This document shows, in pieces, positions 1 through 42,624 of a stretch of 42,624 nucleotides of DNA. The DNA is from Alphaproteobacteria bacterium (GTDB lineage: Bacteria; Pseudomonadota; Alphaproteobacteria; Rs-D84). The notes beneath the pieces are model-generated. The model searched no databases and had not been told where the DNA came from. It saw nothing but the letters and a program-made list of their open reading frames with translations. The DNA is taken from positions 1-42,624 of the forward strand of contig JAFGMU010000020.1 in assembly GCA_016927395.1 (NCBI GenBank). Reading direction: 5' to 3'. The position numbers were made by a program, and so were the translations under genes. The stretch's first letter is position 1, and each line of letters starts with the position of its first letter.

Positions 1-22
1 GAAAGCAGCACAATTGCGATAA
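1..22 (+). CDS. rpsC: Possible 3' end of rpsC (30S ribosomal protein S3), truncated by the window edge
   Basis: Open frame ...KAAQLR-TAA immediately upstream of rplP; inferred from canonical gene order only. Confidence 0.35.
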
Positions 23-34
23 AAGGAAAATGTT

Positions 35-448
35 ATGTTAATGCCAAATAAAACAAAGTTTCGCAAACAGCACAAAGGTCGTATCCACGGCGTTGCCAAA
101 GGTGGCAGCGAATTGGCATTCGGATCTTACGGTTTGAAAGCGATGTCACCAGAACGTGTAACTGCACGTCAAATTGAAGCTGCACGTCGCGCGATTACCC
201 GTCATATGAAACGTATGGGTAAATTGTGGATTCGTATATTCCCAGACGTTCCTGTTACCAAAAAACCAGCCGAAGTTCGTATGGGTAAAGGTAAGGGTGC
301 AGTTGAATATTGGATTTGCCGCGTAAAACCAGGTCGTATAATGTTCGAATTGGATGGTGTTAAACCTGAAATTGCGATGGAAGCATTTGCATTAGCCGCA
401 GCAAAATTACCAGTTAAAACAAAAATAGTTGAACGTAAAGCGAACTAA
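35..448 (+). CDS. rplP: 50S ribosomal protein L16
   Basis: L16 signature ([14 protein letters not shown]...[23 protein letters not shown]); true start could be the ATG at 41. Confidence 0.97.
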
Positions 449-464
449 GAAGAGAGTATCAAAA

Positions 465-668
465 ATGGCAGAAAAAAAAGCTAATAAAACATCTTCGACA
501 GAGACACTGACAAAGGAAGCTTTGCAGAGTCAATTGTCAGATTTGAAAAAAGAAGCGATGAATCAACGTTTCCAACATGCAGCTGGTCAGTTGCCAAAAA
601 CTCATGTTGTTCGTAAAACTCGTCGTGAAATTGCGCGCGTAAAAACAAAATTGAACGCTGCAAAATAA
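465..668 (+). CDS. rpmC: 50S ribosomal protein L29 with N-terminal extension
   Basis: L29 core (LSDLKKEAMNQRFQHAAGQL...RREIARVKTKLNAAK); start taken at ATG 465 (MAEKKANK) rather than the track start. Confidence 0.93.
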   Translation: MAEKKANKTSSTETLTKEALQSQLSDLKKEAMNQRFQHAAGQLPKTHVVRKTRREIARVKTKLNAAK

Positions 669-698
669 TAACAACAAAATAAACAAAGAGATTAAGTT

Positions 699-965
699 AT
701 GCCAAGACGAATACTGCAAGGAACCGTTACAAGTACAGCAAACGACAAAACTGTCGTTGTTGAAGTGGAACGCCGCTTTCGTCATCCGCTGTACGGCAAG
801 TTCGTAAAGCAGAACAAAAAGTACAAAGCACACGATGAAGCAAACGAATACAAAGTTGGTGAAATCGTTGCTATTGAAGAACATCGTCCGATTTCCAAGA
901 CAAAATCTTGGGTTGTAAAAGGTCGCGTCGGTGTCGCAAAAGACAGTGAAGTAGAAGTAGAATAA
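699..965 (+). CDS. rpsQ: 30S ribosomal protein S17
   Basis: S17 signature ([36 protein letters not shown]). Confidence 0.96.
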
Positions 966-1048
966 CAACAAGGTTTTTTGAGGCCGCAAAACGGCAGTCG
1001 AAACCTGATAACAAAACCTGGGGATTGCCCAGGCAAGGGAAGAAAGTT

Positions 1049-1423
1049 ATGATTCAAAATGAAACAGTTATGACAGTTGCAGATAACAGTGGTGCACGTA
1101 AAGCTATGTGTATCAAAGTTTTGGGTGGTTCACATCGCCGCTATGCAACAGTTGGTGACAAAATAGTAGTTGCTATCAAAGAAGCAATTCCACGTGGTAA
1201 AGTTCAAAAGGGAACAGTACAACGCGCAATTATCGTTCGTACTAAATTTCCAGTAAAACGCGCCGATGGTTCAATTATCCGCTTTGATGATAATGCAGTT
1301 GTATTGATTAATAAAAACAATTTTGAACCAATTGGAACACGTATTTTTGGTCCAGTTGCTCGTGAAGTTCGTCGTAAATACGACGTTCAGAAAATTGTAT
1401 CTTTGGCACCAGAAGTTATATAA
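1049..1423 (+). CDS. rplN: 50S ribosomal protein L14
   Basis: L14 signature ([28 protein letters not shown]); start at ATG 1049, not the upstream TTG of the track. Confidence 0.97.
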
Positions 1424-1435
1424 AGGAATAATAAA

Positions 1436-1738
1436 ATGAAAATTAAAAAAGGCGACGAAGTCGTAGTTATTTCAGGAAAGTATAAAGGCGTCAAAGGAAA
1501 AGTATTAGAAGCACGCCCAACTGAATCCCGTGTAGTTGTAGAAGGTGTAAACCGTCGTAAATGGCACATTAAACCAACACAGGAACAACCAGGTCGTATC
1601 GAAGATCGCGAAGCACCAATTCATGTTTCAAACGTTGCTTTGTTTGATTCAAAAACAAAAAAACCTTCTCGGATTGGTTACAAAGTAGAAGGTGATAAAA
1701 AAGTCCGCGTTTCAAAAAAGTCTGGAACACAGATATAA
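1436..1738 (+). CDS. rplX: 50S ribosomal protein L24
   Basis: KOW motif [25 protein letters not shown]; position after rplN. Confidence 0.96.
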
Positions 1739-1746
1739 ATTGAAAG

Positions 1747-1764
1747 TTCCCGCTGTTACGGGAA
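1747..1764 (+). promoter_or_regulatory. Intercistronic stem-loop upstream of rplE (class A)
   Basis: TTCCCG-CTGTTA-CGGGAA, about 20 nt 5' of the rplE ATG. Confidence 0.7.
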
Positions 1765-1784
1765 TGTAAAAAAAGGAAAAAGAA

Positions 1785-2330
1785 ATGCAAAGTAGATTGC
1801 GTGAAATTTATGAAAAAAAGATTGTACCTGAATTGGAAAAAGAATTCGGATACAAAAATAAATTTGCTGTACCACGTTTGGAAAAAATTGTTTTGAACAT
1901 GGGTGTTGGCTCGGCTGTTTCTGATAAAAAGAAATTGGAATCAGCAGTTGCAGATTTGACAGCTATTGCTGCACAGAAACCAGTAGTTACCAAGGCAAAA
2001 AAATCAATTGCAACATACCGTCTGCGTGCAGGTCAGGCAATCGGTACCAAGGTTACATTGCGTGGTAAAAGAATGTATGATTTCTTGGATAAATTGATTA
2101 CAGTTGCTTTGCCACGTGTAAAAGACTTTGCAGGATTGTCAAAATCAAAATTTGATGGTCGTGGAAATTATGCATTTGGAATCAAAGAACATTTGATATT
2201 CCCAGAAATTTCAATTGATAAAATTGATTCTATCATTGGAATGGATATTGTAATTGCAACAACTGCAAAAACCGATGACGAAGCACGCGCTTTGCTGACA
2301 AAAATCGGTTTGCCACTGGTATTGAAATAA
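1785..2330 (+). CDS. rplE: 50S ribosomal protein L5
   Basis: L5 sequence ([14 protein letters not shown]...[18 protein letters not shown]). Confidence 0.97.
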
Positions 2331-2348
2331 TAGTATAAGGAAAAAAAT

Positions 2349-2651
2349 ATGGCTAAACTAGCACTGATAAATAAACAGGCACGCCGCGAAAAAATGGTTG
2401 CACAAAATGCAAAAAAGCATGATGCAGTCAAAGCGAAAATGTCTGTAAATGCAACGCCGGATGAACGCATGGAAGCTATGAAAAAAATGGCTAAAATGCC
2501 ACGTAATGCGAATAAGACACGTTTGCATAATCGCTGTTCTGTAACTGGTCGTGCACGCGGTTTTTTCCGCATGTTCGGTCTGTGTCGTCAGCAAGTCCGC
2601 ACTTTGGCGTCCGAAGGTAAGTTGCCAGGTGTTCGCAAATCAAGTTGGTAA
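2349..2651 (+). CDS. rpsN: 30S ribosomal protein S14
   Basis: S14 sequence (MAKLALINKQARREKMV...RLHNRCSVTGRARGFFRMFGLCRQQVR), zinc-independent-like long form. Confidence 0.96.
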   Translation: MAKLALINKQARREKMVAQNAKKHDAVKAKMSVNATPDERMEAMKKMAKMPRNANKTRLHNRCSVTGRARGFFRMFGLCRQQVRTLASEGKLPGVRKSSW

Positions 2652-2660
2652 AAAATAAAC

Positions 2661-2681
2661 TGCAAAGCCTGTCGCTTTGCA
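2661..2681 (+). promoter_or_regulatory. Intercistronic stem-loop upstream of rpsH (class B)
   Basis: TGCAAAGC-CTGTC-GCTTTGCA immediately 5' of the SD AAGGAG. Confidence 0.7.
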
Positions 2682-2697
2682 ATGTAAGGAGCAAATT

Positions 2698-3096
2698 ATG
2701 TCATTATCGCATCCAATTGGAGATATGTTGACCCGCATTCGCAATGGTCAGAATGCTGGTAAGGAAAGTGTAACACTTCCAAACAGCAAACTGCGTTCTG
2801 CTGTTCTGAGTGTTTTGAAAGATGAAGGTTTCATAACCGATTTTCGTTCAGTTCAAATTGATGAAAAACGCACGAATTTGGTTGTGGATTTGAAATACGT
2901 TGGTGGCGTAGGCGCGATACAGGATATTTCCGTTGTATCCAAGCCAGGTCGTCGCGTTTATTCTGGCAGTGTAAAAATGCCAAAAGTATTGAACGGTTTG
3001 GGTATTGCTATTGTATCCACACCGAACGGTGTTATGACAGACCACAAAGCGCGCTTGATGAACGTTGGTGGTGAAGTATTGTGTAGAGTTATTTAA
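2698..3096 (+). CDS. rpsH: 30S ribosomal protein S8
   Basis: S8 sequence (MSLSHPIGDMLTRIRNGQ...STPNGVMTDHKARLMNVGGEVLCRVI); ATG at 2698 preceded by AAGGAG. Confidence 0.97.
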   Translation: MSLSHPIGDMLTRIRNGQNAGKESVTLPNSKLRSAVLSVLKDEGFITDFRSVQIDEKRTNLVVDLKYVGGVGAIQDISVVSKPGRRVYSGSVKMPKVLNGLGIAIVSTPNGVMTDHKARLMNVGGEVLCRVI

Positions 3097-3102
3097 TGAA
3101 TT

Positions 3103-3122
3103 GCAAAGTTTGAAAGCTTTGC
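3103..3122 (+). promoter_or_regulatory. Intercistronic stem-loop upstream of rplF (class B)
   Basis: GCAAAG-TTTGAAAG-CTTTGC 5' of the SD GAAGGAG. Confidence 0.6.
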
Positions 3123-3141
3123 GACGAAGGAGCAAACAGTT

Positions 3142-3693
3142 ATGTCTCGTGCAGGAAAATATCCAGTAGAAATCAAAAACGGCGTATCAATTGAAATCGT
3201 CGGTGGTGCCTTGGTGGTAAAAGGTCCAAAAGGTGAAATAAAATTACCTTTGGATACAAAAAATGCCGGCTTGGTAGAAATTAAAATTGAAAATAACGAA
3301 GTTGTCGTTACACCAAAAGATGCAGAAGATAAAGCATCACGCGCTATGTGGGGAACAATGACCCGCAATATCAAAGCGGCAGTTATTGGTGTTTCCGAAG
3401 GCTTTGTCAAAGAAATGTATATGAAAGGTGTTGGTTATAAAGCATCGGTTAAGGGTAAAGATTTGGTATTGGTTGCTGGTTATTCTCATGATGTTGTTTT
3501 GCCAGTTCCAACAGGTTTGTCTGTTGAAATGGGTGCAACACCAACTGAATTCATAATCAAGGGTATCGATAAAGTTTTGGTTGGACAGTTTGCTGACAAA
3601 GTTCATAAAGTTCGCAAAGCAGATCCATACAAAGGAAAAGGTATTTTCTATAAGGGTGAAAAGATCCGCCGCAAAGAAGGTAAAAAGAAATAA
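3142..3693 (+). CDS. rplF: 50S ribosomal protein L6
   Basis: L6 sequence (MSRAGKYPVEI...KVRKADPYKGKGIFYKGEKIRRKEGKKK). Confidence 0.97.
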   Translation: MSRAGKYPVEIKNGVSIEIVGGALVVKGPKGEIKLPLDTKNAGLVEIKIENNEVVVTPKDAEDKASRAMWGTMTRNIKAAVIGVSEGFVKEMYMKGVGYKASVKGKDLVLVAGYSHDVVLPVPTGLSVEMGATPTEFIIKGIDKVLVGQFADKVHKVRKADPYKGKGIFYKGEKIRRKEGKKK

Positions 3694-3728
3694 TAACCAA
3701 TTTCTTATTAGACCCAAAGGAGTATAAT

Positions 3729-3887
3729 ATGACAATTTTAGATACAAATAATATTGCGACTGTTGCACCAAAGGTTGTTGCTGGAGTTTTATTATCAATT
3801 GTTGTATTAACCGGTTTTGTATCAGCTTTGTATGGTAACAAAGATAAAAAATTGAATGATAAAATTAATCAAGGTAAACAAAGATAG
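3729..3887 (+). CDS. 52-aa predicted single-TM small protein inside the spc operon; unknown function
   Basis: ATG...TAG reading MTILDTNNIATVAPKVVAGVLLSIVVLTGFVSALYGNKDKKLNDKINQGKQR; AAAGGAG SD upstream; hydrophobic segment VVAGVLLSIVVLTGFVSALY followed by a Lys-rich tail. Absent from the supplied track, whose shortest listed ORFs are 60 aa. Confidence 0.75.
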   Translation: MTILDTNNIATVAPKVVAGVLLSIVVLTGFVSALYGNKDKKLNDKINQGKQR

Positions 3888-3904
3888 TTTTATTAACAAA
3901 ATAA

Positions 3905-3922
3905 TTCCCGCTGTTACGGGGA
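3905..3922 (+). promoter_or_regulatory. Intercistronic stem-loop upstream of rplR (class A)
   Basis: TTCCCG-CTGTTA-CGGGGA; near-identical to the element upstream of rplE. Confidence 0.7.
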
Positions 3923-3940
3923 TGTAAAAAAGGAAAAAAA

Positions 3941-4297
3941 ATGTTAAAACATTTATCTACTGATGAAAGACGCAAGTTATCTAATCGTGGTGCGTTGAAA
4001 AGAAAAAATCCAGGTAAAATCCGTTTATCGGTTTTCCGTTCTGGTCGTCATATTGAAATTCAAGCAATTGATGATGTTGCAGGTCGTACAATTTGTGCAG
4101 CATCTTCTAAAGAAAAAGCTTTCAAGGGCAAAGGTTGGAATGTTGCTGGTGCCGAAATGGTTGGTAAATCTTTTGCTGAACGCGCAGTGAAAGCAAAAAT
4201 TGAAAAAAATTGTTATTTTGATCGTGGTGCATATCGCTATCATGGCCGTGTAAAGGCCTTGTGCGAAGCTATCCGCGCAGGTGGTATAAACATATAA
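3941..4297 (+). CDS. rplR: 50S ribosomal protein L18
   Basis: L18 sequence (RLSVFRSGRHIEIQAIDD...FDRGAYRYHGRVKALCEAIRAGGI). Confidence 0.96.
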   Translation: MLKHLSTDERRKLSNRGALKRKNPGKIRLSVFRSGRHIEIQAIDDVAGRTICAASSKEKAFKGKGWNVAGAEMVGKSFAERAVKAKIEKNCYFDRGAYRYHGRVKALCEAIRAGGINI

Positions 4298-4307
4298 GAT
4301 TTAATTT

Positions 4308-4325
4308 GCAAAGCAAATGCTTTGC
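4308..4325 (+). promoter_or_regulatory. Intercistronic stem-loop upstream of rpsE (class B)
   Basis: GCAAAGC-AAAT-GCTTTGC followed by the SD AAGGAG. Confidence 0.7.
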
Positions 4326-4344
4326 GACTCAAGGAGCATAAGTA

Positions 4345-4899
4345 ATGGCACGTTTTGATGATAAAAAATTACAGACAGATAATTTGGTAGATAAATTAGT
4401 TTCTATCAATCGCGTTTCCAAAACCGTTAAAGGTGGACGTAATATGTCTTTTTCCGCGCTGGTTGTTGTTGGTGACAAAGCAGGTCGCGTAGGTTTTGGT
4501 AAAGGTAAAGCATTGGAAGTACAGTCTGCTGTACAAAAAGCAACCAAGGCAGCAAAAGCAAAAATGGTACGCGTTCCATTAAAAGAAGGTCGTACATTAC
4601 ATCATGATGTTGATGCAAAATATGGTGCCAGCAAATTGGTTGTACGCAGTGCAGTTCCTGGAACTGGAATTATTGCTGGTGGTGCTTTGCGCGCTGTTTT
4701 TGAATGCTTGGGCATTCAGGACGTTGTTGTAAAGTCTCAGGGAAGCAGTAATCCGAACAATATTATTCGTGCTGCATTTTTGGCTTTTGGCAAAATGAAT
4801 TCTCCGAAATCTGTCGCTGCTCGTCGCGGAAAGACTGTTTCAGAAATTATCGCCGGCCGTGATGGAAAAAAGCACGCTGAAGAAGTACAGGATCAATAA
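4345..4899 (+). CDS. rpsE: 30S ribosomal protein S5
   Basis: S5 sequence ([41 protein letters not shown]). Confidence 0.97.
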
Positions 4900-4919
4900 G
4901 ATTACAAAGGGTAATTGAC

Positions 4920-5096
4920 ATGTCAAAAATAACTGTAAAACAAATTAAAAGCATAATTGGACAACCAGAATCTCAGGTTAAAATTGTAAAATCTTTGGGT
5001 CTGGGTCGTATTGGTAAAACCAAGGAATTAGGTGACACAGCGTCTGTTCGTGGCATGATCGCAAAAGTTTCTCACTTGGTAGAAATCGTAAAATAA
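4920..5096 (+). CDS. rpmD: 50S ribosomal protein L30
   Basis: Read directly (58 aa, below the track's apparent cutoff): MSKITVKQIKSIIGQPESQVKIVKSLGLGRIGKTKELGDTASVRGMIAKVSHLVEIVK. Confidence 0.93.
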   Translation: MSKITVKQIKSIIGQPESQVKIVKSLGLGRIGKTKELGDTASVRGMIAKVSHLVEIVK

Positions 5097-5123
5097 TTTG
5101 ACGCAAGAATAAGGAATAAAAAA

Positions 5124-5582
5124 ATGAAACTGAACGCACTGATGGATAATTTCGGAGCACGCAAAGGTATAAAACGCGTTGGACGTGGTATGGCTTCTGG
5201 TTATGGTAAAACCGCTGGTCGCGGAAATAAGGGTCAAAAAGCACGCGCAGGTTCACGTAAACAGGCAACTTTCCAGGGTGGTCAGATGCCAATTTTGCGT
5301 CGCTTTCCAAAATTTGGATTTAAGAATCCTTTTGCAAAATCATATGTAACGATTAACTTGGGCGATATTGAAAAATTTGTAAAAGCTGGAAAAATTGATG
5401 CTAAAAAAGAAATCACAATGGATTCTTTGTTGGTTGCTAAAATTATCAACCGTAAACTGTCTGGTTTAAAAATTTTGGCCAAAGGCGAAATTAAAACAGC
5501 CGTAAATATTATTGCTGACAAATGGTCGAAATCAGCAGAAGCAGCAGTTGTAAAAGCTGGTGGATCAGTAAAGGCAAAATAA
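5124..5582 (+). CDS. rplO: 50S ribosomal protein L15
   Basis: L15 sequence (MKLNALMDNFGARKGIKRVGRGMASGYGKTAGRGNKGQKAR). Confidence 0.96.
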   Translation: MKLNALMDNFGARKGIKRVGRGMASGYGKTAGRGNKGQKARAGSRKQATFQGGQMPILRRFPKFGFKNPFAKSYVTINLGDIEKFVKAGKIDAKKEITMDSLLVAKIINRKLSGLKILAKGEIKTAVNIIADKWSKSAEAAVVKAGGSVKAK

Positions 5583-5589
5583 ATACTTA

Positions 5590-5619
5590 TTTATGGTTTC
5601 TAGTTTTAGAAACCATAAA
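5590..5619 (+). promoter_or_regulatory. 13-bp stem-loop in the rplO-secY gap
   Basis: TTTATGGTTTCTA-GTTT-TAGAAACCATAAA, perfect 13-bp stem, no following T-run. Confidence 0.75.
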
Positions 5620-5639
5620 TTCAAAACCAGAAATAAATT

Positions 5640-6959
5640 ATGAAATTTATAACAAACTATTTTAAGAATTTATCAGATTTACAAAAACGCATCTTGTTTA
5701 CTTTGGGTGCGTTGATTGTTTATCGTATTGGTTCTTTTATCCCACTACCTGGTGTAAACGCTTCGGCTGTTTTGCATTTGTTTAATGGTGACGGAAACGG
5801 TATGATGGGAATGTTTGATATGTTCAGTGGTGGTTCGTTGTCACGTATGTCAGTTTTGGCATTGAATATTTTCCCTTATATCTCGGCTTCGATTGTTATT
5901 CAATTATTGTCTGCGACAAGCAAATCTATGTCTGAATTGCGCAAAGAAGGCGAAACAGGTCGTATAAAAATCAACCAGTATACACGCTATTTGGCAGTTT
6001 TGTTGGCAGTTGTACAAGGTTGGGCGATTGTTCGTGGTTTGGAATCAATGGCGCCAGTAAATGGTGCATATGCGGTTGTAAATCCTGGTTTTCTATTTGA
6101 ATTATCAGCTGTTATCGCGTTGGTTGGTGGAACGGTTTTTGTTATGTGGTTGGCAGAACAAATCACAGCACGTGGTCTGGGTCAGGGCGCTTCATTGTTG
6201 ATTTTTGCAGGAATTATTGCACATATACCAAGTGGTATCGCCAAGGTTTTATCTTTGGGTTCTGTTGGTCAGATGTCACCTGCCATGATTGGATTAATAT
6301 TAGCGTTTGTAATAGGTGTTGTTGCATTGATTGCTTTTATGGAACAGGCACAACGTCGTATACAAATTTTGTACCCACGCCAAGTTATGGCAAATGGTGT
6401 TACAAACACTAATGCATCATATTTACCAGTAAAGATAAATTTATCTGGTGTTATGGGACCTGTATTTGCATCCAGTATTATGATGTTACCGGCTTTTATT
6501 CAACGTTTTGCACAAAGTGAAAATTTGATAGTTCAAAATATTATTGGATTCCTAAGCTATGGTACTTGGTCTTATATTTTGATTTATACTTTGTTGATAG
6601 CGTTCTTTGCATACTTTCAAACAGCTGTTGTTTTCAACTCTGAAGAGACAAGTACAAATTTGAAAAATGCAGGCGGATATATTCCAGGTGTTCGTCCAGG
6701 CGAACAAACAACAAAATATTTAGATAATGTTGTTTCCAGAACCACAGCAATCGGTGTTGTGTACCTGGTAGTTGTTTGTGTGTTACCAATCATACTTAAT
6801 ACTCATTTGGGTATGCCTTTGGTGATTGGTGGTACAAGTGTATTGATTGTTGCTGGTGTTGTATTAGATACAATGAATCAGGTACAATCATATTTGGTTG
6901 CAAAACAATACACAAATGTTATTAAAACAACACAAAAAAAAGGACGTTTTCGCGTCTAA
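5640..6959 (+). CDS. secY: Preprotein translocase subunit SecY
   Basis: SecY sequence (RIGSFIPLPGVN...MFDMFSGGSLSRMSVLALNIFPYISASIVIQLL...GGYIPGVRPGEQTTKYLD). Confidence 0.98.
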   Translation: MKFITNYFKNLSDLQKRILFTLGALIVYRIGSFIPLPGVNASAVLHLFNGDGNGMMGMFDMFSGGSLSRMSVLALNIFPYISASIVIQLLSATSKSMSELRKEGETGRIKINQYTRYLAVLLAVVQGWAIVRGLESMAPVNGAYAVVNPGFLFELSAVIALVGGTVFVMWLAEQITARGLGQGASLLIFAGIIAHIPSGIAKVLSLGSVGQMSPAMIGLILAFVIGVVALIAFMEQAQRRIQILYPRQVMANGVTNTNASYLPVKINLSGVMGPVFASSIMMLPAFIQRFAQSENLIVQNIIGFLSYGTWSYILIYTLLIAFFAYFQTAVVFNSEETSTNLKNAGGYIPGVRPGEQTTKYLDNVVSRTTAIGVVYLVVVCVLPIILNTHLGMPLVIGGTSVLIVAGVVLDTMNQVQSYLVAKQYTNVIKTTQKKGRFRV

Positions 6960-6972
6960 GGAAAAAACAAGT

Positions 6973-7000
6973 TTGACTTTTGCTGTATTTGATATAAAAT
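6973..7000 (+). promoter_or_regulatory. Putative sigma70-type promoter upstream of rpsM
   Basis: TTGACT-N16-TAAAAT in the secY-rpsM gap. Confidence 0.45.
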
Positions 7001-7053
7001 AATCCGGCAAAATGATAAAGATTGGTTAAGAAAAATAAAAAGGAAAACATAAG

Positions 7054-7431
7054 ATGGCACGTATAGCAGGTGTGAACATTCCGTCGGAAAAACGCGTTGA
7101 AATCGCGTTACGTTATATTTATGGTATTGGCCCAGCCAAATCAGCACAAATTTGCAAAGCTTTGAAAATCAAAGATAGTTTGCGTGCAAAAGATTTGACC
7201 GACACAGACGTTGTAAATATTTCCAACTACATCGAACAGAACTTCAAAGTAGAAGGTGATGTTCGTCGTGATGTTCAGATGAATATTAAACGTCTTCAGG
7301 ATTTGAAAACATATCGTGGAACAAGACATCGTATGCGTCTGCCAGTTCGTGGACAACGCACACAAACAAATGCACGTACCAGAAAAGGTAAACGCGTTGT
7401 TGTTGCAGGTTCTGCATCCAAGGGTAAATAA
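7054..7431 (+). CDS. rpsM: 30S ribosomal protein S13
   Basis: S13 sequence ([26 protein letters not shown]...[26 protein letters not shown]). Confidence 0.97.
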
Positions 7432-7456
7432 AAATAACAAATAATAGGGTATCATA

Positions 7457-7840
7457 ATGGCAATTGCAAAAACTAAAAAGAAAGTTGTTAAAAAAGTATC
7501 GCATGGTATTGCCCATGTCGTTGCAACCAATAACAATACCAGAATTACTGTCACTGACCAGGCCGGCAGCGTATTGACTTGGGCTACAGCTGGTGCAAAT
7601 AATTTTAAAGGTGCAAAAAAATCAACACCATACGCAGCAACAATTGTTGCAGAAAGCATTGGTAAAAAAGTTGCTGAAATGGGTATGAAAACAGTTGATG
7701 TTTTGATGCGCGGTATCGGTCAGGGTCGTGAATCTGCAGTTCGTGGTTTGTCAAACGCAGGTTTGATTGTTCAATCAATCACAGATACAACACGCGTTCC
7801 GCACAACGGATGCAGACCGAAAAAGGTTCGTCGCGTCTAA
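7457..7840 (+). CDS. rpsK: 30S ribosomal protein S11
   Basis: S11 sequence (...GIAHVVATNNNTRITVTDQAGSVLTWATAG...DTTRVPHNGCRPKKVRRV). Confidence 0.97.
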   Translation: MAIAKTKKKVVKKVSHGIAHVVATNNNTRITVTDQAGSVLTWATAGANNFKGAKKSTPYAATIVAESIGKKVAEMGMKTVDVLMRGIGQGRESAVRGLSNAGLIVQSITDTTRVPHNGCRPKKVRRV

Positions 7841-7847
7841 AAAATAT

Positions 7848-7878
7848 GGCACTGTTTTACGGTGCCTTTTTATTTTTA
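7848..7878 (+). terminator. Putative rho-independent terminator after rpsK
   Basis: GGCACT-GTTTTAC-GGTGCC followed by TTTTTATTTTT. Confidence 0.65.
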
Positions 7879-7896
7879 TAAACAACAGGTTTTATT

Positions 7897-8862
7897 ATGA
7901 AAGTATTAGTTATTGGTGGGGCAGGTTATATTGGCAGTCATGTAACGCGTGAGCTTTTGGATAATGGTCATGATGTTACAGTATTTGATAATTTATCAAC
8001 GGGTACAAAAGAAAATTTATTTTCAGAATCAAATTTTATTCAGGGTGATATTTTGAATTATTCTGATTTGATTGACGCCATGAAAAATGGTTTTGACGCT
8101 GTCTTGCATTTTGCCGCTTTCAAGGCCGCAGGTGAATCCATGATAAAACCTGAAAAATATTCAACCAATAATATTTCTGGTACTATAAATATTTTGAATG
8201 CAATGTCAGAATCTGGGATTAAAAATATAATTTTTTCATCCAGTGCGGCTGTTTATGGCGAACCTGAATATGTTCCAATTGATGAAAAACATCCAAAAAA
8301 TCCAGAAAATTATTATGGTTTTACAAAATTGGAAATCGAAAGAATTTCGGGCTGGTACGAAAAATTAAAAGGATTTCGTTTTGCAGCATTGCGTTATTTT
8401 AATGCAGCTGGTTATGATACGCGCGGTCGAATTGGTGGACTGGAAAAAGGTACTGCAAATTTATTGCCATTGGTAATGGAAGTTGCAGCCGGAACCAGAC
8501 CAGAAATAACAGTTTTTGGTGATGATTATCCAACACCCGATGGAACGTGTATTCGCGATTATATCCACGTCAGCGATTTGGCAAATGGGCATTTATTGGC
8601 ATTAAATTACATAATTAAAAATGACAAAAGCTTGACGCTGAATTTGGGTACTGGAAATGGAACATCAGTAAAAGAAATAATAGATACAGCCAAAAGAATA
8701 ACCGGAAAAGAAATTAAAACTGTAATCGGTCCCAGAAGAGATGGCGACCCAGCAAAATTGACAGCATCTGCAAACATGGCATATGAAATTTTGGGTTGGA
8801 TACCAAAATATTCAGATATAGATACTTTGATAGAAAGCACCTGGGCAATGTACAATAAATAA
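7897..8862 (+). CDS. galE: UDP-glucose 4-epimerase (extended SDR)
   Basis: GGAGYIGSH, FDNLSTG, YxxxK (YYGFTKLEIE), LRYFNAAGYD, TPDGTCIRDYIHVSDLA. Confidence 0.93.
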   Translation: MKVLVIGGAGYIGSHVTRELLDNGHDVTVFDNLSTGTKENLFSESNFIQGDILNYSDLIDAMKNGFDAVLHFAAFKAAGESMIKPEKYSTNNISGTINILNAMSESGIKNIIFSSSAAVYGEPEYVPIDEKHPKNPENYYGFTKLEIERISGWYEKLKGFRFAALRYFNAAGYDTRGRIGGLEKGTANLLPLVMEVAAGTRPEITVFGDDYPTPDGTCIRDYIHVSDLANGHLLALNYIIKNDKSLTLNLGTGNGTSVKEIIDTAKRITGKEIKTVIGPRRDGDPAKLTASANMAYEILGWIPKYSDIDTLIESTWAMYNK

Positions 8863-8917
8863 GATTTATTATTGTATAATTTTTGCAAAAAGATTATGTA
8901 GAAATCCCATAATTCAT

Positions 8918-8946
8918 TTGACTTTCAGATATTTCTGATATAGAAT
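8918..8946 (+). promoter_or_regulatory. Putative sigma70-type promoter for rpoA-rplQ
   Basis: TTGACT-N17-TAGAAT in the galE-rpoA gap. Confidence 0.55.
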
Positions 8947-8998
8947 CAGCAAGCCTTTACGGTGAAAATAATAAACTAAGCCTAATGGAGAAACCTCT

Positions 8999-10027
8999 AT
9001 GATAGAAAAAAACTGGATGACTTTGATTAAGCCAAAAAAGCTGAATATCAAAATCGACGAAAATAACCCTAATATCGCTACACTGATTGCAGATCCACTT
9101 GAAAAAGGATTTGGTCGCACACTGGGCACTGCTTTGCGCCGTGTTTTGTTGTCTTCTTTGCAGGGATGCGCACCAATGTATGTAAAAATTGATGGTGTTC
9201 AACATGAATTTTCCAGCCTTGCTGGCGTTCGTGAAGATGTAACAGATATTATCTTGAATTTGAAGGGCGTTTATTTCAAAGCCCTGACCGAAGGTCAACA
9301 CAAAGCATACTTGAAAGTAAAAGGTCCAGCAGTTGTAACAGCTGCCATGATTGAAACCACTGGTAGCATTGAAGTTATGAACAAAGATGTAGAAATATGC
9401 AATTTGGACAAAGGTGCAAGTTTGGATATGGAAATAACATTGGGCACAGGTCGTGGATATGTTCCTTCTAATGCTCATGCAGAAAATCTGCCTTTGGGTG
9501 TTATTCCTATGGACTCTATCTTTTCACCAATTTTGAATGTTGCTTTTGATGTTTCTGAAACTCGTGTTGGTCAATCAACTGACTTTGATAAATTGGAAAT
9601 GGTTGTAAAAACAAACGGCAGTATAACACCAGAAGATGCAATTGCATTTGCTGCTCGGATTTTGACAGACCAATTGGTTGTGTTTATCAACTTTGAAGAT
9701 CCTGCACAAATCAACGCAGTAAAAGAAGAAGAAAAAGCAAAAGATGCTTTGCCATTTGATCCAAAATTATTGAAACATGTTGACGAATTGGAATTGTCTG
9801 TTCGTGCAAACAATTGTCTGAAAAACGATAAAATCAACTGGTTGGGCGAATTAGTTCAGAAAACCGAAGCTGATATGTTGAAAACACCAAACTTTGGCCG
9901 CAAATCTTTGAATGAAATCAAAGTTCAATTAGAAGCCATGGGATTGGGATTGGGTATGGATGTTCCAGGTTGGCCACCAGAAAATATTTCTGAGTTGTCC
10001 AAGAAATACGAAGACCCATACAAATAA
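8999..10027 (+). CDS. rpoA: DNA-directed RNA polymerase alpha subunit
   Basis: Alpha NTD (EPLEKGFGRTLGTALRRVLLSSLQG) and CTD (LELSVRANNCLKNDKINWLGELVQKTEADMLKTPNFGRKSLNEI). Confidence 0.98.
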   Translation: MIEKNWMTLIKPKKLNIKIDENNPNIATLIADPLEKGFGRTLGTALRRVLLSSLQGCAPMYVKIDGVQHEFSSLAGVREDVTDIILNLKGVYFKALTEGQHKAYLKVKGPAVVTAAMIETTGSIEVMNKDVEICNLDKGASLDMEITLGTGRGYVPSNAHAENLPLGVIPMDSIFSPILNVAFDVSETRVGQSTDFDKLEMVVKTNGSITPEDAIAFAARILTDQLVVFINFEDPAQINAVKEEEKAKDALPFDPKLLKHVDELELSVRANNCLKNDKINWLGELVQKTEADMLKTPNFGRKSLNEIKVQLEAMGLGLGMDVPGWPPENISELSKKYEDPYK

Positions 10028-10037
10028 TAAATAAACC

Positions 10038-10124
10038 GTGATAACCCAAAAAATGGGTTATCACAAAACTTCATAATTCTGATTTTTTCAGGTTATGAAA
10101 TTGTCTTATCCCGTTTATTACGGG
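10038..10124 (+). promoter_or_regulatory. Three consecutive stem-loops in the rpoA-rplQ gap
   Basis: GTGATAACCC-AAAAAAT-GGGTTATCAC (10038-10064); TTCATAA...TTATGAA with nested CTGA/TCAG (10070-10099); CCCG-TTTATTA-CGGG (10110-10124). Confidence 0.65.
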
Positions 10125-10148
10125 CTGCAACGAAAAAGGAGTAACAGC

Positions 10149-10694
10149 ATGAGACATCAAAAACAAGGACGTAAGTTTAATCGTCACGCAAACGCTCGCA
10201 AGGCTTTGTTTGTTGGATTGGTAAAAAACTTGGTTGAAAGAGAACAGATTAAAACAACTTTGCCAAAAGCAAAAGATTTGCGCAGTGTTGTCGAAAAGCT
10301 GATTACCAAGGCAAAAGTTGATAATGTTGCAAATCGTCGTTTGGTTGCAAGCGAGCTGGATAATTCCAGTGCAACAACTGTAAAAAAATTATTTACAGTT
10401 TTGGGTCCACGTTATGCAAAACGCCCAGGTGGTTACACTCGCGTTATGAAAGCTGGTTTCCGTTATGGTGATGCTGCACCAATGGCAATTATCGAATTGG
10501 TTGAACGTGATGAAAACGCTAAAAAATCAACACCAGTAAAAACAGAAGAAACAAAATCTGAAAAAGCAGTGGCTGATAAAAAAGAAAAAACTGTAAAAAC
10601 ACCAGCAACAAAAGTTGCACGTGATACAGGTGCTGCAAAGGCTACAACAGCCAAGAAAGAAGTTTCTGTTAAACGTCGTGCAACAGGAAAATAA
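10149..10694 (+). CDS. rplQ: 50S ribosomal protein L17 with Lys/Ala/Thr-rich C-terminal tail
   Basis: L17 sequence [48 protein letters not shown] at 10149 after AAGGAG. Confidence 0.96.
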
Positions 10695-10731
10695 AATTAA
10701 AAATGCTTTTGCATAATTTAATTAAAATAAA

Positions 10732-10760
10732 AATCCGCATTATTGCGGATTTTTTATTTT
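10732..10760 (+). terminator. Rho-independent terminator after rplQ
   Basis: AATCCGCA-TTAT-TGCGGATT + TTTTTA. Confidence 0.85.
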
Positions 10761-10801
10761 ATTTATAAGCATTTTTTATATTTATTGTTTTTTAAGTAAA
10801 T

Positions 10802-11230
10802 TTATCTAATATTTGGTGAATTTTTTTCAATCAATATACGTCTGGCATCTACTTCTTTTTTATAATCTTTTAAAGATGCTTCGTTTAACCGTTCGGTAAT
10901 ATCATCAACAACCGTTGCAGCAAGATTATTCGGAAATAACATTAAAATTTCTTCTAATGTTTCTTTATCTTTGTATGCAATAATTGTTTTAGCCAGTCTT
11001 TCACCAAGAATTTTTCGCATATTTTCGAAGTTTTTTAACATAAAACTTGCACCAGGATTTGGAAAAGCTGTAAAAACAGTTTTTTCTGGAATTATTTGTT
11101 GTAAAACCCCATTGATTGTTATTGTTGGGAAATATACACATTCATCAGATTCAAAAAAGTTAGAAACTTTTGTAATTTCAACATAATATGTATTTTTAAG
11201 AATAATGTTCGGGTTTATGTCTTTTGGCAT
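10802..11230 (-). CDS. Hypothetical protein (about 142 aa)
   Basis: ORF; start MPKDINPN at 11230 more plausible than the track start; no recognised domain. Confidence 0.65.
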   Translation of the reverse strand: MPKDINPNIILKNTYYVEITKVSNFFESDECVYFPTITINGVLQQIIPEKTVFTAFPNPGASFMLKNFENMRKILGERLAKTIIAYKDKETLEEILMLFPNNLAATVVDDITERLNEASLKDYKKEVDARRILIEKNSPNIR

Positions 11231-11370
11231 AAAAAATCCTTTTGTAGATAATATAACAAATATTGTATTTGTCAACAAATTATTATAATAATTTCATATT
11301 CAAAAATTATACGACATATTGACAAAATAGGGGAATTTTTATCAAACTGCTTTTATTATACATGTTTTTC

Positions 11371-11380
11371 TGGTAAAATT
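11371..11380 (+). promoter_or_regulatory. Putative extended -10 promoter element
   Basis: TGGTAAAATT 5' of the 916-aa secreted ORF. Confidence 0.4.
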
Positions 11381-11403
11381 AAACAAATGTTGGAGATTTT
11401 ATA

Positions 11404-14154
11404 ATGAAAAAAATGGTCTTTTTTTCCATACTTACCTTTTGTTTAGTATTAAATGCACAGGCAGCTGTTCCTTCACAAAGAAGAAGTCAGACGGTTGTAT
11501 CATCTTCTGATACGGTTTCACAAACATCTGCACGTGCAGCCGCTATCAGAACTACTTCTGCTCGTTCTGCAACACCTTCTGTTTCAAACAGAACTACATC
11601 AGCCAGATCGGGTAGTGTACCAGTAACATCTCAAACTGTATCTGCACGTGCTGCAACAACACAAAAAGTGATAAATTCTGGAACAAAAATATCAGCAGCA
11701 AACAGAAATACAGTTGTTAACGAAGCATGTCAGCAAAAATATTTTGGCTGTATGGATTCTTTTTGCATGATTGAAAATACTAGTGGTGGTAGATGTTTAT
11801 GCAGTGATCGCAAAACCGAATTGGACAAGGTTTTGGCCCAAATTCAAAGCCTGGATGCACAAAGTTATAAAATGGCAACCGAAGGTGTTGAAAAAATAGA
11901 AATGGGTGCAAATGCTGATGCTGCTATCGCTGCTGCACAAAATTCTGAAAAAAGTATAACAGATGCTAATCAAAATACTCGTTCACGTACTTTGGACTTA
12001 AATTTATGGAATCAGACCGATGATAACAGCGAAGATATTTTTGCTGAAAAAGAAGTCAGCCCAATAGATGGAAAAACAGGTGATGATTTGTATAACTCGG
12101 TTAATCAAATCTGTATTTCGCAATTACCAGAATGCGCAAATGATATGTCTATGTTGCAGATGATGTATGCGCAAAATATAAAGTCAGATTGTGCTGCGTA
12201 TGAAAATGATTTAACAAAACAAAAAAATTCCAGTTCTACCAAATTGGCTGCTGCACAAAAAGCTTTGCGTGATGCGGCTTTGGATTCTTTGCGGACAGCG
12301 AATAAATATGACCTGGGACAATGTACAATAGAATTTAAAAAATGTATGGCAAATACTGCTGGTTGCAAAGATGATTTTACAGGTTGTGTTGGTATTGCTG
12401 CGGCTGAAAATGCAAAAAAATCCACCAGTTCAAAATCTTCTATGAAGATGGTTGATATCAAAGGATCAAGTACAAAAATTTCTGTTGCTGCATCGACTAT
12501 GGATGCGTTGGAATCAAAAAAGCCAATGTGCGACAATATTACAAATTCATGCGTTGCAGTCAAAGACCAGGTTTGGGATACATTCCTGCGCGAAGTTGCG
12601 CCAACTTTGAAAACAGCAGAATTATTGGCTGAATCTGATTTGCGTACAAATTGTATTTCAAATATTTCACAGTGCTTCCAAAAAGCGTGTAAAGATACAA
12701 TCGATCCAAATGATCCAGACGGTTCATATGATATGTGTTTATCACGTCCTGAAACTGTTCGTTCTTTGTGTAAAGTTCAAATTGATCCATGTGTATCAGC
12801 TGAACCTTTGATTATGGATTATGTTTATGCACGTTTATCTTCTATGCGCGTTGATTCATGTACAACCGAAGTAAAAGAATGTTTGCAAAGTGATGATAGA
12901 TGTGGATCTGATTATTCAAAATGTGTTGGTTTGGATACTGATACAATAATTCGTATGTGCCCATATGATAAATTAACAGGCTGTCAAAAAGTTTACAGCA
13001 GTACCAAAGTTGGCAATGATATTCGTGGTGAAGCAGTATATGAAGAATTATCCACAATGGTTCAAGGAATTATGTTAAATATAGATAATAGTTTCCAGTC
13101 TGTATGTCAAAAAGCATTAGATGAATCTATGATAAAAGTTTGTGGTAGTACAGATGATTGCAACGGGCTTACAGTGGATGATGGTCTGGGAAGTCGTTCA
13201 TTGGAATATAAAGTATGTCAGTACACAGGAAACATCAGCAATTTATCTATAAACTATAATTTGTGTCGTGCAGATGTATCACAAATAACAGATGGTGAAT
13301 TACGTTCAGATGTTCCATATGCTGGAATTTTGGATGGAAATATTTATTGGGAAAATATAGAAGTAAAAGACGATGGAACTTTGACAAATGTTGATGATTA
13401 TATAACTGCTTCTGATACAGAATTATCAGATACTGAAAAAAATAAAGTTGAAACAGAATTGTCAGCTTTGGAAAAAAATATTAATAGTGCAATAAAAACA
13501 GTTGAAGCCGACCCAACTGTTCAATATTGTATGACCGGACGTCAAGTTCAAGGTATGAATAATTTGAAAATTGGAAAGGAAGGGCAGGCACGTTTTCCAA
13601 AATTGACAGATCAAGTACGTTTAGTTATTGCAAATTCAGCTTTGAAAACAGTAAAAGCAAACTATTATAAAAAATATGATGAATTGTCCAAGAAAATTTT
13701 AGAAGATTACAAGGTAGTTGCTGATCGTGTCGATGCTTTGGAAAATCAGGACAAAAAAGATGCACATCGTGATGCAGCAAGAAAGGCATGTATAAGCATG
13801 GTTAATGTAAGTGTTATTTCTAATAATTCTTCGATTAATAATTCCAGAAGTTCACTAGAAAACACTCTTATAAGTTTGACAAACGGATGGGCAATGCCAT
13901 TCATGTCTGTAAACTCTACGAATGTAACATATGATGCTGATCAGATTTCAAAATTACAAATGGTAGGTTCAAAACAATACAGTTCTTTGAGAGAAAAACA
14001 AATGATAACATCTACATTTAATTGGGAAACATTGAATTGTCACAAATGCATACGTTCTCAAAGATGTACAAATGTTAAAAATCCATTATTTGGATCAAAA
14101 TATTGTAAGAGTTGGAGTGCCGAAACCGAGAGTTGTACAGATACACAATTCTAG
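11404..14154 (+). CDS. Large secreted Cys-rich protein (916 aa), paralog of 39831-42581
   Basis: Signal peptide MKKMVFFSILTFCLVLNAQAA; Ser/Thr/Arg repeats (TSARSA...); many Cys motifs, e.g. CTIEFKKCMANTAGCKDDFTGC and CTTEVKECLQSDDRCGSDYSKC; GGAG SD. Confidence 0.9.
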   Translation: MKKMVFFSILTFCLVLNAQAAVPSQRRSQTVVSSSDTVSQTSARAAAIRTTSARSATPSVSNRTTSARSGSVPVTSQTVSARAATTQKVINSGTKISAANRNTVVNEACQQKYFGCMDSFCMIENTSGGRCLCSDRKTELDKVLAQIQSLDAQSYKMATEGVEKIEMGANADAAIAAAQNSEKSITDANQNTRSRTLDLNLWNQTDDNSEDIFAEKEVSPIDGKTGDDLYNSVNQICISQLPECANDMSMLQMMYAQNIKSDCAAYENDLTKQKNSSSTKLAAAQKALRDAALDSLRTANKYDLGQCTIEFKKCMANTAGCKDDFTGCVGIAAAENAKKSTSSKSSMKMVDIKGSSTKISVAASTMDALESKKPMCDNITNSCVAVKDQVWDTFLREVAPTLKTAELLAESDLRTNCISNISQCFQKACKDTIDPNDPDGSYDMCLSRPETVRSLCKVQIDPCVSAEPLIMDYVYARLSSMRVDSCTTEVKECLQSDDRCGSDYSKCVGLDTDTIIRMCPYDKLTGCQKVYSSTKVGNDIRGEAVYEELSTMVQGIMLNIDNSFQSVCQKALDESMIKVCGSTDDCNGLTVDDGLGSRSLEYKVCQYTGNISNLSINYNLCRADVSQITDGELRSDVPYAGILDGNIYWENIEVKDDGTLTNVDDYITASDTELSDTEKNKVETELSALEKNINSAIKTVEADPTVQYCMTGRQVQGMNNLKIGKEGQARFPKLTDQVRLVIANSALKTVKANYYKKYDELSKKILEDYKVVADRVDALENQDKKDAHRDAARKACISMVNVSVISNNSSINNSRSSLENTLISLTNGWAMPFMSVNSTNVTYDADQISKLQMVGSKQYSSLREKQMITSTFNWETLNCHKCIRSQRCTNVKNPLFGSKYCKSWSAETESCTDTQF

Positions 14155-14160
14155 AAATAA

Positions 14161-14187
14161 AAACGCGTCAAATAGACGCGTTTTTAA
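14161..14187 (+). terminator. Rho-independent terminator
   Basis: AAACGCGTC-AAATA-GACGCGTTT + TT. Confidence 0.85.
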
Positions 14188-14224
14188 CTGAAGTTTTATT
14201 TTACAAAAAAATATAATAAAAATT

Positions 14225-14246
14225 ATTGTCTACTATAGTAGACAAT
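14225..14246. repeat. Palindromic repeat copy 1 (core TTGTCTACTATAGTAGACAA)
   Basis: Perfect palindrome, 22-24 bp here; same 20-bp core at 17560 and 17663. Confidence 0.95.
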
Positions 14247-14369
14247 ATAAACCGTATATATTTTAATCATTTTATTTTTTAGAATAATATTAAATTTTTT
14301 AATAAATTTCAAAATATAGTTTTTTTATTTTATACAATTACAAATAATTTATGATTTGTTATTATATAA

Positions 14370-15302
14370 TTAGATATCTGTCAGGTTATTAAATATTTTT
14401 ACTCCGCGCGATTCCCATTCTTCGATTCGGTTTTTCAAATCCATAATATTTTTTTCACCCAAATATATTGCAGGTAAAGCATTATGTTTTTCAGCCGCTT
14501 TTATTGCTTCGATAACAGGTGATATTTTTTGTTTACCAGATGCAAACCAACTTTCTTCATCTGCAATCCAAAAATCCGAATCAGTATGCTCGGCGATTGC
14601 CATGTTTTTTGCTATTACAATATTGCCGTCCATTACCGGTTCGTAATTTTTACCTTTCAGGTATTTTAATAATTCTGATTCGTGAAAGATATTTGTTTGT
14701 CCTGAAACATTATTATTAAATTCTGAAAAATTTATTTCTTTGAATACAGGAACAGAAGATTTATTTGTATCATCAAAGTTTTCCGTAGCCATAAAATCGA
14801 AACTGTCAGGTAACGGCAAACTAGGTTCTTGTGAATGTTGTAAATTCGGTTCGTCTTTTTTTATATTTATATCTTTTATATCAAAAGTCGATTCGGGTCT
14901 GAAATTTATTTTTTGTCGCACGCGTAAAAATGGGCCTTTTAATTCCGTTGGAATTCTGTCTGGCAGATCAACAATTTCTTCCTCTGGTTTTTTTTCTTCT
15001 TTCTCTTCTTTTTTTTCTACTTCTTTCTTCTTGAATAAATTTAATTCAAATAAAGGTTTCTTTGTTCTTATTATGATGGCAGTTGTCGCTAAGTACAAAG
15101 GCAGAGCAGAATACATTATCAAACCAAAAGTAAATCCAACAAATCCGTGTAACTTAGAATTTAATAATATTCGCCACTGATACAATGAAAATAAATCAAA
15201 ACCGAACAGAAAAATAAGAATGCAATAAAGTGCAGCTACGTAATAGATAGTCCAAATAACTGCAAGTTTGTTTGCTTTTAAGAATTCCAGAGTTTTTTTC
15301 AT
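14370..15302 (-). CDS. Hypothetical inner-membrane protein with N-terminal TM helices and acidic/charged cytosolic region
   Basis: About 3 hydrophobic segments in the first 90 aa, then KKKEVEKKEEKEEKKPEEE linker and a C-terminal globular region. Confidence 0.8.
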   Translation of the reverse strand: MKKTLEFLKANKLAVIWTIYYVAALYCILIFLFGFDLFSLYQWRILLNSKLHGFVGFTFGLIMYSALPLYLATTAIIIRTKKPLFELNLFKKKEVEKKEEKEEKKPEEEIVDLPDRIPTELKGPFLRVRQKINFRPESTFDIKDINIKKDEPNLQHSQEPSLPLPDSFDFMATENFDDTNKSSVPVFKEINFSEFNNNVSGQTNIFHESELLKYLKGKNYEPVMDGNIVIAKNMAIAEHTDSDFWIADEESWFASGKQKISPVIEAIKAAEKHNALPAIYLGEKNIMDLKNRIEEWESRGVKIFNNLTDI

Positions 15303-15438
15303 TACAAATAAATTCTAGACGAAATAAAAATATTTGTCAAATTTTTATAATAATCGTATATTTAATTAATTGAATTAAAACCATATTATTTATCACTTAA
15401 CTTTTTGTATAAAAGTCCTTTTTTTATACTGTGTTTAA

Positions 15439-15447
15439 TGATATAAT
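15439..15447 (+). promoter_or_regulatory. Putative extended -10 element
   Basis: TGATATAAT 5' of the 660-aa secreted ORF. Confidence 0.4.
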
Positions 15448-15470
15448 TAAAACGATTAAAGGGAGATATC

Positions 15471-17453
15471 ATGCGCAATTTATTCAAGTCTTTTGGGCTT
15501 TCACTAACAGGAATAGGGGTTGTGTTTATGTTCGGTGCTGCTTCTGCAGCCGATACTGGTCGTGCATCTTATAATGTTGCTTCGGCCAATCGCGCAACAT
15601 TTTCTGGTCAGCAACGTATGCCGACAATGTCGATTTTACCTACAAATGCAACTGGAAATGTTACAACAAATACAAATACTGCTAATGCGATTAAATGTCC
15701 AGATGGTGGTGTTCAGACATCTGATTATACAATCGAAAATTGTATGAACGATGTTTTGTCCTGTGTTAATAATGGTGCTTTGCCAGGTGGATTGAATGAT
15801 TTGTTTAATCAGGATTTACGTAATTCAATTCTTAATGGAATGAATTTGTGTTCAGTCCAGGTTGATAAATGTTTAAGTGATGTTCGTAAAAATTGCCAAA
15901 ACGTTTATCGTACAACATCTGATTTTTGGTTGGACTTTAACTCCCGTAAAATTCAACCGGAATATTATTCATTTGTTTTGCGCAAGACAGGTTTGACACC
16001 TAACCAGGCAGAAAACACTTGCTGGTTGTTGGATAAAAATGTTTACGGTTCTTCTTTTGACGCTGTTTCTAACACAGGTGCAGTTACATCTGAATATAAT
16101 AAACAAATTGGTGCTTATAACAGTCAGGGTGGGGGTTCTTTGATAAAAGACTCACCACAAGGTGTCAGAGTTAATACAAACGGCAGTGTTGATGGTCAAC
16201 GCGGTCATTATGCACGTTGGGATGCTGCAACTGGCGAATGCTTGGTTCGTGTTGCCGCATATAATAAAAATTCACAAATTAAAAACAGCTGGTTGTTTGG
16301 TGCCGCAGGAAATGATCAGCCAGCAGAAGTTTGGAAAAATGCTGGCAGCAGCTTTACCTGTGGTAAGGATATTTTTGGGTTTGGCTTGATGACAAACACA
16401 AAAACCACAGCCGTTGTTGGTGTTGGTGGTGGAACATTAGTTGGTGCCGGTGTTGGTGCATTGGCTGGTCATGGCGAACGCAGGTTTGATTGTGATAATG
16501 CAACAAGCAGAAAAGCATTGTCTGATGAACTGCGTGACAATAGAAATAGTTTAAATACATTAAATAAGTATTTGAATAATGAATTTGAAAGTTTTGCAAA
16601 TGATACAATGTCTGAAAGACAGTGTGAATCTATTGTTAAATTGTACAATAATTATGAAAAGTTAAAATCTTTAAACCCGTCCGAAAATGATACAACTATT
16701 GTTTTGACCAAGGAAAATTTTAAATCAGAAGGTAGCGACTTTAATTATGATATTTATTATGCCGATAACGAAAGCACAGGAAAACCGTTGACTGATGTTA
16801 TTAATTCTGAATTGAAAGATAACGAAAAAACGGATTTAAAAAATAATTTAAAAGTCACTAAAATACGTAAAGAAGCTATCAAATATACATCTTTAATAAA
16901 CCAGAATTATTATAATGGTGTTTATTGCGAAGGTGGAAATTCTGAAGAATGTGTATCTGGTGGGGAAATTAAAACACAGATAGGTGATTTGTCAAAAATA
17001 TTTAGTGGATTGGGATCATTAGATAATATTGAAAAATCCAATATGTTGGCATCAACAGCAATCGGTGCCGGTGCTGGTGCAGCAGCAGGTGGTTTGGCAA
17101 CAGCAATCACAGCATTTGTTGAAAAGAACAACATTAACTGCCGCGTTGGTGATGGTTTGCAAAAAGTTGATTACGGCAAGTCATACAGCATAGGCTCTCT
17201 GAAAGATTTCTATGTAAAATGGAATCTGCGCTTGCCTGATACAATTATGCCAACAGCAACAGCGACTGATTGTGCATCTTGGACAAAGGCCTGTGAAACA
17301 TTAAAAGATTTGAACCAGTGCACAATTGCTCAGGTTAACTATAAACCGGTGAATTCAATGAATACCACATTGGTTAATACAGCTTGCGCAGTATCGGGCA
17401 GCACTTGCACAGTTAACTATCCAGTTGCAGTGTCAAACAGTGCATGTCAATAA
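15471..17453 (+). CDS. Secreted Cys-rich protein with two glycine-zipper segments (660 aa)
   Basis: Signal peptide MRNLFKSFGLSLTGIGVVFMFGAASAA; VVGVGGGTLVGAGVGALAG and STAIGAGAGAAAGGLATAITAF; GGGAG SD. Confidence 0.9.
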   Translation: MRNLFKSFGLSLTGIGVVFMFGAASAADTGRASYNVASANRATFSGQQRMPTMSILPTNATGNVTTNTNTANAIKCPDGGVQTSDYTIENCMNDVLSCVNNGALPGGLNDLFNQDLRNSILNGMNLCSVQVDKCLSDVRKNCQNVYRTTSDFWLDFNSRKIQPEYYSFVLRKTGLTPNQAENTCWLLDKNVYGSSFDAVSNTGAVTSEYNKQIGAYNSQGGGSLIKDSPQGVRVNTNGSVDGQRGHYARWDAATGECLVRVAAYNKNSQIKNSWLFGAAGNDQPAEVWKNAGSSFTCGKDIFGFGLMTNTKTTAVVGVGGGTLVGAGVGALAGHGERRFDCDNATSRKALSDELRDNRNSLNTLNKYLNNEFESFANDTMSERQCESIVKLYNNYEKLKSLNPSENDTTIVLTKENFKSEGSDFNYDIYYADNESTGKPLTDVINSELKDNEKTDLKNNLKVTKIRKEAIKYTSLINQNYYNGVYCEGGNSEECVSGGEIKTQIGDLSKIFSGLGSLDNIEKSNMLASTAIGAGAGAAAGGLATAITAFVEKNNINCRVGDGLQKVDYGKSYSIGSLKDFYVKWNLRLPDTIMPTATATDCASWTKACETLKDLNQCTIAQVNYKPVNSMNTTLVNTACAVSGSTCTVNYPVAVSNSACQ

Positions 17454-17470
17454 GGTTTTAAATCGAATAT

Positions 17471-17498
17471 AAAAATCCGCCATTCGGCGGATTTTTAT
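17471..17498 (+). terminator. Rho-independent terminator
   Basis: AAAAATCCGCC-ATTC-GGCGGATTTTT. Confidence 0.9.
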
Positions 17499-17559
17499 AT
17501 TGTTAATTATAAATATTTCATACAAAAAAATATAAATTACATAATATAAATGTAAAAAC

Positions 17560-17579
17560 TTGTCTACTATAGTAGACAA
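17560..17579. repeat. Palindromic repeat copy 2
   Basis: TTGTCTACTATAGTAGACAA. Confidence 0.95.
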
Positions 17580-17662
17580 TATAAGTACGATATATTTATT
17601 ATATTTGTACATTTATCTATCAATCTATTGTTTTCTTTGTAAATAAAATAATAATGAATTCG

Positions 17663-17682
17663 TTGTCTACTATAGTAGACAA
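17663..17682. repeat. Palindromic repeat copy 3
   Basis: TTGTCTACTATAGTAGACAA. Confidence 0.95.
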
Positions 17683-17954
17683 TAAAAAGGTAGATATTTT
17701 ATATTTTAATAAAAAGTTTTTTATTAAAATATATCAAATTTCCCAAAATGATAACGCACAGGATTTTGTTGTAGTTTTTGTGATTATTTGTATTAAGTAT
17801 ATTTTTACTCGGTCATCTAAGCTTTTTACAGAGGGTTATATTGGTGTTTTATATTAGCTTGGTATAAATTTTACATAGTGTGCCATAGTGTCATAATAAC
17901 AAATAAACTTTTACTTTGGTCAGAATAACACTATGAGTTATGTTCGTATTTTAA

Positions 17955-19667
17955 TTATCCCTGTGGGCAAGATCCAGTATTAATTTCAACGGTTACGTTG
18001 CGGCAAGATGAATTTGAAAGAGTTTTTGAATCGCACTTACTACTTCCATTACCAACGGTTTGTATATTTAATTCTGAAATTCCATTATTGGTCAGTATTT
18101 TCTTAACGCTTTCTGCACGTTTCAAACTCAATACATCGTTTGTTTCCTTGGAACCGGTTTTGTCAGTATTACCAGAAACTAAATAGCAAACATCTGTTGA
18201 ACTTATATCTTTGATTCTGTCATTTAAAATAGTTTTATAATCATCTTTTACTTCAAATTCATTCGGAGCAAAACTGTTGGAAGTTAGAGTTATTTTTTCA
18301 ATTTGTACAATGTTTGTTTCTGTTTCTGAAACTGTATTTTTGGATACAACAGATTTAAACATAGAATTCAAATTGTTATTATTTAATGAATCAAAATTAG
18401 TTTTTTTAGATTCTTTTACTTGGCAAAATACACCATCAATTTCTTTTGGCGGATTGCATACGCATTTATTATTTTCAACCAAATCAAATCCAAGTGAACA
18501 TAAACATTTGTTATCGGTTGTTGCATAAATATGTTCATCATTTCCGCAGTCAACTGTTGGTTTATCAACACAACCGTTTTCTGTATAATTTTTATTTTCA
18601 TCATTGCAAACGCAATTTTCCCCGACCAATTTTGCGTCGGTACCACAGTCTGGTTTTGTAACTTCTGATTTATTGTCGATTTCAGTTTGAATTTCCTTTG
18701 CGGCCGCAGCAATTTTTGCATATTTTGCGTTTATTTCATCGGAACTTTCCTGGGCAGAATTTTTATTTATCAACATATTTCCAGCAATTCCACCAACAAT
18801 TCCAGCACCTGCGACAAGTGCACCTGTTGTTACTTTTTTGGATGCCGCGGCTTTTTGGGCATACCAAGCATCGTCGTCACCAGCCGCACCAGTCAATGAT
18901 GCAGATACACTGGCAAATGCACCAGATTTTCTTTCTGCTTGGTCATATTCATATAGCCCAGTAGTTGATTTATCTAATATTGTTTCAGATTCAATTCCCG
19001 GCGCCATACCCAAAGCGGTTTTTGTATTTTTTAATTCATCTGCCAAGGTTTTGTATTCAGTATACATTGGCATTAAAACATTTCCGCCGGGCAGGGTAAT
19101 TGATTTTTCCCCGCCATTTATATTTTGACCCTGACCATAGTCACATTTGAAAGTTGCCAGATATGCCTTCATATCAGTTTCGGCATCTTTGTCAGATTTT
19201 TGTTCTGATAATCCTTGGGCCAATTGACTGCCCCCAATTCCGGTTGCACCAATAGATGCAGCCCCCAATAATTTATTTTCCGTAGAATTTTCTTTATCTC
19301 TCATCGCCTGGGCATTTGCCTCGAGCTCTGAAACTTTATCACTAGACACCGCATGTTCTTGTGAACTATTTGTTTTTTCGTTTATTTCTTGCTTTTGTTT
19401 TTCTTGATATTTTTGTTCCTCTTCTTTTTCTTGTGAACTTAACTGTTTGTTAAACTTCTTTTTAGCTGTTCTGATTGTTGATTTCTTATCATCATTTACT
19501 TGATTTGTTGCCAGTGTTACAAGATTTGTATTTTTTGTAATTTTACTATTCAATATATTTGTTGCATCTTTGATGTCAGATTCATATTTTGCCACAGCGT
19601 CTTCAAAAGAATCCGCAAAAGCAGTAACAGGAAGTAAAAATAAAAATACAAAAATCAGTTTCTTCAT
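17955..19667 (-). CDS. Secreted protein with glycine-zipper segments, EGF-like Cys-rich region and C-terminal OmpA-like domain
   Basis: Signal peptide MKKLIFVFLFLLPVTAFA; OmpA-like VSGNTDKTGSKETNDVLSLKRAESVKKILTNNGI...SNSSCRNVTVEI; CVCNDENKNYTENGCVD...CLCSLGFDLVENNKCVCNPP. Confidence 0.85.
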   Translation of the reverse strand: MKKLIFVFLFLLPVTAFADSFEDAVAKYESDIKDATNILNSKITKNTNLVTLATNQVNDDKKSTIRTAKKKFNKQLSSQEKEEEQKYQEKQKQEINEKTNSSQEHAVSSDKVSELEANAQAMRDKENSTENKLLGAASIGATGIGGSQLAQGLSEQKSDKDAETDMKAYLATFKCDYGQGQNINGGEKSITLPGGNVLMPMYTEYKTLADELKNTKTALGMAPGIESETILDKSTTGLYEYDQAERKSGAFASVSASLTGAAGDDDAWYAQKAAASKKVTTGALVAGAGIVGGIAGNMLINKNSAQESSDEINAKYAKIAAAAKEIQTEIDNKSEVTKPDCGTDAKLVGENCVCNDENKNYTENGCVDKPTVDCGNDEHIYATTDNKCLCSLGFDLVENNKCVCNPPKEIDGVFCQVKESKKTNFDSLNNNNLNSMFKSVVSKNTVSETETNIVQIEKITLTSNSFAPNEFEVKDDYKTILNDRIKDISSTDVCYLVSGNTDKTGSKETNDVLSLKRAESVKKILTNNGISELNIQTVGNGSSKCDSKTLSNSSCRNVTVEINTGSCPQG

Positions 19668-19681
19668 TATTCTTGTCACTT

Positions 19682-20251
19682 TTAAATTCCAAGTTTTCTT
19701 TCAAATTCAGATTTTGCAATTTGAACAGATGTGTTAAATTCTTCTAATGCTTGCTTTTCTGAATCTGTTGCTTGTTGTGTTGCCTCTGCTAGTTTTTTCT
19801 TGTCAGATTTGAACATATTCTTAATACCGCTACCGAAGCTTTCTTTTGAATTACTATTTTTTTCAATAGTTGTTTCTTTGTCTTCTGTTTTTTTATCTAA
19901 TAATTCCGAAGATGTTGTTTTTTCAGTTTTATCAATAGAAATATTTTTTTTATCAATGGAATCAGGAATAGTTATTGAGACAGTTTTGTTTTCTTTTGTT
20001 TTATTTTCTTCTGCGATAAGTAAGCAATGATTTTTTAAGTCTGTCATCATTTCACTATTATTAATACCACTTTTAGTTATGCAACCTATTGAATTTTCGG
20101 TTGTTGAACATTTTATATTTGGACTTTCATCAATACAGTATTTCTCACCAATTCGAATAGCGTCATCAAAACTTTTACTAAATGCACCAGCGCCAGTTGA
20201 AATCATAAATACTGGTATAAAAATAATAAAGATCGTTAATATTTTTTTCAT
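19682..20251 (-). CDS. Small secreted Cys-containing protein (about 189 aa)
   Basis: Signal peptide MKKILTIFIIFIPVFMISTGAGA; tightly packed between neighbours in the operon. Confidence 0.75.
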   Translation of the reverse strand: MKKILTIFIIFIPVFMISTGAGAFSKSFDDAIRIGEKYCIDESPNIKCSTTENSIGCITKSGINNSEMMTDLKNHCLLIAEENKTKENKTVSITIPDSIDKKNISIDKTEKTTSSELLDKKTEDKETTIEKNSNSKESFGSGIKNMFKSDKKKLAEATQQATDSEKQALEEFNTSVQIAKSEFERKLGI

Positions 20252-20252
20252 T

Positions 20253-21947
20253 TTACTTTCCACCTGATACCATCGAAGAGGTTATTCTAGTTGGAGCTTC
20301 TGGTTTTGGTACTGAAATACTAGTTACTTCAATCTGTTTCATTTCTTTTAAACCACTGCTAGCTTCTGTTGTTTTTTGTCTGGATGCATTCAGATTATTT
20401 TCAGCATTTTTTATATCCGTGCTATTACCACTTTTTAATGCTGAATTATAGTTATCCCTTGCACTTGCATACTCTTTTTCAGCACCTTCCATTTTTTCAA
20501 ATGCTTCGGCATTACCCTTGTTTATCTCAGAATTTTGCTTAAATACTTCATCTCTGTTTGTTTCAAGTTTAATTTCTGATGAATTATTTTTTTGCTCTTT
20601 GTTAACACTATTGTTTATTGTATCAGTTTTTCCTGTCGACGAAATATCAGATTCATTTGTTAAATCATTATCTTTGGCATCAGGATTTTTTTGACTCGTT
20701 GAACCTTCTTCCTTCTTTGCGGCGTCAACTGCTTTTTCTGCTTTTTGTGTATCCATTGCACGACTGATAGCACCAGATGAAATCGAACCTGCAGCAACAC
20801 CCAAACCAGCACCCAAAATCGCAGAAGATGCAGCAGTTTGTTCGCGTGTCAGTCGATACGCGTTTTCTTTGTATGTTGTCAAATCAACACCAAACCAATT
20901 TTGATCGCAATCAAAAGCATCACCAGCATATAATTTCTTTGACGCCATAGGATTTTTTGAATTATTTGCAAATAAATTTACTGTGAATACACAGTCTAAA
21001 CTGCGTTCATCAAACATTGCACCCAATGTTTTACATTGTTCTGCCATTTTTTCACGAAGCTCGTACAGACGTGCTTCGTCTTTGGTAACCTGGGCAGTTG
21101 CATTTGCACGTAATGTTCCAAATACCTGTTGAATTCTGCTGGTCATACCATTGTCAAAATTTTGGCAACCGCTAGCAACACTGGAGCAGGAGGCAATTGC
21201 AGCATCTGATACCGACTTTGAAATACATTGCGAAAAATTGGTTCCACATTTTTTTATTATACAACTGTTATAACTATTTCCACATTCGGTTGTTTTTGTA
21301 TAACCAGATATTTTCGAGTTATAATCACGGTCGGCCTTGATTTCTTTTGCAAACGCTGTAAATTCTTCGCCAGAACAATTTGTATCTGCACGGCATAAAT
21401 TTATTTTATTTCCCCAATCAGTATCACCGTCACCAGCACATTTTGAAAAATCGTTATCGCATTTTTGTCGCATGCAGTCGCGTAAATTTGTATCACATGA
21501 ATTTTTACCAGATGCCATCGCCGCGGCAGCGGTTTTTTTAGCAGTAGATATATTAGCAGCCGAATCCAGTGCAGCACGTTGATCCATTATCATCTGTTCG
21601 CGTGAATTGGCAACAGTGTCAGTTGAATTTGCAACTGTACCTGACAGCACAGCTTCGAATTGGGAAGATTTGTTATCAATTATATTACTGGTATCTTCTG
21701 TGACAGTTTCTTCTGGTGCTGGTTCTAAATCATTTGTTTGATTTTCATTTGAAACCACGGGCTGGGTTGCAGAAGAAATTCTGGCTGCATTGTTTGCACG
21801 TGGTGCCGCACGACTGGCCACAGCGCCCCTTTGAACAACCTGTGCTGCAAAAGATTCAGTAACTGCAGAAACAGCAAAGCAAGAAATCAAACAGATTCCA
21901 ATAATCCGATTTAATTTTAATGTAAAGATTGAATCATAAATCTTCAT
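20253..21947 (-). CDS. Secreted Cys-rich protein with glycine-zipper segment (564 aa)
   Basis: Signal-peptide-like N-terminus; CDTNLRDCMRQKCDNDFSKC and CGNSYNSCIIKKCGTNFSQC; SSAILGAGLGVAAGSISSGAIS. Confidence 0.85.
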   Translation of the reverse strand: MKIYDSIFTLKLNRIIGICLISCFAVSAVTESFAAQVVQRGAVASRAAPRANNAARISSATQPVVSNENQTNDLEPAPEETVTEDTSNIIDNKSSQFEAVLSGTVANSTDTVANSREQMIMDQRAALDSAANISTAKKTAAAAMASGKNSCDTNLRDCMRQKCDNDFSKCAGDGDTDWGNKINLCRADTNCSGEEFTAFAKEIKADRDYNSKISGYTKTTECGNSYNSCIIKKCGTNFSQCISKSVSDAAIASCSSVASGCQNFDNGMTSRIQQVFGTLRANATAQVTKDEARLYELREKMAEQCKTLGAMFDERSLDCVFTVNLFANNSKNPMASKKLYAGDAFDCDQNWFGVDLTTYKENAYRLTREQTAASSAILGAGLGVAAGSISSGAISRAMDTQKAEKAVDAAKKEEGSTSQKNPDAKDNDLTNESDISSTGKTDTINNSVNKEQKNNSSEIKLETNRDEVFKQNSEINKGNAEAFEKMEGAEKEYASARDNYNSALKSGNSTDIKNAENNLNASRQKTTEASSGLKEMKQIEVTSISVPKPEAPTRITSSMVSGGK

Positions 21948-22825
21948 TTTTGTTTATAATTTCCACAAGCTGTATCGTAAAAACCACATAACAAAGTAGC
22001 CATTGATTTTTCGGATTCATACCCGCTGGCGCATTTGTTTTTCATATTTATTTGGCAGACGGTTTTTATACAGGTTTCGCGTGCTTGGTTGTTTGTGCAT
22101 GCATCATTTACCATTTTTAAACCAGATTCGCGTTTTGATTTATAAGAATTAACAATTTTTGTAACCAAGGCTTTTTGATTAGCAATGGCAGAGTCACGTG
22201 ACTTCATCGACATTGAACGAACTTCGTTTATAGAGTTATCGCATCCACTGGCCTGAGCGGCGCATGCAGAAAAGAATTTATTAAAATCAGCATCGTCTTT
22301 GCACCCTGAAAAATCAGATCTACATGAATTTTCATCAGATAAGCATGTCATTATTTGTGCATTACAATCATCCGTACTTTTTGATTTTTTTAACGAAGAT
22401 GTCAAAGATTTTGTTTCAGCAGTTATTCCAGCGGCCTTGCAAGATTGTTCAATCAACTTATCATAAACTTTTGAAACGTCATCAGCGGTGCATCCCGAAA
22501 TCTTTTTAATACATTCACCAGTTGCCCACGCATAGCGCATACCTGGGTCTGTTGGCGCGGATTTTAAATCTGACTCTGATATGGTGTTTTTTGAAGATGT
22601 ACCAACGGATATGCTTTTCATACTTGTTATTTCAGCAGAACCAGCAGAAGATGTACCGCACAACTGACATCTACTGGCAGGATTTAATCCAATATTTAAG
22701 CTGCACGCAGAATCCAGGCATTTTGTAAGGTCATAATTAGAGCACGAAGCAACAGCGCCTGCTGCGAAAAAATCAGCAAGTATTAAATAGGTAGCAACTG
22801 AAAATAATTTGATAATGGACTTCAT
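21944..22825 (-). CDS. Secreted Cys-rich protein (293 aa), first gene of the operon
   Basis: Signal peptide; CNAQIMTCLSDENSCRSDFSGC; ATGA overlap with the next gene. Confidence 0.85.
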   Translation of the reverse strand: MKSIIKLFSVATYLILADFFAAGAVASCSNYDLTKCLDSACSLNIGLNPASRCQLCGTSSAGSAEITSMKSISVGTSSKNTISESDLKSAPTDPGMRYAWATGECIKKISGCTADDVSKVYDKLIEQSCKAAGITAETKSLTSSLKKSKSTDDCNAQIMTCLSDENSCRSDFSGCKDDADFNKFFSACAAQASGCDNSINEVRSMSMKSRDSAIANQKALVTKIVNSYKSKRESGLKMVNDACTNNQARETCIKTVCQINMKNKCASGYESEKSMATLLCGFYDTACGNYKQK

Positions 22826-22989
22826 TTCTCTCGTTATCTAATTCTATCAAAAAATACAACTCAGAGCAAAGAGAAAAACAACACCTGTAAAAATATTTAC
22901 AAATAAATTATTAGATTAAAATCCAGTTAAACAATATGGAATTTTTCCCAAAAATATGATATTCTGTTTTTATCCTAGGAATATAATCA

Positions 22990-23454
22990 ATGTCAGGTGA
23001 AGATTTTTATAGAAAAGAAAACATGAAAAAAACCGAAATAAAACAGTCGGGTAGTCTATATGTAAATCAAATAAAAATCGAAAATGAAAAAGATAATAAT
23101 CTAAAAAAAGCAATAACTGTCTTTTTTATAGTTAGTTTTGCTATTTCTATAACTATTAATATTTGGCAATCATTTGCAAATGATGAAGCATATAAGATTA
23201 CAATGGATTCGTTGGAAAGATTAAAAAAAGAAACAGAAAAATCAAGATTAAAAGACCAACAATTGAAACGCCAGTCTGATAAAGAATTAGAACAGTACAA
23301 AAAAATAAATAATTTAGAAAAAATAATAGAATATAAAGATTCTTTGAATCTTATAACTATCAGAAAATTGCAAGAAACCATAAAAAAATTCAATTTTGAA
23401 AAAGCTAAATTAGAAGCGGATTTTAAAAAAGATTATGCCAGTTATACTAGATAA
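22990..23454 (+). CDS. Hypothetical single-TM coiled-coil protein (154 aa)
   Basis: TM segment AITVFFIVSFAISITINIW followed by a long charged helical region. Confidence 0.7.
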   Translation: MSGEDFYRKENMKKTEIKQSGSLYVNQIKIENEKDNNLKKAITVFFIVSFAISITINIWQSFANDEAYKITMDSLERLKKETEKSRLKDQQLKRQSDKELEQYKKINNLEKIIEYKDSLNLITIRKLQETIKKFNFEKAKLEADFKKDYASYTR

Positions 23455-24350
23455 AAATATAATCCCAGTAATGTAAGATAGAAAATTCCGGTAAATCTGG
23501 AAATTTTCTTTTCCAACGATAATTGAAAAAAGAATAGGGCAGTCACCCCAATCATTACCCAAATATCAAAAGAAATAATGTATTTAGAAACGGTCAATGG
23601 TGCAACAATAGCAGCGGTGCCAACCGCCAAGGATATGTTTATTATGTTTGCACCCAAAATATTCCCTAAAACTATACCAGTACGTTTTTTTAATGCGGCA
23701 ATTATTGTGACCAATAATTCTGGTATTGATGTTCCGGTTGCTACAATGAAAATTCCCATAATTCTTTCGTCTAGATTGTAAGTGAAAGCTATTGATTCCA
23801 GGGCATTCATAAAATATTTGCTACCAATATAAAGACCAACTATGCCGGCAATCAAAGGTATTATAATTTTATATGGGTGAATGTATTCTTTTTTTATTTT
23901 ATTTATTTCCTGGGATGATTTGATTTTCTTTGCGATTATATAGGCAATAAAAATAAATATCAAAACCATACCGTCAAATTTTGAAACTGTTCCATCAACT
24001 ATTGTCCACAGCATAATAACAGCGGATAGCAGTACAAAATACAATTCCAGTTTTCTTTTTTGAAAATCGACAACCACAGGATGTAACAAAACACCAATTC
24101 CAAAAATTCCCAAAATTCGTATTATGTTTGATCCGATTGCATTTCCAACCGCCAGTCCACCGTAACCCTTGGCACTGGATAGTATTGAAACCAATATTTC
24201 GGGTGCGGTTGTTCCCAAACCAATAATAATAACAGATACTATAAATTCAGAAACTCGTATTCTTTTTGCCATGCGCACACACCCGCGAATTAACCAATTG
24301 GCGCCAAAAATCATAACAATCAAACTGGAAAAAAGAATAATCCAAGGCAT
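23442..24350 (-). CDS. Na+/Ca2+ antiporter of the CaCA family (YrbG-like)
   Basis: Two Na_Ca_ex repeats: GLGTTAPEILVSILSSAKGYGGLAVGNAIGSNI and VATGTSIPELLVTIIAALKKRTGIVLGNILGANIINI. Confidence 0.9.
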   Translation of the reverse strand: MPWIILFSSLIVMIFGANWLIRGCVRMAKRIRVSEFIVSVIIIGLGTTAPEILVSILSSAKGYGGLAVGNAIGSNIIRILGIFGIGVLLHPVVVDFQKRKLELYFVLLSAVIMLWTIVDGTVSKFDGMVLIFIFIAYIIAKKIKSSQEINKIKKEYIHPYKIIIPLIAGIVGLYIGSKYFMNALESIAFTYNLDERIMGIFIVATGTSIPELLVTIIAALKKRTGIVLGNILGANIINISLAVGTAAIVAPLTVSKYIISFDIWVMIGVTALFFFQLSLEKKISRFTGIFYLTLLGLYFYLV

Positions 24351-24464
24351 AGGTTGATTGTATCAAATTTATAAAAATTTTCAATAATGATAGAATTCTT
24401 ATTAGTAAATGAAAAAAATGCAAACCAATAACTGTTTTTTGTCTGGACAGGCAAAAATGTTTTA

Positions 24465-24473
24465 TGGTAAAAT
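24465..24473 (+). promoter_or_regulatory. Putative extended -10 element
   Basis: TGGTAAAAT 5' of the 1218-aa ORF. Confidence 0.4.
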
Positions 24474-24494
24474 TCATACCAAGAGAGAATTGTA

Positions 24495-27400
24495 ATGAAA
24501 TTTATAAAAATATTTATATTTGCTTGTTTTTTTGCCCCCAGTGCTTTGTTTGCGGCCACTGATTTCGAAGTTGCATCACAATTGTTGGCAGCTGCAAAAA
24601 ATGCGGACATTCAACAGGTCCAGGCATTGGTCAATAATGGTGCAAATATAAATTATGTTGATAACACTGGTTTGTCAGTTGTTTGTACAGCGCTGATGAA
24701 TAATGACGTTCGTGCAGCACAAATATTACAAATGTATGGCGCTGATGCTTCAAAGTGTGACCAGCAGATTAAAAGATATAATCAAAAATTACCAAAAGAA
24801 TCATCTGGTGGATTATTCAGCGGGCTATCGTCTGCCCAAAGCATAGCATTAGCGGCGGCGGGGGCCGCCGTTGTTGTTGGCGGTCTTTTATTTTTAACAG
24901 ATGCGCTGGATGCTGGTAATACAAATACTTCTTCGACAAGTACTGGTACAGATCGTCCAGGAACGGATACTGGAAATACTACTACTGCGACTGCGGCGTT
25001 TACTTTGCCATACGGTCCGGCCATGCCAAACGCAACTTCTGAAACTGCGAATTATACAACAAATTTGAATTATTACAGCCCAACAACAGATGGTTTAATA
25101 AAAGATAATTTTGCTTTGCTGACAAATACATATGCTCAGAATTATTTGTTGATGATGCATGGGTATTCGCCGTTGGCACGTGGGTATTTGGGAATGCGTA
25201 CTTTGCGTGATACAACTACGCGTGCCCCAATAAGCTTGGCGGGAAATAATCTGGGTTCCGAATCAGTACTAGGGGCCAGACCAGTTAATGTTGCACTGAT
25301 AACTGCAAATGGTGTTAATGCACTTTCAAAACCCGCTGGTGATATTTCCGAAACAACATCATCTTTGGATGATAAATTATTATTATGGACCACAACCAAT
25401 GTTAATGGAACGGCCGCCAGTGGTGCCAGCAATGATATGATTTCCAGTAAATATTATAATAATAAAATAACACGTGGCGCTGATAATAATTCTGCAATTG
25501 ATGATTCAACATCCGAAGATGCAACTTCGTTGTCGTTGTTTGATTTGGGTGGATATGGAACAGTTGTAAACAATAATTTTTCATCAGATATTGATGATTT
25601 GCTGGCAAAAATTGTTGGTGGAAAAGATTCTGGTTATACATCTGCCGACTATATGGGATTTATGCCAAATGGTCAGATGACAATTTTCAGAACCGGCAGT
25701 GGGGTTGGTATGAAGACTGCATCTGGCGCTGTTTCTGGAAATTATACTGACGAAGGCGACGGTGTATGGGGAACGGGTGATACATTGACTTTATACGGTC
25801 ATACATTGACAATAACAGTTGATGCAACTGGTTTGGGTTTTGTTGCAACCGATGGTACAAACACGTATAACGGTTATCGCGGAACAGATGGTTTGTTGTA
25901 TGTTGACAGCGACAGCAGTGGTTCTGTTGACCAGGCATATAATATCGAAACTGGTGGTAATTTGACACTTTCCAAGGAAGCAGGTGCAACAGATTATTTA
26001 AATTACAAGGCACTTTATAATGCAGGTTTGCTGTGGGCTGCTGGTGATTTGGCAAACGGTCGTTCAAAACCAGATGTTATTGCAAATGCAGATATAATTG
26101 AACCATTGCATGCAGCAGATGCAAAAACAATTTCTGATATTTTATCAGTGTCAGCAACAAGCCGAGAAACATCTTTTATTAACCTGATAAATCAATACTA
26201 TAATGTTGATACAACTGATGGTACATCTGGTGGGGATTCTTTGCCGGGAACATCTGCAACAAACTTTTTCGGTGGTTTGGGTTCTTCATTTTCACCAATT
26301 GTAATTTTTTCAACCGGCGCTTCTGTGACGGACAGCAGTTATTCGGGCAGTACCAAGGAAGCAACTTTTGAAAACGCGGCACCTTTGATTTACAGCAGCA
26401 TAGAACATTTGTTTATGTCAGTTGTTGCTGTGGGATTAACTGGTACTGGAACAAATGGTACTACCAGTGTTTCAGGATACTCTCCGTCTGGAAAAATTGC
26501 ACTGAGTCAGTGGCATGATACAACAACAAATACTTATTATAAAGCACGCACATGTGGAATTGGCGGCAGTGGGGCAAATGGAATTGATCCATGGTGTTTC
26601 GCAGCGGCGGGGGTTACAGATGAATTGGCTGTTGCCAGTATGGCTGGTGCAGTTGGTGCTGTTAAATCTGCGTTTGATTATCTGAATAATAAACAATTGT
26701 TTGCTTTGTTGGCATTAACATCGGATGGTCCATATTTGGGAACAAATTCGTCTGGAACTGCGTTTACGGCGACTACTTTGGCATCTTATTTACAGGGTAT
26801 GTATCAAATGCCAGCCGAGTATGATTATAAATGGCAATACGGTGGTGAAAACTATTTGGACGTTTTCAAAGAAGTTTTTGGATATGGAATGATAAATTTG
26901 GAACGTGCAACAAAACCTGGTAGCAAAATTTATTATTATGATGGTACAAATATTGTTTCAACCAGCGGGGGTGCATATTGGCGTGCTGCTTCGAATACAA
27001 TATTCAGATCTTCGATTATATTCAATCCGCGCACGGCATATATCAGTGCACCTTTCTACGACGTTTTGGAAAGCGTGGATGGAACTTTATCTTTGCCACG
27101 TATTTGGGAAAATGAATTTACTTTAGGAATATCTGATGAACGTGCTTTATATATGGGTGATGTTCTGGGTGAATTCCAGGTCAGTACAGATAAAATCCCA
27201 GAATATAAAGTTGGAAATATGACTTTGCAAATGGCGGTTTCACAGAAATCATATGATGACAACATGGGTGGACTGGATAATATGCAATTCGGATACAGTG
27301 TTGGAAATATGGAATTTGCAGCCGGATACCAGGGACACTTTACAGATGGAATGTCCAGATTTGATTCAACATCTAATCCGATTTTATCTTTGGCTTCGAA

Positions 27401-28151
27401 TGCGGTATCAAGTGGTGCAAAATATAAATCTGGAAACTGGTATTTTGGTACACGTGCATTTTCAGGAAATATTACGGATGAATCATTGTTGCAAAATGAT
27501 CCGACTGTTTCAAATCAGTACCAACCTGCAACACTGGGATTAATTCAGGGCGCAGAGTCAATAGTAACATGGGGTAATGATAAATTTGCAATTTCTTCAT
27601 CAATCGGTACCGCCCATGAAAGCAATACTATACTGGGCGCACAAACTGGTGGATTATTGGATATGGGGCAGGGTGATACAGTTTATCTGGATAATGTTTT
27701 GTCATACTCACCAAAACAAGATGTAAAAATTTCTTTGCGTTCAACATTTGCAAATACAACTACAAAACCAACTGGTGAATATATTTTAGGAATGTCAGAC
27801 ATAAAATCGAATGCTTTTTCTGTTGATGCACAGATGGGAAGTTTTTCTTTTGCTGTTGCAATGCCTTTGGCAATAACATCAGGAAATATGAAATACGCAT
27901 ATGCCGATTATGAAAGTGTTGAAAATGCCGATGGTAATTTTGATTTGGTTGTAAAAGATACACACATCGAAGATTTGGCATTATCTCCAGAAAAACGTGA
28001 AGTTCGTTTGTCAGGTGCATATCGTGTTAAATTGGGTGCATTCACAGATGGTGCTTTTGGTATGATTTATCGTATTAACCCAAATAATATCAGCGAATTT
28101 GGAAATGAATCGATATTTATGATGAAATTCACGCATAAGTTGGGAATATAA
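24495..28151 (+). CDS. Secreted ankyrin-repeat protein with degenerate S8 (subtilisin)-like region and C-terminal autotransporter-like region (1218 aa)
   Basis: Signal peptide; ankyrin-like AAAKNADIQQVQALVNNGANINYVDNTGLSVV; hydrophobic Gly/Ala segment; S8-like VNVALITANGVN and WCFAAAGV...VASMAGAVGAVKSAFDYLNNKQLFALLALTSD; C-terminal about 300 aa rich in alternating beta-strand patterns. Confidence 0.75.
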   Translation: MKFIKIFIFACFFAPSALFAATDFEVASQLLAAAKNADIQQVQALVNNGANINYVDNTGLSVVCTALMNNDVRAAQILQMYGADASKCDQQIKRYNQKLPKESSGGLFSGLSSAQSIALAAAGAAVVVGGLLFLTDALDAGNTNTSSTSTGTDRPGTDTGNTTTATAAFTLPYGPAMPNATSETANYTTNLNYYSPTTDGLIKDNFALLTNTYAQNYLLMMHGYSPLARGYLGMRTLRDTTTRAPISLAGNNLGSESVLGARPVNVALITANGVNALSKPAGDISETTSSLDDKLLLWTTTNVNGTAASGASNDMISSKYYNNKITRGADNNSAIDDSTSEDATSLSLFDLGGYGTVVNNNFSSDIDDLLAKIVGGKDSGYTSADYMGFMPNGQMTIFRTGSGVGMKTASGAVSGNYTDEGDGVWGTGDTLTLYGHTLTITVDATGLGFVATDGTNTYNGYRGTDGLLYVDSDSSGSVDQAYNIETGGNLTLSKEAGATDYLNYKALYNAGLLWAAGDLANGRSKPDVIANADIIEPLHAADAKTISDILSVSATSRETSFINLINQYYNVDTTDGTSGGDSLPGTSATNFFGGLGSSFSPIVIFSTGASVTDSSYSGSTKEATFENAAPLIYSSIEHLFMSVVAVGLTGTGTNGTTSVSGYSPSGKIALSQWHDTTTNTYYKARTCGIGGSGANGIDPWCFAAAGVTDELAVASMAGAVGAVKSAFDYLNNKQLFALLALTSDGPYLGTNSSGTAFTATTLASYLQGMYQMPAEYDYKWQYGGENYLDVFKEVFGYGMINLERATKPGSKIYYYDGTNIVSTSGGAYWRAASNTIFRSSIIFNPRTAYISAPFYDVLESVDGTLSLPRIWENEFTLGISDERALYMGDVLGEFQVSTDKIPEYKVGNMTLQMAVSQKSYDDNMGGLDNMQFGYSVGNMEFAAGYQGHFTDGMSRFDSTSNPILSLASNAVSSGAKYKSGNWYFGTRAFSGNITDESLLQNDPTVSNQYQPATLGLIQGAESIVTWGNDKFAISSSIGTAHESNTILGAQTGGLLDMGQGDTVYLDNVLSYSPKQDVKISLRSTFANTTTKPTGEYILGMSDIKSNAFSVDAQMGSFSFAVAMPLAITSGNMKYAYADYESVENADGNFDLVVKDTHIEDLALSPEKREVRLSGAYRVKLGAFTDGAFGMIYRINPNNISEFGNESIFMMKFTHKLGI

Positions 28152-28178
28152 AAAACGCGCCATTTGGCGCGGTTTTTA
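28151..28178 (+). terminator. Terminator between convergent genes
   Basis: AACGCGCC-ATTT-GGCGCGGTTTTT. Confidence 0.75.
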
Positions 28179-28571
28179 TTTTGAAAGTCTTGTTTTGATA
28201 TTATTTACTAAAGTTTTAATTTTTTGTGTTAGAATTTTAAAATTATCTTTTGGTAATCCTGCATACTCTTGTTTGAAACTTATTCTATATATCTCCCACC
28301 ATTTTTTTGCAAAATCAGAATTAACAGGGGATATTTTACCATTTTGATCAAATTGTTTTCCTGAAAAAACAGTTTTTTTACCATTTTTTCTGCTGCGTGT
28401 AAATATTGCTTTCCATTCATCTTCGGTATAAACACCATAACTTTCGTCATTACTTATTGGTGTTTTTTTCATTGCCAATCCAGCTTCGTGAACTATGGTT
28501 ATTATTGCCCCGGTGTCTGTTACGATTATTTTAGGAAATTTATTTTCAGATTCTTCGGTTTCATAAGTCAT
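28176..28571 (-). CDS. Hypothetical protein (131 aa)
   Basis: ORF with plausible coding content; no recognised domain. Confidence 0.65.
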   Translation of the reverse strand: MTYETEESENKFPKIIVTDTGAIITIVHEAGLAMKKTPISNDESYGVYTEDEWKAIFTRSRKNGKKTVFSGKQFDQNGKISPVNSDFAKKWWEIYRISFKQEYAGLPKDNFKILTQKIKTLVNNIKTRLSK

Positions 28572-28655
28572 AACAAATTATCCTTTTTATTTGATTTGCA
28601 TTATCTTGACACCAAAAAATAAAGTTGTCAATAAAAAATGAGCTAAAATCAAAGA

Positions 28656-29180
28656 TTATTTGCTAACTACAACCATTGCAGGTCGTAAAACCATATCCCC
28701 AAACATGTATCCAGATTGCAATTCACCAACAATCATATTTGGAAATGTTTTTGCCCCGCATGGACAATCTTCTGGTGGAACATCAACAACCTGTAATGCA
28801 TTATGAAACTGTGGGTTTAATGGTTGGCAAATGGTTTCTATTTTTATTATACCAATTTTAGCCAATGTTGATTCCAATGTTTTTGCGATTGAAACAATCC
28901 CTTCATCATTTGGTTCGTGCGACAAAGCAGCACTGATTGCGTCCATCAGCGGTAAAAAATTTTGGGCAATTGACATAACCCGATTTCTGGTTGTTGATTC
29001 AGCATCCAAAGCAGCACGACGACGAGTGTTTTCTAACTCGGCCGCCATACGTAGATATTTATCATTTAACTCTGCGATTTTCGCATTTAAAGAATCAATC
29101 TCGGATGGATTTTCGTTAACTACGACAGCTTCTTCAACTGCATCTTGGGTTTCAATAACTTCTTTTTCTTCCATATTCAT
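28656..29180 (-). CDS. grpE: Nucleotide exchange factor GrpE
   Basis: GrpE C-terminal signature NPQFHNALQVVDVP...GELQSGYMFGDMVLRPAMVVVSK. Confidence 0.93.
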   Translation of the reverse strand: MNMEEKEVIETQDAVEEAVVVNENPSEIDSLNAKIAELNDKYLRMAAELENTRRRAALDAESTTRNRVMSIAQNFLPLMDAISAALSHEPNDEGIVSIAKTLESTLAKIGIIKIETICQPLNPQFHNALQVVDVPPEDCPCGAKTFPNMIVGELQSGYMFGDMVLRPAMVVVSK

Positions 29181-29204
29181 ACCATTTATATCATGTTAAT
29201 AAAA

Positions 29205-29885
29205 CTACACGCTTTTTATTATAGGTAAAAAATCGTCCGGTTTCAAGGATGCGCCACCAACTAAAACACCATCAACATTCAAAATAGACATAATTTCCCC
29301 TGAATTAGCGCCTTTGACTGATCCACCATACAATAAATTGGCTGATGTTAATTTACGAATGTATTCATGAACATCGGCAATTTCCTGGGTTGTGGCAGTT
29401 AAACCGGTACCGATTGCCCATACTGGTTCATATGCAAGAATGTAATTTTCTAATCCATTTGTTGATTCTGTGACCTGGTTTTCAATAACAGAAAATGTTT
29501 GACCAGCATTTTTCTGGTCCAAAGTTTCCCCAACACAAACAATAGGCATTAACCCAGATTCTAGAACCCTTAATGCTTTTTGATTTACAATATCGTTTGT
29601 TTCGTTGTGATATTGGCGACGTTCGCTGTGACCGACAATTACATATTTTGCACCTGATTCTGCAATCATTTTTGCGGATACTTCGCCTGTGTATGCCCCA
29701 TGTTCGTGTGTGCTGACATCCTGTGCGCCTATTGAAATTCTATCGGATTTTTTACAATTCAACATCGTAAAAGGGACGCAAATTATCAAGTTGTTTTCAG
29801 TGTCAATTTCATTTAAAACCGAAATCATACTATCTAATTCTGCAACTGAACCGTTAATTTTCCAATTTCCCGCGATTATCTTCAT
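29205..29885 (-). CDS. tpiA: Triosephosphate isomerase (short, 226 aa)
   Basis: GNWKINGS, YVIVGHSERR, AYEPVWAIGTG, LLYGGSVKGAN. Confidence 0.95.
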   Translation of the reverse strand: MKIIAGNWKINGSVAELDSMISVLNEIDTENNLIICVPFTMLNCKKSDRISIGAQDVSTHEHGAYTGEVSAKMIAESGAKYVIVGHSERRQYHNETNDIVNQKALRVLESGLMPIVCVGETLDQKNAGQTFSVIENQVTESTNGLENYILAYEPVWAIGTGLTATTQEIADVHEYIRKLTSANLLYGGSVKGANSGEIMSILNVDGVLVGGASLKPDDFLPIIKSV

Positions 29886-29952
29886 TTTTTACCCTTTTTT
29901 CCATTTGATTTTTTATCCAAAGTTCTGCTATGTTATCCCAAAAGGATTAAAA

Positions 29953-31368
29953 ATGCTAGAATATTTACGCGACATGTCGAACAAACCTATTGCCAAAGTA
30001 TTGATTGGAATCTTGATGTTTTCATTCGTTGGTTGGGGTGTTGCTGAATGGGTTTTGAGTAATGCAAGCCGTGAAAGTACAATGGTTCAAGTTGGTGATA
30101 TTAAAATAACGCCCGGTCAATTCAGCAGCGAAAAATCGCGCGAAATGGCCAGATTATCAAAGCCACAACAAAAACAGATTTACACAGATTCAGCTGTTGC
30201 AACCGCATTTTTGGATAAAGTAATGGCAGATTTAATCAGCAATGCGATGGTTGAAAATCGTGCCCAGGATTTGGGATTTATTGTAACTGATAAACGTATT
30301 GCAATGGAAATCCGTATGTTCCCAGAATTTCAAGAAAAAGGTGTGTTTTCACCAGAAAAATTCGAAAGACTGCTGAATAACGCTGGATTCACCGAAGAAC
30401 AATTTGCAGATTATTTACGTAATCAGATTTTACGTTCAATGGTTTTGGGTTCAATGTCAGTACCGGTAAAAGTTTCAAATTTTGAAGCTTTGGTTGCGTA
30501 TAATTCCCGTTATGGTGAAAGATTAATTGAATATACCCAGGTTAAATTCAGCGATTTCAAAGTTGGTGTACCAAATGATGAAAGTCTGCGTGAATTTTAT
30601 AAGAAAAATCCAAAAATGATTCCAGAAACCAGGGTTGTTTCCTATGTAATGATTCCTGCAAAAATGGATCAACCGGATAGCTATGATGCTGGTTATACAC
30701 GCGCTCAAAAAATGGAAGATGCGATTATTTCTGGTGAAACTATGTCAGCGGCCGCAAAAAGCGTCAAAGCAAAATTTGTCACACTGCAAGCATTTTCAAA
30801 AAATAAAAAACCAATTGATCAATTGCTGACAGATTCTGTCGTTGAAAAATTATTTTCAATGGACCAGGGTCTGGAAAGTGAAATTACAGAAACAAAACAA
30901 GGATTTGTAATTTTCCGTGTTGAAAAAATTAATCCTGAATATGCCGCAGATTTTAAATCAGTAAAAGACAGTCTGATTTCTGCATGGAAAACCGAAGAAC
31001 AGAAAAAACAGGCATACTTGCGTGCGAATAATTTGTTAATGGATTTGAATAAAACAAAAATATTAAAAGATAAGAAAACAGCAACGGTTTCGCGTGCAAA
31101 TGGTGCGCCAACAGATGTTTTGGTTGCAGCTTTTGGACAACCAGTGGGAAATAATTCAATAGTCCCAGGTCAGAACTCTTTTTATGTATTGAGTATTAAA
31201 AAAGAAATATCCCCAAAAGTTGATAATACAAAAATGGCAGCATTGAAAAAAGAACTGCAAAGCATGAAACAACGTGAAATTATGGAAGATTATAATTCAT
31301 TTTTGATGCGTGAATACCGGGTCAAAGTTAATCAAAAAGTTGTTAAAAGGTTATTTGGCGGAAAATAA
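29953..31368 (+). CDS. Membrane-anchored peptidylprolyl isomerase (PpiD/SurA_N-like)
   Basis: MLEYLRDMSNKPIAKVLIGILMFSFVGWGVAEW anchor; SurA_N/PpiD-like chaperone region; start at ATG 29953, not the track start. Confidence 0.85.
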   Translation: MLEYLRDMSNKPIAKVLIGILMFSFVGWGVAEWVLSNASRESTMVQVGDIKITPGQFSSEKSREMARLSKPQQKQIYTDSAVATAFLDKVMADLISNAMVENRAQDLGFIVTDKRIAMEIRMFPEFQEKGVFSPEKFERLLNNAGFTEEQFADYLRNQILRSMVLGSMSVPVKVSNFEALVAYNSRYGERLIEYTQVKFSDFKVGVPNDESLREFYKKNPKMIPETRVVSYVMIPAKMDQPDSYDAGYTRAQKMEDAIISGETMSAAAKSVKAKFVTLQAFSKNKKPIDQLLTDSVVEKLFSMDQGLESEITETKQGFVIFRVEKINPEYAADFKSVKDSLISAWKTEEQKKQAYLRANNLLMDLNKTKILKDKKTATVSRANGAPTDVLVAAFGQPVGNNSIVPGQNSFYVLSIKKEISPKVDNTKMAALKKELQSMKQREIMEDYNSFLMREYRVKVNQKVVKRLFGGK

Positions 31369-31375
31369 TAAAAAA

Positions 31376-31402
31376 TTTGCGGGCAAGTCCCGCATTTTTA
31401 TT
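31376..31402. terminator. Terminator between convergent ppiD-like and ccrM genes
   Basis: TGCGGG-CAAGT-CCCGCA + TTTTTA. Confidence 0.8.
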
Positions 31403-31420
31403 TAAAATATTATGTTTTTA

Positions 31421-32536
31421 TTAAGCGGCTTTTTTGATGTCTTGTTTTATACTGCGGACATATTTGCGTAAATCATCAATTGGAACCAGTGAACCGTCAC
31501 GTTTTTGTGCACTCCAGTAATCCCAACCATTAAAGCTGGCACTTCGCTGCATTTTTGCAGCCATTATGTGAATTGATGCTTTGCCATGTAATGAATGTGT
31601 CAGTTGACCGTCGCGTGTTATCATTACTCGTTCTCCACGCGGACTGACCAGTGTTTGTCCCGAATATAATAATCCAGCTTCGATTAATTCATTGAATGCG
31701 ACTTTGATTTCATCACGTTTCGGTGTTGAAATTTCGATTTCTGACAAATCTATTGGTTTTACAGATTCCAGTCTGGCAATTGCTGCATTAACATAAGATT
31801 CATCTTGTTCAAAACCGATAAAGTTTCGACCTAATTCTTTGGCTGCTGCAGCTGTTGTTCCACTGCCAATAAACGGATCTAAAATTATGTCGCCAGGTTT
31901 CGTTGAAGATAGAATTACTCGTCGCAATAAATCCATAGGTTTTTGGGTATTGTGCAAACTTTTACCATTTTTATCTTTTATTCTTTCTTCACCCAGGCAA
32001 ATATTTATATCCCAATCAGAACGCATTTGTTTGCCACCGTTCAACTTTTTCATAGTTTCGTAATTAAAAGTATATTTTCCGGTTTTATGCGGTGTTGCCC
32101 AAATCATTGTTTCGTGGGCATTTGTAAATCTGGTGCCACGGAAATTTGGCATAGGATTATTTTTTACCCAAACAATATCGTTTAAAATCCAAAATCCCAG
32201 GTCTTGTAAAATGCTACCTACACGGAAAATATTGTGATAGCTGCCAATAACCCACATAGCCCCGTCTGGTTTTAATACACGTTTACATTCGGTCATCCAG
32301 GCACGGGTGAATTCATCGTACGCAGCATTTGATTCAAAAGAATCCCAAGAATCACGTACAGCACGTGCGGCCGTTTGATCTTCGGGTCGATAAAGCGTTT
32401 TTTCGCCCAGTTGCAGATTATAAGGAGAGTCAGCAAAAACCGCATCCACCGAGCCATCGGGTAATTCGCGCATACGTTCTATGCAATCACCGAGCAAAAT
32501 TTTGTTCAGATATTTTTTCATTCTCTCTTTTGGCAT
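31421..32536 (-). CDS. ccrM: Adenine-specific DNA methyltransferase CcrM (GANTC)
   Basis: DSPYNLQLG (DPPY-like motif IV), DPFIGSGTTAAAAKELGRNFIGFE (motif I), C-terminal RAMA-like SFNGWDYWSAQKRDGSLVPIDDLR. Confidence 0.93.
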   Translation of the reverse strand: MPKERMKKYLNKILLGDCIERMRELPDGSVDAVFADSPYNLQLGEKTLYRPEDQTAARAVRDSWDSFESNAAYDEFTRAWMTECKRVLKPDGAMWVIGSYHNIFRVGSILQDLGFWILNDIVWVKNNPMPNFRGTRFTNAHETMIWATPHKTGKYTFNYETMKKLNGGKQMRSDWDINICLGEERIKDKNGKSLHNTQKPMDLLRRVILSSTKPGDIILDPFIGSGTTAAAAKELGRNFIGFEQDESYVNAAIARLESVKPIDLSEIEISTPKRDEIKVAFNELIEAGLLYSGQTLVSPRGERVMITRDGQLTHSLHGKASIHIMAAKMQRSASFNGWDYWSAQKRDGSLVPIDDLRKYVRSIKQDIKKAA

Positions 32537-32712
32537 TTTTTACTGCCTATAATCTGTATTTTACCATATTTTAGACCCATTAAAAAGCGCTGGACGCGGG
32601 ATATGGGTAAAATAAATAGCTTGATTTTTATAAAAACCTAAATTTTTTTTCATACTATGATTTTAATTTTGTTCTTTACACTTTGACCCAAGATTGCTAA
32701 TTTACAATGGTT

Positions 32713-33213
32713 ATGAGATGCCCCTATTGCAATTCTACAGACAGTCAGGTGAAAGATTCACGCCCTGATATTGAAGACGCGATTATTCGCCGTCGTCGTG
32801 TTTGCAATCAATGTGGTGCCAAATTTACAACCGTTGAACGTGTTCAAATGCGTGATTTAATGGTTCGTAAAAACAGTGGTAAAACCGAACCGTTTGATCG
32901 TGAAAAATTAAAACGCAGTATCAGAATTGCTTGTCGGAATCGCGATGTCAGCGACGAGCAAATAGAAAAAGTCGTAACATCAATTCATCGCAGATTGGAA
33001 ACCGAAACGACTGATGATTCAGTAAGCAGTGAAATGGTTGGAAAAATGGTATCTGATTCTTTATTGAATCTGGACCAGATAGCTTTTGTACGATTTGTAT
33101 CTGTTTACAGAAAATTTTCCAAAATTTCCGATTTTAAGAAAATTATCAGCCAAATACCCGAGGTAGATGAAGGCGCAGTTGTTTGTGAATTGCCCAAAAC
33201 ATCACTATTTTAA
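32713..33213 (+). CDS. nrdR: Transcriptional repressor NrdR
   Basis: MRCPYCNSTDSQVKDSRP...IRRRRVCNQCGAKFTTVERV zinc ribbon plus ATP-cone. Confidence 0.95.
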   Translation: MRCPYCNSTDSQVKDSRPDIEDAIIRRRRVCNQCGAKFTTVERVQMRDLMVRKNSGKTEPFDREKLKRSIRIACRNRDVSDEQIEKVVTSIHRRLETETTDDSVSSEMVGKMVSDSLLNLDQIAFVRFVSVYRKFSKISDFKKIISQIPEVDEGAVVCELPKTSLF

Positions 33214-33215
33214 TT

Positions 33216-34937
33216 ATGAAGAAATTTTTATCTGTTTTAATAATGTTTTTTATCCCTGTGACATTACGCGCGGCAGATTTGCCGTCTATTTTGTCTAATC
33301 AGGATGCCGAAATTTATACAAATATTTTTGATTTGCAGTCACGTGAAAAAATCGACGCTGCTATTAAATTGGAAAAACAAATTTCTGACCCAATACTGAT
33401 GAGTGAGGTTTTGTATCAACGATACACATCAAAAACTTATCATACCAAGGGAAAAGAAGTCATAGCATGGATGGAAAAATACTATAATATGCCAGGTGCT
33501 GAACGTATGTATAATCTGGCTAAAATAAAAAAAGTAAGTGTTCGTTCGCCCAGATTACCATCTGTTATAAATGGAAAATCAATAGAAACAGCGCAGTCTG
33601 AAAATTGGACACAAAAAAGATATTATGGTGAAACAGATAAAAATATAACTAAATTTAAAAAATCAATTCGTACCGGCAGTACAAAAAATGCAAGATTATT
33701 GTTGGAAAATCCTTCTTTCAAAAAGAAATTAACCGAATCTGATTATGGTCGATTGGCTGGTCGATTGGCTTTTGTTTATTATACAAATGGTGAATTTGAA
33801 TTGGCAAAAAAATGGGGCTTTGTTTCATCGGATGCAAAATCCGAATATGGTTTATGGACAATGGGATTGTTGTATTATAAAGAAGAAAAATTTGAAGAAA
33901 GTGAAAAATATTTCAGTGAAATTTTAAAATTACAACAAATAAACGATGCCAGAAAAACCGAGGCAGCATTCTGGGCTGGCCGCGCAGCAGAGGCAAATGA
34001 TGACAGAAAAAGTGCAAAAACATATTGGAAAATCGCTTCTGCTCATCCAATGGCTTTTTACGGGGCTTTGTCCGCGACAATGTTGGATGATGTTCCCGAC
34101 TATGAATTTTTTGAACAAGATTTAAGTGATGATGATTTAGATGCATTGAAAGATTCTAAATATGGTAAATTAGCCCTGGCTTTGTTACAGGTAAAACAAA
34201 ACGAGAGAGCAGAGCAATATCTGAAATTATTAATAACTTCTAAGGCTGCTGATAAAACATTACATGCTGTTAATTCTGTTTCAACTGCTTACGCATTGCC
34301 GCGTGTTTCTATGCAGGTTGCAAACGTAGTAAGGGATCGTGGTATTTTGGAAATTGACCCTGGTATTATTTATTCTGCTCAATATCCTTTGCCAGATTGG
34401 GAACCACTGGGTGGTTGGTCAATTGACAGGGCCTTGTTATTTGCAATTACAAAACAAGAAAGTGGATTCAAAACTGGGGCAAAATCAACTGCCGGGGCCA
34501 AGGGATTAATGCAGTTAATGCCTGGAACTGCAAGAATTGTTGCACGTCAAAATAAAATGAAAATGTCTGATATTGATATGTCAAAACCTGAACATAATAT
34601 GTTTTTGGGTCAGCAGCATATTGTTGATTTGTTGGCACACCCCAATATTAACAATAATATTATAAAAATGTTGGCAGCATACAATGCGGGTATGGGTATG
34701 TTGGTTCGTTTTGACAGGAATTTTGATACTTCGGATCCTTTGCTTTATATCGAAAGTTTTCCAGCGTATGAAACTCGTAATTATATGAAACGTGTTATGT
34801 CAAATTTGTGGTTATACCGTGCACGTCTGGATCAGCCTTTGACATCTATGGAAGAATTGTCCGAAGGAAAGTGGCCACTTTACAGCAGCGAAGACGAATA
34901 TGTTCAAAAGCAAATTGCTGATAGAACATCGATATAA
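33216..34937 (+). CDS. Soluble lytic murein transglycosylase (SLT family)
   Basis: AITKQESGFKTGAKSTAGAKGLMQLMPGTARIVA...AAYNAGMGMLVRF; N-terminal helical region; signal peptide. Confidence 0.9.
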   Translation: MKKFLSVLIMFFIPVTLRAADLPSILSNQDAEIYTNIFDLQSREKIDAAIKLEKQISDPILMSEVLYQRYTSKTYHTKGKEVIAWMEKYYNMPGAERMYNLAKIKKVSVRSPRLPSVINGKSIETAQSENWTQKRYYGETDKNITKFKKSIRTGSTKNARLLLENPSFKKKLTESDYGRLAGRLAFVYYTNGEFELAKKWGFVSSDAKSEYGLWTMGLLYYKEEKFEESEKYFSEILKLQQINDARKTEAAFWAGRAAEANDDRKSAKTYWKIASAHPMAFYGALSATMLDDVPDYEFFEQDLSDDDLDALKDSKYGKLALALLQVKQNERAEQYLKLLITSKAADKTLHAVNSVSTAYALPRVSMQVANVVRDRGILEIDPGIIYSAQYPLPDWEPLGGWSIDRALLFAITKQESGFKTGAKSTAGAKGLMQLMPGTARIVARQNKMKMSDIDMSKPEHNMFLGQQHIVDLLAHPNINNNIIKMLAAYNAGMGMLVRFDRNFDTSDPLLYIESFPAYETRNYMKRVMSNLWLYRARLDQPLTSMEELSEGKWPLYSSEDEYVQKQIADRTSI

Positions 34938-34960
34938 ACCCAATTAAAATAAATAAAATT

Positions 34961-35575
34961 ATGGACACACCAAATTTTTCTTTTGAACAAGAAAGTGGTT
35001 TTGCATTTGTTGCAGGTTGTGACGAAGCAGGGCGTGGCCCATTATGTGGACCGGTTGTTGCTGCGGCTGTAATTTTTCCAGATAAAAATATTTCAATTCC
35101 GGTTTTAATAACTGATTCAAAACAAATGAATCATAAAAATCGTGCGATTGCATATGATTGGATTATAAAAAATACAATTTGGGCAATCGGCCAGTGCAGC
35201 GCTGCCGAAATTGATGAAATTAACATTTTACAGGCATCAATGCTGGCAATGCGGCGTGCAGTGGATTCTTTGGCAACCAAACCGGAATTTTGTTTAATTG
35301 ATGGAAACAGGGTACCAAAAGATTTAACAGGCAGGGCAATTGTCAAAGGCGATTCTAAATCAATATCGATTGCAGCCGCTTCAATAATTGCCAAAGAAAC
35401 ACGTGATAAAATTATGATTGAATTAGCAGCCCAGTTTCCACAATATGATTGGGATAAAAATGCGGGATATCCAACATCATCACATTTGCAAGCAATCCAA
35501 AAATATGGTATAAATCAGCATTACAGAAAAACATATAAATCAATCAGGGAATTATTGGAAAAAAAGGATAACTAA
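34961..35575 (+). CDS. rnhB: Ribonuclease HII
   Basis: VAGCDEAGRGPLCGPVVAAAVIF...KGDSKSISIAAASIIAKETRD. Confidence 0.95.
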   Translation: MDTPNFSFEQESGFAFVAGCDEAGRGPLCGPVVAAAVIFPDKNISIPVLITDSKQMNHKNRAIAYDWIIKNTIWAIGQCSAAEIDEINILQASMLAMRRAVDSLATKPEFCLIDGNRVPKDLTGRAIVKGDSKSISIAAASIIAKETRDKIMIELAAQFPQYDWDKNAGYPTSSHLQAIQKYGINQHYRKTYKSIRELLEKKDN

Positions 35576-36741
35576 TGGTACTGCGTACGATTGAAAATTT
35601 AGATGTTAAAGGTAAATTTATTTTGCTGCGTGATGATTTTAATGTTCAAATTATTGATGGCAAAATTACAGATGGATTCAGAATTGATCAAAGTATGCCA
35701 ACTATTGATAAATTAAAAAGAGCTGGTGCAAAAATTGCAATTTGTGCACATTTGGGTCGACCAAAAGGTTTGCGTGATATGAAATTTACTCTAGCTCCTA
35801 TTGCCCAGTATATGAAAATTCCTTTGGTTACAGATTGTCTGGAAAAAGATTTTATGAAAGATATGAAAGATGGTGATGTTGTTCTGTTGGAAAATGTCCG
35901 ATTTTATCCAGGTGAAGAAGAAAATAATCCAGAATTTTCGTCAAGGTTAGCATCCGGATTTGATATTTTTGTAAATGATGCATTCGCAGTCAGCCATCGT
36001 GCACATGCAAGTACAGTTGGTGTTACAAAATTTTTACCATCTTATGCGGGTGAATTGTTGATGTCTGAAATTGAAAATTTGAATAATTTGATGGAAAATC
36101 CAAAACGTCCATTATTATCAATCGTGGCAGGCGGCAAACTTTCTACAAAAATTGGTGTTTTGAAATCTTTAATAAAACTGTCGGATAAATTGATTGTTGA
36201 TGGAATGATTGGTACAGCATTTGCGGTTTCTGGTGGTGCAAATGGTGGTGATTTCAAAGTTGACGCGGAAACTTTGCAGGCTGCGCGGGATTTAACTGAA
36301 TTTGCAAAGCAAAATGATTGTGAATTATTTATACCAATTGACAAAGGTGTCGGAAAAGAGTTTTCACGCGATGCCATTCGTGTAAACAAAACTTTTTCAG
36401 AAATACAAAGTGATGACGTGATTATGGATTCCGGAATTGAAACAACTAAACGCAACATACAGATAATTGAAAGTGTCAGAACGGTTTTGTGGAACGGGAC
36501 ATTGGGAATGGCCGAGTGGGGTGATGTATGGGGACAGTCCACATTTGAAATCGCGCACGCAATTGCAAAGCAAACCAGTAATGGTAGTTTAGAAAGTATA
36601 ATTGGTGGTGGTGATACGGTTACTGCATTGGAAGTTGCAGGGGTAAAAAATGATATGACATACGTATCTACTGGTGGCGGAGCATTTTTGGAATTTATCG
36701 AAGGAATCAGTCTGCCTGGTATAAAAGTTTTGGAATCATAA
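35575..36741 (+). CDS. pgk: Phosphoglycerate kinase
   Basis: RDDFNVQ, AHLGRPKG, NDAFAVSHRAHAST, GGAFLEFIEG; TAATG overlap with rnhB. Confidence 0.97.
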   Translation: MVLRTIENLDVKGKFILLRDDFNVQIIDGKITDGFRIDQSMPTIDKLKRAGAKIAICAHLGRPKGLRDMKFTLAPIAQYMKIPLVTDCLEKDFMKDMKDGDVVLLENVRFYPGEEENNPEFSSRLASGFDIFVNDAFAVSHRAHASTVGVTKFLPSYAGELLMSEIENLNNLMENPKRPLLSIVAGGKLSTKIGVLKSLIKLSDKLIVDGMIGTAFAVSGGANGGDFKVDAETLQAARDLTEFAKQNDCELFIPIDKGVGKEFSRDAIRVNKTFSEIQSDDVIMDSGIETTKRNIQIIESVRTVLWNGTLGMAEWGDVWGQSTFEIAHAIAKQTSNGSLESIIGGGDTVTALEVAGVKNDMTYVSTGGGAFLEFIEGISLPGIKVLES

Positions 36742-36744
36742 ATA

Positions 36745-36770
36745 AAAAACCGCCAATATGGCGGTTTTTT
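36745..36770 (+). terminator. Rho-independent terminator after pgk
   Basis: AAAAACCGCC-AATAT-GGCGGTTTTTT. Confidence 0.9.
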
Positions 36771-37093
36771 ATCGAATTTTTATCCTATAATAATTAAAAA
36801 TATTTTCTAAATAGAAATTGGGAATAAATACATTGTATTAATAATTGATAAAAATACATTTTTTGTCGCCGCCATGGTAAACAGATTAAGAAATTGCTCC
36901 ATTTTGTGTTTTTTTAATACCATATTATTTATTTGTCAATTTATATATAAATTAAAAGTAAAAATGGTATATAAATCATTACTAATTATATCACATCACT
37001 TGTATTTTTTCAAAAAATACCCATATATATGATAAATTCGCGAATCGGATTTTTGTGTGATATTATTTGCAATAAGTATAAAGGATTTAAAAA

Positions 37094-37675
37094 ATGGCTT
37101 TGATTCCAATGGTTATAGAAGAGTCTCCACGTGGTGAACGTTCGTTTGATATTTATTCCAGATTACTTCGTGATCGTATAATTATGTTGCAGGGCGAAAT
37201 TGAGCCAGGTATGGCAAATATAATCGTTGCACAATTATTATTATTGGAATCTGAAAACCCAAATGCTGATATTTCATTGTATATAAACAGTCCTGGTGGG
37301 GATGTTACAGCTGGATGGGCAATTATGGATACTATGAATCATATTAAATCGCCGGTTTCGACGATTGGTATGGGATTGGTTGCATCTATGGGTGCAGTAT
37401 TATTGGCCGCTGGTGAAAAGGGTAAAAGATTTTCTTTGCCAAATACAAATATTATGATACATCAACCATCTGCCGGAACACGTGGACAAGTGACAGATAT
37501 GGAAATTCATGTTAAACAGTTCCAAAAGAATAAAGTAGCATTAACAAAGCAAATGTCTGAATTTACAGGAAGAAAAGAAAAAGAAGTTTTTGATGCAATG
37601 GAACGTGATAATTTTATGACACCAGAAGAAGCAAAAGCATTCGGTTTAGTTGATGAAATTTTACAGAAAAAATAA
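37094..37675 (+). CDS. clpP: ATP-dependent Clp protease proteolytic subunit
   Basis: [34 protein letters not shown] (Ser), [13 protein letters not shown] (His). Confidence 0.97.
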
Positions 37676-37715
37676 AATTAACTCTCTTTGTAATTTAATT
37701 TGATGAGGGATTAAA

Positions 37716-38990
37716 ATGAGCGACGAAAAAGATAAAAAAATACAAACCCAGAATGAACACGATCCGCAACAAGTTTGCAGCTTTTGCGGCAAGGCTGTGT
37801 ACGAGGTAAAAAAACTTGTTAGTGGCAAAAATGTTTGTATTTGCGATGAATGTATAAATTTATGTAATGACATTATGGCTGATGATATGCGTACCGAAAT
37901 CAGCAAAGATGTTTCTAAATTGCCAGTCCCCAGCAAGATTTATAAATTTTTGAATGAATATATAATTGGTCAAGATGAAGCAAAGCGTACTTTATCGGTT
38001 GCTGTGTATAATCATTATAAACGTCACAGTGCAGCGATTACTTCAAATGTTGAAATTCAAAAATCAAATGTTTTGATGATTGGACCAACTGGTACAGGTA
38101 AGACTTTGTTTGCCCAAACATTGGCAAAAATATTGGATGTACCATTTGCAATTGCTGACGCGACAACTTTGACCGAAGCGGGTTATGTTGGCGAAGACGT
38201 TGAAAGTGTTTTGATGCGTCTTTTGCAAAGTGCAAATTTCGACGTAGAACGCGCCCAAAAGGGAATAATTTATATTGATGAAATAGATAAAATTTCACGT
38301 AAGTCTGAAAACCCATCACTTACACGCGATGTAAGCGGCGAAGGTGTTCAACAAGCACTTTTGAAACTGGTAGAAGGCACAGTTGCGAATGTCCCAGCAG
38401 GTGGTGGTGGTCGTAAACATCCTGGTGAAACTATGGTTCAATTGGATACCAGCAAAATATTATTTATTTGCGGTGGTGCTTTTGACGGTTTGAATAAAAT
38501 AATCGGACACAGAACTTCTGACCGTGGCGGTATTGGTTTTGGTGCAAATGTGCAATCTAAAAAAGAACGTGAAGAAAAAAATAATTTATTCAGTGTTCAA
38601 CCAGAAGATTTAGTAAAATTTGGAATTATTCCAGAATTGGTTGGTCGTTTGCCTGTTATTACTGTGTTAGATAATTTGGATGAAAAATCATTAGTCAGAA
38701 TTTTAACTGAACCAAAAAATGCAATCGTAAAACAGTTCAAAGCGATATTGGAAATGGATGGTGTTAAACTGAACATAACCGATGATGGTTTGACTGAAAT
38801 TGCAAAATTGGCATCCGAAAGAAAAACTGGTGCACGCGGTTTGCGCAGCATTTTGGAAAAGATATTGTTGCAACCAATGTTTGACGCACCAGATAAAGAA
38901 GATTTAAAAGAGATAGTAATCGATGCAGAAGTAGTGCAGGGTAAAAAGCCACCAGTCGAAATACTGGAAGATGCGAAAAAAGCAGCGTAA
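37716..38990 (+). CDS. clpX: ATP-dependent Clp protease ATP-binding subunit ClpX
   Basis: CSFCGK...[11 protein letters not shown] zinc finger; [28 protein letters not shown]. Confidence 0.98.
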
Positions 38991-39008
38991 AATAATTTAT
39001 TAAAAAAA

Positions 39009-39040
39009 TAAAACCGGAAATATTCCGGTTTTATTTTTGA
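39009..39040. terminator. Rho-independent terminator after clpX
   Basis: AAACCGGAA-ATA-TTCCGGTTT + TATTTTT. Confidence 0.85.
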
Positions 39041-39050
39041 ATTTTTATTT

Positions 39051-39788
39051 CTAGAAATGTTTTGATTTCTTAGCTGCGGATACACTTTGCATTTTATCAA
39101 ATAATGTCGCAGCAGCAGCAGTATCAGTCGGATAATCAACACTGGGGACTGTTCCGTTGCGGCCAATCACTTTGTCTGAACCGTTTAATACAACAATTCT
39201 TTTAGGAAGTAAATTATCACCTTCGCATTCAATATAATATTTACTTGGGTCAAAATATTTTCCGTAACAACGTTGATTTACAACGCCGACCCAACCATTT
39301 CTTGCTAAATCTTTGCAAGTTGGTTGTGTACCAGTTTGAATTTCACCGGTCTGAACAGTTTCTGTTGGATTATCCAGAATACCATTGCACCATACGTTAA
39401 CAAAATTACCGTCAACCGACGCCACGCTTCCGTTTGATGAAGTTTTTCTGGCACCAAAACAATCACCATTCAAAATATTTATATCAAAATCAGATTTTAT
39501 TCCCGTTCCATTTGCAATTTGACTTTTTCCCATTGCAACTGGTTCGGAATCGTTTGCAGTTGTAGCTTCTGAGCATATCATTTTCAATCCCCAGCAATTA
39601 CCATTTGCATCCCACATTCCAGTATCAAAACCTGCGCCCATACTGGTATAGCAGTTTGTTGGATTTGTTCTGCAAACTGTTGGCTGTTCCCACCATGGTA
39701 CAGAATTAACAGCAGGTGCAGAAAAAGCAAAACCAAACTCTGTACAAAAAATTCCAAATGTAAAAAATACAGTAAATAATTTTTTCAT
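39051..39788 (-). CDS. Secreted Cys-containing hypothetical protein (about 245 aa)
   Basis: Signal peptide MKKLFTVFFTFGIFCTEFGFAFSA; about 10 nt downstream of the 916-aa gene if the longer start at 39821 is used. Confidence 0.8.
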   Translation of the reverse strand: MKKLFTVFFTFGIFCTEFGFAFSAPAVNSVPWWEQPTVCRTNPTNCYTSMGAGFDTGMWDANGNCWGLKMICSEATTANDSEPVAMGKSQIANGTGIKSDFDINILNGDCFGARKTSSNGSVASVDGNFVNVWCNGILDNPTETVQTGEIQTGTQPTCKDLARNGWVGVVNQRCYGKYFDPSKYYIECEGDNLLPKRIVVLNGSDKVIGRNGTVPSVDYPTDTAAAATLFDKMQSVSAAKKSKHF

Positions 39789-39811
39789 GGTGTTCATTTT
39801 CTCTCTAGTTG

Positions 39812-39820
39812 ATTCTATCA
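39812..39820 (-). promoter_or_regulatory. Putative extended -10 element
   Basis: TGATAGAAT on the minus strand, 5' of the 256-aa ORF (ATG 39797 or 39788). Confidence 0.35.
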
Positions 39821-39830
39821 AATTTTCAGA

Positions 39831-42581
39831 TTAATCGCAAGTTTGTAAAACAGTGAAACTATTATCATTTGTGCAACTACTATAATAATTTGAAAAATTC
39901 GCAGCTGAACATGTGCCACCACTTACAGTTATCCAGGAAGAACATAATGTATTATATTTTCTACGGATTCTAAAACCAGCAGTACCAGTCCAGCTTGTTG
40001 TAAGAGGTGTTTGTGTAGTTGCTGTAAATATTGTTGTTTGTCCGTTACATTCCCCTTGGCATTGATAACTACCAGGCGTACATCCACCAGAACCATCTGT
40101 ACTTGTACCAGAAATACACCTGCAGTTTGTTGTTGCGCAACCGCTGGATACGCCAGTTGAATCAGATGATGCACAGCTGGAATCTGATGCAGAATAATTT
40201 GGGCATATTATAGATGGTTTGACAGAGCAATATCCCCACTTTTTATTTGCACTGGTTTCAGTATAAAATGACTTAAGTATTTTATCAGAAGATACATTAT
40301 TTCCAGGTGTTTCAACCCATATTCCACCAAATCGTTCACACTCTGTAGATAGTTCTTTATTCATAGAAGTTTTTATAGAATCCATGACCACATTAACATC
40401 TGCTAATATACTTGTGGGTATAATATTACTGGATTGAGAAGGTCTTATACATGTTTGTAATGCATACCGAACAACTTTTTGATACAGACTGCCGATATAA
40501 TCAGAACCACAAACCGAAGTTGCATCTGCATCGTTATCAACAATCTTGGCTGGGCTGGTTGTTCCACCAGAACATAAATATCCATCTGGACATGTCAAAC
40601 ATGTATTTCCAGCAACAGGTGTTCCATTATATATATATATACCACCTGAAATTGATGCCATGTAATATCCGTTGTTGCAACTTGTATACTTCATACGAAC
40701 AGGACATGTAAACCCTGGATTATCAGCTTTGTTTTCCCCACCTAATTCACCAGTAAAATTAGTGTCTTCGAAATCTGATGTCTGCGTGCTTGAAAATACA
40801 GCGTTGCATTGTTCAATAGAAGCATATTTTTGTTCGCCAGGTGCATAGGTTTTGCAACCAAATGGAAATCCGTGAACAATGTCATTTGTCGAAACCGAAC
40901 ATATGCTGGTTACATAATCCATAAGAGAACTTTTACAATCTTTTGCAATTTTTTGATCGGTTATATTTTGCATAGTTGTAACAAGTTCACTTAAACCATT
41001 TTCTCCGCCACCATATAAATTACTGCATGCATCCAGTTTTTCTTTGCACATTTCTTCTGATAATTCAAGTCTTGAACCCAGCAACAGTTGTTCTTTTACA
41101 TTACTAAAGTCTTTCAAAGATTTGCTTTGAGAGTCGTAACAACTGTTAACAACGTCAATACATTCATTTTTAACTTGGCGAATACGTTCTTGTTGTCCTT
41201 GATAAATTTCTGATACAGCCTGACGCAAGAATTCATCCCAAACCTCACTTGATAAATCGCTGCAAGTCGAAAGGCCACGTTCAGCAAAGTCTTTCTTTTT
41301 ATTTAATTCGCTTATTAACAATCTGTTTGTTTGATTTGATAAAACATCGCCATCTAATGATGTTTGTAATTCAAGTTGATAAAAATCAGAACTATAAATT
41401 GGTTCACCTGTATCGCTGTTTAAATATTTTCCTGTGATATCCAAACAGTGAACATAATTTTTTCCACAAGCAGAATCTGTTGTTATATCCTTTCTAACTT
41501 GGGCTATGCAATTATTGATAGAAGTGGAATTATGGGCATTATAATTATCTAATCTTGCTTTATTCATTTCGTATTCTGTTTCACGAATTGTTCCAGCAGC
41601 AGTTGTTGTCTGTTTTGATAAAGAATTTGCCAATGCATTGCAATCATTTTCTATGTACATTCCGTATGCAGAAACAACCATGTTCAAAGTTGCCTTGGAT
41701 TCACAACTGTTTGCTGCAAAAGCAACACATTGTGCATGTACAGCATTATAAAGTTTTTCACCAGTAAGATTACTGATATCAGCACCAGCAGCCAAATCAG
41801 TTGTTGACCATATAGAATTTATGTCGCCAGCAATATCCAATTTTCCCTGGGTTGATAATGATTTTGATTTTGTGTTACTTAAAACAGCGCTGATACCATT
41901 CAAAGCCTGTGCACTGCTGGAAGTATCTTTTGCAGAACCAGCAGTTGTTTCACCGGTTGTTGCTGTAAGCATAGATTTAACTTCGTTCCCAGTTTTAGAA
42001 ATCGCATCAATATTTAAATCTTTGAAATCTTGCAATTGTTGTTGAGTTTGTGACAAAACACGTTGTTTGTTTTTTATTTCATCTAATTTAGAAGAACAAA
42101 CACAACGTCTGTATGTTTCATCTTGTTTCGCACAAAATTGATCCATACACGTAAAGTATGAATCACGGCATGCATTATATCCAGTACCAAAAGTTTTGGA
42201 AGTTGATGCTGTATTAGAAGAAACTGCGCTTCTGGAAGTTTGAATTGTTTTTTTTAAAACCGCGCTTCTGTTTTTTGTTACAGGGGTTTTAGAAGATATA
42301 GATGATGTTGAAGCGCGTTTCGAAGATACGTTTCCTGGGGCAACTGATGATCTGGAAACAACATTATCCAAATTACGGTTTGAAACATCACGACTAGTAA
42401 CCGTTGTACCGCTTCTTGGGCTGGTTGTTCTTTCTGATGTCTTTGTAACGCTGGTTGTACTGCTGCGTTGCAAATTAGTGTTGCTTTGACGACTTACAGC
42501 ATTGTTGTCACGCGCAGTGATGGCACCGGCATAACCTGTACTAATAAGGCATAAAAAGATAAAAAATAAAATCTTTCTCAT
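39831..42581 (-). CDS. Large secreted Cys-rich protein (916 aa), paralog of 11404-14154
   Basis: Signal peptide MRKILFFIFLCLISTGYAGA; CRDSYFTCMDQFCAKQ...RRCVCSS aligns with CQQKYFGCMDSFCMIE...GRCLCSD of the first paralog; C-terminal CLTCPDGYLCSGGT region. Confidence 0.88.
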   Translation of the reverse strand: MRKILFFIFLCLISTGYAGAITARDNNAVSRQSNTNLQRSSTTSVTKTSERTTSPRSGTTVTSRDVSNRNLDNVVSRSSVAPGNVSSKRASTSSISSKTPVTKNRSAVLKKTIQTSRSAVSSNTASTSKTFGTGYNACRDSYFTCMDQFCAKQDETYRRCVCSSKLDEIKNKQRVLSQTQQQLQDFKDLNIDAISKTGNEVKSMLTATTGETTAGSAKDTSSSAQALNGISAVLSNTKSKSLSTQGKLDIAGDINSIWSTTDLAAGADISNLTGEKLYNAVHAQCVAFAANSCESKATLNMVVSAYGMYIENDCNALANSLSKQTTTAAGTIRETEYEMNKARLDNYNAHNSTSINNCIAQVRKDITTDSACGKNYVHCLDITGKYLNSDTGEPIYSSDFYQLELQTSLDGDVLSNQTNRLLISELNKKKDFAERGLSTCSDLSSEVWDEFLRQAVSEIYQGQQERIRQVKNECIDVVNSCYDSQSKSLKDFSNVKEQLLLGSRLELSEEMCKEKLDACSNLYGGGENGLSELVTTMQNITDQKIAKDCKSSLMDYVTSICSVSTNDIVHGFPFGCKTYAPGEQKYASIEQCNAVFSSTQTSDFEDTNFTGELGGENKADNPGFTCPVRMKYTSCNNGYYMASISGGIYIYNGTPVAGNTCLTCPDGYLCSGGTTSPAKIVDNDADATSVCGSDYIGSLYQKVVRYALQTCIRPSQSSNIIPTSILADVNVVMDSIKTSMNKELSTECERFGGIWVETPGNNVSSDKILKSFYTETSANKKWGYCSVKPSIICPNYSASDSSCASSDSTGVSSGCATTNCRCISGTSTDGSGGCTPGSYQCQGECNGQTTIFTATTQTPLTTSWTGTAGFRIRRKYNTLCSSWITVSGGTCSAANFSNYYSSCTNDNSFTVLQTCD

Positions 42582-42624
42582 TCTCTGAGGAATGTTAGCA
42601 AAAATATGAAAATCAGAGCAAGAA

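Follow-up and report, generated by a model that had tools for sequence, protein, structure and literature searches.

A lineage-restricted small gene predicted to encode a single-pass membrane protein, and an adjoining candidate leader hairpin, between rplF and rplR in the alphaproteobacterial family Rs-D84

Control of the spc operon is described for Escherichia coli, where uS8 represses at rplE; how the operon is controlled in Bacillus subtilis and other species is, according to a 2024 review, not known (PMC10931766). Lineage-restricted, covarying mRNA elements upstream of ribosomal-protein genes have been reported in a study of ribosomal leaders (Eckert and Weinberg 2020, PMC7247131). On the protein side, the closest comparisons to the gene described below are the orphan single-pass small membrane proteins of bacteria and the short, single-transmembrane (TM) alphaproteobacterial form of SecE. 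A literature search for non-ribosomal genes inserted in the spc operon at the rplF-rplR junction found no description of such an arrangement. Here, a stretch of 42,624 nucleotides (the window) from an Rs-D84 alphaproteobacterial genome of 779 kb, 92% complete, was analyzed. Among its named relatives found by rplF is 'Ca. Enterousia', which falls in the GTDB order and family Rs-D84 and represents a reduced-genome, probably partner-dependent lineage of Alphaproteobacteria (PMC12306168).

Between rplF and rplR, the window harbors a complete ORF of 52 aa (Table 1), the translation of which matched exactly that given in a preliminary description of this DNA made from the sequence alone; the strong Shine-Dalgarno (SD) motif reported there at about 7 nt from the ATG was found 6 nt ahead of it. 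The gap has a GC content of 28%, and in first-order Markov sequences of the same composition an ATG-initiated ORF of at least 52 aa occurred in 1.2% of draws, falling to 0.06% when an SD-like motif was also demanded. Among random ORFs 40-70 aa long, 0.2% had a 19-residue segment with a mean Kyte-Doolittle value of at least 2.5; the maximum in the window ORF is 2.54. A chance ORF was ruled out by these frequencies together with the codon-position and dN/dS evidence given below. A scan of the + strand near the ORF for an internal promoter or terminator returned nothing above shuffled background. Farther along the operon, a GalE-like NAD-dependent epimerase gene (7897-8862) lies between rpsK (S11) and rpoA, the position that rpsD commonly occupies in many bacteria, and adk was not seen between secY and rpsM.

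Table 1. Positions of the small gene, its neighbors and the two hairpins in the window
Feature	Position	Strand	Description
52-aa single-TM small protein gene (A1 family; TM predicted)	3729-3887	+	ATG 3729, TAG 3885-3887; homologs, selection, hydropathy
Shine-Dalgarno AAAGGAG	3716-3722	+	6 nt before ORF ATG
rplF (uL6, L6)	3142-3693	+	upstream neighbor of ORF; Pfam PF00347
rplR (uL18, L18)	3941-4297	+	downstream neighbor of ORF; Pfam PF00861
Hairpin AUUCCCG-CUGUUA-CGGGGAU	3904-3923	+	7-bp stem, hexaloop; core CCGCTGTTACGG at 3908-3919; 17 nt before rplR ATG
Second hairpin copy	1746-1765	+	same hairpin as at rplR, in rplX-rplE junction upstream of rplE; core at 1750-1761
rplE (uL5)	1785-2330	+	downstream of second hairpin copy; Pfam PF00673/PF00281

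Homologs of the ORF, together termed the A1 family, were identified in four of the 183 other Rs-D84 family genomes, with 28-48% identity and always at the rplF-rplR junction. The five members (the window genome, G001 and three early-branching genomes of g11, a genus code that we took to be Enterousia) gave five strong matches in a profile search of the 184 family genomes; the profile was built from these same five, and the informative part of the search is that it revealed no further convincing member and no copy outside the junction. No convincing paralog was found in the window's genome or family, and a scan of genome contigs with the 52-aa query gave no match. The only other genome found of the window's genus, G001, carries an ORF that is 48% identical over 52 codons and has its own SD. 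Differences between the two by codon position are 23/8/32 and dN/dS is 0.45/1.39 = 0.32, with a second A1 pair (G117 and G087) giving 0.26/0.75 = 0.34; dS is near saturation in most A1 pairs, and these ratios are therefore rough, with a clear direction. The two comparisons proposed in the preliminary description, conservation in related genomes and dN/dS across homologs, thus both favored a gene, with frame and position conserved among the homologs and a ratio of about 0.3, not near 1, as purifying selection would give. Alignment Z scores of the best pairs were 5-16 even after separate shuffling of N-part, TM and tail, and all five members have a hydropathy of 1.6-2.5 and a net tail charge of +3 to +6. 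These alignments establish, at the level of sequence, that the A1 members share ancestry, and the gene is fast-evolving. Since frame, place and sequence are conserved in other genomes, a chance origin is untenable, and the window ORF is very probably a genuine protein-coding gene.

The product is predicted to be a single-pass membrane protein. Its hydrophobic stretch covers residues 16-34, the N-part is neutral and the tail has a charge of +4; an AlphaFold model showed one continuous helix over residues 3-51 (mean pLDDT 73.5, and 86 over residues 11-30). This prediction draws on Kyte-Doolittle hydropathy and the model, and agrees with the one hydrophobic helix and basic C-tail of the preliminary description. 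By the positive-inside rule, a short N-terminus would lie outside and the C-tail in the cytoplasm, provided that the ORF is translated and its product inserted in the membrane, as we infer. Searches of Pfam, NCBIfam, PHROGs and PDB sequences found no convincing relative, only weak single-member matches, the strongest being of one of the five A1 members, not the window's, to DUF7555 (E 0.00068); identity as a ribosomal protein or a member of another known family was rejected, as no profile match was obtained in these collections. Foldseek with the AlphaFold model also gave no match, a result that is uninformative for a single helix. Like the short form of SecE, the protein is small with one TM helix, and secY lies in the same operon; however, its TM is N-terminal and its tail C-terminal, and an ordinary SecE is encoded elsewhere in the genome (G000:C1:14525-14686). 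Identity as SecE was rejected on this ground and by the lack of a PF00584 or other Pfam match. With the orphan small membrane proteins it shares a length of about 50 aa, one TM, a predicted basic cytoplasmic end, a strong SD and a restricted lineage, but it differs from them in lying inside the spc ribosomal operon and is unrelated in sequence to named families.

The rplF-rplR junction was read in about 130 genomes of the order. The gap measures 6-39 nt in the other sampled families and 44-56 nt, with no ORF, in most crown Enterousia; the earlier statement that this junction is usually empty holds for these genomes and fails for the window's part of the family. In genera g2, g3, g5, g7 and g13 the junction carries a short ORF (two in G018 of g5) that encodes a hydrophobic segment and, in most cases, a basic tail after it; homology of A1 with these single-TM ORFs was not supported (mean Z 0.6). 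In seven crown genomes the junction holds a second family, B, recognized by the motif DYxSGxK and with a weak TM or none; its closest pair is under purifying selection with a dN/dS of 0.25, and A1-type B homology was not supported either (hhalign probability 0.4%, mean Z 0.75). Beyond these seven, placed at the junction, family B profile matches were also obtained in two further genomes, G207 and G190. The type B ORF of locus L120 (G137:C5) contains one in-frame TGA where a homolog appears to have Trp, and the close sister L118 is without an ORF, while the type B ORF of L044 (16-250 nt past the rplF stop) has its GDYLSGxK segment duplicated internally. The junction of L037 (G103) spans 222 nt with no recognizable ORF and includes a stretch (TTTTGCTGGCATT...) that resembles the post-ORF region of G001 (L002), a possible remnant.

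On a tree of rplF and rplR, at least 11 changes are required to explain which tips have an ORF, and of two loci with identical rplF and rplR proteins, L044 carries the ORF and L045 does not. The junction is therefore a site where small genes have repeatedly been kept, lost or gained, the window gene being one resident. Direct repeats at the ends of rplF and of the ORF, checked for clean recombination loss, were mostly 5-9 nt, A-rich and unconvincing. Because the window gene is absent from most relatives, it has no core function; it is neither universal nor essential and is dispensable across the family. This absence, the fast evolution and the ordinary SecE elsewhere all speak against the SecY/YidC-linked or generally important role suggested earlier.

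Adjoining the ORF, outside the segment flagged in the preliminary description, is a hairpin that is far better conserved than the A1 protein. Its core CCGCTGTTACGG has exactly two genomic copies, one before rplR and one before rplE, the products of which (uL18 and uL5) are 5S-rRNA-binding proteins. Comparison of relatives showed hardly any variation in the core and compensatory changes in the four outer pairs, with 90.9% of cells paired compared to 77.2% in shuffles and a covariation of 0.451 compared to 0.181 (0 of 500 as high). With few exceptions, copies at either site have 18-26 nt between the end of the core and the start codon. A covariance model searched against 61 genomes found one or two copies per carrying genome and none outside the window's family, and all copies that were placed lie at rplF-rplR or rplX-rplE junctions. 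At rplF-rplR, genera g4, g10 and g12 lack the hairpin, and no copy stands before rplE in the loci read for g5 and g12; every ORF-bearing rplF-rplR junction of the tree has it, between the ORF and rplR. At rplX-rplE loci L145, L146, L150 and L154 (g10, g9 and g2), unrelated ORFs of 55-94 aa lie between rplX and the hairpin. Neither Rfam nor the literature yielded a match or earlier description, and a search for the exact core pattern found no matching hairpin in the 5S, 16S and 23S rRNA loci that were retrieved. As a conserved covarying structure near ribosomal-protein gene starts, the hairpin is a candidate ribosomal-protein leader, and its presence may in addition allow the junction to accommodate small genes. 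It resembles the uS8-controlled operator of E. coli (PMC10931766) in being a structured mRNA site at the rplE start in the spc operon, but differs in its 7-bp stem and CUGUUA hexaloop, in occurring also before rplR and in having no sequence match in the fetched rRNA loci. The leaders of Eckert and Weinberg (PMC7247131) share the features named at the outset; the main text of that paper, however, does not mention rplE or rplR.

The account that we favor, with moderate confidence in the whole, combines a genuine gene, a lineage-restricted small inner-membrane protein and a permissive junction. The spc operon mRNA would carry the ORF as an additional cistron, translated from the ORF's own strong SD, and the product would place a TM helix of about residues 14-35 in the membrane. 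In the window's family rplR would have its own leader, formed by the hairpin and an SD, because of which an extra cistron need not break rplR translation; small genes could then be kept, lost or replaced at little cost, and their place may persist for the same reason. This tolerance is suggested by co-occurrence, which phylogeny alone could produce given that the hairpin state needs only two changes on the tree, and it gains support from the ORFs just before the hairpin at rplX-rplE. A wider proposal, plausible but held with less than even confidence, is that the two hairpins are one regulatory element before the uL5 and uL18 genes, distinct from the E. coli uS8 switch, that has made both junctions docking sites for small genes repeatedly kept and lost. 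As for a specific role, we would tentatively suggest, with considerable doubt, an accessory membrane protein that is not essential and would be dosed in step with ribosome production, its basic tail contacting an acidic partner, either lipid head groups or a membrane complex, on the inner face.

Patchy presence, with type B scattered over seven tips, the difference between L044 and L045 and the degenerate copy in G137 would also suit a selfish or near-neutral orphan that a permissive junction tolerates, either a decaying mobile element or a de novo gene. We consider this unlikely, as A1 occupies one site in two genera under purifying selection, and neither convincing copies elsewhere in the genomes nor a PHROG match were found. 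Alternatively, the act of translating the ORF, and not its product, might matter, with ribosomes setting rplR re-initiation or reaching the hairpin, and with the nascent TM drawing the polysome to the membrane ahead of secY translation. The ORF stop abuts the hairpin in many relatives (L009, L015, L044, L110, L126 and L135) and unrelated ORFs occupy the equivalent spot before both hairpins, but the window ORF stops 16 nt before the stem, A1 and B each show purifying selection on the amino acid sequence, and most crown genomes retain the hairpin and rplR without any ORF, making this reading quite improbable. A further reading, following an idea of the preliminary description, is that the protein is a membrane tether or modulator of translation or of the Sec machinery, its basic tail binding ribosomes or SecY/YidC. 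Such a role would accord with the predicted basic cytoplasmic tail and the operon common to ribosomal genes and secY; however, operon position is weak evidence, most relatives with the same operon lack the ORF, SecE is encoded elsewhere and the searches revealed no resemblance to Sec subunits or to any other named family, and we regard it as very unlikely.

In the window's family, reduced genomes thus present a natural series in which small genes at a single site are kept, replaced or lost. For spc operon control outside Gammaproteobacteria, the hairpin provides a concrete and testable candidate.
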